A stretch of 64,000 nt of DNA from Haloplasma contractile (GTDB lineage Bacteria > Bacillota_I > Bacilli_A > Haloplasmatales > Haloplasmataceae), in the NCBI GenBank assembly GCA_016841945.1, contig JAENYC010000021.1, positions 1 through 64,000 of the forward strand, read 5' to 3'. Positions within the stretch are counted from its first letter, which is position 1, and each line of letters opens with the position of its first letter. This document shows, one piece after another, positions 1 through 64,000 of this stretch. The notes beneath the pieces are model-generated. The model made no database searches. It was not told the DNA's origin and worked only from the letters and a program-made list of their open reading frames with translations. The position numbers and the translations under genes are program-made.

Positions 1-9
1 TTTGTATAC

Positions 10-40
10 AAAAAATGGTGTGAGCATCTCACCCACACCA
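10..40 (-). terminator. Terminator of the M1-peptidase operon
   Basis: An imperfect hairpin (TGGTGTGAG at 16-24 against a CT..CACACCA arm ending at 40) lies directly after the stop codon of the leftward gene. A-residues at 10-15 give a U-tract on the minus strand. This closes the two-gene peptidase operon. Confidence 0.7.
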
Positions 41-44
41 AATA

Positions 45-1250
45 TTATAGAACCACTTTTTTTAACTTATTATCTAAATACATTGAGATATCTTTACCTT
101 CTAAATCCGTTAATAATTGAAGAAGGTGTTTTGTTTCTCTAATATCATGTAGATGAACTTGTTTTAAGAAATTGATAAATTGCTTCCTTCCTATTTTATT
201 TTCTAATTGATATAGGATATAGGCACCTTTTAAATATAAAACATCATGCGCTTTTGGATGGTCTCTACTAATCTGATAGATTGGCGGTAAACCTTTTGAT
301 TTCTCTTCATATTTCTTGATATATTCAAAAAACTTATCTTCACCTTCATAAGTTCGTATAAATAATAAAGCAGAGTATTCTGCGAATGATTCATTTAACC
401 AATCTTCCCAAGAATTGGTGTTAATGGATTTATTCCACCAAAGATGAGCTAACTCATGTGCGAGATAACGGATATTCAGTTTATTATTTTTATTTAACAC
501 ATTCTTTGAAAAAACAATTAATTTGGGTCTACTATATCCACCTCCTTTGATTCTTGGTACAATCACAATGGATAAATGATTGGATGTCTTTAGTTTTGTA
601 AAAAGTGATGTATAGGAATCTAAAATGGATTGACAAGCATCATTCATTGCTACTACAGCATGTTTATCATCATCATCAATATAGTAAATGGTTAAGTTGT
701 CTTTGCAATGTAATTTATAAAAGTGGTGAGATGCGATTAGTGTAGCGTCATTATGTGGTAGATTTTCTTTTATCTTCCATGTTATATTTTTTCTTTGCCC
801 ATTTATTAGTTCATAATTACTTGGCAGGTTTACTTTGAAGTCGAATGTAGCTTCTTGTAAATCTTTTGTTAGCGGATAATAAGGTGTATATATTCCTAAT
901 TCTATAAATTCTTGTTCGATTCGATTAGTGGTCCATGGTGTTAAAACAGGTACATTTCCCTGATAGTAAAATATTAAATCAATATTTTCACCTATTTTAT
1001 ATTGTCTATTAAAATAAAGCAATATTCTTTTAGCGTGTGAGATAAATGGACAAAATTCTACAATATCTTGACTCATTTCATAATTAGAGATAGCGTTACA
1101 TTTTATATTAGAGATGGTGAAATTTTTGTAAAGATATAGTTCTAAGTGATTAGAATTCTCTTTAAAAATATAAGTAAATTGAATATGTCCTTTAAAATAT
1201 TGTTTTAAAGGATTGATTTCTATATTTCCTTGGTAATGATTATATTTCAT
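45..1250 (-). CDS. Short M1-family (gluzincin) metallopeptidase, copy 2
   Basis: A 401-residue zinc-peptidase-like protein. The HELAH motif at residues 265-269 is followed about 17 residues later by WLNESFAEY, which supplies the usual third Glu ligand of M1 aminopeptidases. A glycine-rich stretch before it (KGGGYSRP) sits where M1 enzymes carry their GxMEN exopeptidase loop, but that motif itself is not there. The protein has only a beta-rich N-terminal half and the catalytic domain; canonical M1 enzymes are roughly twice as long. No signal peptide or membrane helix is seen, so a cytosolic location is likely. It lies 8 bp downstream of a clear paralogue, second in the operon, with an AGGTGG ribosome site. 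Catalysis is plausible because the ligands are intact; the substrate is unknown. Confidence 0.8.
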   Translation of the reverse strand: MKYNHYQGNIEINPLKQYFKGHIQFTYIFKENSNHLELYLYKNFTISNIKCNAISNYEMSQDIVEFCPFISHAKRILLYFNRQYKIGENIDLIFYYQGNVPVLTPWTTNRIEQEFIELGIYTPYYPLTKDLQEATFDFKVNLPSNYELINGQRKNITWKIKENLPHNDATLIASHHFYKLHCKDNLTIYYIDDDDKHAVVAMNDACQSILDSYTSLFTKLKTSNHLSIVIVPRIKGGGYSRPKLIVFSKNVLNKNNKLNIRYLAHELAHLWWNKSINTNSWEDWLNESFAEYSALLFIRTYEGEDKFFEYIKKYEEKSKGLPPIYQISRDHPKAHDVLYLKGAYILYQLENKIGRKQFINFLKQVHLHDIRETKHLLQLLTDLEGKDISMYLDNKLKKVVL

Positions 1251-1258
1251 TTTACCAC

Positions 1259-2437
1259 CTACAAACTTCTTAAATGTTTATTTAATTCTTTTGATACATC
1301 TTCTCCCTCTAATTTACCCAGAAGATATAGTAAATTTCTTGTATTATCGACTTTATTTATGTGAACTTGTTTTAAGAAATTTATGAAATTATTTTTACCT
1401 ATTTTGTTTTCTAATAAGTATAAGATGTAGGCGCCTTTAAAGTATAAAGCATTGTGTGCTTTTTCGTGTTTACGATCTAGTTGATAGATGACAGGTGTGT
1501 CATTTAAACAATTTTTGTATTTATTAATGATATCTTTAAAAGTTTCTTCTCCTATAAAATTCCTAACTATCATTAAGGCAGAATATTGAGCAAATGATTC
1601 ATTTAGCCAATCTTCCCAAGAATTTGCTTGTGCTTTATTCCACCAAAGATGGCTGATTTCATGTCCTATAAATGCGATATGATATTTAGATGTTTCAGTG
1701 AGATTTGATATCACAAGGAGATTAGGACGACAATAGGCACCACCTTCTTCTCTTGGTAATATGACAATTGAAAAGTCATTAGCGTAATCTGGTTTTGATA
1801 GGATATCATTTAAATAATTGAATACCCATTGACTTTCCTCACTGATTTGTCTAGCAACATCTTGGTTATTCTCATTCATATAATAAACATTGATATGTGA
1901 TTTTGTAATGGTTTTAAACCGATTAGAGGCTATTATTGTACAATCATTTCCATGAGTTTCTATTTTCCAACTATTATCAGTCTTATTTCCATTTATAAGA
2001 ATATAATCATCAGGTAATATCACATCAAAATTAAATATTGCACTTTCTAATTGTTCTGTTAATGGAAAGTAGGGAGAGTATAATCCTAATTCAATAAATC
2101 CCTCATCAAGTCGATTGACATGAAAAGGAGATAGCTCTATTGTACCTTGATAAACAAAATGAAGATGAATGGCTTCATTTTTATAGAAAGTTTTATTTAG
2201 TTTGATAATTAGTCTTTTAGACTCTAAAACAAATGGAGACCAGTTAATGATACCTGGACTTAATTCATAAGAAGTCATATCACTACTTATGAGTGATTCA
2301 ATCATAAGGTCTTTGTATAGATACAAGGTAAGTGTATCTATTTTGTCTTCTTTTACATAGTAGGTGAAATTAATATCAGCATTTAAATAATGTTTGTTTG
2401 GATTAAGTTCTATTAAGCCTTGATAGTTATTACGCAT
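1259..2437 (-). CDS. Short M1-family (gluzincin) metallopeptidase, copy 1
   Basis: A 392-residue paralogue of the next gene, and first in the operon. HEISH lies at residues 259-263 with WLNESFAQY downstream, so the zinc ligands and general-base Glu are present; GGAYCRP replaces the usual GxMEN loop. I chose the ATG at 2437 because AAAGGAGA lies 7 bases upstream of it; a longer reading to 2461 would place the ribosome site inside the gene. The two copies share layout and many motifs but have diverged clearly, so the duplication is not recent. Peptidase activity on short peptides is inferred from the family. Confidence 0.8.
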   Translation of the reverse strand: MRNNYQGLIELNPNKHYLNADINFTYYVKEDKIDTLTLYLYKDLMIESLISSDMTSYELSPGIINWSPFVLESKRLIIKLNKTFYKNEAIHLHFVYQGTIELSPFHVNRLDEGFIELGLYSPYFPLTEQLESAIFNFDVILPDDYILINGNKTDNSWKIETHGNDCTIIASNRFKTITKSHINVYYMNENNQDVARQISEESQWVFNYLNDILSKPDYANDFSIVILPREEGGAYCRPNLLVISNLTETSKYHIAFIGHEISHLWWNKAQANSWEDWLNESFAQYSALMIVRNFIGEETFKDIINKYKNCLNDTPVIYQLDRKHEKAHNALYFKGAYILYLLENKIGKNNFINFLKQVHINKVDNTRNLLYLLGKLEGEDVSKELNKHLRSL

Positions 2438-2521
2438 ATAATATTCTCCTTTATAAAACAATGTTTTGTTACATTATATATCATTGATTGTTAAAAATCA
2501 ACATATTTTAAAAAAAAGAAT

Positions 2522-2547
2522 AAAAAAGAGAGTGATTACTCACTCTC
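2522..2547 (-). terminator. Terminator after the DUF3137 gene
   Basis: Perfect 8-bp stem GAGAGTGA/TCACTCTC (2528-2535 with 2540-2547) and loop TTAC. The A-run at 2522-2527 becomes a U-tract on the minus strand, just after the stop at 2551. Confidence 0.8.
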
Positions 2548-2550
2548 GGT

Positions 2551-3420
2551 TTAATCTTTGAAAAGCGTTTGATCTAAATTTAGATGATAAACAAAATCTT
2601 TTATGTCCATTAATTGTTTTCTATATTCTTCTAGAATACTTAAATCAAGTGGACGAAACATCTTTAAATCAAAAGTATCTTGTTTTGAATTAATCGCGAT
2701 GTATAGATGATTATTTATAAATGAAAAACTAATTTTATTCCGATAATGTTCATCTAATTCGAGTAATCTATCCATGAAATGAGGCGTTAATATATAAAAA
2801 GCTTCATGTTCATTATCTGAATAAATTGATAGTTCTGAATTAAACTTGGTTGATTCAGTTTTGACTCGATTCCAACCAAATAAATGCTTGAAAAAATTGG
2901 GTTGATTAATTATAATATTTGATTTAAATCGTTTGTTGAACTCAAATTTATACACTCTACCTAAAAAGACAGTCACAACTTTAGTAGATTTACCACTTTT
3001 TCTAACATCTTGTAGTTTCAAATCTGCAGATTGAAAACTGACGCCTTCATATTCACCTGTCATTAAATCTTCTGAATAGTATCTATCCTGTCTTGATAGG
3101 ACTTTCGACTGATATACCTCTTCTTTATCAAAGCCACTTGTGACATCATAGTGACAGTTTGGATAGATTTTATTAATTTCATTTGGTAAATATTTTGTTT
3201 TAAATTCATTGCTTAAATTTTTAAAGCCTTTTGTAGCGTATGCAGAAATAGTTCCTCCACCGATAAATCCTATGGCTAACAAAGGAATCATCGTACCACG
3301 TGATGTTGCCCCAACTGGTATCCACAAGACAAAACAAATCCCTAACATGATATAACCAATGATCGTTATTGTTTCATATTGTTGTTTCTTTGTATTAAAG
3401 TATCGTAAATCTTTATCCAT
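2551..3420 (-). CDS. DUF3137-type membrane protein
   Basis: A 290-residue protein that resembles DUF3137 proteins. It has a short N-terminal cytosolic segment, two adjacent hydrophobic helices (about residues 20-65), then a long soluble part with FKTKYLPNEI, a YYSEDLMTGEYEGV-like stretch and a QDVRKSGKST...FLGRVYKFEF region. The function of the family is unknown. The start at 3420 is preferred because AAGGGGAT lies just upstream; an in-frame extension to 3477 has no ribosome site. It has its own terminator and stands alone. Confidence 0.7.
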   Translation of the reverse strand: MDKDLRYFNTKKQQYETITIIGYIMLGICFVLWIPVGATSRGTMIPLLAIGFIGGGTISAYATKGFKNLSNEFKTKYLPNEINKIYPNCHYDVTSGFDKEEVYQSKVLSRQDRYYSEDLMTGEYEGVSFQSADLKLQDVRKSGKSTKVVTVFLGRVYKFEFNKRFKSNIIINQPNFFKHLFGWNRVKTESTKFNSELSIYSDNEHEAFYILTPHFMDRLLELDEHYRNKISFSFINNHLYIAINSKQDTFDLKMFRPLDLSILEEYRKQLMDIKDFVYHLNLDQTLFKD

Positions 3421-3475
3421 CTCTTTATCCCCTTTACATATGATTATAGATATTATAACACAAAATAAAATAAAC

Positions 3476-3496
3476 ATCTCATAAAAATTATGAGAT
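3476..3496 (-). terminator. Possible terminator after the DUF438 gene
   Basis: Perfect 9-bp stem ATCTCATAA/TTATGAGAT with an AAA loop lies 10 bases after the DUF438 stop. The minus-strand tail is T-rich but has no continuous U-run, so termination may be partial. Confidence 0.5.
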
Positions 3497-3506
3497 GATA
3501 ATTTAT

Positions 3507-4736
3507 TTATTCTTTTACTAACCTTTTTTCACCACTAATTTCTTGTAAAGGTTTAATATTTTGAGTAACTTCTAAACTGCCTATATATCCACCATTTTCA
3601 TCTCGTACCGCAAAATATCTAATATACACAAATAAATCTTTCATGTTAATCCAAAAATCTTCTGATTCCTTTTTCTTGTTTTTAAAATCATCTAACATTT
3701 TATCTACAATATGAACACTGCTAGGTGGATGACAGTTTTGTACGGTTCTTCCAATTACTGCTTTTGTCCTTGGGAAAATTCTTTCTTTTCCATGGGAGAA
3801 GTATTTGACGACATCGTTTTTATCGATGAAAGTAATATCAAATGGGAGGTGATTTAACATGAGTTCTAATTCTTTAATATTCAATACACCTGTTTCAAAC
3901 TTTATCTTACCTGATGGTAAATTATCTTTATCTTGTGCTTTATCTTCCTCTTCATCAGTAAACTTTGGTGGAATCCATTTAATTGGTTTTTCAATAAACG
4001 TATAACCAAATTCATCACTTTCATCTTGAACTTTTAACCACTCATCCTGCGTTAATGAATCATCAGCCATAGGAAATAAGATATTTTCTTCTTTAAAGAT
4101 CATTTCTTCTATCTGAGTGATTAAATATTGAATATTTTCTAATAATTCTTCTTTTTTGTCTTTCTTCTCTTTTATTTCCTTTTTTGTCTTTTTGATTAAT
4201 TCTCTGATTTCATCATCCACACCCCACATTACTTGTGGAGGCCCGGTCATTCCGTATTTCTCAAGATAAGGAAAAATTAAATTTTCTTTCTTCAAATAAT
4301 GTCGCTCAATTTCCTTTAACTTATCTAAATCCTTGATTATTTTTTCTCTATTTTCTTTTGTATCATGACCTTTTAATAAATCAAGATGAAATCTTACTTT
4401 TACTCCTAAAAATTGCTTAATTTGATCGTTTTCACGTTTTAAGGTATTAAGCGGATGTCCTGGTGTATAAATAGAAGAGTTTGTTCTATGTATCTCATCA
4501 ATGGATCCTTTAAACACAGCTGAATGTACGTTACAAAGCCTTTGCACTTCTTCAATTGGCATTCCTTCCATAATGATATTTTGTTCAAGGTCCGATATCT
4601 CTTTAGCAGAAACATTTCCAAATTCCTTCTCGAATTCCTTTTTTACTTCATCGAAACTACCACCCTCATGTAATTTCATGATTAATTGTTTGAGTTTCTT
4701 TTGTCTATGTTCACGGTTATTAATAAATTCGCTCAT
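3507..4736 (-). CDS. DUF438 / hemerythrin-like / PAS protein
   Basis: A 409-residue soluble protein with three parts. An N-terminal DUF438 region (about 1-75) ends with a GMPIEEVQRLCNVH-type segment. A hemerythrin-like HHE helical bundle (about 90-225) shows HPLNTLKREN, EIERHYLKKENLIFPYLEK and EEMIFKEENILFPM, which carry the His and Glu ligands expected for a di-iron site. A C-terminal PAS domain (about 285-405) contains the NCHPP motif. The family is usually regarded as an iron- or oxygen/NO-related sensor; no output domain is attached, so it probably acts through a partner. It is divergently oriented from the double-Nudix gene. Confidence 0.85.
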   Translation of the reverse strand: MSEFINNREHRQKKLKQLIMKLHEGGSFDEVKKEFEKEFGNVSAKEISDLEQNIIMEGMPIEEVQRLCNVHSAVFKGSIDEIHRTNSSIYTPGHPLNTLKRENDQIKQFLGVKVRFHLDLLKGHDTKENREKIIKDLDKLKEIERHYLKKENLIFPYLEKYGMTGPPQVMWGVDDEIRELIKKTKKEIKEKKDKKEELLENIQYLITQIEEMIFKEENILFPMADDSLTQDEWLKVQDESDEFGYTFIEKPIKWIPPKFTDEEEDKAQDKDNLPSGKIKFETGVLNIKELELMLNHLPFDITFIDKNDVVKYFSHGKERIFPRTKAVIGRTVQNCHPPSSVHIVDKMLDDFKNKKKESEDFWINMKDLFVYIRYFAVRDENGGYIGSLEVTQNIKPLQEISGEKRLVKE

Positions 4737-4780
4737 GTTGTACTCCTTATATAATTAGTCTAATATTATTATAGATAATA

Positions 4781-4809
4781 TTGGTAAAATAATACATATT
4801 TGCTATAAT
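4781..4809 (+). promoter_or_regulatory. Promoter of the double-Nudix operon
   Basis: TTGGTA, 17-bp spacer and TATAAT preceded by TGC (extended -10), 32 bases before the ATG at 4841. GGAGAAGGAG upstream of the ATG is the ribosome site. Confidence 0.6.
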
Positions 4810-4840
4810 GGTAATTAAGGTAGGAGAAGGAGTCTGATGT

Positions 4841-5662
4841 ATGAAGAAACGGGATAAAAGAGCACAAATTGTCATCATAGAAAATGGACAATATGTTTTA
4901 TTAAAACAACATTATAAAAAAGAAAATCATTTTTTTTGGGTTTTACCTGGAGGAGGGAAAGAGGACGAGGAGACGATAGAGGAAGCAGCGATACGTGAGG
5001 CCAAAGAAGAAACAGGTTTAGATATAAAATTGCTCCCTTTTATATATGAGTTTTCTTTAGGTGATAAAGACAGATTATATAATAAAAAGGTGACCTTAGT
5101 CGGATATCCTATACAAGGTGATGTGAAGTTAGGATATGATTCTGAAGAAGATAGGCGCTTATGGTTTAATCTTGTTGATATTAAATGGCATCCAATAAAA
5201 GACATTGAAAATATTGATGCTATTACAAGACAAGATGTATTACCAGTAAAGTCTTATCTTGAAAATAATGATTTTGTGAAAAGAGCGGGTACACTTGTTT
5301 ATAAAGAAGAAGCAGGGAAGGTAAAATATTTACTCGTATCGATGCGTCATCATCCAAATAAGTATACGATACCTCAGGGACATGTAGAAAAAAATGAAAC
5401 CTATATAGAAACAGCAATAAGAGAAACTAAAGAAGAAGGTGGCGTGCTTACAGAAATTGAGAAGGATTTAGGGTATTTTTTTTATGAAAATAAAGAAAAA
5501 ATTTATCAAACCTACATATATTTAGGAAAATTTATAAAGAAGGTAATGCCCATAGAAAGTAGAGATGTTAAATGGCTATCATTTGAAGAGACTTTAGCTT
5601 TAGATATTCCTAAGGAAGCAAGACGCTTTTTAACAGAAATAAATCAAGAAATGAGGGATTAA
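4841..5662 (+). CDS. Protein with two tandem Nudix hydrolase domains
   Basis: 273 residues carrying two complete Nudix boxes. The first is at residues 38-60, with REAKEETGL after GGGKEDEE. The second is at residues 180-201, with RETKEEGG after GHVEKNE. Each keeps the metal-binding RExxEExG core, so both domains should cleave nucleoside-diphosphate-X substrates. The second domain begins near residue 148 with GTLVYK, like diadenosine-polyphosphate or mRNA-type Nudix enzymes. Single-domain Nudix proteins are the norm, so the fusion is notable. The gene ends directly against the ATG of a methyltransferase, which implies translational coupling. Substrates cannot be told from the sequence. Confidence 0.85.
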   Translation: MKKRDKRAQIVIIENGQYVLLKQHYKKENHFFWVLPGGGKEDEETIEEAAIREAKEETGLDIKLLPFIYEFSLGDKDRLYNKKVTLVGYPIQGDVKLGYDSEEDRRLWFNLVDIKWHPIKDIENIDAITRQDVLPVKSYLENNDFVKRAGTLVYKEEAGKVKYLLVSMRHHPNKYTIPQGHVEKNETYIETAIRETKEEGGVLTEIEKDLGYFFYENKEKIYQTYIYLGKFIKKVMPIESRDVKWLSFEETLALDIPKEARRFLTEINQEMRD

Positions 5663-6304
5663 ATGATGGTAGAACATCAGTTTGTGATTTGGGGAACACA
5701 TTGTGATTGTGGAGAGGACTGTTTTATACTACAAAATCAATTTCATCCATGGGTTCAATGTGATTTTGTTGTCAAGATGAATTGTCAAAAATGTGGGAAA
5801 GAAATAATGATTTCACAAAAAGAAGCGATGGAATTTTACAATGAAAAGATTTATTCATGTTTTCATTCCGTTAAAGGGGATATTATTGATTTAGGATGTG
5901 GTGGTGGTTTTATCACACAGTTTATCGCAAACCTTGATCATGTAAGGGAAGTATTTGGTTTAGATATTCAAGATTCAACTGTTGGAAAAGAGAACAAGGT
6001 GACCTTTATAAAAGATGATATTTCTAATATATCCAAGTATTTTAAAGAAAAATCAGTGGATTATATTGTTCACCGTGATGTTTTCATGTTTATTTCAGAT
6101 ACTAAACAGTATTTTGATGATGTATCTAAAATAGTCAAAAGAGGAGTTATACAATTAGGTTGGTATATGAAAGATAATGTTAGAATGTTAAATCAAATGC
6201 ACCCAGAGGAAATTAAAACAGAATTAGAAAAGAAAGGTTTTCATGTAAAACTCTCTTATCTAGATTGGTATAAATGTGGATATTTAATAGAAGCCAATAA
6301 ATAA
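5663..6304 (+). CDS. Class I SAM-dependent methyltransferase with Cys-rich N-terminus
   Basis: 213 residues. An N-terminal segment has cysteines at about 14, 16, 20, 33, 41 and 44 (the last two as CQKC), which suggests a bound metal, probably zinc. A Rossmann methyltransferase core follows, with motif I DLGCGGG at residues 76-82 and FGLDIQD as the acidic end of strand 2. The start codon abuts the stop of the double-Nudix gene, with a second in-frame ATG next to it. The coupling suggests both act on nucleotides or small phosphorylated compounds, but this is inference. Confidence 0.75.
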   Translation: MMVEHQFVIWGTHCDCGEDCFILQNQFHPWVQCDFVVKMNCQKCGKEIMISQKEAMEFYNEKIYSCFHSVKGDIIDLGCGGGFITQFIANLDHVREVFGLDIQDSTVGKENKVTFIKDDISNISKYFKEKSVDYIVHRDVFMFISDTKQYFDDVSKIVKRGVIQLGWYMKDNVRMLNQMHPEEIKTELEKKGFHVKLSYLDWYKCGYLIEANK

Positions 6305-6319
6305 GAAAGGAATTAATTT

Positions 6320-6492
6320 ATGACAGCATCATTTTCAGTATACAATCATCAAATAGATTATGAATTAGTCAATCAATTTCTATATCAAACTTATGAAAAA
6401 AATAAATATCCCAATGACGTGTACAACAATTAGGTGCCAATATTGTATATGTAGAATCAGGTCTTCCTTTTTATCAATCCATTGGATTTTAA
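6320..6492 (+). pseudogene. Internally deleted GNAT acetyltransferase remnant
   Basis: An ATG at 6320 with AGAAAGGAA upstream opens a frame that reads like a GNAT N-terminus and stops at about 6430. In another frame, the sequence ending at 6492 reads VYVESGLPFYQSIGF, the classic C-terminal 'FYxxxGF' signature of GNAT enzymes. The catalytic centre between them is missing. Only about 170 bp remain of a gene that would normally be 450-500 bp, so this is a deletion relic downstream of the methyltransferase. Confidence 0.7.
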
Positions 6493-6524
6493 CTTGTGTT
6501 CAATCGAGAAATATGGACAAAATA

Positions 6525-6553
6525 AAAAGCTGTAAGGATAACCTTCAGCTTTT
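6525..6553. terminator. Bidirectional terminator
   Basis: AAAAGCTG-t-AAGG pairs with CCTT-CAGCTTTT around an ATAA loop, between the plus-strand GNAT remnant and the convergent gene ending at 6559. Confidence 0.75.
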
Positions 6554-6558
6554 CATCT

Positions 6559-7017
6559 TTATTGTGATGAACTCAGTAGTTTTTTAATGAGTGAATCTAA
6601 TCTTTGAATTCTTGTATCTTCTTTTTTAGCACTCATGATTTTATTTATTTCTTCTTTTTTAATATAATGAGGAAGCGCATTAAATGCTTGTAGTAAATCA
6701 GCGTTATGTTTTAATTTTTGAATGATGATATCAGGAATTCTTAATGTTTTAATTTCGTCATTTAGTTCGAGTTTTACATGAATGGTATCTCCTCTTTTTT
6801 TCTTTAGAATATTTTGAAAATCCTTATTAAATACCATATAATGACCATTCTTACTCGGTAATAAAATTCCTTCTAATTGATAATCATCAATAAAGGTTTT
6901 AACATATACCCTTCCGTTAATCCCAAAAGCTTCTTTAACTGAAAACGGAATATAGAAGATAGTCCAATGAAGTTTCCCTTCTATTTTTACTAATTCTGCA
7001 TCAAATTCATAAATCAT
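6559..7017 (-). CDS. DUF1905 / YdeI-OmdA-like protein
   Basis: 152 residues. The first ~85 residues are a small beta-barrel of the DUF1905 type (VKTFIDDYQLEGILLPSKNG and FNKDFQNILKKKRGDTIHV). The C-terminal half, NADLLQAFNALPHYIKKEEINKIMSAKKEDTRIQRLDSL split over two helices, matches the 'bacteriocin-protection' YdeI/OmdA helical region. The molecular function of the family is not settled; members are linked to stress and peptide resistance. It is a single gene, convergent with the GNAT relic. Confidence 0.8.
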   Translation of the reverse strand: MIYEFDAELVKIEGKLHWTIFYIPFSVKEAFGINGRVYVKTFIDDYQLEGILLPSKNGHYMVFNKDFQNILKKKRGDTIHVKLELNDEIKTLRIPDIIIQKLKHNADLLQAFNALPHYIKKEEINKIMSAKKEDTRIQRLDSLIKKLLSSSQ

Positions 7018-7092
7018 TTTTCTTCCCCCTTCATTATATTTATTTAATTATAATTTATAAAAACAACGAATTCAATAAGATTGGTGGTACAT

Positions 7093-8280
7093 ATGAGAAT
7101 AACAAAAAAACAAGCACGACTATTTTTACTTTATTATCAAGATTTATTAATGCCAAGACGCCTGTGTAATAAAGATGGTATGATGAAATTCATGTATAAA
7201 GTGGGATCTATTCAATATGATCCTTTAAGTATTATTGACACAAATCCTAATCTTGTGTTTCAGTCAAGAGTAAAGAATTATCAATCAAATCTTTTATATG
7301 AATTATTGTATGAAGATAGATTATTGATTGATGATTGGGATAAGAATCAAAGTATTTATCCAATAAAAGATTGGCCATATTTTAGACGATATCGACAAAA
7401 AGGGTTAAGAACTCATTCAAAAGTTGATTTAAGTCAACATGAAATAATAAATGACATAAAATCAATCATCAAAAAGAGAGGTCCTATATCTTCAATTGAT
7501 ATTAATGATGATAAAAAAGTTGATTGGTTTTGGAATCATACAAAATTATCAAAAGTAGCGCTCGAAAGTATGTATATATGGGGTGATTTGGTTATTTCTC
7601 ATAAGGAAGGTGTGAGAAAATACTATGATTTAGCAACCCGAGTCATTCCTAAAGATATCTATGAAATGAGTGATCCAAATAAATATCTAGAAGATTTTTT
7701 TAAATGGATAGTTAAAAGAAGGATTGGTAGTGTAGGATTACTATGGAATAGGGGCAGTAATGCTTACTTAGGGATTTATTTTATGAAGAGTAAAGAAAGA
7801 AATCAGGCATTCAAATCTCTATATGATAATAATAAATTAATTGAAGTTGAGGTTGAAAATATTAAATATCCTTTATATATCCGTAAAGATGATGAATGGA
7901 TGTTATATGAAGTTATAGATGGATTGAATTACATAAAAACAGTATCTTTTATTGCACCACTTGATAATATCATGTGGGATAGAAAACTGATTAAGGCTTT
8001 ATTCGATTTTGATTATACATGGGAAGTATACAAACCTAAAAAACAAAGATTATATGGATATTATGTTTTACCTGTTCTATATGGAGATAGTTTTATTGGA
8101 CGAATAGAACCAGTTTTTGACAAAAAATCTAAAACACTAAAAATCAAAAATTTTTGGTTTGAAGATGATGTGAAAATAAATAAAACATTAATTCAAAAAA
8201 TTGAAAATGCAATCGAAAAATTTGCGAAATATTTAAATGCATCTAATATACAATATATATGTAAACTAGATAAAAAATAG
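7093..8280 (+). CDS. YcaQ/AlkX-like DNA glycosylase (HTH_42 winged-helix family)
   Basis: 395 residues with the family layout: KKQARLFLLYYQDLL at the N-terminus, GSIQYDPLSII around residues 38-48, multiple winged-helix modules (KLSKVALESMYIWGDL, RRIGSVGLLW) and a C-terminal FIAPLDNIMWDR and PVLYGDSFIGRI region. YcaQ of E. coli unhooks interstrand crosslinks and alkylated bases. Its family carries a Q-hydrophobic-D catalytic motif, matched here by Q41-Y-D43. The ATG at 7093 has GGTGGT just upstream; an upstream TTG at 7081 lies within the ribosome site. A role in repair of bulky or crosslinked bases is inferred. Confidence 0.8.
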   Translation: MRITKKQARLFLLYYQDLLMPRRLCNKDGMMKFMYKVGSIQYDPLSIIDTNPNLVFQSRVKNYQSNLLYELLYEDRLLIDDWDKNQSIYPIKDWPYFRRYRQKGLRTHSKVDLSQHEIINDIKSIIKKRGPISSIDINDDKKVDWFWNHTKLSKVALESMYIWGDLVISHKEGVRKYYDLATRVIPKDIYEMSDPNKYLEDFFKWIVKRRIGSVGLLWNRGSNAYLGIYFMKSKERNQAFKSLYDNNKLIEVEVENIKYPLYIRKDDEWMLYEVIDGLNYIKTVSFIAPLDNIMWDRKLIKALFDFDYTWEVYKPKKQRLYGYYVLPVLYGDSFIGRIEPVFDKKSKTLKIKNFWFEDDVKINKTLIQKIENAIEKFAKYLNASNIQYICKLDKK

Positions 8281-8308
8281 AACTTATATTAAAAAAAATA
8301 AAAAATTA

Positions 8309-8344
8309 TTGACATCTTATAAACAATCACGTAATATGTTTATA
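8309..8344 (+). promoter_or_regulatory. Promoter with embedded inverted repeat (DUF2087-operon operator)
   Basis: TTGACA at 8309-8314, exactly 17 bp, then TAATAT at 8332-8337. A perfect 8-bp inverted repeat TATAAACA (8318-8325) and TGTTTATA (8337-8344), spaced by 11 bp, covers the spacer and the end of the -10. A related half-site (ATAAACAT) follows. A repressor bound here would block RNA polymerase; the HTH protein encoded next is the obvious candidate. Confidence 0.7.
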
Positions 8345-8373
8345 GATACAATAAACATAGAAGGTGATTATTT

Positions 8374-9129
8374 ATGGATTTTCAAGAAATATTTTGGAGT
8401 TCCTCATTAGAGGATTTGAGAAATGGTTTTGTATATTTGGAGGATGAGGAAGTTTATATCTGTTTATGTTGTTGTGAAATATTTGAGAGTGGAATGGTCT
8501 ATCAAGTTCATGGAAAAATGATGGATGCTAGAAAAGCTATTTCAAGACATATAGAATTAAAACACAAATCTATGTTCCATTTTTTAATTGAAATGGATAA
8601 AAAATATACTTCACTGACAGATAATCAGAAAGCACTCATGTTAAAATTTTATGAGGGACGTAATGATAAAGAAATCGCTAAAGAGATGGGTACAAGTTCA
8701 TCAACCATTCGAAATAAAAGATTTACGTTAAGAGAAAAGGGAAAACAAGCTAAGATATTTTTAGCAATTATGAACTTATTAGAAGATAAAATGAAAGTTG
8801 TCAAAGAGGATAAGTTCATTTCCATTCATCGGAATGCAACGAATGTAGATGAACGTTATGCGATTACAGAAGGTGAAAGGAAGACTTACTTGAAAAATTA
8901 TTTTCAAAATAAAAGGTTAATTAGTTTTCCTAAAAAACAAAAACGAATTATAGTTGTTCTTCAACATATCTGTAGTTTTTTTAAAACCAATCAAGTATAT
9001 ACTGAAAAGGAAGTCAATGAAATATTGAAAAAAGTCTATCCTGATTATGTCACAATAAGAAGATATTTAATTGAATATGGATTCCTCAATAGAAAAAGTG
9101 ATGGTAGTGAGTATTGGGTGAAACTATGA
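8374..9129 (+). CDS. Zinc-finger / HTH / DUF2087 transcriptional regulator
   Basis: 251 residues in three parts. An N-terminal CLCCC...RHIELKH arrangement (about 36-68) looks like a C2H2-type zinc finger. A sigma-4/LuxR-like helix-turn-helix at about 80-125 reads LTDNQKALMLKFYEGRNDKE then GTSSSTIRNKRFTLREKGK. A C-terminal DUF2087 domain (about 185-251) reads LISFPKKQKRIIVVLQHI and ends GFLNRKSDGSEYWV. It is the first gene of a three-gene operon; its stop overlaps the next start as ATGA. The inverted repeat in its own promoter suggests autorepression. DUF2087 has no firm function; its pairing with HTH domains points to regulation. Confidence 0.75.
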   Translation: MDFQEIFWSSSLEDLRNGFVYLEDEEVYICLCCCEIFESGMVYQVHGKMMDARKAISRHIELKHKSMFHFLIEMDKKYTSLTDNQKALMLKFYEGRNDKEIAKEMGTSSSTIRNKRFTLREKGKQAKIFLAIMNLLEDKMKVVKEDKFISIHRNATNVDERYAITEGERKTYLKNYFQNKRLISFPKKQKRIIVVLQHICSFFKTNQVYTEKEVNEILKKVYPDYVTIRRYLIEYGFLNRKSDGSEYWVKL

Positions 9130-9917
9130 GTAAAGCAGTTGAGAACTATTTAGATAAGAATGGAAAAATAAAGGTATTACCGTCTAAACAAAAAAAGAGG
9201 AGAAATGTATTATCATATCTTGCTTCTAAATTTCAATATAATCGTATTTATAATGAAAAAGAAGTGAATGAAATTATCAGTTTATATCATTCTTATAATG
9301 ATTATTTTATATTAAGAAGAGAATTAATTGAACATCGCTTCTTAAGAAGGACTTTAGATGGTTCAAGATATTGGAAAGCTGATTTAATACCGACTCAAAT
9401 TGAGACTAATCGATTATTGATTAGAAATAGTAGGCTAGAGGATGAAATTGCATTAATAGATGTTAATCGAAGTTGTACTTATGTAGACTATTATACGGGT
9501 ATGAACTCAAAGGATGAAAATATCCACACGATGCTTACAAAAGGAGATTTACCTCCTAATGGTGATAAAATATTTTATCAATGTAAAACTATTTTACTAA
9601 AAGATACAAAAAGAATAATTGGATATTTCGATTATTATCAAGGTTATCCAGATTATTCTACATTATGGGTTAGTATCTTTAATATTCACAAGAATGATCA
9701 AAAGAATGGTTATGGATATGAGGGAATGCATGCATTTACTGAAAGTATAAAAATTTGTCAGTTTAATAAAATCAGTATTGGTGTTCATTTAAAGAATTGG
9801 CAAGCGATTAGGTTTTGGGTAAAAAATGGTTTTAATCAGATAGAAGGTATTTATGGTGATAGAGAATATAATGAAAATAGTTATAGTGTGATGGCACTAA
9901 CTAAGGTGATAAGATGA
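9126..9917 (+). CDS. DUF2087-GNAT fusion protein
   Basis: 263 residues from the ATG of an ATGA overlap. Residues about 15-85 are a second DUF2087 copy (VLPSKQKKRRNVLSYLASKF, ending FLRRTLDGSRYW), clearly related to the tail of the upstream regulator. From about residue 90 a GNAT acetyltransferase of the RimJ/RimL type follows (IETNRLLIRNSRLEDEIALI, DQKNGYGYEGMHAFTESI, NWQAIRFWVKNGF). The acceptor is unknown. It is the middle gene of a coupled operon and its own stop overlaps the next start. The shared DUF2087 domain suggests both proteins read the same signal or bind each other. Confidence 0.75.
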   Translation: MSKAVENYLDKNGKIKVLPSKQKKRRNVLSYLASKFQYNRIYNEKEVNEIISLYHSYNDYFILRRELIEHRFLRRTLDGSRYWKADLIPTQIETNRLLIRNSRLEDEIALIDVNRSCTYVDYYTGMNSKDENIHTMLTKGDLPPNGDKIFYQCKTILLKDTKRIIGYFDYYQGYPDYSTLWVSIFNIHKNDQKNGYGYEGMHAFTESIKICQFNKISIGVHLKNWQAIRFWVKNGFNQIEGIYGDREYNENSYSVMALTKVIR

Positions 9918-10648
9918 AGATGATAGCTGAAACAGACTTGTTTTTACCGGTAAAAGAATTACTTATTAAAAACGGTTATTCGGTTTATAGTGAAATTGAG
10001 CATTGCGATATAGTGGGTAAAAAAAATGAAGTCATTGTTATTGTTGAATTAAAAAAAAGATTAAATCTTGATTTAATCTTACAAGCAATAAAAAGACAAA
10101 GATTATCTGATACAGTATTTATTGCGATTCCTCAATCGAAAACAATGAAACAAAGAAGATGGAAAGATTTATTATTACTCATTAAAAGATTAGGATTGGG
10201 ATTAATCTGTGTACATTTATACCATGAACCTTATGCTGAGGTGGTTATTGAACCATCCCTATTCGAAATAAAGAAAAGTCAACAACTAGCGAAAAGAAAA
10301 AAAGAGAAATTATTGAAAGAAGTTAGTGGGAGAAGTCATGATGTGAATATAGGGGGGAGCTCTAAGCAAAAAATTATGACAGCGTATAAAGAGGCTTCAC
10401 TATATATCGCCTGCCTACTACAAATATTAGGGCCATTATCGCCTAAGAAACTTAGATCCTATGGTTCTCATCCCAAAAAAACCAACTCGATTTTATATAA
10501 AAATTTTTATAACTGGTTCTATCGTGTAAAAACAGGTGTTTATGATTTAACCAAGGAGGGAGAAAAGGTTATCAAAGAGTATAAAAATATCACAGAATTA
10601 CAAAAAAAAGAGATAGAAATGAAGATTAAAACTGTTAAAAATAGTTAA
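9914..10648 (+). CDS. DUF2161-type PD-(D/E)XK phosphodiesterase-like protein
   Basis: 244 residues. The N-terminal core, EIEHCDIVGKKNEVIVIVEL followed by KKR, shows D-(x)n-E-x-K, the catalytic pattern of PD-(D/E)XK nucleases. VFIAIPQSKTMKQRRWKDLL and LGLGLICVHLY follow as in DUF2161 proteins. A C-terminal winged-helix-like segment (KIMTAYKEASLYIACLLQI, then LGPLSPKKLRSYG) could bind DNA. It is the third gene of the DUF2087 operon, with ATGA coupling. DUF2161 proteins are annotated as phosphodiesterases but are poorly characterised. Confidence 0.75.
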   Translation: MKMIAETDLFLPVKELLIKNGYSVYSEIEHCDIVGKKNEVIVIVELKKRLNLDLILQAIKRQRLSDTVFIAIPQSKTMKQRRWKDLLLLIKRLGLGLICVHLYHEPYAEVVIEPSLFEIKKSQQLAKRKKEKLLKEVSGRSHDVNIGGSSKQKIMTAYKEASLYIACLLQILGPLSPKKLRSYGSHPKKTNSILYKNFYNWFYRVKTGVYDLTKEGEKVIKEYKNITELQKKEIEMKIKTVKNS

Positions 10649-10766
10649 AATATAAATAAAGTAAGATAGATATTTTGATATTCAAATTTTTTTCTTTTTT
10701 ACTATCTTTCTACTATAAAACATGTTATGCTAATAACTAATAACATATACATCAAGGAGGAGCATC

Positions 10767-11603
10767 ATGAATTATAAAATAATAGCCGATAGTAGTTGTG
10801 ATTTAACTGAAGAAATGAAAGAAGAGATGAACATTGAAATAGCCTCATTAAGTTTACAATTAGGCGATAAGGTATTTGTAGATGATGAGAATTTAGACGT
10901 TTTAGCCTATATTAAAGAAATGAAAGCATGCCCTATTGCACCCAAGACAGCGTGTCCATCACCGCAGGATTTTTTAAATCTATATCAAGGAGATGAAGCA
11001 GTCTTTGTTGTAACACTATCAAAAGAATTAAGTGGTACATATAATAGTGCTATGTTAGCTAAAGAGCTGTATTTAGAAGAACATGAGGAAAAGTTTATTC
11101 ATGTGTTTAATTCTAAAAGTGCATCAGTTGGTGAAACACTCATTGCCTTAAAAATCGATGAGTTAGGAAAATCAGGTTTAGAACCTCAAGAAATAGTTTA
11201 TCAAGTCAATGAGTTTATAGAAAAAATGGATACATACTTTTTGCTAGAAAGCCTTGAACATTTGGCCAAGGCAGGTAGGCTAAAATCTTATGTCGCAGTG
11301 ATTGCCTCATTATTAAGAATTAAACCGATTATGGGTGCAACATCTGATGGAGCGATTCGTTTAGTCCATAAAGTGAGGGGTTATAAAAAGGCATTTATGA
11401 AATTTGTTGATACAATAGGAGAAGAAATAAGTGATTTTAGTGATAAAGTGTTAGGAATTGCTCATTGTAACTGTTTAGAAAGAGCTAAACAATTTAAAAG
11501 TAAAGTCATGGAAAAATACAACTTTAAAGATATATTTATTGTTGAAATGAAAGGGTTAAGTTCAACTTATGCTGATGATGGTGGTTTAGTCATTGCTTTT
11601 TAG
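10767..11603 (+). CDS. DegV-family fatty-acid-binding protein
   Basis: 278 residues. IIADSSCDLTEEMKEE at the N-terminus, SPQDFLNLY, TLSKELSGTYNSA and FLLESLEHLAKAGRL are DegV signatures. The binding-pocket motif TLSKELSGTYNSA contains the Ser that holds the carboxylate of a bound fatty acid. Proteins of this family (FakB) present fatty acids to the kinase FakA for phosphorylation; no kinase lies nearby. AAGGAGGAG precedes the ATG. It is a single gene with a strong terminator. Confidence 0.9.
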   Translation: MNYKIIADSSCDLTEEMKEEMNIEIASLSLQLGDKVFVDDENLDVLAYIKEMKACPIAPKTACPSPQDFLNLYQGDEAVFVVTLSKELSGTYNSAMLAKELYLEEHEEKFIHVFNSKSASVGETLIALKIDELGKSGLEPQEIVYQVNEFIEKMDTYFLLESLEHLAKAGRLKSYVAVIASLLRIKPIMGATSDGAIRLVHKVRGYKKAFMKFVDTIGEEISDFSDKVLGIAHCNCLERAKQFKSKVMEKYNFKDIFIVEMKGLSSTYADDGGLVIAF

Positions 11604-11606
11604 ATA

Positions 11607-11636
11607 AAAAAATCAACTGTTAGAGTTGATTTTTTT
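11607..11636 (+). terminator. Terminator after degV
   Basis: AATCAACT/AGTTGATT stem, short loop and a run of seven T. Confidence 0.85.
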
Positions 11637-11688
11637 AATCTTGATGATAATATAATATATAGTATCCATGTTATGGGAGGATTAATGA

Positions 11689-13074
11689 ATGGAAAGAAAT
11701 GTCATAAAACTTTATCAAACTTATATAAAATTACCTACGATTTGGTCATGATGGGATCATGTTCATACACCGATTGTCTTTTACAATGATGAAATGGCAA
11801 TGATGTTTTCGCATCCTAAACCTCCAAAAGAATATAACAAAGTTGTTCAGGAGGGCATTACCTATTATTTATGTAAACCTAAACCAAAACTTTATACCGC
11901 AAACACATCGATGTTAGTTAATGGAATACAAACTGCTACCATAAGGTACTATGATGGTGAACTTAACAGTCTTTTAGGTTTAATGGTTCATGAAGCTTTT
12001 CATGTTTATCAAGCTAATCATCATTTTCCTATGGGAAATTTATTGATACGGTATCCTAATTTTGATGTGCTAATTAATACTTTAGGTGAAATAGAGGGAA
12101 AATTATTGTATCAAGCAATTCATACTAAAAATATTGAATATGTTAAACAAGCTTGTGATGCAAGAGCAAGTAGACAAAGCATATTAAAACAAATCGAACA
12201 AGAACGCTTAAATCAATTAAACGAACTAGAAAAAGAAGAGGCTAAACAATTATCAAAACAAGTACAAAAAGAAGCTGATGAAAAACAAATTAATATTGCT
12301 AAAACATTGATCGAATTAGAAGATTATAATGAAATTCATGAAGGACTAGCGGTTTATACAGAAATGAAAGCCCTAGATCATAAAACAAATAGGTATAATG
12401 AACATTTAGAAGCATTAATGTCAATTAATGTAAAAGGTAAAGGCGCAAGTAGACAGCGATTTTATACATCAGGAATGGCTTATGGGTTATTACTTGATTA
12501 TTATGTGCCAGGTTGGCAAAAGCAGTTAATGAAGGATTTTAAATCACTTTCAAGTATTTTATCGGAGGCGATAAGCCATAATGTGAACATAAAAAGACGA
12601 AAATTTTTAGATGTTGATTTTGATAAGATATATCATCAACAACAAAAAGATATGAAACAAAAAATAAGTGAATTAACAGATAAAGTAGAACAAGCATTTC
12701 CTAAGCAAGGAATTTATGTTGATGTTAAACTAAAAGGAAATGTTGTTAGTGGTGGATGGAATCCATATACTGTACAACCACTACCAGATGGTTCAAGATT
12801 ACATACAACAATGATGTTGTATCATTATGATAATCAAGCAGAAATATATATAGCCAAAGATGTTATTGAAAAGAAAAATTGTCAACATTTTATATTCGAA
12901 TGCAAAGATGCATCCATTATGTTTGATGGTAAGCCAATTAAACCTGGAGAACATATTGGAAAACTACAAATCATTAGCGATAATTGGAAATTATTAATTC
13001 CTAAAGCACATATTCACTTTGATGATAAGAAATTATTTATAAATGAATTATATAATAAAAAATCAACTTCTTGA
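11689..13074 (+). pseudogene. HExxH putative metallopeptidase interrupted by in-frame TGA
   Basis: An ATG at 11689 has GGGAGG 8 bases upstream. The frame runs 20 codons, hits TGA at 11749-11751 and continues open in the same frame to 13074 (about 460 codons). The residues either side (LPTIWS then WDHVHTPIVFYND) read as one continuous protein, probably with Gly or Arg at the stop. Downstream are VHEAFHVYQANHH (an HExxH zinc motif), a coiled-coil-like Lys/Glu/Gln-rich stretch, NEIHEGLAVYTEM (a possible third ligand Glu) and a beta-rich C-terminus. I do not recognise the family. UGA is a stop elsewhere here, so the gene is probably inactivated by one substitution; no ribosome site precedes the internal ATGs near 11794. 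Confidence 0.65.
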
Positions 13075-13088
13075 GAAGTTGATTTTTT
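13057..13088. terminator. Bidirectional terminator
   Basis: AATCAACTTC/GAAGTTGATT 10-bp stem flanked by A- and T-runs, between convergent genes. The TGA of the plus-strand gene is in the loop. Confidence 0.85.
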
Positions 13089-13092
13089 ACTA

Positions 13093-14034
13093 TTATTCTT
13101 TAGAACCGATTCTAATTCTTGGGTCTATGAATCCATATGAGATGTCAATGATTAAACCAAAGGATAAACTAATCGTCGTGTAAAAAGCTCCTATCATAAC
13201 AATTCGTACAGAATCAATAACTATTTTGTATTTATCAAAATATGGAACTAACATCCCATCGAAAAATTCTTTTGCGATACCAGGTACTCCATAGACAATT
13301 TCTATAAAAAATGAACCACATAGGACAAAAATAAAAGCATTTAAAATGGCTGGTATAACAGGTACCATACAGTTTCTTAATGCGTGGCGAAAAATAGATT
13401 GTCTTCTACTTAAACCTTTTGTTTGTAACATAATAAAATATTTAGATTCAAACTCTTCAATTAATTCTCCACGTACTAACCGGGTTAAATTGGAAATTGG
13501 TCCTGCTGATAAAGCTAGTATGGGAATAACCAATCCCTTAATTTTCATTTCATTTCCATGAATCTCTGCAGGATATTGTGGTGGAAACCAATTTAGTTGA
13601 TAACCTAAAAAATAGATTAAAACAAAAATCAAAATAAAACTAGGTATGGAACTAAATACTAAAGTAAAAATGCTAATAATATAATCATATATTGATTTCT
13701 TTTTCACTGCAGATATTATGCCTAAAAGAATACCAATTGGTACATATAATATAAAAGCAATGAAATTAATAAATAATGTATTAGGTGCTTTTTGTAGTAA
13801 TAAATCCCATGCAGGTAAGTTTCTTTTAGGTACATATCCCCAATTCCAATCATTTATAACATCTTTTAGGAATTGAATGTATTGTCTATATACAAGTGGA
13901 ATAAATTTAATAATTGAATCAGGTCGAGTATAAAGTTCAATCATACCAAGTCTTGTGACAAAGAATAATAAACTGATTATAAATAATAAAATGATAAATA
14001 ACCAAATAATTCTCACTATAAAATATTTAAACAT
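13093..14034 (-). CDS. Orphan DppB/OppB-type ABC transporter permease
   Basis: 313 residues, with an N-terminal helix FKYFIVRIIWLFIILLF and about six membrane segments. The EAA loop region LSAGPISNLTRLVRGELIEE and TKGLSRRQSIFRHALRNCMV is the classical signature of peptide/nickel permeases that contacts the ATPase. Normally it forms a DppB-C heterodimer with DppC, two ATPases and a binding protein. None of these lies beside it: the flank upstream is degenerated DNA and the gene downstream is unrelated. The ATG at 14034 fits AGGTGAAG; a longer frame to 14052 does not. Either it partners with subunits elsewhere or it is left over from a lost operon. Confidence 0.8.
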   Translation of the reverse strand: MFKYFIVRIIWLFIILLFIISLLFFVTRLGMIELYTRPDSIIKFIPLVYRQYIQFLKDVINDWNWGYVPKRNLPAWDLLLQKAPNTLFINFIAFILYVPIGILLGIISAVKKKSIYDYIISIFTLVFSSIPSFILIFVLIYFLGYQLNWFPPQYPAEIHGNEMKIKGLVIPILALSAGPISNLTRLVRGELIEEFESKYFIMLQTKGLSRRQSIFRHALRNCMVPVIPAILNAFIFVLCGSFFIEIVYGVPGIAKEFFDGMLVPYFDKYKIVIDSVRIVMIGAFYTTISLSFGLIIDISYGFIDPRIRIGSKE

Positions 14035-14165
14035 ACATACTTCACCTACCAACTATAAAAAAGTGTAATATATCTATTATACATTAAATAATTTATGATT
14101 TCTAGTATAAATTTAAATATCTTGTCGAATTTTGTCAATTATTCTTTCAAAAATAAATTCCTATG

Positions 14166-14193
14166 AAAAAACCAACTGATATAGTTGGTTTTT
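14166..14193 (-). terminator. Terminator of a decayed minus-strand gene
   Basis: AAAACCAACT/AGTTGGTTTT stem, reading leftward into a U-tract. It starts at the TAA of the fragment at 14192-14344. Confidence 0.75.
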
Positions 14194-14344
14194 AATCGGT
14201 TTGTATGTTACATGGGATAACTCGATTAACATAGTCCGAGACAGACAAAATTTTTTCTTTATTGCGATATTTAAACAGATTAGATTTGAACAGTTTTTTT
14301 AAAACTGCTTCATTCCCCATTTCTATATTTTGTAAGGAAATTTT
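14192..14344 (-). pseudogene. C-terminal gene fragment
   Basis: Fifty codons with a coding-like composition (NEAVLKKLFKSNLFKYRNKE and SVSDYVNRVIPCNIQTD) end in TAA immediately followed by a strong terminator. No ribosome site or convincing start is seen (one ATG at 14320). A frame stop and AT-rich noise lie upstream. I read it as the surviving tail of a lost gene; the family is not recognised. Confidence 0.4.
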
Positions 14345-14481
14345 TTAACATATATATATAAAAAAAGTACTTACATTATACAACTATTAGCTTCTAATTT
14401 CCATAATTCGACATCATTTATCAAATAAAGTAATATATCATTAAGATGTAGAATTTTAACTTTATTGTATTTTTTTTAATG

Positions 14482-14511
14482 AAAAAACGATTTGAAAATT
14501 TCAAATCGTTT
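14482..14511 (-). terminator. Terminator of selD-mnmH
   Basis: Thirteen-bp perfect stem (14485-14497 with 14499-14511) followed by a U-tract on the minus strand. The mnmH stop codon lies within the stem. Confidence 0.85.
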
Positions 14512-15604
14512 CCACCGTATATTTTTGGTTAATATAATCCATTACTTCAGATTCATTTCCTTTAAATAATATCTTTTTATTTGTTGTTTCAATTTGATAT
14601 TGATACATAGGGTCATAATATTCTTTTAAAAGTATATAAATCCAATTAATATGTTTGGTGTTATCTCCAGTTTTTAATTGATTATTGAAAGCAAGCTCAA
14701 ACTCATTTAATACTTGTTTATAACGTAGTCCACCTAGTCGCTTTTTGATTTTATTGATACTATTTATAATATAACGAGACCACATTGATAGACCGTCATC
14801 TAAATAATATTGATTGTATAGTTTTTGAGATTCAATCACATATTCTTTGACCGTTTGATCTAATCTTTTTTCAAAGGGTATATCTAATAATATTAACTTT
14901 CCACTATTGAAAAATTCTGCTAATGGTTTAGGAATAAAACACCTTCCTATATGAGACCCTTCATCTTCAAGGAGGATGTATCGATAATTTCTATGTTTAT
15001 GGTTTATAAGTGAATAGGCTAAATTGTTTTCAAAATTACTTTGAGTTGGTTGTGGGGTATGGAACCTACCAAATGAAGAACCTCTATGATTAGCCAGTGC
15101 TTCTAGGTCAATAAAATGATTAAAGTGTTTTAATAAATCTGTTTTACCAGAACCAGTATATCCTCCTAATAGAATCGGAATCCCGTTTTGTCTACTAGGG
15201 TCTAAGGCTTGGATTAGATAATGACGAAATGCTTTGTATCCTCCCTTTAAACGAGGGATGTCTTTGCCAATTGCTTCTTTTAACCACGCTTGACATAATG
15301 AGGAACGTTGTCCACCTCTAAAACAATAAATCGCACTGTTTGGATATTGTTTAAGATGTCTTATCCAAGCTTTAATTCGTGTTTGTTTCGTCTCACCTGA
15401 TACTAATTGATGACCTAATTTAACGGCTTCTTTTTCACCATGTTCCTTATAGCATTTACCGACCAAATGTCTTTCATAATCATTTAAGATAGGTAAATTG
15501 ACAGCATTTAAAAACGCTCCTTTTTCATATTCCTTTGGTGCTCTAACATCAATCAGTGGGGTATTTTCAATAACGATTTTTTTAAAATCATTTGTTAAAG
15601 ACAT
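14501..15604 (-). CDS. mnmH: tRNA 2-selenouridine synthase
   Basis: 367 residues. The N-terminal rhodanese domain has the active Cys at about residue 94 (YCFRGGQRSS). The P-loop domain has GGYTGSGKT near residue 147. This pairing is diagnostic for MnmH (SelU/YbbB), which geranylates 2-thiouridine at wobble position 34 of certain tRNAs and exchanges it for selenium from selenophosphate. It sits 15 bases behind selD, which makes the selenium donor. The start at 15604 has GGGAAG 8 bases upstream; an in-frame GTG at 15613 lies in the ribosome site. Both catalytic motifs are intact. Confidence 0.92.
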   Translation of the reverse strand: MSLTNDFKKIVIENTPLIDVRAPKEYEKGAFLNAVNLPILNDYERHLVGKCYKEHGEKEAVKLGHQLVSGETKQTRIKAWIRHLKQYPNSAIYCFRGGQRSSLCQAWLKEAIGKDIPRLKGGYKAFRHYLIQALDPSRQNGIPILLGGYTGSGKTDLLKHFNHFIDLEALANHRGSSFGRFHTPQPTQSNFENNLAYSLINHKHRNYRYILLEDEGSHIGRCFIPKPLAEFFNSGKLILLDIPFEKRLDQTVKEYVIESQKLYNQYYLDDGLSMWSRYIINSINKIKKRLGGLRYKQVLNEFELAFNNQLKTGDNTKHINWIYILLKEYYDPMYQYQIETTNKKILFKGNESEVMDYINQKYTVETI

Positions 15605-15619
15605 AGATGACACTTCCCA

Positions 15620-16651
15620 TTATATTACTTTAATTAATTTATCACTAAGTTTTCTCGTATAACCAATCGATTGAAGATCTAGACCATATTTTTTGGTGAT
15701 GTTTAAGAAATCATTAACACTTTTCTTTTTGACAATCACTAATAAACCTCCTGATGTTTGTGCATCACACAAAACATATCGTTTATCATCTGACATGTCC
15801 TCTAATGTATGTCCATAGCTTTTAATATTATTTCTTGTTCCTCCTGAGACACAATCCATATTCAAGTACTTGATGGTATTTGGTAATAGTGGAACTTTAT
15901 CATATTGAATGGTTGCTGATATTTGACTGCCTTTACAGATTTCACCCAAGTGACCTAAAAGTCCAAATCCTGTAACATCTGTTAAAGCAACGACTCCATC
16001 TAGTGAAGAAATCTTAGAGCCAATTTTATTCAATGTACACATTGCATTAATGGCAGGTTCTATATCGCCTGTTTCTATTTTCTTTCTTTTTTGAGCAGTT
16101 GTTAAAATTCCAATTCCTAGGGGTTTTGTCAAGAATATTTCACAATCAATTTCTGCTTTATTATTTTGTTTTAAGTGTTTATTTTCAACCACTCCTGTAA
16201 CAGCCAAACCAAATATTGGTTCCTTTGAATCAATTGAATGTCCACCAGCAAGTGGTATATCAGCAACTTCACAAACATCTCGTCCACCTTCCACAACTAA
16301 TGATGCGACTTCAGGTGATAGTGTATTAATTGGCCAACCTAAAATTGAGATTGCCATTAAAGGCTTTCCTCCCATGGCATAGATATCACTTAATGCATTC
16401 GTTGCTGCAATTTTACCAAAGGTATATGGATCATCAACGATAGGCATAAAAAAGTCCGTTGTACTTAAGATAGAAGTGCCATTACCCAAATCATAAGCTG
16501 CCGCATCATCATTACTATTATTGCCAACTAATAGTTGTGGATAATTGATTGTATTTCTCGTTGTTTTTAGAATTTCGTCTAATATGGCTGGTGAGATTTT
16601 ACAACCACATCCAGCACCATGACTATATTCTGTTAATTTTATATCTTTCAT
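15620..16651 (-). CDS. selD: Selenophosphate synthetase (selenide, water dikinase)
   Basis: 343 residues. HGAGCGCKI at residues 11-19 supplies the catalytic Cys15 (the Cys/Sec position) and Lys18. NNSNDDAAAYDLGNG, DIYAMGGKP and GGHSI are further SelD motifs, and the C-terminal AQTSGGLLV is conserved. It makes selenophosphate from selenide and ATP. Being the Cys form, it needs no Sec decoding. Adjacent mnmH shows that tRNA selenouridine is at least one use of the product; selA and selB are not in this window. Confidence 0.95.
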   Translation of the reverse strand: MKDIKLTEYSHGAGCGCKISPAILDEILKTTRNTINYPQLLVGNNSNDDAAAYDLGNGTSILSTTDFFMPIVDDPYTFGKIAATNALSDIYAMGGKPLMAISILGWPINTLSPEVASLVVEGGRDVCEVADIPLAGGHSIDSKEPIFGLAVTGVVENKHLKQNNKAEIDCEIFLTKPLGIGILTTAQKRKKIETGDIEPAINAMCTLNKIGSKISSLDGVVALTDVTGFGLLGHLGEICKGSQISATIQYDKVPLLPNTIKYLNMDCVSGGTRNNIKSYGHTLEDMSDDKRYVLCDAQTSGGLLVIVKKKSVNDFLNITKKYGLDLQSIGYTRKLSDKLIKVI

Positions 16652-16740
16652 TATTTCACCTACTATAGCTTATTTATATAAATTATAACACAATAGAATT
16701 TTAAAATACACAGGAATCAAGATGAATAAATCAATAAATA

Positions 16741-16769
16741 TTGTGATTAGATAGATATATTGTTATAAT
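16741..16769 (+). promoter_or_regulatory. Sigma-A type promoter of the CPBP operon
   Basis: TTGTGA, a 17-bp spacer and a perfect TATAAT. An ATG at 16770 directly abuts the -10, so it cannot be the start of the gene; this supports the ATG at 16803. Confidence 0.75.
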
Positions 16770-16802
16770 ATGGGTATTACTAATGAACTGGTAGGAGTGT
16801 TT

Positions 16803-17609
16803 ATGGATTATTTAAAAAAACAATCAAATCATATTAAGATAGTAAAGTTTTATTTAATCGCATTTATATTTTCTTGGGTTATTTGGTGCGTCGGTATATT
16901 TAGTGATATAAAAAATCCATATTTAATAATAAGTATAGGTGGATTAGGTCCTGTAGTAGCATTACTTGTATACTATGTGAACTTTTATCAAAAAGATAAA
17001 CGTTTAGATTATATCAAACGCTTATTGAAATATAAGCAAATACCTATTTATATTTGGTTATTCACATTATTTTTTCCTTTTATCATTATTTTAGTATCTA
17101 TCTTGTTAGATAAGGGATTACATTTTTCATTAAGAATAGATGAAACATTCATACAAAAAGGATGGATTTATCCTATATTTTTAGTGGTCTTTGGTCCAAT
17201 TCCAGAAGAAATGGCTTGGAGAGGGATAGCATTTCATGAATTAATAAAAAAGGGATACATCAAAACACAATTAATAGTCGCATTATTGTGGGCTATCTGG
17301 CATTTGCCATTATTCTTTATTGAAAATAGTTATCAAGCTAATTTAGGTATCTTTACCTTTGGGTTTTGGATGTTTTTTATTAATGTTATTTCAATTTCTT
17401 TTTTAACTGGTTGGATATATGTTAAGAGTAACAAAAGTATTTTACTGGTTATTATTTTTCACTATTTAATAAATTTGACAGGAGAAATGTTTGATTTATT
17501 AAGGAATGAACAAATGATTCAAATGATATTGATGCTTTTCATATCAATACTAGTATTATCCTTTCCATCTAGAAATAAAGGAGATAAAAATGTATATAAG
17601 AGAAGCTAA
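16803..17609 (+). CDS. CPBP-family intramembrane metalloprotease
   Basis: 268 residues with about seven membrane helices. The family motifs are PIPEEMAWRGIAF (EExxxR), LLWAIWHLPLFF and IIFHYLINLTGE, which supply the Glu and His residues of the CAAX-protease/bacteriocin-processing (Abi) active site. Members cleave within membranes or protect against bacteriocins. The start at 16803 has TAGGAG upstream and follows the promoter by about 30 bases. It begins an operon-like run; the next ORF overlaps it by 20 bases. Confidence 0.85.
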   Translation: MDYLKKQSNHIKIVKFYLIAFIFSWVIWCVGIFSDIKNPYLIISIGGLGPVVALLVYYVNFYQKDKRLDYIKRLLKYKQIPIYIWLFTLFFPFIIILVSILLDKGLHFSLRIDETFIQKGWIYPIFLVVFGPIPEEMAWRGIAFHELIKKGYIKTQLIVALLWAIWHLPLFFIENSYQANLGIFTFGFWMFFINVISISFLTGWIYVKSNKSILLVIIFHYLINLTGEMFDLLRNEQMIQMILMLFISILVLSFPSRNKGDKNVYKRS

Positions 17610-18114
17610 AACCGGAGATGAATGGATGATTGCCAAAGTACATGTTGATACTTGGTTAAATACATATAAAGGATTAGTGTCTGACAATTATTTATTTAGC
17701 TTAAATTATCATGATAGAGCAAAGAGATGGAAAAAAATAATTGAAAAAAAAGAACATATTTTATTAGTATCTATAAATGATAAGGAAGAAATAATAGGAT
17801 ATGCTTATGGTGGAATTAACAGAGGAACGGAGGTATTATATGATGGAGAATTATATGCCATTTACTTATTACCAAATTATCAAAAAAAACAGGTCGGAAA
17901 GAAGTTGTTTCATGCCTTTGTATCAAAACTCAAAGAAAAAGGTTTTTCATCAATGATTATTTGGGTTTTAAAAGGAAACTCAGCTTATCAGTTTTATGAA
18001 AAACAAGGTGGAATAAAACAAAAAACAAAAAAAATAGAAGTTGATGGTGTTTTATATGATGAAATATCCTATGGATGGCTTGATTTAAATCAAATTTTGA
18101 AGGAGTGTTATTAA
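17590..18114 (+). CDS. GNAT-family N-acetyltransferase
   Basis: 174 residues. The opening MYIREAKTGDEWMIAKVHVD and the core GELYAIYLLPNYQKKQVGKK (acetyl-CoA loop), then NSAYQFYEKQGG, are typical of GNAT enzymes of the phosphinothricin/ribosomal-N type. AAAGGAGA precedes the ATG. It overlaps the CPBP gene by 20 bases, and its stop overlaps the next start (TAATG), so it is part of a coupled operon. The acceptor substrate is unknown; small-molecule detoxification is plausible. Confidence 0.85.
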   Translation: MYIREAKTGDEWMIAKVHVDTWLNTYKGLVSDNYLFSLNYHDRAKRWKKIIEKKEHILLVSINDKEEIIGYAYGGINRGTEVLYDGELYAIYLLPNYQKKQVGKKLFHAFVSKLKEKGFSSMIIWVLKGNSAYQFYEKQGGIKQKTKKIEVDGVLYDEISYGWLDLNQILKECY

Positions 18115-18956
18115 TGATAGATTTAAAAAAAAGATTGAGAAGTATAAGAGACAATGATTGGAAGATTCCAAATGAGATGGATTATTATCAATTTGCCCTT
18201 GAACTACTTGACAATATAGGTTCAACAGATTCGGAATTGAGGGATGATTTAATCTTAAATGTATTATGGATGATGATTACTAATAATATATTATCAAAAG
18301 ATCAAGTGAAATCTTTGCTTACTAAATGTATGAGTGATAAACATTTATTTTATCAAATTGATGAAAAAGAAAGTGATGGAGTATTTAATAGAACCTTTAC
18401 AATGTTGATCATACGCGCTATTTTGATTTACCATATAAAAAATAATGATTTATTAACTCATAATGAAGTCATCAACTTAAATAAGACTTTAATACGATAT
18501 GTTCAATTAGAAAAAGATTTAAGAGGTTATGTAGATAATAAAGGCTTTGGACATGCGATGGGTCATGCTGGTGATACATTAAGAACGATTGCTTTGTGTC
18601 ATGAACTAGGCCATGATGAATTATTAGAAATCATTAATGTTGTGAAAGAAAAAATATGCATTTATGATTTTGTATATATAAATGAAGAAGCTGAAAGGTT
18701 AGTGAGTGTAATCATCTGTGTATTGTCAAGAAAATTATTAACAGATAAAGAGCTGAATGCTTGGTTAATGAGTTTTGAGAACGAGAATCGTCCTGATAAT
18801 TATCCTGAAATGCATTATTACTCTGAAAACATTAAAAATTTCTTGAGAAGCTTGTATTTTAGATTAAAATATAAAAATACAGAAAGAGATTTAATAAATA
18901 AGATTGAACAAATATTAAATCATCTAAATGAAAATTATAATAAGGTTGCGATATAG
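18114..18956 (+). CDS. DUF2785 protein
   Basis: 280 residues, all-helical and soluble. DWKIPNEMDYYQFALELLDN, a conserved DDLILNVLW, YVDNKGFGHAMGHAGDTLRT and EERL-like segments match DUF2785. The GHAMGHAGD motif is its hallmark. The function of the family is unknown; it is often encoded with acetyltransferases and methyltransferases, as here. The ATG at 18114 (TAATG overlap, AGGAG upstream) is preferred over an upstream GTG at 18105. Confidence 0.8.
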   Translation: MIDLKKRLRSIRDNDWKIPNEMDYYQFALELLDNIGSTDSELRDDLILNVLWMMITNNILSKDQVKSLLTKCMSDKHLFYQIDEKESDGVFNRTFTMLIIRAILIYHIKNNDLLTHNEVINLNKTLIRYVQLEKDLRGYVDNKGFGHAMGHAGDTLRTIALCHELGHDELLEIINVVKEKICIYDFVYINEEAERLVSVIICVLSRKLLTDKELNAWLMSFENENRPDNYPEMHYYSENIKNFLRSLYFRLKYKNTERDLINKIEQILNHLNENYNKVAI

Positions 18957-19777
18957 TGATTCATACATTGTTTGAGTATATAAAAAAACCAACCATGTAT
19001 GCTTTAAGTAGTAGTGAGTTTTGGAATGATTCGTATATTTCAAAAAACATGTTAAGAACACATTTAGATCCCAATATAGATGCTGCATCAAGAAATTTTA
19101 AGTTCATTGATCAATCTGTTAAATGGTTAAATTCAATAGCACCAGTAGAAACACATCCTAACGTTTTGGACTTAGGTTGTGGACCAGGACTATATGCTGA
19201 TAGATTGAATAGTTTGGGATATCAAGTGACTGGTATTGATTTTTCAAAACGGTCTATTGAGTATGCAAAAAAAACGAATAAAAATAATGAATATATCTAT
19301 ATGAACTATTTAGAAATTGAGTATGAAAATCAGTTTGATTTAATTATGATTATTTATTGCGATTTTGCCGTCTTAAAGCCAACCGATCGTAAAAAATTAC
19401 TAAAAAAAATATACAAAGCTCTAAAGCCTGGTGGAAAATTTATTTTTGATGTCTTTACATCTGTTTACTATAAAGATAAATATGAACAAACAAGTTGGGC
19501 TTATATTGAAAAGAATGGATTCTTTAATAAAGAACCTCACCTTTGTCTTGAAGCACATCATATCTATGAAAATAATGTTCGTTTAAATCAATATTTAATT
19601 ATTGATGAAAATGGTCATATTGATAATTATCTTATTTGGGATACTTTTTTCACGAAAGAGACGATTTTACAAGAAATTAGAAATTTAGGATTCAATTCTA
19701 TAGAATTTTATTCCAATGTTTGCGGTTATAAATTTAGGGAAGATTCAGAAACAATGTGCCTTGTTTTGAATAAATAA
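18956..19777 (+). CDS. Class I SAM-dependent methyltransferase
   Basis: 273 residues. Motif I is LDLGCGPGLYADRL, followed by YQVTGIDFSKRSIEYAKK, IYCDFAVLKPTDRKKLL and ALKPGGKFIFDVF, in the usual order. The GTG start at 18956 shares its G with the TAG of the upstream gene, and the ribosome site is weak, so translation probably depends on coupling. It resembles small-molecule methyltransferases (UbiE/TehB-like fold); the substrate is unknown. Confidence 0.8.
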   Translation: MIHTLFEYIKKPTMYALSSSEFWNDSYISKNMLRTHLDPNIDAASRNFKFIDQSVKWLNSIAPVETHPNVLDLGCGPGLYADRLNSLGYQVTGIDFSKRSIEYAKKTNKNNEYIYMNYLEIEYENQFDLIMIIYCDFAVLKPTDRKKLLKKIYKALKPGGKFIFDVFTSVYYKDKYEQTSWAYIEKNGFFNKEPHLCLEAHHIYENNVRLNQYLIIDENGHIDNYLIWDTFFTKETILQEIRNLGFNSIEFYSNVCGYKFREDSETMCLVLNK

Positions 19778-19792
19778 AAGAGGTGTTTATCT

Positions 19793-20530
19793 TTGAAGTA
19801 TCAATTTATGAAAAATGATAATTATGAAGACTTTGCGAGTGGTCGAGTGATTTATCATAAAAGTGGACTGCCTAATTTTCCAGTTCGGTTAGCGGGTGAA
19901 ATCTTTCAACGTGCTCTATCATATTTAGAAAAAGATAGAATAAATTTATATGATCCATGTTGTGGCAATGCTTATCTATTAACTGTACTAGGTTTGTTAA
20001 ATTATAATAAAGTTAAACAAATAATAGCCTCCGATATAGATATAGAAGCACTTAAAATGGCTCGAATTAACTTATCACTTCTAACAGAAAAAGGTTTACT
20101 CGAAAGAAAAAAACAGATTGAAAATATGCTTAAAAAATATGGTAAACCATCTCACAATGAAGCTTTAAAGAGTATAGAACGATTCCTAAAGATGATAAAA
20201 ACAAATAAAGAAGAGATTGATATTCGAGTTTTTCAATCTGATATATTAAACAAAACAACTTTAGAACCAAAAAAATTTAACGTTGATATGGTTATAACTG
20301 ATGTACCATATGGAAATTTAGTCACATGGTCTGATGATGATAGTTCTATTATGACATTATTAGAACATATAAAAGTTAAATTAAATAAGAATGCAGTTGT
20401 TGCTGTTATCACGAATAAAAAGGAAAAAATGAATCATAGACTGTACAAAAGAATAGAAAAATTTAAAATTGGGAAAAGATATGTCTATATCTTTTCGTAT
20501 TTAAATAAAGGTGAACATAATGATAAATAA
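19793..20530 (+). CDS. AviRa-like 23S rRNA methyltransferase
   Basis: 245 residues from a TTG start preceded by AGAGGTG. The opening layout (ASGRVIYHKSGLPNFPVRLA, then EIFQRAL), DPCCGNAYLLTVLGLL, ASDIDIEAL, a long helical insert with KYGKPSHNEA, and VITDVPYG match the avilamycin-resistance enzyme AviRa as I remember it, almost block for block. AviRa methylates G2535 of 23S rRNA in Streptomyces viridochromogenes and confers resistance to orthosomycins. DVPYG is a catalytic-motif variant of the (D/N)PPY type. It sits in a run of methyltransferases and acetyltransferases. The function is inferred from similarity; it might be a housekeeping rRNA modifier. Confidence 0.75.
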   Translation: MKYQFMKNDNYEDFASGRVIYHKSGLPNFPVRLAGEIFQRALSYLEKDRINLYDPCCGNAYLLTVLGLLNYNKVKQIIASDIDIEALKMARINLSLLTEKGLLERKKQIENMLKKYGKPSHNEALKSIERFLKMIKTNKEEIDIRVFQSDILNKTTLEPKKFNVDMVITDVPYGNLVTWSDDDSSIMTLLEHIKVKLNKNAVVAVITNKKEKMNHRLYKRIEKFKIGKRYVYIFSYLNKGEHNDK

Positions 20531-21188
20531 TTTAGAATTAATCATATTTGATATGGATGGATTGATGTTTGATTCAGAAAAAATAGCATATAAAGCATGG
20601 AAAGAAGTACTAATAAAGTATGATTATACACTTCGGCTTGATTTCTACCATTCTATGATAGGTTCAAACTTAAAACGTATAAGAGAATTGTGTATAAAAG
20701 AATATGGATATGACTTTCCATTTGAACAAATAAAAAAGGAAAGATATGCACTGACAAACCAAATGATTATAAAAAATGGAGTACCATTTAAAAAAGGATT
20801 AATTGAGTTATTAGAGTTTTTACAATCTTTAAATCTAAAAAAAGCAGTAGCAACATCATCAGGTCGTGATAGAGCAAATATGTTTTTAGATAGGTCTAAT
20901 GTAAGCCATTATTTTGATTATATATTGTGTGGAGATGAGATATCTAAATCTAAACCAGATCCAGAAATTTTTCTAACCGTTTGTGAAATATTAGATTGTA
21001 ATCCTTATCACACTATCGTATTAGAAGATTCTGAAGCAGGAGTCTTAGCCGCTCATGCTGGAAATATGATACCAATTATGATACCAGATATTAAAAAACC
21101 AGATTCTACTATTTTAACCAAAACATTCCAATGTTTTAAGTCTTTAATAGATGTAAAACAATATTTATGTAATTGTTTTAAGTCATAA
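20520..21188 (+). CDS. HAD-family phosphatase, beta-phosphoglucomutase-like
   Basis: 222 residues. FDMDGLMFDSE carries the nucleophile Asp and the +2 acid/base Asp. VATSSGRDRA is motif II and SKSKPDPEIF motif III, with LEDSEAGVLAAHAG as the metal site. The helical cap is of the beta-phosphoglucomutase/phosphoglycolate phosphatase class (subfamily IA). It starts inside the end of the rRNA methyltransferase gene (11-base overlap) with AAAGGTGA upstream. It should remove phosphate from a small metabolite. Confidence 0.85.
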   Translation: MINNLELIIFDMDGLMFDSEKIAYKAWKEVLIKYDYTLRLDFYHSMIGSNLKRIRELCIKEYGYDFPFEQIKKERYALTNQMIIKNGVPFKKGLIELLEFLQSLNLKKAVATSSGRDRANMFLDRSNVSHYFDYILCGDEISKSKPDPEIFLTVCEILDCNPYHTIVLEDSEAGVLAAHAGNMIPIMIPDIKKPDSTILTKTFQCFKSLIDVKQYLCNCFKS

Positions 21189-21281
21189 TTATTCAGTTAT
21201 TACCATGTTTAAATCCTTTTAATGAACAAAATCTAAAAATAGGGTCAATATTCTCAATCTTCATAGACAAGGAGGAATTAT

Positions 21282-21476
21282 ATGAGAGAAGGTTTAATTC
21301 CAACAATACTTGGTACAGGTGTAACCGCAACAGGTATTGCGATGAAAACAAGAAGCATGAGACGAAATAAACGAATGACAACTGGTTTAATGCCAACTAT
21401 TGCTGCTGGTGTTATAGGATTTGGTTTAGCTCACGTATTATTAGGATCTATTGATTTATTTGAAGGAAGAGATTAA
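21282..21476 (+). CDS. Small membrane protein, function unknown
   Basis: 64 residues with an excellent ribosome site (AAGGAGG) and its own terminator, so it is very likely real. The sequence has two Gly/Ala-rich hydrophobic segments (LIPTILGTGVTATGIAM and PTIAAGVIGFGLAHVLL) joined by a basic stretch (TRSMRRNKRM). I do not recognise a family. It may be a helical hairpin in the membrane. Confidence 0.7.
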   Translation: MREGLIPTILGTGVTATGIAMKTRSMRRNKRMTTGLMPTIAAGVIGFGLAHVLLGSIDLFEGRD

Positions 21477-21482
21477 GACCTT

Positions 21483-21517
21483 AAATGGAGTAAAGGATAT
21501 CCCTTTATTCCATTTTT
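21483..21517 (+). terminator. Terminator
   Basis: AAATGGA-g-TAAAGG pairs with CCTTTA-t-TCCATTT, ending in a T-run. Confidence 0.8.
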
Positions 21518-21585
21518 AATATATTTTTAATGTGATATAATGTTATTTAGGTAAAAATTAAAATTTAAAGGAGTGACAATATTTT

Positions 21586-21963
21586 ATGAAAGACGATATG
21601 CGGTTATTAATTAATAAAGCAAGAGCTGTTCAAGGGACGTTTAATTTATCAGATGATGATTTATATGCAGGAAGTGTAGGAGCAGCTTTATTAACTGAAG
21701 ATGGTAATATATACACAGGAATTTGCCTTGATTTTGCTTGTGGAATTGGATTCTGTGCTGAACATTCAGCGATTGCTGAAATGCTTAAAAACAGAGAAAA
21801 AGTGATTAAAATGATTGTAGCCACAGAAAAAACAAGAATATTACCACCTTGTGGAAGGTGTAGAGAAATGATGTTACAAGTTGATGTAAAAAATAGGGAG
21901 ACAGATGTAATTATCGCTGTAGATAAAATTGTAAAGTTGAAGGATTTATTACCATATCACTGA
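21586..21963 (+). CDS. Cytidine-deaminase-family protein
   Basis: 125 residues. CAEHSAIAEML gives the first zinc Cys and the proton-shuttle Glu; PPCGRCREMM gives the remaining two Cys ligands. GSVGAALLTEDGNIYTGICL is the substrate-binding region. The short length and tetrameric-type motifs fit cytidine deaminase or blasticidin-S-deaminase-like enzymes. Pyrimidine salvage or detoxification of a cytosine-type antibiotic are both possible, and the accessory setting slightly favours the latter. AAGGAGTG lies about 10 bases upstream. Confidence 0.8.
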   Translation: MKDDMRLLINKARAVQGTFNLSDDDLYAGSVGAALLTEDGNIYTGICLDFACGIGFCAEHSAIAEMLKNREKVIKMIVATEKTRILPPCGRCREMMLQVDVKNRETDVIIAVDKIVKLKDLLPYH

Positions 21964-22092
21964 ATCAAGTAATTATCGATTTTTAACAGGTCAATAATCT
22001 TTAATAGGATTTAGCATTGCTTATTCATATCAGAAGAAAGTCAATTTTGGAATAGTACCAAATAATCACCAAAAAATGTAAGGAGGTAACAA

Positions 22093-22737
22093 ATGATTAT
22101 TCAAATACCATTAGGTAATGTAAAAGCATATTTAATAAGAGGTCGTAAATGGATATTAGTAGATACGGGTTTTTCTTTTTCTTATAAAAAACTAGTTCGT
22201 ACATTAAAAAAATATCAAATTGAACCTGAAGATATCTCACTTATCATCATTACACATAATCATATAGATCATGTTGGAAGTTTAAAAAAAATACAATATT
22301 TAACAGGTGCTAAGGTACTCATGCATAGAACTGATGCTAAAGATTTGATAAATGGAGAAAGTAGTACGGTAAATCCCGTTACTTTAATGGCTAAGGTATT
22401 ATTTAAAATTGTACGCACTAAACATATAGTTTTTAAACCACATATTGTATTTGATAATGAAATGGATTTAAGTCGATTTGGTGTAGAAGGAAAAGTCATT
22501 CATACACCAGGGCATACAGATGGTTCATTATCCGTATTACTTAATAATGGTGATACATTAGTTGGAGATTTAATCACAGGGAACAAAAAAGGTGCTAAAT
22601 ATTTTTATGTCATTAGTAATATAGAAGATTTGAAATCAAGTTTAAAGAAATTAATCATGTTAGGCGCAAAACGTTTTTATACATCACATAAAAATATATG
22701 TGATGTACATGCGGTAGAGAAGTTATTAGAAGAATAA
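22093..22737 (+). CDS. MBL-fold metallo-hydrolase
   Basis: 214 residues. THNHIDHVG is the HxHxDH zinc motif, HTPGHTDGSLS supplies the next His, and LVGDLITGN the bridging Asp. A Lys-rich C-terminus carries a final TSHKN, where His completes the site. The size fits the small glyoxalase II-like group. AAGGAGGT precedes the ATG. It is a single gene, with the MerR-type regulator downstream under its own promoter. Confidence 0.85.
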   Translation: MIIQIPLGNVKAYLIRGRKWILVDTGFSFSYKKLVRTLKKYQIEPEDISLIIITHNHIDHVGSLKKIQYLTGAKVLMHRTDAKDLINGESSTVNPVTLMAKVLFKIVRTKHIVFKPHIVFDNEMDLSRFGVEGKVIHTPGHTDGSLSVLLNNGDTLVGDLITGNKKGAKYFYVISNIEDLKSSLKKLIMLGAKRFYTSHKNICDVHAVEKLLEE

Positions 22738-22748
22738 TAAAATAATAC

Positions 22749-22779
22749 TTTACTTTAACCTTACGTCAACTGATATAAT
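22749..22779 (+). promoter_or_regulatory. Promoter of the MerR-type gene, long spacer
   Basis: TTTACT, a 19-bp spacer and TATAAT. The over-long spacer is typical of promoters that MerR proteins activate by untwisting DNA, so autoregulation is likely. Confidence 0.55.
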
Positions 22780-22786
22780 ACACATA

Positions 22787-22800
22787 AAGAAACGTTTCTT
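22787..22800 (+). promoter_or_regulatory. Perfect 14-bp palindrome before the MerR gene
   Basis: AAGAAACGTTTCTT lies between the -10 and the ribosome site AAAGGTGA, close to the predicted transcription start. It could be an operator; it is not the usual MerR position (between -35 and -10). Confidence 0.4.
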
Positions 22801-22812
22801 AAAGGTGATAAT

Positions 22813-23748
22813 ATGAATCATTTAGAAGTAATCAGTACCATATGTGAACGATTTAATGTAACAAGTCGTACGTTAAGATATTACGAAGAAATTGGTTTAA
22901 TCAAAAGTATTAGGCAAGGTGATGGTAATTATCGTTATTATGATGATAATACGATTAAACGTATTGAACATATTATATTGATGAGACGATTATCGTTGTC
23001 AGTAAAAGAAATTCAGAAGATATTATCAACAAAGGATATAGAAGAGGTTATGACCATTTTTGTAAATAAATTGTCCCTACTAAAAGAAGACTTAATGGAT
23101 AAAGTCATCACGATAAAGAACATTGAAGATATGTTAGGATTGATAAAACAGAATCGTTATAAGTTTCAAAATCAATTGGCAATACTAAATGATGCATTGA
23201 AAGTAGATGATACCACATCTGAGAAAGATATAGCTGATATCTTAGATAGTAATGAATTATTAAATGAATGGAATATTCGAATTATAAAATTACATCCTAT
23301 GTTAGTAGCCTATTATATTGCTTATGGTAAAGAGCCTGAAAATGAGACATGGGAAGTCCTTTTTAACTGGGTAAAGGAAAATCAGTTAGATCAAATGTTT
23401 ACTACAAGATATTTTGGATTTAATAATCCTGACCCATCTAAAGATAACGATGAATATGGTTATGAAGGATGGGTTACTTTAAAGGAAAAGGTGAAACCAA
23501 GTGCGAAAATAAAAATGAAAACATTTAAAGGAGGATTATATGCGGTTATGACCTCTAATGTTTTTGATATTGTTGCTTCGTGGCAAAAATTATATAAAAT
23601 TGTCAATCAAAGTAATAAATATATAATAGGTAAAAGATGGCTAGAAGAACATATCATATTAGGTGATATTACATGGGAACACAACTTTCAAGTTGATTTA
23701 TATTGTCCTTTAGAGTTAAAAAAGGAGGAAGGTAATGGTAAGTATTAG
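22813..23748 (+). CDS. MerR-family regulator with effector-binding domain
   Basis: 311 residues. The N-terminal winged HTH (FNVTSRTLRYYEEIGLIKSI, DGNYRYYDDNTIKRIEHIIL) is diagnostic of MerR. A linking coiled coil spans about residues 75-120. The C-terminal half (about 150-305) looks like a GyrI/AraC-effector-binding-like domain (LKEKVKPSAKIKMKTFKGGL, KIVNQSNKYIIGKRWLEEHI), used in drug-sensing MerR proteins such as BmrR. It overlaps the downstream GNAT gene by 14 bases, so the pair is probably co-transcribed, and the GNAT may be part of the response. Confidence 0.88.
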   Translation: MNHLEVISTICERFNVTSRTLRYYEEIGLIKSIRQGDGNYRYYDDNTIKRIEHIILMRRLSLSVKEIQKILSTKDIEEVMTIFVNKLSLLKEDLMDKVITIKNIEDMLGLIKQNRYKFQNQLAILNDALKVDDTTSEKDIADILDSNELLNEWNIRIIKLHPMLVAYYIAYGKEPENETWEVLFNWVKENQLDQMFTTRYFGFNNPDPSKDNDEYGYEGWVTLKEKVKPSAKIKMKTFKGGLYAVMTSNVFDIVASWQKLYKIVNQSNKYIIGKRWLEEHIILGDITWEHNFQVDLYCPLELKKEEGNGKY

Positions 23749-24217
23749 TAAGGCTAAAGAAGAAGATGCTAGTGTTTTAACAAATATTTCAATTATCACA
23801 TTTGATGATGATTCTAAAAGATTTTTTAATAAGGAAAGAGGTGGTCCACCTGGATATGATTCGATTGATGAACAAGCAAGACGCATCAAACACCATATTT
23901 ATTATAAAATATGTGATAATGATAATATAATTGGTGGAATCGTTTTGACCAAACTAGAGGAATCTCATATGGAACTAACACAAATTTTCTTAAGTCCTCA
24001 TTATCAAAATCATGGTATTGGTCAGGATATTATGAGGATGTTAGAAGAAATGTATCCAAATATAAACAAATGGTCACTTGATACACCAAGTGTATGTGTA
24101 AGGAATCATCATTTTTATGAAAAAATAGGTTATAAAAAAGCAAATGAAATCATGTTAGATTCTAATACGAATTTAAAATTATATTTTTATGAGAAACATA
24201 TTGAAAAAGACGATTAA
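23735..24217 (+). CDS. GNAT-family N-acetyltransferase
   Basis: 160 residues. ISKAKEEDASVLTNISIITF opens as in many GNATs. LTQIFLSPHYQNHGIGQDIM is the acetyl-CoA pyrophosphate loop and NHHFYEKIGYKKANE the C-terminal signature. The start lies inside the MerR gene with AGGAGGAAGG as ribosome site. A strong terminator follows, so the MerR-GNAT pair is a unit. Confidence 0.88.
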   Translation: MVSISKAKEEDASVLTNISIITFDDDSKRFFNKERGGPPGYDSIDEQARRIKHHIYYKICDNDNIIGGIVLTKLEESHMELTQIFLSPHYQNHGIGQDIMRMLEEMYPNINKWSLDTPSVCVRNHHFYEKIGYKKANEIMLDSNTNLKLYFYEKHIEKDD

Positions 24218-24229
24218 TCGTCTTTTTTT
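24204..24229 (+). terminator. Terminator of the MerR-GNAT unit
   Basis: AAAGACGATT/AATCGTCTTT perfect stem followed by T-residues. It overlaps the end of the gene. Confidence 0.85.
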
Positions 24230-24310
24230 AAATATTTTTTTATATAGTTGAATTTTTGTGGATTATCCACTATAATTATAAGGTATTTTTAAAAAAGGAA
24301 GTGATAAGTC

Positions 24311-24925
24311 ATGAAGGAAGTGTTTAGACAAACTCAATTGTATACTTTTTTGTTGTATTGTGAAAGATATCAATTAAATAAAAAAGTATTAGATTGTGGA
24401 GCAGGAGGGGATTTGCCACCTCTAGCAATTTTTAAAGAACAAGGGTATGAAACCTTTGGAATTGAGATTAGTGATGAGCAAATTAGACGGTCTAAGGAAT
24501 TTGAAGAAAAATATCATATGAATCTTAATATTAAAAAAGGGAATATGATGAATATTCCATTTGAAGATGAGGTTTTTAGTTATGTTTATTCTTATAATTC
24601 AATTTTTCATATGAGTAAAGATGACATTCGTAAGGTTTTAGAAGAAATTTGTAGAGTATTAAAAAAAGGAGGACTTACTTTTGTAAACTTTGCTTCTATT
24701 AATGATGATAGAGCCACTATTGGTGAGAAGGTTAGAGAAGGTGAATACCTTCAAGAAGAACTTGGTGAAAAAATACTTCATAGTTATTTTGATATAAATG
24801 AAGCAGAAGAATATTTCAAAGGATTTAAAGTAATTTATAAAGAAAATAGAATCAGAAGTGGTTATCGTCGAGATGGATTAAAAATACAAAAAGGTTATAT
24901 TGATTATATATTGGAAAAGATTTAG
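24311..24925 (+). CDS. Class I SAM-dependent methyltransferase
   Basis: 204 residues. VLDCGAGGDLPPLAIFKEQG is motif I, followed by YETFGIEISDEQIRRSKEF, NMMNIPFEDEVFSYVYS and LKKGGLTFVNFASI. The order fits UbiE/COQ5-like small-molecule methyltransferases. AAAGGAAGTG precedes the ATG. It is flanked by terminators on both sides, so it is monocistronic. The substrate is unknown. Confidence 0.8.
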   Translation: MKEVFRQTQLYTFLLYCERYQLNKKVLDCGAGGDLPPLAIFKEQGYETFGIEISDEQIRRSKEFEEKYHMNLNIKKGNMMNIPFEDEVFSYVYSYNSIFHMSKDDIRKVLEEICRVLKKGGLTFVNFASINDDRATIGEKVREGEYLQEELGEKILHSYFDINEAEEYFKGFKVIYKENRIRSGYRRDGLKIQKGYIDYILEKI

Positions 24926-24947
24926 GTAAATAAAAAAAATTTATTTA

Positions 24948-24974
24948 AATACACTGAGAAATCAGTGTATTTTA
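24948..24974 (+). terminator. Terminator
   Basis: AATACACTGA/TCAGTGTATT ten-bp stem with a GAAA tetraloop. Confidence 0.8.
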
Positions 24975-25015
24975 TTATATTAAAACATTAAATTTTATAT
25001 TTTTTGAAAAAAGAG

Positions 25016-25063
25016 TTGACATTTCACCTTATTACTCATATACTTAATTACATAAGTAATTAA
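25016..25063 (+). promoter_or_regulatory. Promoter and operator of the GntR-ABC operon
   Basis: Consensus TTGACA (25016-25021), 17 bp, then TATACT (25039-25044). A perfect inverted repeat TTAATTAC-ATAA-GTAATTAA spans 25044-25063, right over the transcription start. The GntR protein encoded next would repress its own operon there. Confidence 0.8.
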
Positions 25064-25086
25064 CTAAATAAGAAAGGAGCCTTGTT

Positions 25087-25458
25087 ATGCAGCTTGACTT
25101 TAATAGTGAGAAGCCGATTTATATTCAATTAGCTGAAGCAATAGAAGATGATATATTAAAAGGAATATATAAAGAAGAATCCCAAATTATATCAACAACT
25201 GAATTATCCATAAATCTTAAAATCAACCCAGCAACTGCAGGAAAAGGTGTTAGTATACTTGTAAATGAAGGAATTCTTTATAAGAAGAGAGGTGTTGGTA
25301 TGTTTGTGGCTAAAGGAGCGAAAGAAAAAGTGCTTCAAAAGAGAAAAAAGATATTTTGCGATCATTTTATATTATCTTTATTAAATGAAGCTAAAAAATT
25401 AAATATTTCTAAAAATGAAATTATCAACATGATTGAAAGGAGAGATAACTTTGAGTAA
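25087..25458 (+). CDS. GntR-family regulator, YtrA subfamily
   Basis: 123 residues. KPIYIQLAEAIEDDILKGIY, followed by LSINLKINPATAGKGVSILV and ILYKKRGVGMFVA, forms the winged helix-turn-helix. The short C-terminal helical tail is what defines YtrA-type GntR proteins, which usually control an adjacent ABC transporter that answers cell-wall antibiotics. It is the first gene of the operon; its stop overlaps the TTG start of the ATPase gene. The palindrome at 25044-25063 is the likely operator. Confidence 0.9.
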   Translation: MQLDFNSEKPIYIQLAEAIEDDILKGIYKEESQIISTTELSINLKINPATAGKGVSILVNEGILYKKRGVGMFVAKGAKEKVLQKRKKIFCDHFILSLLNEAKKLNISKNEIINMIERRDNFE

Positions 25459-26311
25459 AATAGAGATTAAATCATTAACTAAACAATATGGTGATGTTGT
25501 TGCACTTGATAATGTGAGTTTAGATATAGAACGTAATAAAATATACGGTTTATTGGGAAGAAATGGTGCTGGGAAGACAACACTTTTAAATTTAATCACG
25601 AATAAATTATTTCCAACTGCCGGTGAGGTATTTATTGATGGTGAAAATGTGAAAGAAAATGATAAGGTATTAAATAATGTTTTTTATATGTTTGAAGATA
25701 ACCTTTATCCAGAGGGACTAAGAGTAAAAGAATTGATACGCTGGGTTAAATTATTTTATACTTCACTTGATGTAGATTATGCGAAAGAATTATGCGATAA
25801 ATTTGGATTAAATACACATTCAAAAATTAAATCTTTATCAACTGGTTATTCAACTATTTGTAAGGATATATTAGCACTGACATCTAATGCTGAAGTTATT
25901 TTACTTGATGAACCGGTATTAGGACTTGATGCGAATCATCGTGATTTACTTTATAAAGAAATCCTATCAAATTATATAAAACAACCAAAAACAATTGTTA
26001 TATCAACTCATTTAATAGAAGAAGTCTCTGAGATATTAGAAGAAGTTATCATCATTAAAGAAGGAAAAATTATCTTAAAAGACACGGTTGAGGATTTAAT
26101 GACACGTGCTTATATGATTTCAGGAGAAGCTTCAAAAGTACAACAATATATTAAAAATAAAAAGTATATAGGATTAGAAAAGATGGGTAAATATCAACAA
26201 GTGACAATTTTAGAAGAATCGAAGAAAAGAAATACTCAATTAATCAATGAACTTGATTTAGAGGTATCAAAAGCTCCACTTCAAAAATTATTTATTAATC
26301 TAACAAATTAA
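25451..26311 (+). CDS. ABC transporter ATP-binding protein
   Basis: 287 residues from a TTG start with AAAGGAGAG upstream. GRNGAGKTT is Walker A; a diverged signature LSTGYSTICK replaces LSGGQ; VILLDEPVLGLD is Walker B and ISTHL the H-loop. The C-terminal part (about 215-287) is a small accessory domain common in drug- or bacitracin-type exporters regulated by YtrA proteins. It pairs with the downstream membrane protein. An in-frame TTG at 25433 lies upstream of the ribosome site and is not used. Confidence 0.9.
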   Translation: MSKIEIKSLTKQYGDVVALDNVSLDIERNKIYGLLGRNGAGKTTLLNLITNKLFPTAGEVFIDGENVKENDKVLNNVFYMFEDNLYPEGLRVKELIRWVKLFYTSLDVDYAKELCDKFGLNTHSKIKSLSTGYSTICKDILALTSNAEVILLDEPVLGLDANHRDLLYKEILSNYIKQPKTIVISTHLIEEVSEILEEVIIIKEGKIILKDTVEDLMTRAYMISGEASKVQQYIKNKKYIGLEKMGKYQQVTILEESKKRNTQLINELDLEVSKAPLQKLFINLTN

Positions 26312-26326
26312 AAGGAGATGATTAAT

Positions 26327-27025
26327 GTGAAGGATATATTAAAAGTAACCAAATTTCAATTATATGATTTTAAAAAACCAATTATTAGTTACTATATGGT
26401 TATAAGTATATTAATAGGTTTTATGATCACTATAAATCTATTAAATAATAATATGAGTTCATCAAGTGGATTTGGTTTTACCACCGCAGTATTTTTGTTC
26501 ATAGCGGGTCTTAATTGTTTCAAGTCTAATTTTAAGTTCATGCAATCTCTAAATGTGTCTAGGAAAAGATTCTTATTTGGTACGATTCTATCATTCCTTA
26601 TAATAGCATTTTTGACAGCGCTTTTTGATATCGTGATTAGCCTAATATTGAATCAAATAATTAATTATAGTAGTGCTTATGAATCAATTTTTCAAAATAC
26701 TATGATTTTTCGTGAATTTCTATGGTTATACACATTATTTTTGTTAATGTTGAGTTTAGGTTTTTGTATTACCATGCTTTATTATAAATGTGGTAAAATA
26801 ATGACTGTGATGATATCTTTATCCCCTATATTAATATTAATTATATTTTCTATTGTAAATGATGTTGTATATCGAGGATCTCTCAATCATCTAGGGCGTA
26901 TTCTAGGTTTTATGCTAGGGATAACTCCAAATGCTTATGTTGCCGTTGTGATATACTTTGTTGAATTCATCTTATTAACAGGAATTAATTATTTATTCCT
27001 TAGAAGAATGGTAATTAAAAGCTAA
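26327..27025 (+). CDS. ABC-type membrane subunit of the GntR operon
   Basis: 232 residues with six predicted membrane helices (for example PIISYYMVISILIGFMITI, TAVFLFIAGLNCF, LFGTILSFLIIAFLTALF and VAVVIYFVEFILLTGINYLF) and few charged residues. The hydrophobic pattern and position after the ATPase identify it as the permease of an ABC-2-like exporter. A GTG at 26327 is best spaced from AAAGGAG; the ATG at 26318 overlaps that site. Confidence 0.8.
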   Translation: MKDILKVTKFQLYDFKKPIISYYMVISILIGFMITINLLNNNMSSSSGFGFTTAVFLFIAGLNCFKSNFKFMQSLNVSRKRFLFGTILSFLIIAFLTALFDIVISLILNQIINYSSAYESIFQNTMIFREFLWLYTLFLLMLSLGFCITMLYYKCGKIMTVMISLSPILILIIFSIVNDVVYRGSLNHLGRILGFMLGITPNAYVAVVIYFVEFILLTGINYLFLRRMVIKS

Positions 27026-27036
27026 GTGCTTATTGT

Positions 27037-27462
27037 ATGATAGAAAGAGTAAATGTTCAGGTTTTTATATATACACTAAATCCATTTAAAGTGTTAATTT
27101 TAAAAAGGACCAAAGAAAGAAGTGGTTATTGGCAACCTGTTTGTGGTGGTATAGATAAAGATGAATCTGTAATAGATACTGTTAAAAGAGAAGTAGTAGA
27201 AGAAACAGGTCTTACAACTTATAAAAGAATCATTAATTTAGATTATTCTTTTAGTTATGAAGAACCTAAAAATGAGAAACGCATGATGATGAAAGATATT
27301 TGTTTTGCGATGGAAGTTAGCAAAGAATTTTCTGTAAAATTATCGGATGAACATGAGCAATATAAATGGTGTAGAGATGAAGAAGTTAGAAAATATTTGA
27401 AATGGAAATATAATATGATTGCCTATGAAAAATTAAAAAAGATGTTGTTAAAAGGGATGTAG
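27037..27462 (+). CDS. Nudix hydrolase
   Basis: 141 residues. GGIDKDESVIDTVKREVVEE followed by TGL is a complete Nudix box at about 38-60. SGYWQPVCGG just before it resembles dihydroneopterin-triphosphate/dATP pyrophosphohydrolases (NudB-like). The ribosome site is poor (only AAGTGC upstream), so expression may rely on read-through from the ABC genes 11 bases before it. A terminator follows. Confidence 0.85.
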   Translation: MIERVNVQVFIYTLNPFKVLILKRTKERSGYWQPVCGGIDKDESVIDTVKREVVEETGLTTYKRIINLDYSFSYEEPKNEKRMMMKDICFAMEVSKEFSVKLSDEHEQYKWCRDEEVRKYLKWKYNMIAYEKLKKMLLKGM

Positions 27463-27474
27463 GAGTCCCTTTTT
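27450..27474 (+). terminator. Terminator of the GntR-ABC-Nudix unit
   Basis: AAAAGGGA/TCCCTTTT stem with an 8-base loop and a T-run, overlapping the Nudix stop codon. Confidence 0.8.
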
Positions 27475-27506
27475 GATAATAATATTAAATTTTTATTATT
27501 TATGTG

Positions 27507-27536
27507 TTTACAATAGTGTGTGTCGTATAGTATAAT
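27507..27536 (+). promoter_or_regulatory. Promoter of the PadR-HAAS operon
   Basis: TTTACA, an 18-bp spacer and a perfect TATAAT. It lies within the longest possible reading frame of the PadR gene and so supports the later TTG start at 27556. Confidence 0.7.
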
Positions 27537-27555
27537 GGGTCTAGGAGGTGCTAAT

Positions 27556-27906
27556 TTGGTTAATAAAAAAGAACAAGAATTATATGAAAGCTATATACAA
27601 GAATTAAGAAGAGGTACGATTGTATTAAGCGTATTGAGTCAATTAGAAGAACCACAGTATGGTTATTCACTTGTAACAAGATTAGAAAAAAAAGGTTTAT
27701 CCATAGACCCAGGTACCTTATATCCATTATTACGAAGATTAGAAAAACAAAAGATATTAAAAAGTACTTGGAATACAGAAGGAACGAAGCCTAGAAAATA
27801 TTATGAAATGAATGAGTTAGGTAAAAGCGTTTATCAAAGATTATGTATACATTGGGATAATTTGGTTGTCACAATGAATAATATGATTAATAAAGGAGGA
27901 AATTAA
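27556..27906 (+). CDS. PadR-family transcriptional regulator
   Basis: 116 residues from a TTG start with AGGAGGTG upstream. YGYSLVTRLEKKGLSIDPGT, LYPLLRRLEKQKIL and a KPRKYYEMNELGK wing are the PadR winged helix. A long C-terminal helix follows for dimerisation. It is followed 4 bases later by a HAAS-domain membrane protein, a very common pairing in which PadR controls the membrane partner. It is probably a repressor. Confidence 0.9.
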   Translation: MVNKKEQELYESYIQELRRGTIVLSVLSQLEEPQYGYSLVTRLEKKGLSIDPGTLYPLLRRLEKQKILKSTWNTEGTKPRKYYEMNELGKSVYQRLCIHWDNLVVTMNNMINKGGN

Positions 27907-27909
27907 TTT

Positions 27910-28896
27910 ATGGAAATAATTGAACGTTATGTTTATGCGGTAGTGAGTAAATTACCTGAAAATCAAAGAGATGATATCAGAGAAGAAATTAAAACATTAA
28001 TAGAAGATATGAAAGAAAAATATCCATCAGATGATGAAGAAACAAAAGTGAAGAAAATATTGGTAGAATTAGGTGATCCTAACTTACTTGCAGAACGTTA
28101 TCGAGGGACTAAACGATATATTATTGGACCAAAGAACTATAATCAATATATGTTTATTTTAAAGATTGTATTAGGTTCAATACTCATAGCGATTACAGTT
28201 GCTTCTTTAATTCAAGTTATTTTTGTTTCGGATAGTGGCTTTTTTAGTCATATGGCGTCTTATATATCAAGTTTATTTTACGGGTTACTTCAAGGTTTTG
28301 CTTGGGTAACGATTATATTTGCGATTATGGAGTATCAAGGAGTAGTTGTAGGTGAGAATCAGAATAAGACATGGAGTTTAAAGAGTTTACCAAAGATTCC
28401 AAATAAAAACGCAAAGATTTCAAGGTTAGAATCCATATTGGGAATTTTGTTTCTTACCATCTTTACTTTTGTATTATACTTTTTCCCAGAGATATTAGGT
28501 TTTTATATAGTAGAAGAAGGTATAAAGACCGTTATTCCAATATTTAATTTAAATCATTGGGAAAGTGTTAGTATATTATTATTAGTGATCTTTTTAATTG
28601 GTATCACAAGGGAAGTATTAAAACTTATTTACGGTAAATGGAATATCAAATTATCCATTTATTATACTATCTTATCCCTCGTTTCTCTAATATTAATTGT
28701 TGTTTTCTTTATTAATCCACATGTATGGAATAATAACTTTATTACAGAAATTAAAGAGGTAATGAATATAGAGAATGGTTTTGATGTTAGTTTAATAAAA
28801 ATAAAAAGTATTATTATATGGGTTTTTGTCATTTTAAATGTGGTAGATATTATTAGTGTTATTTATAAAGGAGTTAAGTATAATGACTATGCTTGA
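27910..28896 (+). CDS. HAAS-domain membrane protein (PadR partner)
   Basis: 328 residues. The N-terminal cytosolic domain has ERYVYAVVSKLPENQRDDIR and LGDPNLLAERYRG, the HAAS signature. At least six hydrophobic helices follow between about residues 80 and 325. The family is coupled to PadR regulators and is thought to sense membrane or envelope conditions. The gene overlaps the next one by 14 bases. Confidence 0.8.
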   Translation: MEIIERYVYAVVSKLPENQRDDIREEIKTLIEDMKEKYPSDDEETKVKKILVELGDPNLLAERYRGTKRYIIGPKNYNQYMFILKIVLGSILIAITVASLIQVIFVSDSGFFSHMASYISSLFYGLLQGFAWVTIIFAIMEYQGVVVGENQNKTWSLKSLPKIPNKNAKISRLESILGILFLTIFTFVLYFFPEILGFYIVEEGIKTVIPIFNLNHWESVSILLLVIFLIGITREVLKLIYGKWNIKLSIYYTILSLVSLILIVVFFINPHVWNNNFITEIKEVMNIENGFDVSLIKIKSIIIWVFVILNVVDIISVIYKGVKYNDYA

Positions 28897-29551
28897 AAAA
28901 GCCATTATAATTGCGACAAAAGCACATAGAGGTCAAAAAGATAAAGCCTTAAAACCATATATCTTTCATCCAATGCGAGTGATGTTAAATGTATCTAGCG
29001 AAGACGAGATGATTTGTGCAGTTCTTCATGATGTAATCGAAGATACAACGATGACTTTAGAAGATTTAAGGGAAGAAGGATTTAATGAATCAATCATTAA
29101 TGTATTAGAGATTCTAACAAAAAAAGAGAATGAATCTTATGATGAGTATATTGAAAGAATAATAGGAAATAAAATCGCTCGTATCGTAAAAATTGCCGAT
29201 TTGAAAGATAATATGGATTTATCAAGAATCAAAAGTCCTGATGAAGACGATTATAGAAGATTAGAGAAGTATAAGAAAGCTTATCATAAAATCAGGAAAT
29301 CATTAAAATGTTATGAGTTGATAAATTGTCCATTTAATCATACTTGTCATGAAAAATCTAAATGTCCACCACATCAAAATCAAATGGGTTGTTTTGAATA
29401 TGATTGGGTTCATTTTTATAATCAAATGCCAGATGGAGAAGATAAAGAACAGTGGAAAACGTTTATGTTGAATAAATGTCCACAATGTGATGTTTATCAA
29501 TATCATCCTGAAGAAATAAACCATATGCTTAAACGTTTAAAATCCTCATAA
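28883..29551 (+). CDS. HD-domain phosphohydrolase (SpoT-hydrolase-like) with Cys-rich tail
   Basis: 222 residues. The N-terminal half has KAHRGQ (His15), FHPMRVM (His29), HDVIEDT (His49-Asp50) and ADLKDNMD, the four HD metal ligands arranged as in SpoT/MESH1 (p)ppGpp hydrolases. From about residue 140 a tail carries seven cysteines (ELINCPFNHTCHEKSKCPPH, GCFEYDW and NKCPQCDVY), likely a metal-binding module resembling Cys-Trp domains. The start at 28883 has AAAGGAG at 9 bases. Coupled to the HAAS gene by overlap. Hydrolysis of an alarmone is plausible; the tail is unusual. Confidence 0.75.
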   Translation: MTMLEKAIIIATKAHRGQKDKALKPYIFHPMRVMLNVSSEDEMICAVLHDVIEDTTMTLEDLREEGFNESIINVLEILTKKENESYDEYIERIIGNKIARIVKIADLKDNMDLSRIKSPDEDDYRRLEKYKKAYHKIRKSLKCYELINCPFNHTCHEKSKCPPHQNQMGCFEYDWVHFYNQMPDGEDKEQWKTFMLNKCPQCDVYQYHPEEINHMLKRLKSS

Positions 29552-29567
29552 AATGAGGATTTTTTTT
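29540..29567 (+). terminator. Terminator of the PadR-HAAS-HD operon
   Basis: ATCCTCAT/ATGAGGAT stem, loop AAA and a run of T-residues. Confidence 0.88.
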
Positions 29568-29571
29568 ATTA

Positions 29572-29620
29572 TTGACTTTATATATATATTACTATATAAT
29601 ATATATCGTAATGATATATA
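29572..29620 (+). promoter_or_regulatory. Promoter and operator of the PadR-flavodoxin operon
   Basis: TTGACT (29572-29577), 17 bp, TATAAT (29595-29600). A perfect 8-bp inverted repeat TATATATC-GTAAT-GATATATA lies immediately downstream at 29600-29620. This is a likely site for the PadR protein encoded at 29645. Confidence 0.75.
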
Positions 29621-29644
29621 ACTATAAGATATGAGGTGAATAAA

Positions 29645-30166
29645 ATGGTTAAGAATGTGATATTGGGTTTTTTAATGTATAAAAATTTAACGGGTTATGA
29701 AATTAAACAAATTATGTCCCATAGTACTTCCAATTTTATGAATTCTAGTTTTGGTAGTATTTACCCAGCTTTAAAACAGTTAGAAAAAAAAGGATTGATT
29801 AGTTATACGAATAGTATTGAAAAGGGAAAGTATAAGAAAATATATGAAATAAATAAAAAAGGAAAAGAAGAGTTTATTCAATGGTTACAAGAACCGATTA
29901 ACTTTATGAAATCCTTTGAAGAGATTTTATCAAAGGTATTTTTTTACAGATATTTATCAGTAAATCAAAGTATTGAATTAATCAATAGGTTAATTGAGGA
30001 CATTAATCATAAACTAGATAACTTAGATGATTTAAAAATTAAAATTCAAGATGATGCGGGTTTCTATGAATTCTCAACCCTACGTTTTGGTATTGATCAT
30101 TTAAAGTTTATAAAAAACTGGTATCAACAATTTTTAAATGAAATGAAAGAGAGGAATAAAGTATGA
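29645..30166 (+). CDS. PadR-family transcriptional regulator with C-terminal dimerisation domain
   Basis: 173 residues. ILGFLMYKNLTGYEIKQIMS and SSFGSIYPALKQLEKKGLIS form the winged helix. A long helical C-terminal domain (about 90-170) marks the PadR-s1/Vir-like class that responds to phenolic or other small ligands. The ATG at 29645 has GAGGTGA upstream. The stop overlaps the start of the next gene (ATGA). Control of the two flavodoxin-like reductases downstream is expected. Confidence 0.88.
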   Translation: MVKNVILGFLMYKNLTGYEIKQIMSHSTSNFMNSSFGSIYPALKQLEKKGLISYTNSIEKGKYKKIYEINKKGKEEFIQWLQEPINFMKSFEEILSKVFFYRYLSVNQSIELINRLIEDINHKLDNLDDLKIKIQDDAGFYEFSTLRFGIDHLKFIKNWYQQFLNEMKERNKV

Positions 30167-30729
30167 AGGCATTATTATTAAATAGTAGTTCACACGATGA
30201 TTTGAACATGGAACTAATACATGATATAACAAAAAAAATATTAGAAGAAAAGAATTTTCAAGTAGAAAGCGTTATGATAGAGGACAAAGAAATAAAGGAA
30301 TGTAGAGGATGTTTTAATTGTTGGTTAAAAACACCTGGTGAATGTATACATGATGACGAAGGTCGAATAATTACTAAAACCATCATAAATAGCGATGTTG
30401 TGATAATGTTGACACCAGTTATTTATGGGGGATATTCATCAAAAATGAAATTAGTGCTTGATAGAATAATACCGGTATTATTACCGTTCTTCAAAAAAAT
30501 AAAAGGAGAAATCCATCATAAGAAACGGTATAAAAAGTATCCTAAAGTAATTGTTGTAGGTATGATGAATGGTGAAGATCAAGAAAGTAGTGAGATATTT
30601 TGTGAGTTAATTAAAAGGAATGCTTTGAACTGGTATAACTCTTTTACTGGAGATACAATTGTATATCAAAAAGAAGCAAAAATAAAAAAAGAAATAAATG
30701 AATTATTTAAATATTTGGAGGTTAAGTAA
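30163..30729 (+). CDS. Flavodoxin-family NAD(P)H-dependent oxidoreductase (iron-sulfur-flavoprotein-like)
   Basis: 188 residues. An N-terminal LLLNSSSHDDLNME loop replaces the usual GSPR FMN loop. KECRGCFNCWLKTPGECIHD carries a CxxC-x-C cluster typical of multimeric flavodoxin WrbA/ISF relatives. MLTPVIYGGYSSKMKLVLDR is the second FMN loop. It should bind FMN; whether an iron-sulfur cluster is bound is uncertain. ATGA-coupled to PadR and overlapping the next gene by one base. Confidence 0.8.
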   Translation: MKALLLNSSSHDDLNMELIHDITKKILEEKNFQVESVMIEDKEIKECRGCFNCWLKTPGECIHDDEGRIITKTIINSDVVIMLTPVIYGGYSSKMKLVLDRIIPVLLPFFKKIKGEIHHKKRYKKYPKVIVVGMMNGEDQESSEIFCELIKRNALNWYNSFTGDTIVYQKEAKIKKEINELFKYLEVK

Positions 30730-31370
30730 TGGAACAGGTGTTATTAATAAATGGAAGTCCTAAAAATAAAAACAGTACTTCTTTAATGTTAGGACAATAT
30801 ATTTTAAGAAAATTATCTAAGAAAAACTTTAAAACAGATACAATTCATTTATTATCGATGTTAAATAATAATCTAGATGAAATATTTGAAAAAATTAGTG
30901 AGAGTGATTTATTAATATTATCATTTCCTTTATATGTAGATAGTTTACCATCCCATGTGATGAAGTTTTTTGAAGTAATGTCTAAAAACAATTTAAAACA
31001 TCAGAAAATAATGGCAATTGGTAACTGTGGTTTTCCTGAGTCTTTTCATATTAAAACAGCGCTTAAGATATGTAAAAATTTTGCTGAGAAAAAAAATTTG
31101 CATTGGATAGGAGGACTTGCAATAGGAGCAGGACCTATGTTTAATGGACGTTCAATTGAAGAAATGGGGTTTTTAACAAGAAAACTTATTCAAGGATTTA
31201 ATATGGTGGTTCTATCAATTATTAGAAATGAAGAAATTAAAGATGATGCAAAAATATTAGTAAGTCGAAAAGTGATACCGACTTGGGCTTATAAATTAAT
31301 AGGAAATAAGTCATTTAAAAAAGTGGCTAAAATGAATAATATAAAAATATATGATACACCCTATCAATAA
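30729..31370 (+). CDS. Flavodoxin-like NAD(P)H-dependent oxidoreductase
   Basis: 213 residues. INGSPKNKNSTSLML is the phosphate loop that binds FMN, and LSFPLYVDSLPSHVMKFFE the second FMN contact. The remaining part is alpha/beta with a basic C-terminus. Start TAATG overlap with the previous gene; third gene of the PadR operon. The pair may form a two-protein reductase that handles quinones or aromatic compounds sensed by PadR (inference). Confidence 0.8.
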   Translation: MEQVLLINGSPKNKNSTSLMLGQYILRKLSKKNFKTDTIHLLSMLNNNLDEIFEKISESDLLILSFPLYVDSLPSHVMKFFEVMSKNNLKHQKIMAIGNCGFPESFHIKTALKICKNFAEKKNLHWIGGLAIGAGPMFNGRSIEEMGFLTRKLIQGFNMVVLSIIRNEEIKDDAKILVSRKVIPTWAYKLIGNKSFKKVAKMNNIKIYDTPYQ

Positions 31371-31383
31371 TCATATGAAAAGG

Positions 31384-31415
31384 AATAGTGCTGGATAAAA
31401 AAAAGCACTATTTTT
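31384..31415 (+). terminator. Terminator of the PadR-flavodoxin operon
   Basis: AATAGTGCT/AGCACTATT nine-bp stem and T-run. Confidence 0.85.
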
Positions 31416-31443
31416 AACATATTATAATATGACATGGTATAAT
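31414..31443 (+). promoter_or_regulatory. Promoter of the serine hydrolase gene
   Basis: TTAACA, 18 bp and TATAAT preceded by TGG (extended -10). GGAGGAG follows before the ATG at 31466. Confidence 0.65.
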
Positions 31444-31465
31444 GAACTAAATTGGAGGAGATAAA

Positions 31466-33016
31466 ATGTTTGAGAAAAAGATGGATGCCCTATTTTCTTT
31501 ATGGGATAATGGATTATGTCCTGGCGGACAAGTTATTGTAAGAAAAAAAGGAAAGATTATCTATAAACAAAATTACGGATACGCCAATATTGAACATGAA
31601 ATACCAGTAAGAGATGAAACTATTTTTCATGTGGCATCGGTTTCTAAACAAATAACCGTCATGTGTGTATTATTGTTACAGGAAGATGGATTATTGTGTA
31701 TTGATGATGATATTAGAAAGTATATACCTGATCTTATTCATTTTAAAGAAGATGTAACCATAAGGAATATGATGAATAATGTTAGCGGGATTAGGGATCA
31801 ATGGGAGTTATTAGAACTAAGTGGTGTTAGAATTGTTGATACGATTACGCAAAAAGATGCGATATCTATTATCAGTAAACAAAAAGAGTTAAATTTTGAA
31901 CCTTTAACAAATTACCTTTATAGTAATTCAAATTTTACATTACTTGCTGAAATAGTTGAAAGAATATCAGGGAAATCATTTAATGATTTCGCAAGGGAAA
32001 GAATCTTTAAGCCATTGGGTATGGCTAATACCTGTTTTAAGGAACATTATTCAGACATTATTAAGAATAGTGCAAGTTCTTACGAAGTTAAGGGAAAAAA
32101 TGAGTTAGTTCATAGTGTCCTTAACTATGCAACATATGGTGCAACCTCTCTTAATACAACCGCTGTAGATTTTTTAAAGTGGTTGGACAATTATAAAGAC
32201 CCAAAGATTTGTAAAAAAGAAACACTTGATGTGATGTTTACGAATCCCACCTTAAAAAATGGTAAAGAAAGTGAATATGCTTGTGGATTATTTAGTGGGT
32301 ACTATAAAGGACATCCATATATAGAACATAGTGGTGCTGACGCTGGGTTTAGAAGTAAAGTCATACATTATATAGAAGATGATGTTGATATTATTGTTTT
32401 TTCAAACACAACAAATCTTCCAATAGGTGAGATCGTTAATAAAATATCTGATACTATCTTTAATATTGAAGAAGAAGATGATAAGGAAGTACCATCATTT
32501 TATGTAGAAGATTTTAATTTTGAAGAAATTGAAGGATATTATTTAGTTCACATACCCAATCAAATTATTCATGCTGTTGAAATAGTCGTAAAAGATAAAG
32601 TTCCGTATGTAATTGATACCTATGGCCTCAATCCATTAAAACATATTAATGGGAATCATTATAAATATATGAATATGGATTTATATCTTGGTAATCAATG
32701 TGGTACTAGATTGAAAGGAAAATATGTTCATATCAAAAAGCTTAATCCTTTTAAAGTAAATCAAGAAATGGCTTCAAAGTATTTGGGATGTTATAGAAGT
32801 GATGAACTAGAGACCGAATATAAAATTGTATATGAAGACGGTTTTCTATATCTTTTACATTGTAGAAATGGAAAACATAAATTATATCATATTAGTGGTA
32901 ATCAATTTGTATGTGGTAATATATCAACACATTTATTAGAGTTTATAACTGATGGATTCTTTATATCAGGTAATAGAGTAAAAATGCTTAAATTAGTGAG
33001 GGATAAAAATGATTGA
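31466..33016 (+). CDS. Class C beta-lactamase-like serine hydrolase
   Basis: 516 residues. HVASVSKQITVMCVL holds the SxxK nucleophile (about residues 60-63), NYLYSNSNFTLLAEI the YxN motif and EHSGADAGFRS the HxG motif. These are the three marks of the beta-lactamase/PBP4*/esterase EstB family. A C-terminal beta-rich region (about 340-510) resembles the lipocalin-like extension of such enzymes. No signal peptide is visible, so it probably acts in the cytosol as an esterase or peptidase, not as a resistance enzyme. A decayed esterase overlaps its end. Confidence 0.85.
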   Translation: MFEKKMDALFSLWDNGLCPGGQVIVRKKGKIIYKQNYGYANIEHEIPVRDETIFHVASVSKQITVMCVLLLQEDGLLCIDDDIRKYIPDLIHFKEDVTIRNMMNNVSGIRDQWELLELSGVRIVDTITQKDAISIISKQKELNFEPLTNYLYSNSNFTLLAEIVERISGKSFNDFARERIFKPLGMANTCFKEHYSDIIKNSASSYEVKGKNELVHSVLNYATYGATSLNTTAVDFLKWLDNYKDPKICKKETLDVMFTNPTLKNGKESEYACGLFSGYYKGHPYIEHSGADAGFRSKVIHYIEDDVDIIVFSNTTNLPIGEIVNKISDTIFNIEEEDDKEVPSFYVEDFNFEEIEGYYLVHIPNQIIHAVEIVVKDKVPYVIDTYGLNPLKHINGNHYKYMNMDLYLGNQCGTRLKGKYVHIKKLNPFKVNQEMASKYLGCYRSDELETEYKIVYEDGFLYLLHCRNGKHKLYHISGNQFVCGNISTHLLEFITDGFFISGNRVKMLKLVRDKND

Positions 33017-33596
33017 CTTAGTATATAAAAAAAATAACGTTGATATTTCTGAAAAAAAGACCTTGTTTATACAGAAACAAGGAATAATCAATTAAAATTT
33101 GATGTATATTATATCCTAATGAACTATCAAATAAAACGGTTATTTTTAATTGGCAGCCTAAAAAACATCCAGAGGATATAAAAGCACTCATTAAATACAT
33201 TCGTCAACATGGTAATGACCTAAATATAGACATTAATAATATAGCATTATTTGCATTTTCAGCTGGTGTTAATGAAGGGATTAAAAAACAATGCAAGTAA
33301 ATACTGGTTTTATAAAATGTATAGTGGCATATTATGGAAAGATAGAGTTTTCTTTAGATAATTTAATAGAAGAAGACTTACCTAAAATATTCATTGCAAT
33401 GGCACAATATGATGAAATGTTTCCATTAAATTGTAATGAACCATTTATTCAATATGCAAAAAATAAAGGTTTTGAAGTGGAAGATATGATACATTCAAAA
33501 GGAAAGCACGGATTTGATGCATTTAATGATGACGAAGAAACAAGAATAATAATTAATAAGACTATAGATTTTATTAATAAAAGTTTGGAAAAGTAA
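33009..33596 (+). pseudogene. Frameshifted alpha/beta-hydrolase (esterase) gene
   Basis: The ATG at 33009 overlaps the stop of the serine hydrolase. Reading across at least two frameshifts gives a coherent small esterase. The last frameshift is near 33130, where the reading returns to FNWQPKKHPEDIKALIKYIR. ALFAFSAGVNEG holds the nucleophile Ser. Then comes a stop at about 33300. The tail from 33291 holds the Asp (AQYDEMFP) and His (GKHGFD) of the triad. All catalytic parts are recognisable but split over three frames, so the gene is dead. It was probably co-transcribed with the serine hydrolase. Confidence 0.75.
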
Positions 33597-33659
33597 ACAT
33601 GTATTGTATTCAATTTAATAATAAAAATTAAATAATTAACGATTTACGTTAAATTTTTA

Positions 33660-33687
33660 TTGACAAATATTAAAATATGTATATAAT
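33660..33687 (+). promoter_or_regulatory. Promoter of the DUF2975-HTH pair
   Basis: Perfect TTGACA, a 16-bp spacer and a perfect TATAAT. Confidence 0.75.
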
Positions 33688-33707
33688 AGGTAGTAGAGGT
33701 GATTAAT

Positions 33708-34304
33708 TTGTCAAAAGTAAAAAATTTAAATGACATTAATGTTAAAATTGTAAAGAAAGTGATTCAGGTATTCTATTTTATTTTAATTGGAGGAGGCATT
33801 CTTTTCTTCTTACTTTTTATAGCCACTTTATTTATTCCTAAAGATGTTCTAACATTATCTGGTGATATTATTCCTCATATTAAATTTGAAATAGGTAATA
33901 TGTTTACTTATCAAATTAGGGATCTAGAAATTGATAGTATATCATTAAAAGGTATCTTATTGACAATTACTATTTCAGCTGCTATATGTATAGGACTAGT
34001 TGTATTAATATTACATCAACTGATTAAGATATTTGATACTTTAGAAGTCAAGAATCCATTTGATGAAAAAAATTCGACTAGAATTTTAAATATAGGTGGA
34101 TTGTTAATTATTAGTTCATTTGTGGTAAATGGGTTAATGTCACTGGTTTATTATATGATGATAAAAGAGTTAAATATCAATTTCATTGATATTGATTTCT
34201 CTATCAATGTTGGCTTATTATTTTCAGGTATATTAGTAGTCATTTTATCAAGCATTTTCAAATATGGAACATTCCTACAAAATGAATATGATCAGACATT
34301 GTAG
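33708..34304 (+). CDS. DUF2975 membrane protein (YoaS-like)
   Basis: 198 residues with four membrane helices (IQVFYFILIGGGILFFLLFI, KGILLTITISAAICIGLVVL, IGGLLIISSFVVNGLMSLVY and SINVGLLFSGILVVILSSIF). The cytosolic FDTLEVKNPFDEKNSTRI loop between helices 2 and 3 is the DUF2975 hallmark. In Bacillus subtilis the yoaS-yozG pair has the same arrangement of a DUF2975 protein followed by a small HTH protein. TTG start at 33708 with AGAGGTGA upstream. The function is unknown. Confidence 0.85.
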   Translation: MSKVKNLNDINVKIVKKVIQVFYFILIGGGILFFLLFIATLFIPKDVLTLSGDIIPHIKFEIGNMFTYQIRDLEIDSISLKGILLTITISAAICIGLVVLILHQLIKIFDTLEVKNPFDEKNSTRILNIGGLLIISSFVVNGLMSLVYYMMIKELNINFIDIDFSINVGLLFSGILVVILSSIFKYGTFLQNEYDQTL

Positions 34305-34312
34305 GTGATAAA

Positions 34313-34519
34313 ATGGGGATTGTGATTCGTTTAGATAGAGTGCTAGTTGAAAAGAAGATGCAACTTTCTGAATTAGCTGAAAAAGTAGGCATCAGTGTTG
34401 TGAATTTATCAAATTTAAAAACTGGTAAAGTGAAAGCCATTCGTTTTACCACACTATCAAAGATTTGTGAAGTCCTAGATTGTCAACCAGGAGATATACT
34501 AGAGTATTCAAAAGAATAA
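34313..34519 (+). CDS. Small Cro/CI-type HTH regulator (YozG-like)
   Basis: 68 residues that consist of a single helix-turn-helix domain (VEKKMQLSELAEKVGISVVN, LSNLKTGKVKAIRFTTLSKI), ending in CQPGDILEY. This CQPGDILE ending is typical of YozG-like regulators coupled to DUF2975 proteins. The gene lies 8 bases after the membrane protein; the pair probably forms a membrane-linked regulatory unit. Confidence 0.88.
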   Translation: MGIVIRLDRVLVEKKMQLSELAEKVGISVVNLSNLKTGKVKAIRFTTLSKICEVLDCQPGDILEYSKE

Positions 34520-34521
34520 TC

Positions 34522-34552
34522 AAAAAAGGCTATGAGCTTCTTGCTCATAGCC
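34522..34552. terminator. Terminator shared by convergent genes
   Basis: GGCTATGAGC/GCTCATAGCC ten-bp stem. The A-run at 34522-34527 gives a U-tract for the minus-strand DUF134 gene; on the plus strand the tail is weaker. Confidence 0.75.
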
Positions 34553-34953
34553 TATTCATTTCTACAATTTCTACAGCGTCTTCTCTTGCGATTACAATTA
34601 CCTTCAATGATTGCATTTGTTTGATGAATTTTACCACATTGAGGACATCTGTGTGCGCGTTCTGATAGGGTATAGTTTCCACCTTCGATTTTAATTGCTT
34701 GACCTTCAACAAGTGCTGTTGCGACTTTTTGATGTGCAGAATCAAGAATTAATTGAAAAGTTTGTCTTGAAACTCCCATGACTTCTGCTGCCTCATTTTG
34801 ATTTAAATGTTCTATATCTTTTAACCTTAGTGCTTCTAACTCATCATGCAGTAAAAGAATAGTATCATTTGATAATCTTTTTTTATCGTATGGGACAAAT
34901 AATTTATGTTGTGGAATATATCCAATTTTTCTCGGCTTAATCGGTCTAGGCAT
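34552..34953 (-). CDS. DUF134 DNA-binding protein
   Basis: 133 residues. MPRPIKPRKIGYIPQHKLFV and DELEALRLKDIEHLNQNEAA, then MGVSRQTFQLILDSAHQKVA, form the conserved DUF134 helix-turn-helix region. The C-terminus has CPQCGKIHQTNAI and CNRKRRRCRNC, a zinc-ribbon-like set of cysteines. DUF134 genes commonly sit beside NifX/NifB-like iron-molybdenum-cofactor family genes, as here, and probably regulate them. Confidence 0.88.
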   Translation of the reverse strand: MPRPIKPRKIGYIPQHKLFVPYDKKRLSNDTILLLHDELEALRLKDIEHLNQNEAAEVMGVSRQTFQLILDSAHQKVATALVEGQAIKIEGGNYTLSERAHRCPQCGKIHQTNAIIEGNCNRKRRRCRNCRNE

Positions 34954-35016
34954 ATAAATCCTCCTATCTTCTTAAAAAAATTATAGCATATATTTTATGA
35001 AAATGATAGGAGACAA

Positions 35017-35379
35017 TTAATGCTTTCGATAGTTCTCATGATTATGGTGTTTTCTCGGTTTTACATCATTTAATTTTAATGTATGATGACAGTAATCATC
35101 AATTACCTTAGATACTTCACCATAAGCACCTAAAATTACATTCATATCATGTTCCTCTAAATTTCTTTTAGCATTTTCACCTATTCCTCCTACAATAACA
35201 GTATCTACATCATACGAAGCAAAAAGGCTGGCCATTTCACAACCTTTTATCCCACTGTTAAAGATGGTTTCTGATGATATAATGTTTTTTTTATCATCTA
35301 AATCAAAGATTTTAAATCCTTGACTTTGACCATAATGTTGTGAGACTTGATTATTTTCAAAAACAATTGCGATTTTCAT
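35017..35379 (-). CDS. Dinitrogenase FeMo-cofactor (NifX/NafY)-like protein
   Basis: 120 residues. KIAIVFENNQVSQHYGQSQG, KGCEMASLFASYDVDTVIVG and GIGENAKRNLEEHDMNVILG match the NifX/NifB-C domain that holds metal-cluster precursors. The His-rich tail (KPRKHHNHENYRKH) may bind metal. No nitrogenase genes are nearby; in non-diazotrophs such proteins are of unknown metal-related function. The ATG at 35379 follows AAGGAGGA; the DUF134 gene lies 63 bases downstream on the same strand. Confidence 0.88.
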   Translation of the reverse strand: MKIAIVFENNQVSQHYGQSQGFKIFDLDDKKNIISSETIFNSGIKGCEMASLFASYDVDTVIVGGIGENAKRNLEEHDMNVILGAYGEVSKVIDDYCHHTLKLNDVKPRKHHNHENYRKH

Positions 35380-35462
35380 GTAATCCTCCTTCGTTATTGG
35401 CATATGCTAATTATATTATATGCCTATTCCCTCATTTAGTCAATCTTTGTTAAAAAAAAATT

Positions 35463-35496
35463 AAAAAACTCTGATATTATCTATCAGAGTTTTTTC
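35463..35496 (-). terminator. Terminator of the small membrane protein gene
   Basis: AAAAAACTCTGAT/ATCAGAGTTTTTT stem, which includes the stop codon; symmetric A/T runs allow either direction. Confidence 0.8.
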
Positions 35497-35861
35497 TGTA
35501 TTTCAAGTAGTGCATCAGAATAAAGTCTATCTTTAATATTAAATCTAAATCGATAGATTGAGCGATTCATTTTTTGTAACTGCTCATTGTTTTTCTCTTT
35601 TCTTTTTAAGTATTTTGTTACTTTTACAGTTTCTTTCTTATATGAGAATAGTATCCATATTAGTTTAATTGACTCCATTAATAAAATAATAAAAAATAAT
35701 CCAGTTAATAATATAGGGAACATAAAATATAGTATATCTATTATCTCTTTTTTCATAACAGCTAAAATAAGGAACAAAATAAATATGAATAATAAGGTTA
35801 ATGGAAAAATATTAATAATAAATATTAATATGATTTTCTTTTTAAACTTCTTTCTATTCAT
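35484..35861 (-). CDS. Two-helix membrane protein of unknown function
   Basis: 125 residues. Two long hydrophobic segments (IILIFIINIFPLTLLFIFIL and ILYFMFPILLTGLFFIILLM) are followed by a basic cytosolic tail with RFRFNIKDRLYSDALLEIQ. No family is recognised. The ATG at about 35861 overlaps the end of the interrupted serine hydrolase gene (35854), so it was probably translated by coupling with it. The first codons fit an AAGGTGG site. Confidence 0.6.
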   Translation of the reverse strand: MNRKKFKKKIILIFIINIFPLTLLFIFILFLILAVMKKEIIDILYFMFPILLTGLFFIILLMESIKLIWILFSYKKETVKVTKYLKRKEKNNEQLQKMNRSIYRFRFNIKDRLYSDALLEIQKKL

Positions 35862-37179
35862 CACAACCACCTTTTTTAGTCCTTGTTAACATTCTAGCAC
35901 CATATAATACTGCCCAAGCATTTTTTTCATTAAAGTAGAAGTATATGGGTTTATCTTTTTTTGTAACAAAGAGATTATCATTATATCTTTTCAGTTGATC
36001 TTTTTTTTCTTCGTTTGCTAATATTAAAACGTTATTTTCTCGCTTTATGTCAATACAACTTCCTTCTAATGAAGTGTATGTGCCACAATATGTATCTAGT
36101 GATTTAGTGATTTTACCTTTTATAAAATGATTTCTTCTTTTTTCAAAAGGAAGGTCTAAAGCAGTATTGACAGCTTTTATCCAAATATCAGCAACATCAA
36201 ATCCCGATACATTACATAGTACTGCAACTACTAATTTCTCATCAGGTATAAATCCAAAATTTGATGATACGCCCGGTTGTCCACCACCATGTTCCACTAT
36301 TGTTTTTCCATTGTAATTCGGTATTACTTTAAATGCATAACCATAATAGTTTTGTTCATGGATTTTAAATGGATTTTGCCACATTTTTTGAAGTGTCTCT
36401 TTATTAATGAATGTTTCTTCATCATACATTCCATTATTGATGTATAATATTCCATATTTTAATAGATCTAAGACATTAGAACGAATACCACCACCCACCT
36501 CATAATTTCCAAGTTTTGGCCAAGATTGTACTTCTAATTCTTTCTTTTTATTATGATGATAAGGAACAGATACATTATCAAACTTATCTATTTCTTCTAA
36601 ACTCATCGTAGAGCGATACATTTTCAATCGATTTAAAATAATCTCTGTAATGTGTCTTCGATAGAGTTTACCGGTTAATCGTTCGATAATGATTCCTAAT
36701 AATAAGAATGAATCATTACAGTAACTAAAAAATTCACCTGGTTTCCCTAAAAACTCTAGTTCTCCTGATGCGATATAGTTCAAATGATTAGATAGCTTAT
36801 TGAGTTCTTCTTTTCTATTTAGTGGTGCTAAACCAGTAGTATGAGATAGTAGATGATAGATTTTTATATCGTCCATATTATCTATACCATATATCTTAAA
36901 TTCAGGTATGTATTTAACGACTGGGTCATCTACTGATAGTAATCCTTAATCTTCAAGTATCATGATTGATAGAGCTGTAAAAGATTTAGTAATTGATGCT
37001 ATCCCAAATATGGTTTCTGGTGTAACAGGTTCTTTAGTATCAATATTCCGGTATCCAAATCCTTTTTTATAAATCGTTTTCCCATTTTTTGACACTGCAA
37101 CACTAATACCTGCAATGTTTTCAGCATCCATTTTGTCTTGTACGTATTTTTCAAAATTTAACCAATTAATGATTATCAT
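35854..37179 (-). pseudogene. Serine hydrolase (beta-lactamase family) interrupted by in-frame TAA
   Basis: The first part (37179 down to 36946) has FGIASITKSFTALSIMILED with the SxxK nucleophile. It then meets TAA at 36948-36946. The same frame continues GLLSVDDPVVKYIPEFKI and remains open to 35854, with FSYCNDSFLLLGI (YxN) and EHGGGQPGVSSN (HxG). The only defect is the single stop, probably from a one-base change of a Lys, Glu or Gln codon. With it, only a 77-residue peptide or a fragment starting near 36876 could be made, and neither has a full active site. Family otherwise as for the gene at 31466. Confidence 0.8.
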
Positions 37180-37231
37180 TCCCTTCGATTATTACATTAA
37201 TATTGTAACTTATTATTGATCATAAAGAAAT

Positions 37232-37272
37232 AGTTAAAAAAATCATGGTCTTTTAGACCATAATTTTTTAAC
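37232..37272 (-). terminator. Terminator after the RCC1-repeat gene
   Basis: ATGGTC/GACCAT core flanked by complementary A- and T-runs (AGTTAAAAAAAT with ATTTTTTAACT). Nearly symmetric. Confidence 0.75.
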
Positions 37273-38468
37273 TATTTAACTTCTATTTCTATTGGAGTAT
37301 CTTTGTTAGTTGTTGTTCCATCGCCTAATTGTCCAAATTGATTTTCTCCCCATGTAAATATCCTGCCAGAAGAAGTTATTGCTATATGATGACTTTTTGA
37401 ATCTACTTTTACAATCTTTTCATCTTCTGCTAGATTAAATTGCTCTGTTATTTCTGTTGGTGACATACTAATTGTTCCATCTTCTTCAAGTTCAATTTGA
37501 TTCATTTCCACTGTAAAAATATAGCCTAAAGAAGAAAGTGCAATAATATAGGATTTTCCATGTACAATTTCTATTATAAAATCATCTGTTTGTAGGTTAA
37601 AGTCTGATGTTATGTCTTGAAGAAAGCTTTGATTTGTTGAGGTTTCATCATTTTGAGATGTTCTGTATCTCCAAATATAGATATGGTTATCTGAGGAGAT
37701 TAAAAATTCTCCTTTAATTTTTACAATGGATCCATCAATTTGTTGAGTGATGTTGGAAGTTATATCGTTAGGTGTATTTGTATTAGTAGTTGTTCCATCA
37801 CCTAATTGTCCTTTATCATTCAATCCCCATGAAAAAACTCGATGGTTAGAAGTAGCAGCCATGTTATGAGCAATGGCTTCGATTACTTCACCTGATTGTA
37901 GATTAAAGTTTTGTGTAATTTCAACAGGTGTTGTTTTACTCTCATTTGTTCCATCACCAAGTTCTCCATGCATATTATTCCCCCAAGCAAAAACTCGCCC
38001 TTTTGAGGTTAGGAGTATGCTATGATAAGTGGCAACAATTTTATCAATTGATTCATCCGATTGAAAATCAAAATTATCTGTTATATCAAGAGGTAAGTTT
38101 GAATTATCTTTTGTCCCATCACCAAGTTGACCATGCCAGTTATATCCCCAAGTAAATATACGATTATTTGAAGTGATAGCAATACTAAACTCATCTCCAG
38201 AAATAATATCTGTTATCACCTCATCAGATTGAAGATGAAAGAATTGAGTGATTTTATCAGGTGTTGTTTTGTCTATAGTTGTCCCATTTCCAAGTTGACC
38301 ATAAGTATTCTTACCCCAAGTATATACATCTCCTGATGTGCTAAGTGCTATACTATGATTAAATCCTGCAGATACTTTTTCAAACTGTTCTGATGCGTTA
38401 TTATTTTTGCATGAAGTTAAAATAAACATACTAAACATTAAAATAATAAAACATATTTTTTTAGTCAT
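37272..38468 (-). CDS. RCC1-repeat lipoprotein
   Basis: 398 residues. The N-terminal signal FIILMFSMFILTSC ends in a lipobox, so Cys19 or so would be lipidated and the protein anchored outside the membrane. The rest is about seven RCC1/BNR-type repeats built on AITSNNRIFTWGYNWHGQLG plus DGTxxNxxTPxxIT; one repeat (around residue 255-300) has lost the WG..GQLGDG core. A seven-bladed beta-propeller is expected. Bacterial RCC1 lipoproteins have no settled role; binding to a surface partner is a reasonable guess. It is monocistronic. Confidence 0.85.
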   Translation of the reverse strand: MTKKICFIILMFSMFILTSCKNNNASEQFEKVSAGFNHSIALSTSGDVYTWGKNTYGQLGNGTTIDKTTPDKITQFFHLQSDEVITDIISGDEFSIAITSNNRIFTWGYNWHGQLGDGTKDNSNLPLDITDNFDFQSDESIDKIVATYHSILLTSKGRVFAWGNNMHGELGDGTNESKTTPVEITQNFNLQSGEVIEAIAHNMAATSNHRVFSWGLNDKGQLGDGTTTNTNTPNDITSNITQQIDGSIVKIKGEFLISSDNHIYIWRYRTSQNDETSTNQSFLQDITSDFNLQTDDFIIEIVHGKSYIIALSSLGYIFTVEMNQIELEEDGTISMSPTEITEQFNLAEDEKIVKVDSKSHHIAITSSGRIFTWGENQFGQLGDGTTTNKDTPIEIEVK

Positions 38469-38624
38469 GACGACCTCCCCTTTTTTTAAAACATCTAATT
38501 ATAACATCTATAATGCTATATTTTAATTATATGTTTGTAACTTATAGATGTATACGTTTATGAATATAACGCTAATTTTGTTAGTTCATTCTATTAATTT
38601 TTTTAAATATTCATAAATTATAAC

Positions 38625-38654
38625 AAAAAATCATAGTCAGTAAGATTATGATTA
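38625..38654 (-). terminator. Terminator after the sirtuin gene
   Basis: AATCATA/TATGATT stem with a U-tract on the minus strand. Confidence 0.65.
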
Positions 38655-38662
38655 AATTTTAG

Positions 38663-39397
38663 CTATATATGAAACACTTTATCTTTAAACTTAAATAATT
38701 CAGGTGTTAAAATATTTTCAAGAGGTTGCTGTATTACAAGTTGTGCTTCATCATCATAAGGTGTGATGTCTTTATTAATGATGACTAAATTAGAACCATT
38801 GAAATAATGGATAAGTGAAGCAGCGGGATATACAAGAAGAGAAGTTCCAATTACTATGAGTAAATCAGCTTTTTCTATGGACTTTAATGAGTTTTCAATC
38901 GCATCATGTGAAAGTGATTCTTCATATAAAATGATATCGGGTTTAATGATACCGCCACATTCACAAATTGGAACTTCATCTGTAGCCATTATTTTTGAAA
39001 TAGAATAATATTTTCTACATTTCATACAATAATTTTTATGGATACTACCGTGTAATTCAATCACATTTTTACTTCCTGCTGATTGGTGTAAACCATCGAT
39101 ATTTTGTGTAATGATTGTTTTAACTTTTCCCATAGATTCTAAATGAGCAAGTGTCTTATGACCAATATTTGGTTTTGCGTTTAAATAAATCATGTTTTGA
39201 CGATAGAAAGCGTAAAATTTTTCAGGATATTTTTTAAAATAAGTGTAGGATAATATCTCTTCTGGATTTTTTTGATATAATCCATTAGCGCCTCTAAAAT
39301 CAGGAATGCCTGATGGTACAGACATGCCAGCGCCGGTCATGATAACAATACGATTCGCTTCATAAAATAAATTTTTAAGAATATTGACTTGTTTCAT
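38663..39397 (-). CDS. NAD-dependent protein deacylase, sirtuin family
   Basis: 244 residues. TGAGMSVPSGIPDFRG binds NAD, ITQNIDGLHQSAG contains the catalytic His region with HGS after it, and CMKCRKY...CECGG supplies the four zinc cysteines. GTSLLVYPAA and IINKD follow in order. The protein is close to full length for a class U/III bacterial sirtuin. It removes acetyl or other acyl groups from lysines with NAD. The ATG at 39397 has TAGGTGA upstream. Confidence 0.95.
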   Translation of the reverse strand: MKQVNILKNLFYEANRIVIMTGAGMSVPSGIPDFRGANGLYQKNPEEILSYTYFKKYPEKFYAFYRQNMIYLNAKPNIGHKTLAHLESMGKVKTIITQNIDGLHQSAGSKNVIELHGSIHKNYCMKCRKYYSISKIMATDEVPICECGGIIKPDIILYEESLSHDAIENSLKSIEKADLLIVIGTSLLVYPAASLIHYFNGSNLVIINKDITPYDDEAQLVIQQPLENILTPELFKFKDKVFHI

Positions 39398-39422
39398 ATG
39401 AATCACCTAACTATTTATAATA

Positions 39423-39466
39423 ATAAAAACGTCTGTAGTTTTATTATAAACCACAGACGTCTTTAT
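39423..39466 (-). terminator. Terminator after the bactofilin gene
   Basis: ACGTCTGT/ACAGACGT stem extended by A/T pairs, with a U-tract on the minus strand. Confidence 0.75.
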
Positions 39467-39519
39467 TTCTATAGTTATGTATTTTTTGTTAATCCTTGTA
39501 GGAATGAGAGGAGACATTC

Positions 39520-40209
39520 TTACAATTTAGTTGTTTGATTGACTTTACTATCTTTTGACACTTCAACCGTATCTCTATATTCAAGGGTTTCAATTTCACA
39601 TTTATCTCCGATTTTAATATGACTTCCTCGCACTGTTTTAGCAATTACGTTTTCTAAAAGGATATTGTCTCCTTCTATGAGATTTACCTCCACAGGTTTT
39701 GTTTTTTGAAAAAATGATGTGAGGTTTGGTTTGATAGTAATTTTGCTACCAAAAATTTCATTAATTGTAGCGCCAGCATTAGTTGTGATTTCGATTGTTT
39801 CACCATTTAACAATTCACATCCACTTATATTTCCTTTAATATTAATTTTGTCCGCTTCTAAGGATTTTACATTAACATCACCATAAATACTCACTTCTTT
39901 AGAGTCTTGAATGTCTTCATTAAATTTTACAGAACCATACACTTTTAAGATATCTACCTTTACTTTACTACTAAATGAACTAGAGCCTTTAATATCCATT
40001 TCTTGACAAATGGTTTCACCTTTAAAAGAACTAGAACCATATACTTTTAATTTGGTAATTTTAGATGTTCCTTTAAATACACTTGAACCATATACATCCA
40101 TTTTAGTTACTTCAACATCACCAGTGATAGAAGCAGAACCAAAAACACGGATGTTGTCATAGGTTCCACCAGAAATTGTAGAATTCGCAAAAATGTTTAA
40201 ATTATTCAT
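39520..40209 (-). CDS. Bactofilin-like polymer-forming protein
   Basis: 229 residues. A right-handed beta-helix is evident from about a dozen short repeats: NIRVFGSASITGDVEVTKMD, VYGSSVFKGTSKITKLK, VYGSSSFKGETICQEMD, IKGSSSF and so on. The hydrophobic/glycine periodicity is typical of polymer-forming cytoskeletal proteins. The last part (about 165-229) varies. No membrane helix. It may form cytosolic filaments that shape or organise the cell. AAGGAGGTCC precedes the ATG, and a regulated promoter lies upstream. Confidence 0.82.
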   Translation of the reverse strand: MNNLNIFANSTISGGTYDNIRVFGSASITGDVEVTKMDVYGSSVFKGTSKITKLKVYGSSSFKGETICQEMDIKGSSSFSSKVKVDILKVYGSVKFNEDIQDSKEVSIYGDVNVKSLEADKINIKGNISGCELLNGETIEITTNAGATINEIFGSKITIKPNLTSFFQKTKPVEVNLIEGDNILLENVIAKTVRGSHIKIGDKCEIETLEYRDTVEVSKDSKVNQTTKL

Positions 40210-40235
40210 AGGACCTCCTTTATATTATTATATTG

Positions 40236-40287
40236 ATGTAACAATGTTATGTTACATATATTATACCATATTTTTTATAATTTTCAA
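40236..40287 (-). promoter_or_regulatory. Promoter and operator of the bactofilin gene
   Basis: On the minus strand: TTGAAA (40287-40282), 16 bp, TGG-TATAAT (40265-40260), then a perfect inverted repeat ATGTAACA-N6-TGTTACAT (40236-40257) just after the -10. This repeat would overlap the transcription start and block it when bound. The repressor is not obvious in the window. Confidence 0.7.
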
Positions 40288-40378
40288 TCTTTTTTTATAA
40301 AATATATAAAAAAATTAAATGGTAATATTTGAAAATAATGGATATTTTATAATTTTAGTATCATAAAATTTAGAAATT

Positions 40379-40387
40379 TGGTATAAT
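40379..40387 (+). promoter_or_regulatory. Extended -10 of the SPT operon
   Basis: TG-G-TATAAT with no convincing -35, 55 bases before the ATG at 40442. Confidence 0.5.
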
Positions 40388-40441
40388 ATAGAAAATTTGA
40401 ATATTATTCATGAGTTGTTTAATTTACAAAAGGAGGACTAT

Positions 40442-41245
40442 ATGGTAAAAATCAATAGAAGAGTAGCGCTTGTAGTGGGAGCATCTTCTGGTGTAGGAAA
40501 AGCATGTGCAGAGTATTTACTAAAACAAGGATTTACTGTATATGGAACTTCCCGGAAAACTACATTTGGTCAAGTATATGATGAAATTAAGATGGTACCA
40601 CTCGATGTGACAAAAGAAGATACAATTAAAAAAACGGTTCAATATATAAAGGAAAAAGAAGGTGCTATAGATGTATTAATCAATTGTCCTGGTTATGGAT
40701 TAGCTGGAAGTGTGGAAGATATAACCACAGAAGAGGCCAAAACCTTATTTGATACGAATTTTTTTGGAATTATGTCTTGTTGTAGAGCGGTATTACCATT
40801 AATGAGAGAGCAAAAAGATGGATTGATTGTTAATATTAGTTCAGTGGCAGGGTTTATTTCTATCCCATATCAATCGATGTATAGTGCAAGTAAATATGCT
40901 TTAGAAGCCATGACAGAAGCAATGAGAATTGAAGTAAAACCATTTAATGTAAGGGTATCAATGATAGCACCTGGTGATATGAAAACTAATTTTGAAAGAA
41001 TATATGCTAAGCATTCAGCTAACTCTGTCTATAAAGATTATTGTGAGAAAGCTGTTAATGCGATGATTGAATCTGAAGAAAAAGGACCAAGTGCAAATGT
41101 TGTTGTAAAAGAATTAAAGGAAATCATTAATAGAAGAAATCCTTCGATAAGAAGAATAGTTGGATGGCAATATAAGATAATTGGTATATTAAAAAGGATT
41201 TTACCAAAGAAATTTGTTGAATATGTCATAACAATAATATATTAG
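40442..41245 (+). CDS. Short-chain dehydrogenase/reductase, candidate 3-ketosphinganine reductase
   Basis: 267 residues. GASSGVG at 13-19 binds NAD(P), NISSVAG provides Ser134 and YSASK provides Tyr147 and Lys151. NCPG replaces the usual NNAG. The protein ends in a hydrophobic, basic tail (IIGILKRILPKKFVEYVITI), suggesting peripheral membrane contact. It lies 18 bases before a serine-palmitoyltransferase-like gene. In sphingolipid synthesis an SDR reduces the 3-keto product of that enzyme, so the pairing suggests this role; many SDRs have similar sequences, so it is inference. AAAGGAGGA precedes the ATG; longer in-frame starts lie over the promoter. Confidence 0.8.
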   Translation: MVKINRRVALVVGASSGVGKACAEYLLKQGFTVYGTSRKTTFGQVYDEIKMVPLDVTKEDTIKKTVQYIKEKEGAIDVLINCPGYGLAGSVEDITTEEAKTLFDTNFFGIMSCCRAVLPLMREQKDGLIVNISSVAGFISIPYQSMYSASKYALEAMTEAMRIEVKPFNVRVSMIAPGDMKTNFERIYAKHSANSVYKDYCEKAVNAMIESEEKGPSANVVVKELKEIINRRNPSIRRIVGWQYKIIGILKRILPKKFVEYVITIIY

Positions 41246-41263
41246 GAGAAGAGGAGTTAAACC

Positions 41264-42433
41264 ATGGATATATTTCAAAAATGTTTTGATTATACAGATG
41301 CTAAAGAAGCAATAAAAGCAGGTGTTTATCCATATTTTCATGTTTTAAATTCAGGACAGGATACAGAAGTAATGATTAATGGAAAAAGAACCATCATGAT
41401 TGGTTCTAATAATTATTTAGGATTAACAAGTGATGAAAGAGTAAAACAAAAAGCAGTAGAAGCGGTTAAAGTATATGGTTCTGGTTGTTCTGGTTCGCGT
41501 TTTTTAAATGGAACTTTGGATTTACATATCCAATTAGAAAAGAATCTAGCAAGATTTTTACATAAAGATGATGCCATCGCCTTTAGTACTGGCTTTCAAG
41601 CTAACTTAGGATTATTGTCTGGAATTGCAGGAAGAAATGATTATATTATAAGTGATAGAGCGAATCATGCAAGTATTGTAGATGGTTGTCGATTAAGTTT
41701 TGCAAGGATGATAAAATATAATCATAATGATATGGAAGATTTAGAACGGGCATTAAAAGCAGCACCTGAAAAAAACGGGAAATTAATCGTGTCAGATGGT
41801 GTTTTTAGTATGGAAGGAGACATTTGTAAATTACCAGAAATGGTGAAACTTGCTGAAAAATATGGTGCAAGAATTATGATTGACGATGCACATGGAATAG
41901 GTGTAATGGGTAAAAACGGTCGTGGTACCGCAGAATATTATGGTTTAGAAGATAAAGTTGATATTATAGTGGGTACTTTTAGTAAATCGTTAGCGAGTTT
42001 AGGTGGTTTTGTTGTGGGTAGTCATGATGTAATTCATTATATTAGACATGTGTCACGTCCATTTATCTTTAGTGCCTCTATCTCACCATCTAATGCAGCT
42101 TCTGCTTTAGAAGCTTTAAGAATATTAGAAGATGAACCTGAAAGAGTCAAGAAACTATGGGAAAATGGAAACTATATGAGGAAAGGATTTAAAGCATTAG
42201 GATTAGAAATTGGAAATTCAGAAACACCGATTATACCCGTAATGACTTATGGTGATTATGAAACCTTTTTAATCGCAAAGCAATTACTTGATGAAGGGGT
42301 ATATGTGAACCCTGTTATCTCACCAGCTGTCAAAAAAGGGGAAGCCTTACTGCGTACGAGTTATACAGCGACACATACCATTGAGCAGTTAGATTATGCT
42401 TTAGATAAGTTTAAAAAAGTGTTTAATAAATAG
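41264..42433 (+). CDS. Serine palmitoyltransferase-like PLP enzyme (alpha-oxoamine synthase)
   Basis: 389 residues. The PLP Lys is Lys241 in GTFSKSLASLGGF; Asp207 and His210 lie in IDDAHG; His135 in NHASIVDG stacks on the cofactor. The motifs SNNYLGLT, YGSGCSGSRFLNGTLDLH, DGVFSMEGD and RPFIFSASISPSNAAS agree best with bacterial serine palmitoyltransferases (for example of Bacteroides) as I recall them. 2-amino-3-ketobutyrate ligase instead has GTLGKALGG around its Lys. It would join serine with an acyl thioester to give 3-ketosphinganine. The neighbouring SDR could do the next step. AOS-type or KBL-type activity cannot be ruled out. Confidence 0.82.
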   Translation: MDIFQKCFDYTDAKEAIKAGVYPYFHVLNSGQDTEVMINGKRTIMIGSNNYLGLTSDERVKQKAVEAVKVYGSGCSGSRFLNGTLDLHIQLEKNLARFLHKDDAIAFSTGFQANLGLLSGIAGRNDYIISDRANHASIVDGCRLSFARMIKYNHNDMEDLERALKAAPEKNGKLIVSDGVFSMEGDICKLPEMVKLAEKYGARIMIDDAHGIGVMGKNGRGTAEYYGLEDKVDIIVGTFSKSLASLGGFVVGSHDVIHYIRHVSRPFIFSASISPSNAASALEALRILEDEPERVKKLWENGNYMRKGFKALGLEIGNSETPIIPVMTYGDYETFLIAKQLLDEGVYVNPVISPAVKKGEALLRTSYTATHTIEQLDYALDKFKKVFNK

Positions 42434-42449
42434 AAACGGAGGTTGATTA

Positions 42450-43373
42450 TTGAAATTAATTAAACAAACTGAATACATTAAACTATATCAAGTGAGTGAA
42501 AAAGCTTATGGCGCGATATCAAATCATCCTTTAACCATGAGTAATGCTGGATTTATTGATTTAAGTGATAAGGTCATAATTTTTGATACCTTTTTATCAC
42601 TTGATGCATCAAAGGAATTAAAATTATTAGTCGAAGAATTTACAAATGCGAAAAGATATTACGTCATTAATAGCCATTCTCATTTAGATCATTTCTTAGG
42701 AAACAGTGTTTATGAAGGTGAAACGATTATCACTTCTAAAAAGGCATATGAGTTAATGAGACAAAGTATCAATCACTTTCAATTTGGTGAAAGATTACAA
42801 AAAGATATAGATGCTTTAAAACTCAAATTAAAAGATGTAAAAGATTTAGAAGAGAAAAACGAATTGGATAACAGTCTTATAGTTGTTTCAAATTTAAGAA
42901 ATGAAGAAAATAAGATGGTCTTGCCAAATTTAATCATCTCTGGTGACATGTCAATTATCGGGTATAATGGTACTTTCGATATAAAAATAATAGACAAAGC
43001 CCATTCAGCAGGTGATATCATTGGATTTTTAAAAGATGATAAAATAGCTTATGTGGGTGATTTAATATTTTGTCAAGAACATCCCTATTTTGGTGTAGGT
43101 GACCCAATCGCTTTAATAAAAGAATTAGAAAATTTATATCAACAGGAGATTGAATATTTCATTCCAGGACATGGAGAAATCTGTGGGAAAGATGAAATTA
43201 TAACTCAGATTGAATATATCAATAATTTAATGGAAATTGTTAAAAATAATTTAGATAATCCTGATAAAATCACCATTTATGATATGAAGAAAAAGTTTCA
43301 TCATATGAAATCAACAACTTTCCGTTGGAATATTAATTTTTTAGTTGATTATTATAATAAGCAAAAGTCCTAA
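42450..43373 (+). CDS. MBL-fold metallo-hydrolase, SPT operon
   Basis: 307 residues from a TTG start with GGAGG upstream. NSHSHLDHFLGN is the HxHxDH zinc motif, KAHSAGDI supplies the next His, VGDLIFCQ the bridging Asp and IPGHGEIC the last His. A long helical insert (about 110-150) distinguishes it from simple glyoxalase II. Its position 16 bases after the SPT-like gene and before a strong terminator makes it part of that operon. It may remove an acyl thioester or phosphoester intermediate; this is speculative. Confidence 0.82.
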   Translation: MKLIKQTEYIKLYQVSEKAYGAISNHPLTMSNAGFIDLSDKVIIFDTFLSLDASKELKLLVEEFTNAKRYYVINSHSHLDHFLGNSVYEGETIITSKKAYELMRQSINHFQFGERLQKDIDALKLKLKDVKDLEEKNELDNSLIVVSNLRNEENKMVLPNLIISGDMSIIGYNGTFDIKIIDKAHSAGDIIGFLKDDKIAYVGDLIFCQEHPYFGVGDPIALIKELENLYQQEIEYFIPGHGEICGKDEIITQIEYINNLMEIVKNNLDNPDKITIYDMKKKFHHMKSTTFRWNINFLVDYYNKQKS

Positions 43374-43388
43374 AAAGGACTTTTTTTT
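43363..43388 (+). terminator. Terminator of the SPT operon
   Basis: AAAAGTCCT/AGGACTTTT stem and T-run. Confidence 0.88.
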
Positions 43389-43442
43389 ATTCAGTATAAA
43401 CTTCCGTTATATCTGAAATAATAAAGCATAAGGAGGAAATCA

Positions 43443-44336
43443 ATGGAATATAATAAATTTGATGTTTCTATTACTCAAAATGAAGATGAAAAAAAGGCGG
43501 TTTTAGAAGGATTAGAACTTATTGATGCTAAAACTTTATTTACCAATGATGATATTGTTCTCATCACCCCCAATTGGGTGAATAAAGAAAAACCACATCC
43601 TTCAAGTGGAATCACTGTTGGACCCGATACGTTACGATTTATTATACAATGGATAAAGGATAGAAATCCTAAACGTATTGTCATCGCAACAGGCTCTGGA
43701 GGAGGAAATACCTTTGATGTAATGAAGGCAGTGGGATATGAAAAGATAATACAAGAAGAAAAAGTAGAGTTGATTGATTTTAATAGTGGACCATATGAAG
43801 AACTTGTCATTGAGCATCACATTATTCATTCACTAAAAGTCAATAAAATTCTAAATGAAAAAACAAAACTCATTTCTTTTACGCAGTTAAAACAACATGA
43901 AGAAGCCACTATGTCAGCTTCTATCAAAAATATTATGTTGTCAATCCCTTCGACTGAAGAACATGGAACACCTAAAAAGGACTTAGGTATTCATGAAGAT
44001 TTACATGGATTTATCACAAAGATGGCATTAAAAATACCCATCGATTTATCTATCATCAGTTGCAATCCAGTGATGGTAGGAACAGGTCCATCCAAAGGGG
44101 CACCCTATCATACAGGACTAGTGATATGCGGCAATAACCCAGTGAGCAGCGATACAATAGGTGCGCGTTTATTAGGATTTAAACCCCAAGGTATTTCTTA
44201 TTTACATCAATTAGAAAAAGCCAATGTGAAAGAAACTGACATCAATAAAATAAATCTGAAAGGGATACCATTAAAAGATGCAGAGTTAATATTTAGTCAA
44301 AAAGTATATCGACATAATATTGCGATAGATAATTAA
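43443..44336 (+). CDS. DUF362 family protein
   Basis: 297 residues. VLITPNWVNKEKPHPSSGIT, RIVIATGSGGGNTFDVMKAV and PIDLSIISCNPVMVGTGPSK resemble DUF362 proteins. The usual C-terminal ferredoxin domain with CxxCxxC is absent, so this is the short form. Function unknown; some members are linked to iron-sulfur or lactate-racemase-type chemistry. AAGGAGGAA precedes the ATG. It is monocistronic, between two terminators. Confidence 0.75.
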   Translation: MEYNKFDVSITQNEDEKKAVLEGLELIDAKTLFTNDDIVLITPNWVNKEKPHPSSGITVGPDTLRFIIQWIKDRNPKRIVIATGSGGGNTFDVMKAVGYEKIIQEEKVELIDFNSGPYEELVIEHHIIHSLKVNKILNEKTKLISFTQLKQHEEATMSASIKNIMLSIPSTEEHGTPKKDLGIHEDLHGFITKMALKIPIDLSIISCNPVMVGTGPSKGAPYHTGLVICGNNPVSSDTIGARLLGFKPQGISYLHQLEKANVKETDINKINLKGIPLKDAELIFSQKVYRHNIAIDN

Positions 44337-44371
44337 AAACCAGTTCAGTGTAAAAACTGACTGGTTTTTAA
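44335..44371 (+). terminator. Terminator (both directions possible)
   Basis: CCAGT-t-CAGT pairs with ACTG-ACTGG, with A- and T-runs on the two sides, between the convergent DUF362 and LRR genes. Confidence 0.82.
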
Positions 44372-44375
44372 CTTT

Positions 44376-47300
44376 TTATCTTATTAATATAGTTATATCA
44401 ATATCAACGCCTCTGTTGATTAAGGTTTGATAGGTATTATAGTTATCTATATTATGTATTAAATTATTATTCTCTAAAGTTACTTCACTCAAGTGTATAT
44501 AAGAGGTTAAGTTTGTGATAACATCAATATAGTTTTCATGTAAATATAATTCAGAAATCAATAGGCTATTATTGAATTTAGGTATCGTCTCAATTGAATT
44601 ATAACTGACATCTAACACAGATAAACTTTTTAAATCACTAATAAATGAGATATCAGAAATATTATTATGATCTAAATATAATGTTTTTAAAAACACTAAA
44701 TTTGATAAAACATTTATATCAGTAATATTATTATAAGATAAATCTAAAATCTTTAGGTTTTGATTCGTATTAAGAATAGAGATATCTTCTAAATCATTTT
44801 CTTTTAGGTTTAAAGTTGCTATGTTCTTTAAATGACTGAGTCCCGTTATGTCAGAAATATAATTTGATGATAGATTGAGCGTATGTAACTTTTCTAAATT
44901 TTCTAAAGAAGGAATTTCATAAACATTATTTTGACTAAAATTAAGATTTGTCGCATTAATCATATATTGAATCCCTTCTAAACTACTGATATTTTGATTA
45001 CTCGCATTTAATGTTTTGATTAAAGCGAGGTGATCTTCAGTTAATATAATATCTTCTGGTAAATTTAATACAAATTTTATAACTGATTCTAAATGAGGAT
45101 CCATATTATTAATTGTTAGTGTTTGGTTTACTACTTTCGCTGCTAGAAGCATTTCATAATCACATTTTGTAGATGAAGTTAAATGTATATGATAAGTTCC
45201 TGGCCTTAATAAGAATCGATTGTTATATCCGGTGATATGCTGTTGTAGTTCTTGATTCTCATATATATAAAAATTGATATAATTGTTAAATAAAATAGTT
45301 AAAATAATGTCTTCATCTATGGAGAGTTTAAACCAATCTTCATCTTGTTCATAAAGATTACCTTTTATCACTTGATTTAATTGAATACTTTGTGCTGACT
45401 CATAATGGTTTGTATAATCATCAGAAATTGAAGTGTCACCATCATAATATACCGTTCGTCCATAAAAAATAAAATAATTAATAATTTGTTGATTATAAGG
45501 TAGTTCATCAATTGGATTACCTTTAATATTAAGATATACAAGATTTTCAAGGTTTTCAAGTGCTTGTATATTAGATATATTATTTCCATTGATATGAAGA
45601 AACGTTAATTTCGTTAAATGAGATAAAGGTGTAATGTCTGTAATATCATTATAACTGAGTTGTAGATATGATAAATTATTTAAGTATATAATGTCTGTAA
45701 TATCACTAATTTGTGAAAAAGATGCATTTAGATGGGTGATGCTTGATAACTCTTCTTTTGTTAGAACACCAATTGGTTTATTTAAATGTTTTCTTATTGC
45801 GCTATCTAAATAAGGATCAGATATATATACGATTTCTTTATTCTCTTCTATGTTATGTTCATATAATGATAATTGATAATCATGTTCATTCAATTCTCCT
45901 ACAATACTATGAAGTTCTATGTAATAGGTTCCTTGTGGAAGGGTAATATTTATATGATTATTATTAACAATATGAGGAACAAGCATTATTTTTTGTTCAT
46001 TATATAATAGGATAGATATATAGGGATTATTTATTATACTCAAATGAATATGGGTCGGTTGAGTTAAATGAAACTGAAATACATCTTTATCTAGAAGATA
46101 TTCTATTTTACCTTCAATGATTGAATCCAATGTAATGACAGTACTCTCTTTGAAAGTATTTGGATAATCATCACTTTTGTACTCATAATCAGATTTAATT
46201 AATATTTGATTTTGTGTTAAATAATCGAATGTTAAGTAATTATTTCCATTAATATCAAAATCAACTGGATTATCATTAATATTGATATGATAATCTAAAT
46301 ATTTTAAATCATTAGAGAAACATCCATTTTCATAGAGTATTGATAGGGTTGTTAATTCAGAAATATGATTTGATTCTAAATTTAGCTTTTTAAGATTTTC
46401 AAGGTTTGATATTGCCTCGATATTTTTAATTTGATTATTTGGAAGTATTAAATATTCTAACTGATCTAGTTCATTTAAAAAGGATAAATCATCAATTTGA
46501 CTATTTGTGATTTTTAAATATTTTAAGTTAGATAATTGGCTAATGCTATGATAGTCATTGATATATTCGCCATCTATTATAAGCGTCGTTAAATTCGATA
46601 AATATTCAAGACCTGATAAATGAGAAATACTATAATCTTGTAGATTTAAAGATTCAATTGTTAGACAATCGTCCATATTAATAAAATCATTGTTTAACTC
46701 ATTTTTTATGACTTGTTCTAGTACGGGATCTGTTAAGGTAACTGGTATTCGACTGACCGAGTGATATGAATCAATATATAATTCATAATCACCAATTCTT
46801 GAGGTAATATCTGCATATAGAGTATTGATAGATAAATAATAAGTGCCAACATTAAGTGTTATATTGAGTTTAAAATTAAAATCTTCTCCACCGTAATCTT
46901 TTTTGGTAATTAATTCAAAATTTTCATCATATATCATAATCTGTGTATCTATATTACTCTTTGTATAAATCGATAATTTTTTCGTTTCTGATAATTCTAG
47001 TTTAAATGTGTCAATATCACCAAAAAAATCCATGGTATCAAGTGTTTTTCCTAATTTAATTTTTTTTGGATTAATAAAAGAATGATTTGTTTCTAGAAGT
47101 ACATCCCTTGAAATATCGACGTGAACATGATGATTTATTAATTGTTCAATGACTTGATAATTATTACTATCAAAAGAAGTATCTAATGGGTTATCTTCTA
47201 AGTAAATGTTGCTATCACGTATATATGGATTATGATCTAGTGGGCGATGATATAAATCTAATAACGGTGAAATATCATTTAAATGATTTCCTTTGAGATT

Positions 47301-48110
47301 TAGATAAATAAGATTTGAAAAATATTCTATCCCTTCGATGCTTTTAATGTTTAAGTATTTTAAATCCAAATATTTAAATCTTAAAGCATCTTCAAAAGTG
47401 ATAGGTCCATATGGTTTTCCTAAACAATTTAGGATTTCTTTTTTTAATGCATCATCCTTTATGACATAGGAAAGATCATTAAGAACATGGATGGTTCGTA
47501 TAACTGATGCTTGATTTCCATTTTCATCGCTTACAAGATAAGTTAACTCATATTGTCCTACTTGAAAAATATTGACAGAACCTGTAATCGATATTTGTTG
47601 GGTTAAATCATCATTATTTTCATCCAATGCCGTTGCACCTTGTTCAATATATGGTTCTCCATATCGAAGAAATATTTCATTTTCTCCTATTAATGTTATG
47701 TTGGGTTCAGTATCATCCACGATATGAATCGGGAGTTTTACTATGACATCTTGATAAATAAAGAAAACATCATAGGTTCCACAATGATTAAAATCAACGT
47801 TTGAGTCATCTACATTCTGATAAGTTAACATCGCATTTTGATTGTTTGGGTCGTAAACATTAACAGCTTCTAGCCAGTTAGGTTTCCTTGAACCAATTGC
47901 ATATTCAACAACAAATTCTTCATTGATGTTGAGTTCTGGTTTACTACCTACTACATGAGTGGTTGTAAGGGGAAGTGTTGTTGAAGTTTCGATTACTGTA
48001 GTATTAATTGTGGTAGTTGTTGATTGACCTGGAAGACCAATTTGACTTTCACAACTGGCTAATAGAAAAATAATTAATATAAAAAATACATATCGAAATA
48101 TCTTTATCAT
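44376..48110 (-). CDS. Large leucine-rich-repeat / PPC-domain lipoprotein
   Basis: 1244 residues. The signal YVFFILIIFLLASC ends in a lipobox (Cys20). A Thr-rich linker (about 30-55) and a DUF5011-like Ig domain follow (GENEIFLRYGEPYIEQGATA, LTYLVSDENGNQA). Then come four internalin-like LRR blocks, each opened by a helical cap such as DPYLDSAIRKHLN. Three beta-sandwich segments of the pre-peptidase C-terminal (PPC) type separate the blocks, recognised by GDIDTFKLELSE, GTYYLSI and similar. The order is LRR-PPC-LRR-PPC-LRR-PPC-LRR. It should be a surface-anchored binding protein. No catalytic domain and no sorting signal. GGAGG upstream of the ATG. Confidence 0.88.
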   Translation of the reverse strand: MIKIFRYVFFILIIFLLASCESQIGLPGQSTTTTINTTVIETSTTLPLTTTHVVGSKPELNINEEFVVEYAIGSRKPNWLEAVNVYDPNNQNAMLTYQNVDDSNVDFNHCGTYDVFFIYQDVIVKLPIHIVDDTEPNITLIGENEIFLRYGEPYIEQGATALDENNDDLTQQISITGSVNIFQVGQYELTYLVSDENGNQASVIRTIHVLNDLSYVIKDDALKKEILNCLGKPYGPITFEDALRFKYLDLKYLNIKSIEGIEYFSNLIYLNLKGNHLNDISPLLDLYHRPLDHNPYIRDSNIYLEDNPLDTSFDSNNYQVIEQLINHHVHVDISRDVLLETNHSFINPKKIKLGKTLDTMDFFGDIDTFKLELSETKKLSIYTKSNIDTQIMIYDENFELITKKDYGGEDFNFKLNITLNVGTYYLSINTLYADITSRIGDYELYIDSYHSVSRIPVTLTDPVLEQVIKNELNNDFINMDDCLTIESLNLQDYSISHLSGLEYLSNLTTLIIDGEYINDYHSISQLSNLKYLKITNSQIDDLSFLNELDQLEYLILPNNQIKNIEAISNLENLKKLNLESNHISELTTLSILYENGCFSNDLKYLDYHININDNPVDFDINGNNYLTFDYLTQNQILIKSDYEYKSDDYPNTFKESTVITLDSIIEGKIEYLLDKDVFQFHLTQPTHIHLSIINNPYISILLYNEQKIMLVPHIVNNNHINITLPQGTYYIELHSIVGELNEHDYQLSLYEHNIEENKEIVYISDPYLDSAIRKHLNKPIGVLTKEELSSITHLNASFSQISDITDIIYLNNLSYLQLSYNDITDITPLSHLTKLTFLHINGNNISNIQALENLENLVYLNIKGNPIDELPYNQQIINYFIFYGRTVYYDGDTSISDDYTNHYESAQSIQLNQVIKGNLYEQDEDWFKLSIDEDIILTILFNNYINFYIYENQELQQHITGYNNRFLLRPGTYHIHLTSSTKCDYEMLLAAKVVNQTLTINNMDPHLESVIKFVLNLPEDIILTEDHLALIKTLNASNQNISSLEGIQYMINATNLNFSQNNVYEIPSLENLEKLHTLNLSSNYISDITGLSHLKNIATLNLKENDLEDISILNTNQNLKILDLSYNNITDINVLSNLVFLKTLYLDHNNISDISFISDLKSLSVLDVSYNSIETIPKFNNSLLISELYLHENYIDVITNLTSYIHLSEVTLENNNLIHNIDNYNTYQTLINRGVDIDITILIR

Positions 48111-48175
48111 ATATCCTCCATTTTTTTCTTTTATAGTATCATAATATGATATGAAAATAGTTTATATACTGACAT

Positions 48176-48206
48176 AAAAAAGAATATATCATGATGATAT
48201 ATTCTT
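48176..48206 (-). terminator. Terminator
   Basis: AAGAATATATC/GATATATTCTT perfect stem with a U-tract on the minus strand. Confidence 0.8.
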
Positions 48207-48919
48207 TAACTCGCTTCTATTTCTTTAACAAATCTTTGTAATTCCTTATCTAATATTTTATCGCTATTATCAATTATTTTTTTACCATATAATTCAGCTG
48301 ATTCTTCTCCCACAATGGTTAAGGTCATCACAGCAACACTTCTTAAAGTTGTTTCTAGGGTTGATGTAAAGATAAGGCGTCTTAACCAATACGATGGATT
48401 GGTAAAATTTAATGCGGTATAACCATAACGTATGAGTCTATCTAGACGATATTTTTTTGATATTTGATATAGTTTATGATTTTCAATATTCTTTTTCATT
48501 TCAAGTATGGATATAATTTGTGAAATGCGAACATTTTTTAAAAAGCCTACTATTTTGACATCTAATATTGTTTTAAATCGTTGTAGTACTCTTTCATTCA
48601 TATCAATCGCTTCAATCAAGCTAATTTCTAAATGAGGATATTTACTGTCCGGATAGTAATATTTAGCGATATCTAGTACTAAATCTTTCGTTAATGTTTG
48701 CATTAATAAAATATTGTTTATATAACCTAGTTTTGGTGATTTAATTATTTTTTTTTGCTTATCAGAAATTAACTGTCTAATGGTTTTATTTTCAATATTT
48801 TTAGCATTCATTGTTTTCTTTAAAAAACGTCTATTAGTAAGATAGATAGTGAGTAAAAAAATAAACAATAATAGGATAATCCCTAATAAAAAACCTAATA
48901 CAAAACTTTTTATATCCAT
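48206..48919 (-). CDS. Membrane-anchored protein of unknown function
   Basis: 237 residues. One strong N-terminal helix (SFVLGFLLGIILLLFIFLLT) is followed by a long basic helical domain. Near residue 195 comes a second weaker hydrophobic stretch (LRSVAVMTLTIVGEESAELY). I do not recognise the family. The ATG at 48919 has AGGGTG upstream; the longer GTG start at 48928 overlaps it. It is a single gene with its own terminator. Confidence 0.65.
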   Translation of the reverse strand: MDIKSFVLGFLLGIILLLFIFLLTIYLTNRRFLKKTMNAKNIENKTIRQLISDKQKKIIKSPKLGYINNILLMQTLTKDLVLDIAKYYYPDSKYPHLEISLIEAIDMNERVLQRFKTILDVKIVGFLKNVRISQIISILEMKKNIENHKLYQISKKYRLDRLIRYGYTALNFTNPSYWLRRLIFTSTLETTLRSVAVMTLTIVGEESAELYGKKIIDNSDKILDKELQRFVKEIEAS

Positions 48920-49079
48920 CGTATTCACCCTTTATATTTTTTCTTATTATATCATGTTAAAAGCAATTGAGACAAACAGTATTCCATTTTTTCTCAATAA
49001 ATGACAAGTTTTCTATTGATTTACAGCAATTCGACAAGTAAAATAATAAGTAAGATAAAAGTTCAAGGGGAGAGATAGT

Positions 49080-50774
49080 ATGTTTAAGAATGCAAAAGTC
49101 AAAAAGATGTTTGAAGATGATGACCCAAAACTCGTTTTTTACCTTGATTCTAAAAAAATTGATTTGAAAGAAATCTTTAAGGATCATGAAGATATAATTG
49201 AGAAAAGTATAAAATACAAAAAAAATACAATTGCTGAAACAGCAATTACCTATAGTGATGATATCAATCGATTAAATAAAGAAAATCAAAGTTATTTAAT
49301 GATTGCAATTTTATATGATAATTTACCAATGTTTAAAAAATTGTTAGAAACAGATATTAAATTAGATATAGTTGATGATAATAGAGAACAAGCAATTTTC
49401 TATGCGATAAAAAATCCAAATAAGGAATATTTTGAACTATTAATAGAGAAGAATGTTGAGTTGAATGGATTCAATTTAAAAGGTGAAAATACCTTAATCT
49501 ATGCTTATTCAAATAATAGAAAAGATTGTTGTTTATATTTACTTGAGAGAAACGTCCATGTCAATCATTTGGATAAAGATGGTAACACAGTTCTTCATTA
49601 TGCCATTAAAAATGAAGATATTGATTTTTCAATTAAATTAATAGATAATGGTGCCGATATTTTTATAAAAAATAATCAACAAGAAACACCATTGGATATT
49701 GCCAAGAATTTCGGTATAGAAACCCCAATTATTAATAAAGTCATTGAGTATATTAATGAGTTATTTGAAACTGAAAAACATGATAAATTAATTGAACTAT
49801 TGGAAGAATATGAAGAAGTAGACCATTATAGTGAATTTAATATACCGTTTTTAATCGCTGTATTTTCAGTTAAATTTAATAATAAAATGATTTTTGAGAA
49901 AATATTAAGAATGAATGAACTGTTAAATCATACTGATTATCGTGGTAAATCTCTCCTCATGTATTGTGTTGAATTTGGTATGTTTATCAGTGCGAGAAAA
50001 ATCATTTATTTAGATAGTAATTTAAACTTAAAAGATAAACAAAATCGTACGATACTGTATACAGTAGTTGAACAACTAATTGATATCAATGACAATAAAG
50101 AACGTTTAGAAGAATATAAATTATTATTCAATGAATTAATAGAGCGTAAAGTTGATGTGAATTGTCAAGATGCAGATGGAAATACTGTTTTAATGACTGC
50201 GATAAAACATGATCAACCAGTAATTATTGATAGATTAATTAATTATTCATATGTTGATTTGAATATCGTGAATAATGAAGGAAAAACAGCACTTATTATA
50301 GCTTATGAAAGAAAAGATATCAGATCATTATTAAAAATGATTCAATCAGAAAAAGCGGATATTAACCATATGGACCTTGAGCATAATACGTTGATGCTTT
50401 TAAGTTTAGTCGATGATAATATTGAATTGTTTTCTGAATTATTGAATCATGGTGCGAATTTAGACTTACAATATAAAGAAGGCTTGACCCTATTGATGAT
50501 TGCCTTAAATATGAAGAAAAAACGATTCATTGCTAAAATATTTGAACATCCTGGTTTTGATGTTGATATACAAGATGATTTAGGCATGACGTCCCTTATG
50601 CATGCGATAAAAAATAAAGATATCAGAGTGGTTGAAGCATTGTTGAAGTGTGGTGCGGATGTCTCAATTAAGGATAATAAAGGAGATACAGCAATTTTCT
50701 ATGCACTTGAAATTGAAGATTTTGAAATTGCTAAATTAATTAGAAGTTATTCTGATAATCATCAACAGGAGTGA
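49080..50774 (+). CDS. Ankyrin-repeat protein
   Basis: 564 residues with at least 12 ankyrin repeats in two blocks (about residues 70-210 and 280-555). Typical units are NHLDKDGNTVLHYAIKNEDI, KIDLKE-like variants, NCQDADGNTVLMTAIKHDQP and SIKDNKGDTAIFYALEIEDF. The N-terminal 70 residues and the central segment (210-280) are acidic helices without clear repeats. There is no signal peptide, so it is likely a cytosolic interaction scaffold. AAGGGGAGAG precedes the ATG. It ends 4 bases before a flavoprotein gene, so the two are coupled. Confidence 0.88.
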   Translation: MFKNAKVKKMFEDDDPKLVFYLDSKKIDLKEIFKDHEDIIEKSIKYKKNTIAETAITYSDDINRLNKENQSYLMIAILYDNLPMFKKLLETDIKLDIVDDNREQAIFYAIKNPNKEYFELLIEKNVELNGFNLKGENTLIYAYSNNRKDCCLYLLERNVHVNHLDKDGNTVLHYAIKNEDIDFSIKLIDNGADIFIKNNQQETPLDIAKNFGIETPIINKVIEYINELFETEKHDKLIELLEEYEEVDHYSEFNIPFLIAVFSVKFNNKMIFEKILRMNELLNHTDYRGKSLLMYCVEFGMFISARKIIYLDSNLNLKDKQNRTILYTVVEQLIDINDNKERLEEYKLLFNELIERKVDVNCQDADGNTVLMTAIKHDQPVIIDRLINYSYVDLNIVNNEGKTALIIAYERKDIRSLLKMIQSEKADINHMDLEHNTLMLLSLVDDNIELFSELLNHGANLDLQYKEGLTLLMIALNMKKKRFIAKIFEHPGFDVDIQDDLGMTSLMHAIKNKDIRVVEALLKCGADVSIKDNKGDTAIFYALEIEDFEIAKLIRSYSDNHQQE

Positions 50775-50778
50775 TGAC

Positions 50779-52020
50779 ATGATTTCAACAGATGTTTTAA
50801 TAATCGGGGGCGGTGCATCGGGGTTACTCGCTGCACTGGTTGGTTTTGATGCTGGGAAAGAGGTTATGATTGTAGAAGGTGAAAATAGAGTCGCAAAGAA
50901 ATTAATTTCAACTGGCAATGGGCGATGTAATTTCACAAATATTCATATACAGTCACCTTATAACTCTTTTCATAGCGAAGATAAAACATTATATCAAAAT
51001 GTTTTAAAACACTTTACAGTTCAAGATACCATTGATTTATTTAATTTTTATGGATTACCACTTGTTACATTGGAGAAAGGAAGAGTGTATCCACAATCTC
51101 TTCAAGCCTCTAGTGTTGTTGATTTGTTTTTAATGAATATTGAAGAACGAGGCATACCTGTTTATTTAAATAGTAAAGTAATTGATATAAAGAAAGAAAA
51201 TGGGTACTTTATGATTAAGACCAATAATAGAGCACACCCATTATTTCAGGCGAATAAAGTGATAATTACTTGTGGTGGTAAATCAGCACCTCAGACTGGT
51301 TCTGATGGAGATATGTATAAAGTGCTAGAAGGCTTAGGTCATCATATTATTAAACCACTACCATCTATTGTTCAGTTAAAACTCGATTATTCACGTTTAA
51401 AAGCGATATCTGGTGTTCGATTTGACGCTTTAGCGAAGGTAATAGTTGATAACGAAGTAAAAAGAGAAGAATATGATGAAGTGCTATTTACAAATTATGG
51501 CATATCAGGTCCTGCGATTTTACAACTCAGTCGTTATGCTTCGATTGGATTAAATAAAAAACAAGAGGTAAAGATTGTGTTGGATTTATTTTCAACTCAA
51601 TCTTCTAAGGCGTTAAAAGCATATTTCGATACACGTTTTTCTCTTTATGGACATCGTTCTATCTTTCACTCACTCATTGGGGTCATTCATAAAAAATTAA
51701 TTCCTACTATATTAAAAGATAGCGGAATAGATGATATTCATAAAACATGTGATAGCTTATCTTATCAAGAAAAAATAGATTTCTATCATACAATAAAAAA
51801 TTGGACCTTTAAATGTAAAGGTACCAATGGATTTCGGCAAGCACAAACAACGATTGGAGGTGTAGATACGAAAGAAATATGTCCTAATACCTTGCAATCG
51901 AAACTAGTTAAAGGCTTATATTTTGCTGGTGAAGTGCTAGATGTTGATGGTGATTGTGGTGGTTATAACTTACAATGGGCATGGAGTAGCGGATATATTG
52001 CAGCTAAGTCATTAACTTAA
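50779..52020 (+). CDS. HI0933/YhiN-family FAD-dependent oxidoreductase
   Basis: 413 residues. LIIGGGASGLLAALVGFDAG is the dinucleotide-binding motif, followed by ENRVAKKLISTGNGRCNFTN, the family signature, and GGKSAPQTGSDGDMYKVLEG. GEVLDVDGDCGGYNLQWAWS at the end is the C-terminal FAD motif. A full-length member of a conserved but functionally unassigned family. It is translationally coupled to the ankyrin gene (4-base gap, CAGGAGTG as ribosome site). Its end overlaps the convergent TPR gene by 17 bases. Confidence 0.92.
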   Translation: MISTDVLIIGGGASGLLAALVGFDAGKEVMIVEGENRVAKKLISTGNGRCNFTNIHIQSPYNSFHSEDKTLYQNVLKHFTVQDTIDLFNFYGLPLVTLEKGRVYPQSLQASSVVDLFLMNIEERGIPVYLNSKVIDIKKENGYFMIKTNNRAHPLFQANKVIITCGGKSAPQTGSDGDMYKVLEGLGHHIIKPLPSIVQLKLDYSRLKAISGVRFDALAKVIVDNEVKREEYDEVLFTNYGISGPAILQLSRYASIGLNKKQEVKIVLDLFSTQSSKALKAYFDTRFSLYGHRSIFHSLIGVIHKKLIPTILKDSGIDDIHKTCDSLSYQEKIDFYHTIKNWTFKCKGTNGFRQAQTTIGGVDTKEICPNTLQSKLVKGLYFAGEVLDVDGDCGGYNLQWAWSSGYIAAKSLT

Positions 52021-52738
52021 GTAATTTACGTTTATAGAAAAATTGGGTATCAAGATATCCTTTTTCTTTATAGATTTGAATAAGACTTGAATAAACACCA
52101 AAAAGTAGTGCATCATCATCTGTCATTTCTTCGACTTTTTCATAATAATGAATTGCGATATCATCATCTTCTAATGCGTGGTTAATATCTGCACAATCAA
52201 ATAATGTGTAGATATATTCTTTAATATTTGTATGATTTAATTTCTCAAATATTTTTAAACTCTCCATATTATAATATAATCCCCGTATTAAATAAACCAT
52301 CTTATTAGATGATAGATTCATAAGATAATAAAATCGGCCAATTTTAGAAAAGATTTTGGCTTTCTCTAAAAGCTCAATAAAAGGAGATTCACAAGCTTTT
52401 AATCCAAATTCTATCAATTTATCATAATCACTTATTTCATAATAAGTCAGATATAAATAATAGTGAACTTCATATAATGAGTTCTCATCATCTTCTATGT
52501 TTAATGCTTTGGTCAAAAAGGTAATGGCTTTTTGATATTGTTTTAAGTGAAAGAGTGTAATACCATGTATTTTATAGATTTGATGATCAAATGTATGTTG
52601 ATTTGAAAGTAAATGAATGACTTTATTTTCTAATTTCATACATTTTTTATATGCTTTTTTTTCTTTATGTTTCATGATTTTATCATAATAAATATTAATT
52701 TTTGATTGTATAGGTAAATGATGACTAAAGAAGTTCAT
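52004..52738 (-). CDS. TPR-like helical-repeat protein
   Basis: 244 residues, all-helical. Repeats such as HLKQYQKAITFLTKALNIED, EVHYYLYLTYYEISDYDKLI and ALEDDDIAIHYYEKVEEMTD follow the 34-residue tetratricopeptide spacing. No catalytic motif. It is probably a cytosolic adaptor or the repeat half of a peptide-sensing regulator, but no HTH domain is present. GGGAGGG precedes the ATG, and TTGACA about 60 bases upstream suggests its promoter. Confidence 0.75.
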   Translation of the reverse strand: MNFFSHHLPIQSKINIYYDKIMKHKEKKAYKKCMKLENKVIHLLSNQHTFDHQIYKIHGITLFHLKQYQKAITFLTKALNIEDDENSLYEVHYYLYLTYYEISDYDKLIEFGLKACESPFIELLEKAKIFSKIGRFYYLMNLSSNKMVYLIRGLYYNMESLKIFEKLNHTNIKEYIYTLFDCADINHALEDDDIAIHYYEKVEEMTDDDALLFGVYSSLIQIYKEKGYLDTQFFYKRKLLKLMT

Positions 52739-52923
52739 TCTATCCCTCCCATGTATGTTTGATAATATGGTATTTGATAATTAGTAATTAATTTATCAAT
52801 TCTTGTCAAGTCTTGATATTACTTAAATATCATTTAAATAAAAAGAAATTATTTTGAAAATATAAATCGAAATAGGGATGATTAATATACTTTATGTCAA
52901 GATTAATAAAAAAATGTTTAAAT

Positions 52924-52952
52924 AAAAAAGGTTTCCATCTATAGGAAACCTT
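52924..52952 (-). terminator. Orphan minus-strand terminator
   Basis: AAGGTTTCC/GGAAACCTT nine-bp stem. The minus-strand exit is a U-tract (A24-A29 on plus). No annotated gene reads leftward into it. Confidence 0.75.
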
Positions 52953-53067
52953 ATGGTCATCATCTTATTATAGTGAATCATTAATCATATACTTCTCCGA
53001 CTTATAAAAAATTTAATGAGTTCATTATGATTAGATGATTTATATTTAGAAGAGAGGAGAACAAGTT

Positions 53068-53136
53068 TTAGATAGTCAAAGGACTACCGTTATTTATAAT
53101 GGGTAAAAACAATATATTTTTATGCATATTTTTCAT
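53068..53136 (-). CDS. Possible 22-residue peptide
   Basis: ATG at 53136 with AGGTG five bases upstream. It encodes MKNMHKNILFLPIINNGSPL plus TI and a stop. The peptide is short, basic at the front and hydrophobic in the middle. A leader peptide, a small membrane peptide or a chance frame are all possible. Its position within a promoter-to-terminator unit is the only support. Confidence 0.3.
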   Translation of the reverse strand: MKNMHKNILFLPIINNGSPLTI

Positions 53137-53196
53137 AAAAACACCTATTTTTGTATGAATTAATCAATTATAACCAAAATATAGAGGGTGATACAG

Positions 53197-53400
53197 GTGA
53201 TTAATCATATATTTCTAACAAATAATATCGAACAGTTCCTTGATAATATCCCTATATTTGTTTATTTAATCATATTCGCAATTTTATTATTTTGGGTCAT
53301 CAGATTTTTAGTGAGACATGTCTATAGTATTATGATGTTTGTTGTTTTGGTTGTTTTGATTTTGATTGGTATATTAACTTTACTAAGAATATTACAGTAA
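53197..53400 (+). CDS. Small membrane protein of unknown function
   Basis: 67 residues, from GTG at 53197 with AGAGGG 8 bases upstream. Two hydrophobic segments (IFVYLIIFAILLFWVIRFLV and YSIMMFVVLVVLILIGILTL) form most of the protein, joined by RHV. No family recognised. A strong terminator follows immediately, which supports expression. Confidence 0.65.
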   Translation: MINHIFLTNNIEQFLDNIPIFVYLIIFAILLFWVIRFLVRHVYSIMMFVVLVVLILIGILTLLRILQ

Positions 53401-53428
53401 AAAAAACTTGAAAATTTCAAGTTTTTTA
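53400..53428. terminator. Bidirectional terminator
   Basis: ACTTGAAA/TTTCAAGT stem between A- and T-runs. It ends the small plus-strand gene and the minus-strand tRNA-Leu. Confidence 0.85.
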
Positions 53429-53437
53429 CTATCTTTT

Positions 53438-53524
53438 TGGTACCAGCGACGGGACTCGAACCCGTAAGGATTTGACTCCGGTGGATTTTGAGTCCACTGC
53501 GTCTACCAATTCCGCCACGCTGGC
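53438..53524 (-). tRNA. tRNA-Leu (anticodon CAA)
   Basis: On the minus strand the acceptor arms GCCAGCG and CGCTGGT pair (one G-T). The anticodon stem GTGGA/TCCAC frames loop CTCAAAA, giving CAA, which reads UUG. The long variable arm is that of a class II tRNA, the T arm contains GGTTCGAGTCC, and CCA is encoded. Length 87 nt. Confidence 0.95.
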
Positions 53525-53634
53525 ATGCTCATATATTATAACATTATCGCCATTATGATGTAAATATTTTTTATGGTTTTTTTGTATGAATATAATGGTA
53601 AGTCAGTCGAATAATAGGTTGTGAAGGTGATATT

Positions 53635-54330
53635 ATGACTGATGAAATAATGAATGCTTTGTTTAGAACAAGTATGTCCTTTCTTGTATTATTACTATTA
53701 ACAAGATTATTAGGAAAAAAACAAATGTCTCAGTTAACTTTTTTTAACTATATTACCGGGATAACAATTGGTTCAATTGCCGCAAATATTGTTACGCTTG
53801 AGGCTGAAAAGTTTTTTCAATCAACGAGTTCCCTCATTTGGTGGTGTTTTTTAACTTACATAGTTGAAATTATCGCAATTAAATTACCTAAATCAAGGAT
53901 TTTGATAGAAGGTGAACCTTCTATTTTAATAAAAAAAGGAAAGATACAGTATAAAACATTAAAAAAGAATAGATTAGATATTGATAACTTACTAATCTTA
54001 ATGAGAGAAAAAGATGTCTTTTCAGTATCAGATATAGAGTTTGCTGTTTTAGAACCTAATGGAGATTTAACCATTATTAAAAAAGTCGATGAACAACAAC
54101 TTGTTAAAAAAGATCTGGATATAAAAATAGAACCACTATTATATGTGCCAACTCAACTTATCATTTCGGGTGTTATCATAAAGAAGAATTTGAAGGAATT
54201 AAATTTATCTTATGATTGGTTATATGAACAACTTGACCTTCAAGGAGTAAAATGTGTGAAAAATGTTTTATACGCAGAAATTAAATCTAATGGAACATTA
54301 TATGTAGAACATGATTTAAAAGAATCTTAG
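53635..54330 (+). CDS. DUF421 (YetF-family) membrane protein
   Basis: 231 residues. Three N-terminal helices (SMSFLVLLLLTRLLGKKQMS, YITGITIGSIAANIVTLEAE and IWWCFLTYIVEIIAIKLPKS) lead into the conserved cytosolic region with GEPSILIKKGKIQYKTLKKN and LMREKDVFSVSDIEFAVLEP. The second half is alpha/beta. YetF-like proteins are widespread in Bacilli, and some affect spore germination or the envelope. AGGTGAT precedes the ATG. Monocistronic. Confidence 0.9.
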   Translation: MTDEIMNALFRTSMSFLVLLLLTRLLGKKQMSQLTFFNYITGITIGSIAANIVTLEAEKFFQSTSSLIWWCFLTYIVEIIAIKLPKSRILIEGEPSILIKKGKIQYKTLKKNRLDIDNLLILMREKDVFSVSDIEFAVLEPNGDLTIIKKVDEQQLVKKDLDIKIEPLLYVPTQLIISGVIIKKNLKELNLSYDWLYEQLDLQGVKCVKNVLYAEIKSNGTLYVEHDLKES

Positions 54331-54342
54331 GATTCTTTTTTT
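54318..54342 (+). terminator. Terminator after the DUF421 gene
   Basis: AAAAGAATC/GATTCTTTT stem and a T-run; the stop codon lies within the loop. Confidence 0.85.
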
Positions 54343-54396
54343 AGATATATTATGATAAAATAAGGTATAACTTTAATATAAAGGGATATAAAATAT

Positions 54397-55221
54397 ATGA
54401 AATATACTGAAAGCAACGTAAAAGAAGCGTTACATAAACTAAATAGAAAAGGCCTCCCTTATAAGTATGATTTAAATCTATATAGAGGTTGTCATCATGG
54501 TTGTAAATATTGTTATGGAGTGAAGAGTCATCAATATTTAGGGAAACAAAATTTTTATAAAGATATCCTAGTGAAGAAAAATATCGCAGAAGTATTAGAT
54601 AAACAATTATCATCACCTAAATGGAAGCGTGAAACGATAAATTTAGGAGGAGTATGTGATAGTTATCAACCAATCGAAAAAGATCAAAAATTAATGCGGG
54701 ATGTATTAAAGGTCCTTATTAAACATAAAAATCCGATTGTTTTGAGTACTAAAAGTGATTTAATATTAAGAGATTTAGATTTACTTGATGAGTTAAGTCA
54801 TTCTGCAAAAGTTAATGTGGCAATATGTATGACATCAGTTGATTCCTTATTATCTCAAAAGATAGAACCAGGTGCAAGCCTCCCTCGTGCTCGTTTTAAT
54901 GCATTAAAAACGTTAGGTCAGACTGGCGTAACGACAGGTCTCCATGTGATGCCTATTATTCCGATTCTTGCTGATAGTCATCATACACTTGAAGCGCTTG
55001 TCTCTTTAGCCCATCAAGCGGAAGTAGATTACATGTTACCAGGTATCCTATATTTATCAGGCGGAATAAAGAATAGGTTTTATGATTTCTTAGCGCTTGA
55101 ATATCCTTATACTTTAAATGCTTATGCACGTTTGTATGAAAGAGGAAGTGCAAATAAACATTATAAATCAGGTATTCATACTTTTATTAAAGAAATGAAA
55201 ACTAAATACAATGTTAGATAA
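54397..55221 (+). CDS. Radical SAM protein of the spore-photoproduct-lyase-like class
   Basis: 274 residues. YRGCHHGCKYCYG is the CxxxCxxC iron-sulfur motif (about residues 31-41). GGVCDSYQPIEKD, VLSTKSDLILRDLDLLDELS and PGASLPRARFNALKTL match the Rv2578c/SplB-like group of radical SAM proteins. Spore photoproduct lyase itself is longer, with a distinctive C-terminal Cys, so SPL activity is not claimed. Substrate unknown. The ribosome site is weak (AAGGG). Confidence 0.82.
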   Translation: MKYTESNVKEALHKLNRKGLPYKYDLNLYRGCHHGCKYCYGVKSHQYLGKQNFYKDILVKKNIAEVLDKQLSSPKWKRETINLGGVCDSYQPIEKDQKLMRDVLKVLIKHKNPIVLSTKSDLILRDLDLLDELSHSAKVNVAICMTSVDSLLSQKIEPGASLPRARFNALKTLGQTGVTTGLHVMPIIPILADSHHTLEALVSLAHQAEVDYMLPGILYLSGGIKNRFYDFLALEYPYTLNAYARLYERGSANKHYKSGIHTFIKEMKTKYNVR

Positions 55222-55245
55222 AGACTGCCAATGGCAGTCTTTATC
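55217..55245. terminator. Terminator between convergent genes
   Basis: A 14-bp perfect stem (55217-55230 with 55232-55245). Serves the radical SAM gene on the plus strand and ppc on the minus strand. Confidence 0.75.
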
Positions 55246-57984
55246 TTATCCTGTATTTCGTAGTCCAGCTGCGATACCGTTAATTGTTAGTAATACTTCG
55301 GTCAGTAATTCAGTATTAGGGTCATTACGATATTGTTTTAGGAGTTCTACTTGCAGATAATTTAATGTATCTACATAAGGATTTCTATAATGAACAGATT
55401 CTTTTATATTTGGTGTATGGTCGAGTAATTCTTTATCTTTTGTTATTTTGAGTAAGATTTGTTTCGTTGTTTCATATTCAGTCATAATATCATTGAAAAT
55501 CTTATTGGCTATATGTTCATCTTTTACCATAGATTTATATTCTTTAGCTGTTGTGATATCTGCTTTCATAAGCGCCATTTGTAGATTATCAATTGTCGAA
55601 CGAAAGAAGGGCCATTTCTTATACATATTTTGAAGAAGTTCTAAATTCTTTTTATCTTGAGAGGCGAATGAACATAGTCCTGTTCCTGATGCATACCAAG
55701 CAGGCAATAATTGCCTACTTTGTGTCCAAGCAAATACCCAGGGAATGGCCCGAAGGTCTTCGAAGCTATTTCTGTTATTTCGCTTCATAGGACGAGAGCC
55801 AATATTGAATTCACCAATTTCATTAAGTGGTGTTGCTTCTGTAAAGTAAGTTAAGAAATCAGGGTCATGAAATACAAGGGATTGATAATTCCTTAAGGCA
55901 ATATCTGATATTTCTTCCATCGCCTTTTCCCAAGCTTGTTTACGCCAATAGAGTTGTTCTGATTCTTTAGATAAATGAACGAATGCTTCAAGTAATGTAG
56001 AGGTTGCTTGTTCTAAACTTCTATAAGCAATATCTTTAATTAAATATCGAGATGATAAGACTTCGCCTTGTTCTGTAATTTTTATACCGTCACCAAATGT
56101 TTCAGCTGGTTGAGAAAGAATACTACGGGTTAACGGGCCTCCCCCTCTACCTAATGAGCCACCACGACCATGAAAGAATTTAAGGTTAATATGATAAAGT
56201 GATGCCATACTGTGAATATCTAGTTGTGCTTTATATAGACGCCAGTTAGCAGTTAAGGTACCACCATCTTTACTACCATCTGAATAGCCAAGCATAATTT
56301 CTTGCGTATTACCATGTATTTTTAGATGGTTACGGTATATATCCATCGTAAATAATGTTTCCATTATCTTTGGACCCGCGATTAAGTCATCCACTGTTTC
56401 TAAAAGAGGAGCTACATTTAAGTGGCTTTCTGCTGTACCATCAGCATGGACTGTATAAATACCTGCTTCTTTAGCAAGTACTAATACCTCAAGTAAATCA
56501 CTTGCTGACTTGGTCATACTGACGAGGTAGACAAGTATGGCATTTTGTCCAAATGTATCGTGGGCTTTTTTTATCATATGAAAGACATTCATCATATCTT
56601 TAGTTTCTTTCGAATAGTTTTCATTTAGTAACAAGACAGGTCTTGGGTCATCTAACACATCTTTTAGTATTTTTGTTTTATCTTCTTCACATAAAGCTTG
56701 ATAATTCTTCACTATTTTTCCTTTTTGTAAAATCTCAGACAGCGCTTTTTCATGTTCTCTACTATGATTACGTATATCAAGGGTTGCCAAATGAAACCCA
56801 AAGATCTGAACTTGCCGTATGAGTTTTTTTAGGTCTTCACTTTGATAATTATTCATACTTCGCTGAATTAAATAAAGATCATCTAATAATTCTTGTGGTG
56901 TTTGATAACCGCACTCTTTTTTGCCAACGGCTTTAAGACGTTCTACCATTATGTTAATTTTTCGACGATATACTTCGGATTTGTCTGACCATTGTTGGTC
57001 TTTTGATAAATATAAGGTTTCTTCTTTTTCTACATTCTGAATTAGTTCTTTACTTACGTCTACTCTAGTAACTGAGTGACTAAAAAGATCCATTAATTTT
57101 TTTAGTGATTCTGTATACTTTTTTAAAACCAAGGCTCGTTGTTTTACTAAAGTTTTCCATGTTATATCAGGGGTTACATTAGGATTTCCATCACGGTCTC
57201 CCCCTATCCAAGAACCAATGTATAAAAAATTTGGCACATTAAATGTGTAATTTGGATATTGTTCCTTTAGTGCTTCTTCTAAATCTTGATGAATACCTGG
57301 TAAAACATCAAAAAAGGTATGATCAAAGTAATATAACCCATTTTGAACTTCATCCATAACAGATGGTCTGACATGGCGTAATTCATCGGTATGCCATAAG
57401 ATGGAGATTTCATTCATTAATTTGTTTTCTAGTCTTTTACGTTCTTTCTTTGTTAATAAGCTAGAATCTAATTTTTTTAATAGCCGACATATTCGTTTTT
57501 GAATTTCTAAAATAGACCGTCTCATTGCTTCTGTTGGATGGGCGGTAATAATTAATTCTAAGGATATTTTATCTAAAACACGTTGAATGATAGGTTCTTT
57601 TATATCATTTTCTTTTAAAGCTAAAAGGGCACTTTCAAAAGAAGCCGATTGGATGGAATCATTCTCAAGTTGATACGCTCTTCTTCGTCTGATACGATGG
57701 TTTAACTCTGCGGCATTAATAAGATGAAAATAAATAGAAAAGGCTCTAATGATTTGTTTTCTAATGGAAGGTGTTAACATTTCTATTTCTTTTTTTAATT
57801 CCATATATATACCATCATTGAATTCTTCTCGAAGTGATTTAGTTAATTTTCTAATGCTTTCAACTTTTTCAAAGAGTTCTTTTCCACCATATTGAGTGAT
57901 GATATTACCTAACATATGACCGAGTAATTTTACATCTCGTTTTAATGGTAGGTAACTATCACATGTATTCATTCTTGATGTCAT
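55246..57984 (-). CDS. ppc: Phosphoenolpyruvate carboxylase
   Basis: 912 residues, full length for the family. ELIITAHPTEAMRRS carries the catalytic His. GSWIGGDRDGNPNVTP, LATLDIRNHSREHEKAL, MLGYSDGSKDGGTLTANW, FHGRGGSLGRGGGPLTR and the C-terminal RNTG are all present in order. It converts PEP and bicarbonate into oxaloacetate to refill the citric acid cycle or supply aspartate. Allosteric control by acetyl-CoA or aspartate is usual for bacterial enzymes but cannot be read here. AGGGAAGTG precedes the ATG. Confidence 0.97.
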   Translation of the reverse strand: MTSRMNTCDSYLPLKRDVKLLGHMLGNIITQYGGKELFEKVESIRKLTKSLREEFNDGIYMELKKEIEMLTPSIRKQIIRAFSIYFHLINAAELNHRIRRRRAYQLENDSIQSASFESALLALKENDIKEPIIQRVLDKISLELIITAHPTEAMRRSILEIQKRICRLLKKLDSSLLTKKERKRLENKLMNEISILWHTDELRHVRPSVMDEVQNGLYYFDHTFFDVLPGIHQDLEEALKEQYPNYTFNVPNFLYIGSWIGGDRDGNPNVTPDITWKTLVKQRALVLKKYTESLKKLMDLFSHSVTRVDVSKELIQNVEKEETLYLSKDQQWSDKSEVYRRKINIMVERLKAVGKKECGYQTPQELLDDLYLIQRSMNNYQSEDLKKLIRQVQIFGFHLATLDIRNHSREHEKALSEILQKGKIVKNYQALCEEDKTKILKDVLDDPRPVLLLNENYSKETKDMMNVFHMIKKAHDTFGQNAILVYLVSMTKSASDLLEVLVLAKEAGIYTVHADGTAESHLNVAPLLETVDDLIAGPKIMETLFTMDIYRNHLKIHGNTQEIMLGYSDGSKDGGTLTANWRLYKAQLDIHSMASLYHINLKFFHGRGGSLGRGGGPLTRSILSQPAETFGDGIKITEQGEVLSSRYLIKDIAYRSLEQATSTLLEAFVHLSKESEQLYWRKQAWEKAMEEISDIALRNYQSLVFHDPDFLTYFTEATPLNEIGEFNIGSRPMKRNNRNSFEDLRAIPWVFAWTQSRQLLPAWYASGTGLCSFASQDKKNLELLQNMYKKWPFFRSTIDNLQMALMKADITTAKEYKSMVKDEHIANKIFNDIMTEYETTKQILLKITKDKELLDHTPNIKESVHYRNPYVDTLNYLQVELLKQYRNDPNTELLTEVLLTINGIAAGLRNTG

Positions 57985-58060
57985 TTAATCACTTCCCTTA
58001 ATTTTTTCTTTATTATATGAATGAATGCTTATCATAGTATAGATATTTCGTTTATATAAT

Positions 58061-58093
58061 AAAAAAGACTTGTTTTGGTACGACAAGTCTTTT
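58061..58093 (-). terminator. Terminator after the lipoprotein gene
   Basis: AAAAGACTTGT/ACAAGTCTTTT stem with an A-run on plus that becomes a U-tract on the minus strand. Confidence 0.8.
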
Positions 58094-58126
58094 ACAAAAC
58101 AATCCTATTAAACAAACACACGAATC

Positions 58127-58624
58127 TTATTCATCTAAATGAATAATCGCATAATTATCAGTTATACCATCTTTAATTTTCCAATAGGTACTAATACAGT
58201 AATCATCAGACAATGTATCATTGACTCGACATATTGGATAAAGTGGTCGATATAAATCTGGATCGATTTCGTATTCTACTGCGCCATATTTTTTTCCTAT
58301 TTCATATAGGTCTGACTTTAAAAAGCCAGAAAAATTTTGTGTTTCAAAGATAGAAAGCTCTATATTTTCAACACTATCCGGATAATCTTTTACATCAATA
58401 AAATAACATTTAACACTGTTATGTTGATAATGAACTTTATTATATTTTTCATCTATCGTGTAAACATTAAAACATACCTCATTGTATAATAAATCTTTTA
58501 AATCCTCATCTTGTTTAATTTTGTCTAATTGAATTTCTTCATCATCTTCATTATTTCTCGGTCCACAACTAGATAATAGTAAGCCAACCATAATAAAAAT
58601 CATTATAGTAAATAATTTTTTCAT
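58127..58624 (-). CDS. Lipoprotein of unknown function
   Basis: 165 residues. The signal TIMIFIMVGLLLSSC ends in a lipobox. The mature part is acidic and beta-rich with two pairs of cysteines (near 50/68 and 132/143) that may form disulfides outside the cell. No family recognised. GAGGGG precedes the ATG; monocistronic. Confidence 0.7.
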   Translation of the reverse strand: MKKLFTIMIFIMVGLLLSSCGPRNNEDDEEIQLDKIKQDEDLKDLLYNEVCFNVYTIDEKYNKVHYQHNSVKCYFIDVKDYPDSVENIELSIFETQNFSGFLKSDLYEIGKKYGAVEYEIDPDLYRPLYPICRVNDTLSDDYCISTYWKIKDGITDNYAIIHLDE

Positions 58625-58735
58625 TTTATCCCCTCTATTCCTAATATTAATTCTATTATAATCAAAATAGGGATTGATTTTTGTCGAATTTTGTCGAAAT
58701 AATTTTAATAAACAATGAAAGTGTTTTATATTAAT

Positions 58736-58761
58736 AAAAAATAGGATTCAAATGAATCCTA
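58736..58761 (-). terminator. Terminator of tRNA-Arg
   Basis: AGGATTC/GAATCCT stem followed on the minus strand by a U-tract, 20 bases after the tRNA CCA end. Confidence 0.8.
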
Positions 58762-58781
58762 CTGTTGTTTTAATTTTTATA

Positions 58782-58857
58782 TGGCGCGCCTGATAGGACT
58801 CGAACCTACAACCCTCAGAACCGGAATCTGATGCTCTATCCTTTGAGCTACAGGCGC
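58782..58857 (-). tRNA. tRNA-Arg (anticodon CCG)
   Basis: Acceptor GCGCCTG/CAGGCGC pairs perfectly, with discriminator G and encoded CCA. The anticodon stem TCAGA/TCTGA holds loop TTCCGGT with anticodon CCG, which reads CGG. The T arm has GGTTCGAGTCC. Length 76 nt. Confidence 0.95.
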
Positions 58858-58948
58858 ATGTCATTATTATATAATAAAATCCAAAATAAATAAACCATTT
58901 ATCGTTGTAAGATGTTGCTATTTTGGTTATAATCATAATGGTGATTAG

Positions 58949-59683
58949 ATGAGACAAATATTAGGTGCTATTATTAAAGCGAATAAAAAATTTAACTTAA
59001 TAGAAGATGGCGATAAAATAGCTGTTGGAGTCAGTGGTGGAAAAGATAGTATGGTACTCCTCTATGCGTTAAGTTTGTTACAGAAATTTGCAGATGTGAA
59101 TTTTGAGTTCGTTGGTATCACGTTAAAATTAGGTTTTCCTGATATGAATTTTGATAAAATTAAGAAATTTTGTGAAGAAAAGCAAATAGAATATTATGTG
59201 ATTCCAACTAAAGTATATGAGATATTAAAACGAAATCGTGATAAAAATGACCGTATTCAATGTTCTTTGTGTTCAAAGTTTAAAAAAGCTATTTTAATCA
59301 GTGAAGCTAAGAAATTAGATTGTAATAAGGTGTCAATGGCACATCATTTTGATGATGGAATTGAAACTTTATTTATGAATGCTATATATAATGGTTATCT
59401 TGCTTCGTTTAAACCTAAAATGTTTTTAACTGAAACAGAAATCACTTTTATTAGACCGCTTGTTTTATGTACAGAAAAGGCGATTAAAAAAAATGTAAAG
59501 AAAAATCGTTTACCCATTGTAGAAAGTACATGTCCTAAGGATAAATCGAGTGCAAGACAAGAAATAAAAGAGTGGTTAAAAAAAGATGTGTACAAAAAAT
59601 TTCCTCAAGCAAGGATTAATTTTCAAAATGCATTATTACATCCTAATCGAGTTGAATTATGGGATGAAGAAGAAAAGAACTGA
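58949..59683 (+). CDS. TtcA-like ATP-binding tRNA thiolation enzyme
   Basis: 244 residues. The PP-loop SGGKDS lies at residues 29-34. CSLCSKFKKAIL gives the CxxC pair, and STCPKDKSS a third Cys. HHFDDGIETLFMN is the second ATP-binding motif. This set is typical of the TtcA/TtuA group, which put sulfur on tRNA cytidine-32 or uridine-54 with the help of an iron-sulfur cluster. It is somewhat shorter than E. coli TtcA. The exact base modified is uncertain. Confidence 0.85.
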   Translation: MRQILGAIIKANKKFNLIEDGDKIAVGVSGGKDSMVLLYALSLLQKFADVNFEFVGITLKLGFPDMNFDKIKKFCEEKQIEYYVIPTKVYEILKRNRDKNDRIQCSLCSKFKKAILISEAKKLDCNKVSMAHHFDDGIETLFMNAIYNGYLASFKPKMFLTETEITFIRPLVLCTEKAIKKNVKKNRLPIVESTCPKDKSSARQEIKEWLKKDVYKKFPQARINFQNALLHPNRVELWDEEEKN

Positions 59684-59703
59684 GTTGTTTTTCAGTTCTT
59701 TTT
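59673..59703 (+). terminator. Terminator
   Basis: AAAAGAACTGA/TCAGTTCTTTT stem. The TGA stop of the TtcA-like gene is within the stem. Confidence 0.85.
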
Positions 59704-59712
59704 ATCTATCGA

Positions 59713-60039
59713 TTATTGTATTTGTTGTTTTTTTTGTGATTCTTTCTGAACCGTCTGCTGAATTTTTTGAGCTGGTTCAGCATCAATTGAATACCAACCT
59801 TTTCTAAACATTAGATTATACACTCTTCTTTGTGCTTGTGATGTTTCTTGGAAAATTTTAAATAGTGTATTATACCAATTATCATTTGAGCACTCATTTA
59901 ATGCGATTGCATATGTGTCTACTAATTTTTTGGTATTATTTAGACACATATCAATATAATCTCTATCATTTACTTGAGGGGTAGTAGGAACCTCAGTTTG
60001 AGGATTAGATATTTTTTGTGTTTGACCTTGTGTTTGCAT
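59713..60039 (-). CDS. CotF-like spore coat family protein
   Basis: 108 residues. The core DRDYIDMCLNNTKKLVDTYA, then IALNECSNDN, and TLFKIFQETSQAQRRVYNLM, then GWYSIDAEP, is the Coat_F helical domain. The N- and C-termini are Gln-rich and disordered. Coat_F proteins associate with the Bacillus spore coat, but also occur in lineages with no known sporulation. AGGAGGTG precedes the ATG; second gene of a two-gene operon with another coat-like protein. Confidence 0.8.
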   Translation of the reverse strand: MQTQGQTQKISNPQTEVPTTPQVNDRDYIDMCLNNTKKLVDTYAIALNECSNDNWYNTLFKIFQETSQAQRRVYNLMFRKGWYSIDAEPAQKIQQTVQKESQKKQQIQ

Positions 60040-60050
60040 GATGACACCTC

Positions 60051-60287
60051 CTATTGAACATTTGTATTGGTATGATTTTGTAGGAAAGCAATAAATTGAT
60101 CATAATGTCGTTTATGCATCTCGTATAATGCACCTAACTCTCTACTAATTTCTTGATCCTTTACCTTTCCAGCAAAATCTCTAGTTATTTTAGCTGATGT
60201 TAAATTCCAATCTAACATATCTTGAATGTAATACATATCTTTACTTGATACGACATCTGGTGGTTGTTTCATATTAACATTCTGCAT
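60051..60287 (-). CDS. Small CotF-related coat protein
   Basis: 78 residues, mostly two helices (DMYYIQDMLDWNLTSAKITR, EISRELGALYEMHKRHYDQF), with a Gln/Asn-rich tail. It resembles the short coat-protein partners found beside Coat_F genes in Bacilli and Clostridia. AGGAGGT precedes the ATG; 11 bases before the second gene. Confidence 0.75.
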   Translation of the reverse strand: MQNVNMKQPPDVVSSKDMYYIQDMLDWNLTSAKITRDFAGKVKDQEISRELGALYEMHKRHYDQFIAFLQNHTNTNVQ

Positions 60288-60396
60288 TCGTATACCTCCT
60301 TTTTTTGATTACAAGGTTATTTTTTGCATCTTTTTACAATTTATTACAAGAAATTGTTATAATAATAATAAATGTTAGAAAAGTTAAGGTGATAAG

Positions 60397-60750
60397 ATGT
60401 ATAAATTTTATTGTTATTCAAAATGTTCAACCTGTAGAAAAGCAAAAAAATATCTTGATGATCATCATATTCCATATGAAATAATTGATATAAATGATGC
60501 AAAGATACATTGTGAAGATATTAAAAAAATTCATTTAAAAAGTGGAAAGGACATAAAAAAAATATTTAATACAAGAGGAACCAGGTATAAACAATTAAAT
60601 TTAAAAAAACGAATTGATGATTTAAGTTTAGAAGATTGCTATAATCTTTTATCCAATGATGGAATGTTAATGAAAAGACCTATTTTAGAAAACGAGTCTA
60701 GCGTCTATGTTGGTTTTAAAGAAAATGAATATGATGAGTTAAAACAATAG
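60397..60750 (+). CDS. ArsC/Spx-family protein
   Basis: 117 residues. YSKCSTCRKAKKYLDDHHIP holds the CxxC active-site motif of the thioredoxin-like ArsC/Spx/MgsR fold, and KRPIL (residues 98-102) the conserved cis-Pro region. Whether it is an arsenate reductase-like enzyme or an RNA-polymerase-binding Spx-type regulator cannot be told; it lacks obvious Arg-rich Spx contacts. Monocistronic, with AAGGTGA upstream. Confidence 0.8.
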   Translation: MYKFYCYSKCSTCRKAKKYLDDHHIPYEIIDINDAKIHCEDIKKIHLKSGKDIKKIFNTRGTRYKQLNLKKRIDDLSLEDCYNLLSNDGMLMKRPILENESSVYVGFKENEYDELKQ

Positions 60751-60846
60751 AGATTAATTTGGTTTGCCTATTTAAATCTCTAACAAAAAATTATATAATA
60801 AACACATAACCTGTATAAAAAAATATCTCTAGAAAGAAGTGATAAG

Positions 60847-61377
60847 ATGGATGTCCCAAAGGTAGGCGATGTCGTTCAAATCCATAGTTATAAACATAAT
60901 GGAAAAATACATCGTGCTTGGAAAGAAGCGGTGGTTATCGATTATTCAAGTGACTATTTAATTGCCGCAAATAATCGCACAAAGGTGACTGAATCTGATG
61001 GAAGAAACTGGGTTACTAGAGAACCTGCAATATGTTACTTCTTCAAAGATCATTGGTTTAATGTGATAGGGATGTTAAGAAATGATGGTATTTACTATTA
61101 TTGTAATATATGCTCTCCCTATCTATATGAAGAAGGTGCGATTAAATACGTTGATTATGACTTAGATGTAAAGGTATATCCTAATTATAATTTTAGAATT
61201 TTAGATAGGGATGAATACGATAAGCATCGAAGGAAGATGAAATATCCTTCTAAAATTGAAAATATAATTGCGAGTGAATTAAAAGTTTTACTAGAGTTTA
61301 TTAAAAATCACGAAGGACCCTTTGCACCAGGATTTGTAAAACACTGGTATCGTCATTATGTAAAAGAAATAGATTAA
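60847..61377 (+). CDS. DUF402 nucleotide phosphatase-like protein (Ntdp/YgaC family)
   Basis: 176 residues. GDVVQIHSYKHNGKIHRAWK, REPAICYFFKDHWFNVIGML and YEEGAIKYVDYDLDVKVYPN are DUF402 motifs. The Asp residues in YVDYDLDVKV are metal-binding in related nucleoside tri/diphosphate phosphatases. The length matches Staphylococcus and Bacillus homologues. A weak AAGAAGTGAT precedes the ATG; 20 bases before an esterase gene. Confidence 0.9.
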   Translation: MDVPKVGDVVQIHSYKHNGKIHRAWKEAVVIDYSSDYLIAANNRTKVTESDGRNWVTREPAICYFFKDHWFNVIGMLRNDGIYYYCNICSPYLYEEGAIKYVDYDLDVKVYPNYNFRILDRDEYDKHRRKMKYPSKIENIIASELKVLLEFIKNHEGPFAPGFVKHWYRHYVKEID

Positions 61378-61397
61378 AAGAGGAGAAGGTTGATGAG

Positions 61398-62138
61398 ATG
61401 CAAATTTATCAAGAATTGAAAACAGATAATGGAACATTACGTGGTTATTTACATCAACCAGATGTGAATAAAAAAGTTCCAATCGTCGTGATGTATCATG
61501 GTTTTACTGGACATAAAGGTGAAAACAATTTTTTATTTACGCAGTTTTCTAGATATTTATGTCAACACGATATAGCAAGCATTCGCTTTGATTTTTTAGG
61601 TAGTGGAGAAAGTGATCAAGAATTTTCATATATGACCTTTTCAAAAGAAGTAGATGAAGCTAAATTGATACTAGATTATGCCAAAAATCTTCCTTTTGTC
61701 AGTCAGGTCATTGTAATGGGTTTAAGCATGGGAGGTGCTATCGCAACGCAAATCGCGAAGGATAAAACAAATGAAATTGATAAATTGATTCTATGGGCGC
61801 CTGCTGGAATCATGAAGGAAATTGTAGAAGAAAGAGGTAGTCAAATACCTTCTATTGATCAAGGTTATGTTGATTTAGGAGGACTAGAATTAAGTCCGCT
61901 ATTCGCAAAAGATTTATTACAACTAGATTTATGGAAAGATATAGAAAAATTTAGAAAACCAGTATCCATTCATCATGGAACAAATGATAATGCGATACCA
62001 ATTTCAGTCAGTGAGAAATATCATATGATTTATTCAAATAGTCAGTTTATGGTATATCAGGATACTGACCATACTTTTACCAATGTTAAAATAAGAAAAG
62101 AATTATTTAATAATAATCTACAATTTATAATAGAATGA
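61398..62138 (+). CDS. Alpha/beta hydrolase (esterase)
   Basis: 246 residues. VVMYHGFTGHKGE is the oxyanion loop, VMGLSMGGAIAT holds the nucleophile Ser (about residue 108), HHGTNDNAIPISVS the Asp, and DTDHTF the His. The pattern fits serine aminopeptidase-like/feruloyl-esterase-like cytosolic esterases of Firmicutes. GAGGAGAAGG precedes the start. Confidence 0.9.
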   Translation: MQIYQELKTDNGTLRGYLHQPDVNKKVPIVVMYHGFTGHKGENNFLFTQFSRYLCQHDIASIRFDFLGSGESDQEFSYMTFSKEVDEAKLILDYAKNLPFVSQVIVMGLSMGGAIATQIAKDKTNEIDKLILWAPAGIMKEIVEERGSQIPSIDQGYVDLGGLELSPLFAKDLLQLDLWKDIEKFRKPVSIHHGTNDNAIPISVSEKYHMIYSNSQFMVYQDTDHTFTNVKIRKELFNNNLQFIIE

Positions 62139-62139
62139 G

Positions 62140-62178
62140 TTGTAAACGCTTTACAAAAATATATAACTTGTGTATAAT
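62140..62178 (+). promoter_or_regulatory. Promoter with palindromic operator, YerC-like gene
   Basis: TTTACA (62150-62155), 17 bp, TATAAT (62173-62178). A perfect palindrome TTGTAAA-CGC-TTTACAA at 62140-62156 covers the -35. It resembles a catabolite-repression (cre) box but has a three-base centre instead of the usual two. Confidence 0.6.
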
Positions 62179-62216
62179 TATAAGATAAATAACTCACACG
62201 AAATGGGGTAGATAGC

Positions 62217-62516
62217 ATGAAGAATATACCTGAAAAACATTTAGAGACTCTTTGTAATATTTTCCATGTTTTTGATAATAAAAATGACATTGAAGAGTTA
62301 CTATTAGACGTATGTACAAGAAAAGAATTAGAAGCTATTTATCAACGGTTTAGAGTTGCCCAAATGCTTAAAAGTGGATTATCATTTACCCAGATTGAAG
62401 AAAGAACAGGAATTAGTTCTACGACGATTACCCGTGTGAGTAAATGTCTTAAAAATGGGCAAGGTTATAATAAACTATTTGATAAGTATAACCTTTCTAT
62501 TTGTATGGATGACTAA
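62217..62516 (+). CDS. TrpR-like regulator, YerC/YecD family
   Basis: 99 residues. LLLDVCTRKELEAIYQRFRV, AQMLKSGLSFTQIEERTGIS and STTITRVSKCLKNGQGY match the TrpR-like HTH of YerC proteins. It probably binds DNA as a dimer; the co-ligand is unknown. Own promoter and terminator, so monocistronic. The palindrome over its -35 may be its own operator. Confidence 0.9.
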   Translation: MKNIPEKHLETLCNIFHVFDNKNDIEELLLDVCTRKELEAIYQRFRVAQMLKSGLSFTQIEERTGISSTTITRVSKCLKNGQGYNKLFDKYNLSICMDD

Positions 62517-62539
62517 CGACCTTTTTTGGTCGTTTTTTG
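62515..62539 (+). terminator. Terminator
   Basis: AACGACC/GGTCGTT stem, loop of six T, and a trailing T-run. Confidence 0.88.
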
Positions 62540-62587
62540 CTTTTCATTTTCTAAAACTAATGTTAAAATATTGTTAAGGTGAATACA

Positions 62588-63604
62588 GTGAAAAAAAATG
62601 ACATCAAAAAAACTATAGAAAATAAATATCCATGTAAAGTAGGATTTGTTAAAGCAAGAATATTTAATGAATTGCAAGAAAATTTAGAAAAATATAAAAA
62701 AATTAATCATGATTTACAAATATTGGAAAACACTATAGATAATAGAATCAACCCATATTTAATTTATAAAGATGTGAAGACAATCATTGTGATAATATTT
62801 CCATATGAAACAAATGACCGAAAAATTGAAAATAGCAGTCATGTTGTATCTAGAAGTTCATGGGGAGTTGATTATCACCTTGTGATTAAGGAAAAATTAA
62901 ATGAAATTAAACAATATTTAAAAACAACATACAATAGAGAATCTATTGTATTAACAGATAATCATCCCTTACATGAAAGGCATTTAGCTTATTTAGCAGG
63001 ATTGGGCAATTATGGTAAGAATACGCTATTGATTCATCCTTTATATGGGTCTTTCTTCTTTATCGGTTTAATTCTAACCGATTTAGAATTAGAAGATAGT
63101 GAATATGATAAACCAAAACTCCTTGATATCTGCAAGAATTGCAATCGTTGTATTAAAGCATGTCCGACAGAAGCTATTAGTGAAAATGGATTTATTAATG
63201 TTAACCGTTGTATGTCTTATTTAACCCAAAGTAAAAAGGAGATACCAGAAGAATACTTGAGTAAGTTTACTAAGTTTACATTTGGTTGTGATTTTTGCCA
63301 ACTTGCTTGCGTATATAATAGTAACGTTGATGTTCCAATTTTAGAAGAATTTAAACCAATTGGAAAAGAAATCATTCATGTAAAAGATTTAAAAAATCTA
63401 TCAAATAAATCTTTTAAAGAAGAATATCAAACCTTATCAGCAAGTTTTCGTGGAAAAAATGTCTTATTAAGAAATGCATTATTAGTATCAGCTAATCAGG
63501 GCAATGAAGATGATTTAAATGATATTGATAATATTAAACATCATGATATTAAGTATTTAAAACAAGCCATCCATTACGCTAAAAACAACAAAGGAGAAAA
63601 ATAA
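62588..63604 (+). CDS. queG: Epoxyqueuosine reductase
   Basis: 338 residues. DICKNCNRCIKACPTEAI and FGCDFCQLACVYN provide the two [4Fe-4S] clusters. YLAGLGNYGKNTLLIHP is the cobalamin-binding region conserved in QueG, and VSRSSWGVDYH lies in the N-terminal domain. It performs the last step in making queuosine at wobble position 34 of certain tRNAs. A GTG start at 62588 has AAGGTGA upstream; a GTG at 62579 lies inside it. Only one base separates it from the trmL start, so they are co-transcribed. Confidence 0.93.
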   Translation: MKKNDIKKTIENKYPCKVGFVKARIFNELQENLEKYKKINHDLQILENTIDNRINPYLIYKDVKTIIVIIFPYETNDRKIENSSHVVSRSSWGVDYHLVIKEKLNEIKQYLKTTYNRESIVLTDNHPLHERHLAYLAGLGNYGKNTLLIHPLYGSFFFIGLILTDLELEDSEYDKPKLLDICKNCNRCIKACPTEAISENGFINVNRCMSYLTQSKKEIPEEYLSKFTKFTFGCDFCQLACVYNSNVDVPILEEFKPIGKEIIHVKDLKNLSNKSFKEEYQTLSASFRGKNVLLRNALLVSANQGNEDDLNDIDNIKHHDIKYLKQAIHYAKNNKGEK

Positions 63605-63605
63605 T

Positions 63606-64000
63606 ATGTCTGTTCATGTTGTGTTATATCGACCTGAGATTCCACAAAATACAGGTAATATCATGAGAACTTGTGCTGCAACGAATGCAAAACTTCATTT
63701 AATAGAACCTTTAGGATTTCGTATAAATGATAAATATTTGAAAAGATCTTCAGCAAATAATGTTGAAAAAGTTGATTTCAATTTATATTTAGATTGGGAA
63801 GAATTTGAAGAAAAGAATAAGGGAGAGTATGTATTCTTAACGCGATATGGAAAAAAACCACCTAGTGAACACAACTATAAAGATACAAATAAAGAGATAT
63901 ATTTAATATTTGGGCGTGAATCAACTGGCATCCCAAAAGAAATATTGAAAAATCATATAGAAAATTGCTATCGATTGCCAATGGTTGAAAATGTTCGTTC
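63606..64000 (+). CDS. trmL: tRNA (cytidine/uridine-34-2'-O)-methyltransferase, cut by window end
   Basis: The first 131 residues are present. VLYRPEIPQNTGNIMRTCAA is SPOUT motif 1, FGRESTGIPKEIL motif 2, and CYRLPMVENVRS opens motif 3 (the window ends there). TrmL methylates the 2'-O of nucleotide 34 in tRNA-Leu. It lies next to queG, which also acts on position 34 of tRNAs. AAAGGAGAAAAATA precedes the ATG. Confidence 0.92.
   Translation, partial: MSVHVVLYRPEIPQNTGNIMRTCAATNAKLHLIEPLGFRINDKYLKRSSANNVEKVDFNLYLDWEEFEEKNKGEYVFLTRYGKKPPSEHNYKDTNKEIYLIFGRESTGIPKEILKNHIENCYRLPMVENVR

Follow-up and report, generated by a model that had tools for sequence, protein, structure and literature searches.

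A three-gene DUF2087 operon predicted to be autoregulated through a two-palindrome operator that recurs across Bacillota

The window, a 64 kb stretch of DNA from a genome referred to here as G000, holds a three-gene operon whose promoter carries an operator that recurs, far beyond chance, in front of the same regulator gene in relatives across Bacillota. The explanation that we favor, with somewhat better than even confidence, is that this is a small autoregulated detoxification or stress operon under a Bacillota-wide type of regulator. The three genes named in the original prediction, encoding a DUF2087 regulator, a DUF2087-GNAT fusion and a DUF2161 protein, were all confirmed as open reading frames and by Pfam (Table 1), as were the two ATGA overlaps that join them, at 9126 and 9914. 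The overlap at the junction behind the regulator is present in G001, G003, G004 and G005 as well. The system had been called undescribed, and indeed no description was found in the literature under DUF2087, COG3860, PF09860 or DUF2161.

Table 1. Promoter elements, operator palindromes and genes of the operon in the window
Feature	Position	Strand	Description
-35 hexamer TTGACA	8309..8314	+	sequence
First operator palindrome (half-sites A, B)	8318..8344	.	TATAAACA-N11-TGTTTATA; spacer to end of -10
-10 hexamer TAATAT	8332..8337	+	spacer 17
Second operator palindrome (half-sites C, D)	8351..8375	.	reaches start codon
Gene 1	8374..9129	+	regulator, 251 aa: C30/C33/H59/H64, LuxR-like HTH, C-terminal DUF2087
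Gene 2	9126..9917	+	263 aa: DUF2087 fused to GNAT acetyltransferase
Gene 3	9914..10648	+	244 aa: DUF2161, PD-(D/E)XK-type (E6, E27, D32, E45-x-K47, Q57)

The promoter was originally described as holding a perfect inverted repeat between its -35 and -10 hexamers. The repeat is real, with arms of 8 bp (TATAAACA at 8318-8325 and TGTTTATA at 8337-8344), but it does not lie strictly between the hexamers, because its right arm begins at the final base of the -10 and so overlaps it. A second perfect repeat, of 9 bp, pairs 8335-8343 with 8351-8359. Taken alone, the repeats in the window are weak evidence. When the 93-bp region 8281-8373 was shuffled, arms of at least 8 bp arose in 141 of 1000 shuffles of bases and in 107 of 1000 that kept dinucleotides, and arms of at least 9 bp in 50 and 42 of 1000, respectively; when the promoter core of 37 bp was shuffled in the same two ways, arms of 8 bp arose in 17 of 2000 and 34 of 2000. 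The second operator palindrome was read by hand at the spacing seen across relatives; its half-site C is ATAAACA (8351-8357), and half-site D is degenerate (TATTT at 8369-8373, one mismatch to TGTTT). The 44-bp match at 8317-8360 has a score of 31.6 bits under the full matrix, which falls to 27.2 bits when the four family members are excluded from training, and the site at 8317 is the sole one of at least 15 bits within the window.

The original prediction of self-regulation is supported by the presence of the operator before the same regulator across Bacillota, where 78 of 82 upstream regions score above 8 bits. When each region in turn was withheld from training, 15 bits was attained by 74 of the 82 and 10 bits by 77, compared to 0 and 2, respectively, of 820 shuffled versions; withholding whole clusters of similar upstream regions at once gave 75 of 82 at 15 bits or more. 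The regions that score below 10 bits number four (L126, L176, L184 and L191). Among 671 further ORFs of these loci, 5 reach 15 bits and 8 reach 10, and those five are, by their coordinates, divergent neighbors on the regulator's own intergenic region. The operator is a pair of RAAC-N12-GTYT palindromes that share one geometry and sit on a near-consensus TTGACA-N17-TATAAT promoter. TTGACA is matched at 4 or more of its 6 positions in 59 of the 78 promoters with a site, and perfectly in 27, while TATAAT is matched at 5 or more positions in 54. In 47 of the 78, the first TGTYT after the third half-site is at a spacing of 16, with none scored in 26; a TGTYT occurs somewhere in the stretch leading to the start codon in 60 of 78, compared to a mean of 8.4 and a maximum of 15 in shuffled regions.

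Autoregulation, predicted from the position of the operator, is well supported, and its mode is most likely autorepression, because the two palindromes sit on a near-consensus promoter. Alternatively, the regulator could be a positive autoregulator, an activator that, bound in the spacer, remodels the promoter; one palindrome does lie in the spacer, and some activators also bind there. Moreover, BtmL, the DUF2087 protein for which a genetic study was found in the literature, raises transcription of its target (PMC7113386). However, most of the promoters have a near-consensus -35 and -10 at 17 bp and can thus do without an activator, and the second palindrome is downstream of where transcription is expected to start. 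We consider activation improbable.

The operator probably works away from the regulator too. In the sister genome G006, a GNAT that is 45% identical to that of gene 2 carries the operator away from the regulator, as does a divergent GNAT/O-methyltransferase pair, whose O-methyltransferase shares 59% identity with the gene that immediately follows the regulator in L134. A third exact place in G006 (C9:29166) scores 14.8 bits and lies within a gene, and none of the four further places rescored in that genome, besides the three exact places and the regulator's own, exceeds 7 bits. DUF2161 genes that stand apart from the regulator in G005 and G006 loci have no operator of 15 bits or more. A large regulon is not seen in G000, where none of the 29 other one-mismatch places, every one of which was rescored, reached 15 bits; the best, at 14.5 bits, is within a gene. 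Over whole genomes, counts of the one-mismatch pattern exceed those of the reversed control in G000 (30 versus 14) and G006 (27 versus 17), and these two genomes may therefore hold further weak targets. The same pattern shows no excess in G001 (16 versus 16), G003 (7 versus 8), G004 (13 versus 12), G005 (9 versus 14) and G290 (11 versus 16). A stricter pattern gave 4 versus 2 in G000, 3 versus 1 in G001, 1 versus 1 in G003, 2 versus 1 in G004 and 3 versus 2 in G005.

The product of gene 1 matches PF09860 at residues 181-249 (E 8e-28, 96.8 bits, curated cut-off 22.4 bits) and has a LuxR/sigma-4-like HTH at residues about 78-137. The GerE profile scores 18.0 bits, below the Pfam cut-off of 23.5; because the likeness of the HTH fold stands despite this score, we expect the HTH to act in a LuxR/GerE-like manner without formal membership. 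In a full-length alignment of 57 regulators, that of the window included, C30 is found in all 57, C33 in 55, and H59 and H64 in 56 each. Gene 1 is a member of a Bacillota Zn-LuxR-DUF2087 regulator family, in which zinc binding is putative, based on this residue conservation. At least 347 relatives of the regulator were confirmed in one scan, and plasmid records, where annotated, call it ‘DUF2087 domain-containing protein’ and nothing more. Compared by sequence with solved structures, gene 1 gave weak HTH matches and coiled-coil noise and nothing else, and a whole-chain Foldseek search with its model yielded no hit with an E of 0.001 or less.

The DUF2087 domain models as a winged helix, a reading drawn from the predicted order of secondary-structure elements and from weak winged-helix rows in Foldseek, because the HTH fills the VIA rows. 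DUF2087 has been proposed to bind nucleic acid (Rigden 2011, as cited in PMC7113386), and it could do so rather than receive the common signal that the original prediction assigned to it. E211, D224, R229 and R230 (gene 1 numbering) are invariant in 54 of 54 DUF2087 domains of mixed architectures, including both domains of the window. In the tree, the regulator domains stand apart from the group that holds the gene 2 domain. That group joins gene 2 with Deinococcus and C. oryzae domains (support 100/98), and we therefore rejected the idea that the gene 2 domain is a recent duplicate of the regulator's. The second DUF2087 of G290 falls outside this group. In the second gene of C. oryzae, the C-terminal part may be an APH-like kinase, judging by inspection, and DUF2087 is the only Pfam match of that gene.

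Gene 2 matches PF09860 at residues 15-83 (E 1.5e-24, 86.3 bits, cut-off 22.4 bits) and, modestly, the GNAT profile PF00583 (Acetyltransf_1; 24.0 bits versus a cut-off of 20.7), its GNAT part spanning about 96-240. The GNAT loop motif is Q/R-x-x-G-x-G/A, and the acetyl-CoA-type loop of gene 2 reads QKNGYG at 192-197, with QHKGQG in G001, where the DUF2087-GNAT fusion is 58% identical to gene 2. By profile and loop, gene 2 is a GNAT member, for which acetyl transfer is predicted. Gene 2 itself, used in a single-protein scan, retrieved no relative. The pairing of DUF2087 with an acetyltransferase, to which the original prediction drew attention, does recur: in a GNAT-DUF2087 fusion (WP_264779003.1) on the Deinococcus aetherius plasmid pDAETH-5, in related GNATs behind the regulator in Clostridia (L115, L122 and L134) and at the operator sites of G006. 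The relationship is distant, with 19-28% identity between the GNAT of gene 2 and those of Clostridia and Deinococcus.

Gene 3 matches PF09929 (E 5e-34, 117.3 bits, cut-off 27 bits). The D..ExK residues, which had been singled out as decisive for a nuclease-type fold, are intact in alignment. E6, E27, D32, E45, K47 and Q57 are invariant in 9 of 9 DUF2161 proteins, six of them relatives from viral contigs, at 25-27% identity, and D32, E45 and K47 are also found in 6 of 6 in a separate alignment. The model of the N-terminal core superposes in VIA-align on 3dnx, which we take to be an MmcB-like protein (Z 11.7, rmsd 3.3, 120 aligned, 20% identity), and on 2okf (XisH; Z 9.9, rmsd 2.7, 106 aligned); in Foldseek, the core reached a probability of 0.95-0.99 in four of the first five rows, with no E of 0.001 or better. 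DUF2161 is a PD-(D/E)XK-type protein on the basis of these residues and this model, and nuclease activity is predicted. The MmcB-like profile PF06319 is matched weakly by 2 of 9 DUF2161 relatives (best E 0.015) and not by gene 3 itself. A search of solved structures by sequence found no meaningful relative of DUF2161; its best rows included a methyltransferase, RNase HII, beta-2-microglobulin, bromodomains and, at E 0.0024, a designed helical protein.

The fold proposed for gene 3 is thus supported by the D..ExK residues and the core model, but the link of DUF2161 to the regulator was seen in one family only. Within that family, the two are linked in 4 of the 6 genomes that hold both genes. 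Similarly, the neighborhood survey did not find the three-gene arrangement outside the family, and its complete form was found in one genome besides that of the window (G001); in G003 the second gene is a bare DUF2087, and in G004 it is missing. Even within the family the linkage is weak evidence, because the synteny of the flanking genes omdA, degV and (where present) alkZ is as conserved as that of the operon. In a class sample of 296 genomes, DUF2087 and DUF2161 are both present in 11 genomes from outside the family, near each other in 0 of 11, several of these being fragmented drafts with the two on different contigs. DUF2161 has no recurrent partner in 30 class loci outside the family, and its relatives were found on viral contigs at 10 loci.

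The commonest neighbor of the regulator is a GIY-YIG-like gene, adjacent in 29 of 80 loci and fused in 3 (L164, L166 and L169), with a GIY-YIG fusion also in one Priestia plasmid record; in 23 aligned, the second motif is mostly degenerate (Tyr in 2, Gly in 13). Other cargo in the 80 loci comprises DUF6176 (7) and DinB (4), each assigned from a Pfam scan of a single member, a small Cys-rich protein (4), GNAT (2, plus one behind an O-methyltransferase) and DUF2161 (2). Because a GIY-YIG-like gene, and not a GNAT, is the commonest neighbor, ‘detoxification’ does not cover all cargoes. If the regulator controlled essentially itself, with GNAT and DUF2161 riding along as unrelated passengers and cargo swapped freely between lineages, we would expect what is seen here, namely cargo that varies by lineage (GIY-YIG-like in 32 of the 80 loci) and no constant partner for DUF2161 outside the family. 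We nevertheless think this rather unlikely, since in G006 the operator stands away from the regulator before the same O-methyltransferase and GNATs, and fusions of GNAT and DUF2087 exist in two domain orders.

The gene upstream of the operon suggests a further reading. A same-strand AlkZ-like gene (PF06224, E 7e-47) has its end 93 bp upstream, and G001 and G003 retain this gene. It reads Q-Y-D at the place where YcaQ is reported to carry a QPhiD motif (PMC9040887), in which Phi is aliphatic, as Tyr is not. MmcB, which DUF2161 relatives weakly resemble, is described in PMC9578287 as an SOS-regulated PD-(D/E)XK protein conferring mitomycin C resistance. The genes might thus form a response cluster against DNA-crosslinking genotoxins, in which the AlkZ/YcaQ-like glycosylase would excise or unhook adducts, the GNAT would acetylate the genotoxin and an MmcB-like PD-(D/E)XK protein would process the lesion. 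We judge this quite improbable. In G004 the distance from omdA to the regulator is just 236 bp, and thus alkZ is missing there; in the window alkZ has no operator of its own, the single site being that at 8317. In addition, AlkZ is absent among the 25 commonest neighbors listed in the clustering of 80 loci, DUF2161 is not behind the regulator outside the family in these loci, and the likeness of DUF2161 to MmcB is weak.

The original prediction had also allowed for a role in defense, and a nuclease-fold protein in one operon with a predicted nucleic-acid-binding regulator, together with the DUF2161 relatives on viral contigs, would suit an anti-phage module with a nuclease effector. To this we give almost no credence. 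PADLOC gave no convincing match: with an E threshold of 1, genes 2 and 3 have no matching model, and gene 1 scores only 13-16 bits against the HTH portions of Csa3/CasR/CARF models. In a Pfam scan of eight window proteins, none resembled a known defense gene, and the scanned neighbors are metabolic, repair or unknown genes.

In the autoregulated detoxification or stress operon that we favor, gene 1, probably as dimers, would bind the two RAAC-N12-GTYT palindromes over the strong promoter, one reaching from the spacer to the -10 and the other lying between transcription start and start codon, and we infer that its own operon would thereby be held down. A stress or small-molecule signal, received by either the Zn-type N-terminus or DUF2087, would release gene 1, and the regulator, the DUF2087-GNAT and, in this family, the PD-(D/E)XK protein would be made by coupled translation. 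The GNAT would then acetylate and neutralize the inducing compound, with its DUF2087 either recognizing whichever ligand or nucleic-acid feature the regulator recognizes or tethering the enzyme; the DUF2161 protein would be a local recruit with a probable role in DNA processing. More broadly, and only tentatively, Zn-LuxR-DUF2087 proteins may form an unrecognized family of autorepressors throughout Bacillota that share one ancestral operator of two palindromes and respond to toxic small molecules of a common class. DUF2087, which is present on the enzymes too, would be the part that ties both sensor and effector to one ligand or nucleic-acid structure, and the swappable cargo would in this reading comprise GNAT, O-methyltransferase, DinB, DUF6176, GIY-YIG-like and PD-(D/E)XK proteins. 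The recurrence of the operator makes an uncharacterized regulator family testable, and the constant architecture of operator and promoter tells experimenters which DNA to use and which genes to watch. The functions of DUF2087, of one GNAT subfamily and of DUF2161 thus become approachable in laboratory Bacilli.

Several known systems share parts of this arrangement. The HTH of gene 1 (78-137) superposes on that of DesR, a LuxR/NarL-type regulator (Z 7.6, rmsd 1.6, 60 residues, 33% identity), but gene 1 differs from DesR-like regulators in having a Cys/His N-terminal part and DUF2087 in place of a receiver or autoinducer domain. DUF2161 shares the core fold and metal-site residues of PD-(D/E)XK proteins (3dnx, XisH 2okf/2inb, YaeQ and Hjc), but has an extra C-terminal part that is modeled at low confidence (mostly pLDDT <55). 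The Deinococcus fusion WP_264779003.1 has the same two domains as gene 2, with its DUF2087 in the same tree group (100/98), but in the opposite order, and the neighboring annotated regulator is a short helix-turn-helix protein without a DUF2087 annotation. BtmL, from the bottromycin cluster of Streptomyces scabies, is like gene 1 a transcriptional regulator with a C-terminal DUF2087, and its target belongs to a small-molecule gene set; as described in PMC7113386, it differs in its predicted ArsR-like N-terminal fold and in raising the expression of one gene, whereas gene 1 has a Zn-type motif, a LuxR-like HTH and an operator positioned for repressing its own operon. A LuxR-COG3860-GIY-YIG fusion from Symbiobacterium, noted in 2006 (PMC1564403), contains a regulator of the same kind as gene 1; in the window, a PD-(D/E)XK family protein and a DUF2087-GNAT stand in place of the GIY-YIG protein.

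Sequence comparison indicates that the operator in front of the regulator gene is ancient within its regulator family, which is widespread and uncharacterised. The inverted repeat is by itself unimpressive: shuffling the 93-bp region produced an 8-bp arm 107-141 times per 1000 trials, and shuffling the 37-bp promoter core did so 17-34 times per 2000 trials. The window and three other genomes of its bacterial family (G001, G003 and G004) have the same left half-site, ATAAACA; only the window and G004 have the exact right half-site. An alignment of seven sequences served to find relatives of the regulator, and 80 named ones were collected; their record titles assign nearly all to Bacillota (L114 is an Actinobacteria MAG and L167 a Spirochaetales MAG), and two, L112 and L113, belong to the family. 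Together with the window gene and its G001 counterpart they gave 82 regions lying upstream of start codons, in which we looked for the operator with a 44-bp matrix whose seed was the window site and whose total information was 31 bits. The operator scored above 8 bits in 78 of the 82 regions, and with leave-one-out training 74 regions reached 15 bits and 77 reached 10 bits. Dinucleotide-preserving shuffles gave 0/820 and 2/820 at these thresholds, and upstream regions of other ORFs at the same loci 5/671 and 8/671; by their coordinates, the five ORFs at 15 bits are divergent and have a common intergenic region with the regulator. Matrix fitting on five shuffled sets, with two seeds each, returned 0 to 32 sites and at most 17.5 bits of information. 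When clusters of similar upstream regions were jointly left out, 75/82 reached 15 bits, and a matrix made without the four family members scored the window site at 27.2 bits. The operator is found regardless of the downstream gene (28 of 32 loci with GIY-YIG-like cargo, 45 of 48 others).

Alignment of the 78 promoters with a site places TTGACA exactly 17 bp from TATAAT, with at least four -35 positions matched in 59 and at least five -10 positions matched in 54. One half-site, AAAC, lies within the spacer, and its partner, TGTYT, lies on the -10 end at a distance of 16. The original prediction was right about the inverted repeat but not in placing it between the -35 and -10, since the right arm starts on the last -10 base. 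A third half-site, AAAC, follows the first at ∼31 bp; the nearest TGTYT after it is at a distance of 16 in 47/78 promoters (none was scored in 26/78), and 60/78 have a TGTYT between the site and the start codon, versus a shuffled mean of 8.4. Because the spacing is repeated behind the first pair, the operator consists of two palindromes of equal geometry; the window has a perfect copy of the first and a copy of the second with a single mismatch. Predicted sites that occupy the spacer and also lie past the transcription start, on a consensus promoter, would suit a repressor.

The regulator's cysteines and histidines are conserved among aligned members (C30 57/57, C33 55/57, H59 and H64 each 56/57). 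In the AlphaFold model of gene 1 (57 sequences, mean pLDDT 93.9), residues 78-137 superpose on DesR (Z 7.6, rmsd 1.6, 60 residues, 33% identity), and DUF2087 is modelled with a helix-helix-helix-hairpin order, as in a winged helix. E211, D224, R229 and R230 are invariant in 54/54 DUF2087 domains, drawn from regulators, ArsR-type fusions, stand-alone proteins and enzyme fusions. Across such different partner domains the presumed recognition helix keeps its arginines, which would favour a ligand or feature of nucleic acid common to all of them over operator reading specific to each gene.

Window ORFs and Pfam bear out the three genes with their claimed domains and two ATGA overlaps. The linkage proposed for them divides: in the neighbourhood survey the acetyltransferase link recurs, but the link to the nuclease-like DUF2161 gene appears local, confined to the family. 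In the window and G001 the second gene carries GNAT; in G003 and G005 it consists of DUF2087 alone, about 90 amino acids long. The DUF2087 tree was built on 76 columns, which leaves many of its inner forks uncertain. Its gene-2 group (100/98 support) includes the G001, G003, G005 and Clostridium oryzae domains, that of a Deinococcus aetherius protein with GNAT before DUF2087 (the reverse of gene 2), a domain from G050 that has another N-terminal part fused to it, and a long-branched Deinococcus protein; regulator domains are placed elsewhere. GNAT lies directly behind the regulator at L115 and L122, and behind the regulator and an O-methyltransferase at L134. Identity among these GNATs and the Deinococcus one is 28-42% for the reported pairs, and the gene 2 GNAT is distant from them (19-28%). 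Away from its regulator, the family genome G006 encodes a GNAT that shares 45% identity with that of gene 2 and has a 28-bit operator; between operator and GNAT is a short frame that looks decayed, contains an EKEVND stretch and resembles a remnant, as if a regulator or DUF2087 had been lost there. At another G006 locus, a second operator serves a divergent GNAT and O-methyltransferase (28.9 bits towards the former, 15.7 towards the latter), and this methyltransferase is 59% identical to the gene directly behind the regulator at L134. Thus, one lineage's cargo gene appears to be a distant target elsewhere, which supports both the operator and a shared function.

The D..ExK residues predicted for DUF2161 are present: E6, E27, D32, E45, K47 and Q57 are kept in 9/9 aligned sequences, of which six come from relatives on viral contigs and are 25-27% identical. 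Confidence in the gene 3 model (mean pLDDT 62.8) is concentrated in the first 113 residues, which in the model match PD-(D/E)XK proteins (3dnx, Z 11.7; XisH, Z 9.9); Foldseek rows gave the same kind of protein, none with an E of 0.001 or better. DUF2161 adjoins the operon in the window's genome, G001, G003 and G004, lies apart in G005 and G006, and is beside the regulator in only 2/80 named loci, both from the family. Linkage of DUF2087 to DUF2161 was seen in 0/11 other class-sample genomes holding both, and 30 class loci had no constant DUF2161 partner, except DegV within this family. Genes flanking the operon are equally syntenic. On all these grounds we treat DUF2161 as a probable local addition. 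DUF2161-like proteins also occur on IMG/VR viral contigs (L239-L248); the aligned ones keep D..ExK and differ in the C-terminal part.

Other cargo is varied. A GIY-YIG-like gene adjoins the regulator in 29/80 loci and is fused to it in 3/80; further genes behind it encode DUF6176 (7), DinB (4) and a Cys-rich protein (4). The Priestia plasmid fusion scores above the Pfam cut-off for GIY-YIG. Among 23 aligned GIY-YIG-like proteins the first motif is kept (Gly 23/23, Tyr 20/23) and the second is mostly lost, so most may not cut. Neighbours of stand-alone DUF2087 in the class sample lean towards small-molecule-modifying enzymes, although not uniformly. By inspection, a dienelactone-hydrolase-like (alpha/beta-hydrolase-like) gene is followed closely by DUF2087 at L100, L223, L225, L229 and L230, with overlap in three of the five; others lie beside a SAM methyltransferase (L098 by Pfam, L226 and L231 by likeness) or GNAT (L099), inspection shows an isochorismatase-like fusion partner for the one at L219, and the rest adjoin transporters, a radical-SAM-like gene or unrelated genes. 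In G290, a stand-alone DUF2087 gene behind the regulator has its own operator-like site (22.5 bits).

Coordinates of the operon, its surroundings and related loci
Feature	Position	Strand	Remarks
Two tandem Nudix domains, one protein	4841-5662		PF00293, two stretches
DUF1905-OmdA (bacteriocin-protection, YdeI-like)	6559-7017	minus	syntenic in three relatives
AlkZ/YcaQ-like DNA glycosylase	7081-8280	same as operon	just upstream of operon; PF06224, E 7e-47
Operator	8317-8360		44 bp
Adjacent genes resembling tRNA 2-selenouridine synthase and selenophosphate synthase	14501-16651	minus	from ORF translations
Regulator-GIY-YIG fusions	L164, L166, L169; L215:2992-4146		the last on a Priestia plasmid
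Operator, short frame, GNAT (G006)	L085:7039-7950
Operator-like site (G290)	L090:6596-6639

The genome is 3.43 Mb, and window GC is 28.5%. The AlkZ-like gene has Q-Y-D at the likely place of the catalytic motif; it is kept in G001 and G003 and missing in G004. With this gene upstream and a possibly MmcB-like, nuclease-type protein in the operon, a genotoxin-response cluster is an attractive but weak reading, and the defence role first proposed is unsupported. A self-repressed detoxification or stress operon is the most likely role. The earlier observation is right, even understated. Searches of open-access literature found no account of this operon or of the regulator family's operator. Among the papers found, BtmL is the sole DUF2087 protein with a genetic study (PMC7113386), and a LuxR-COG3860-GIY-YIG fusion was reported in 2006 (PMC1564403).
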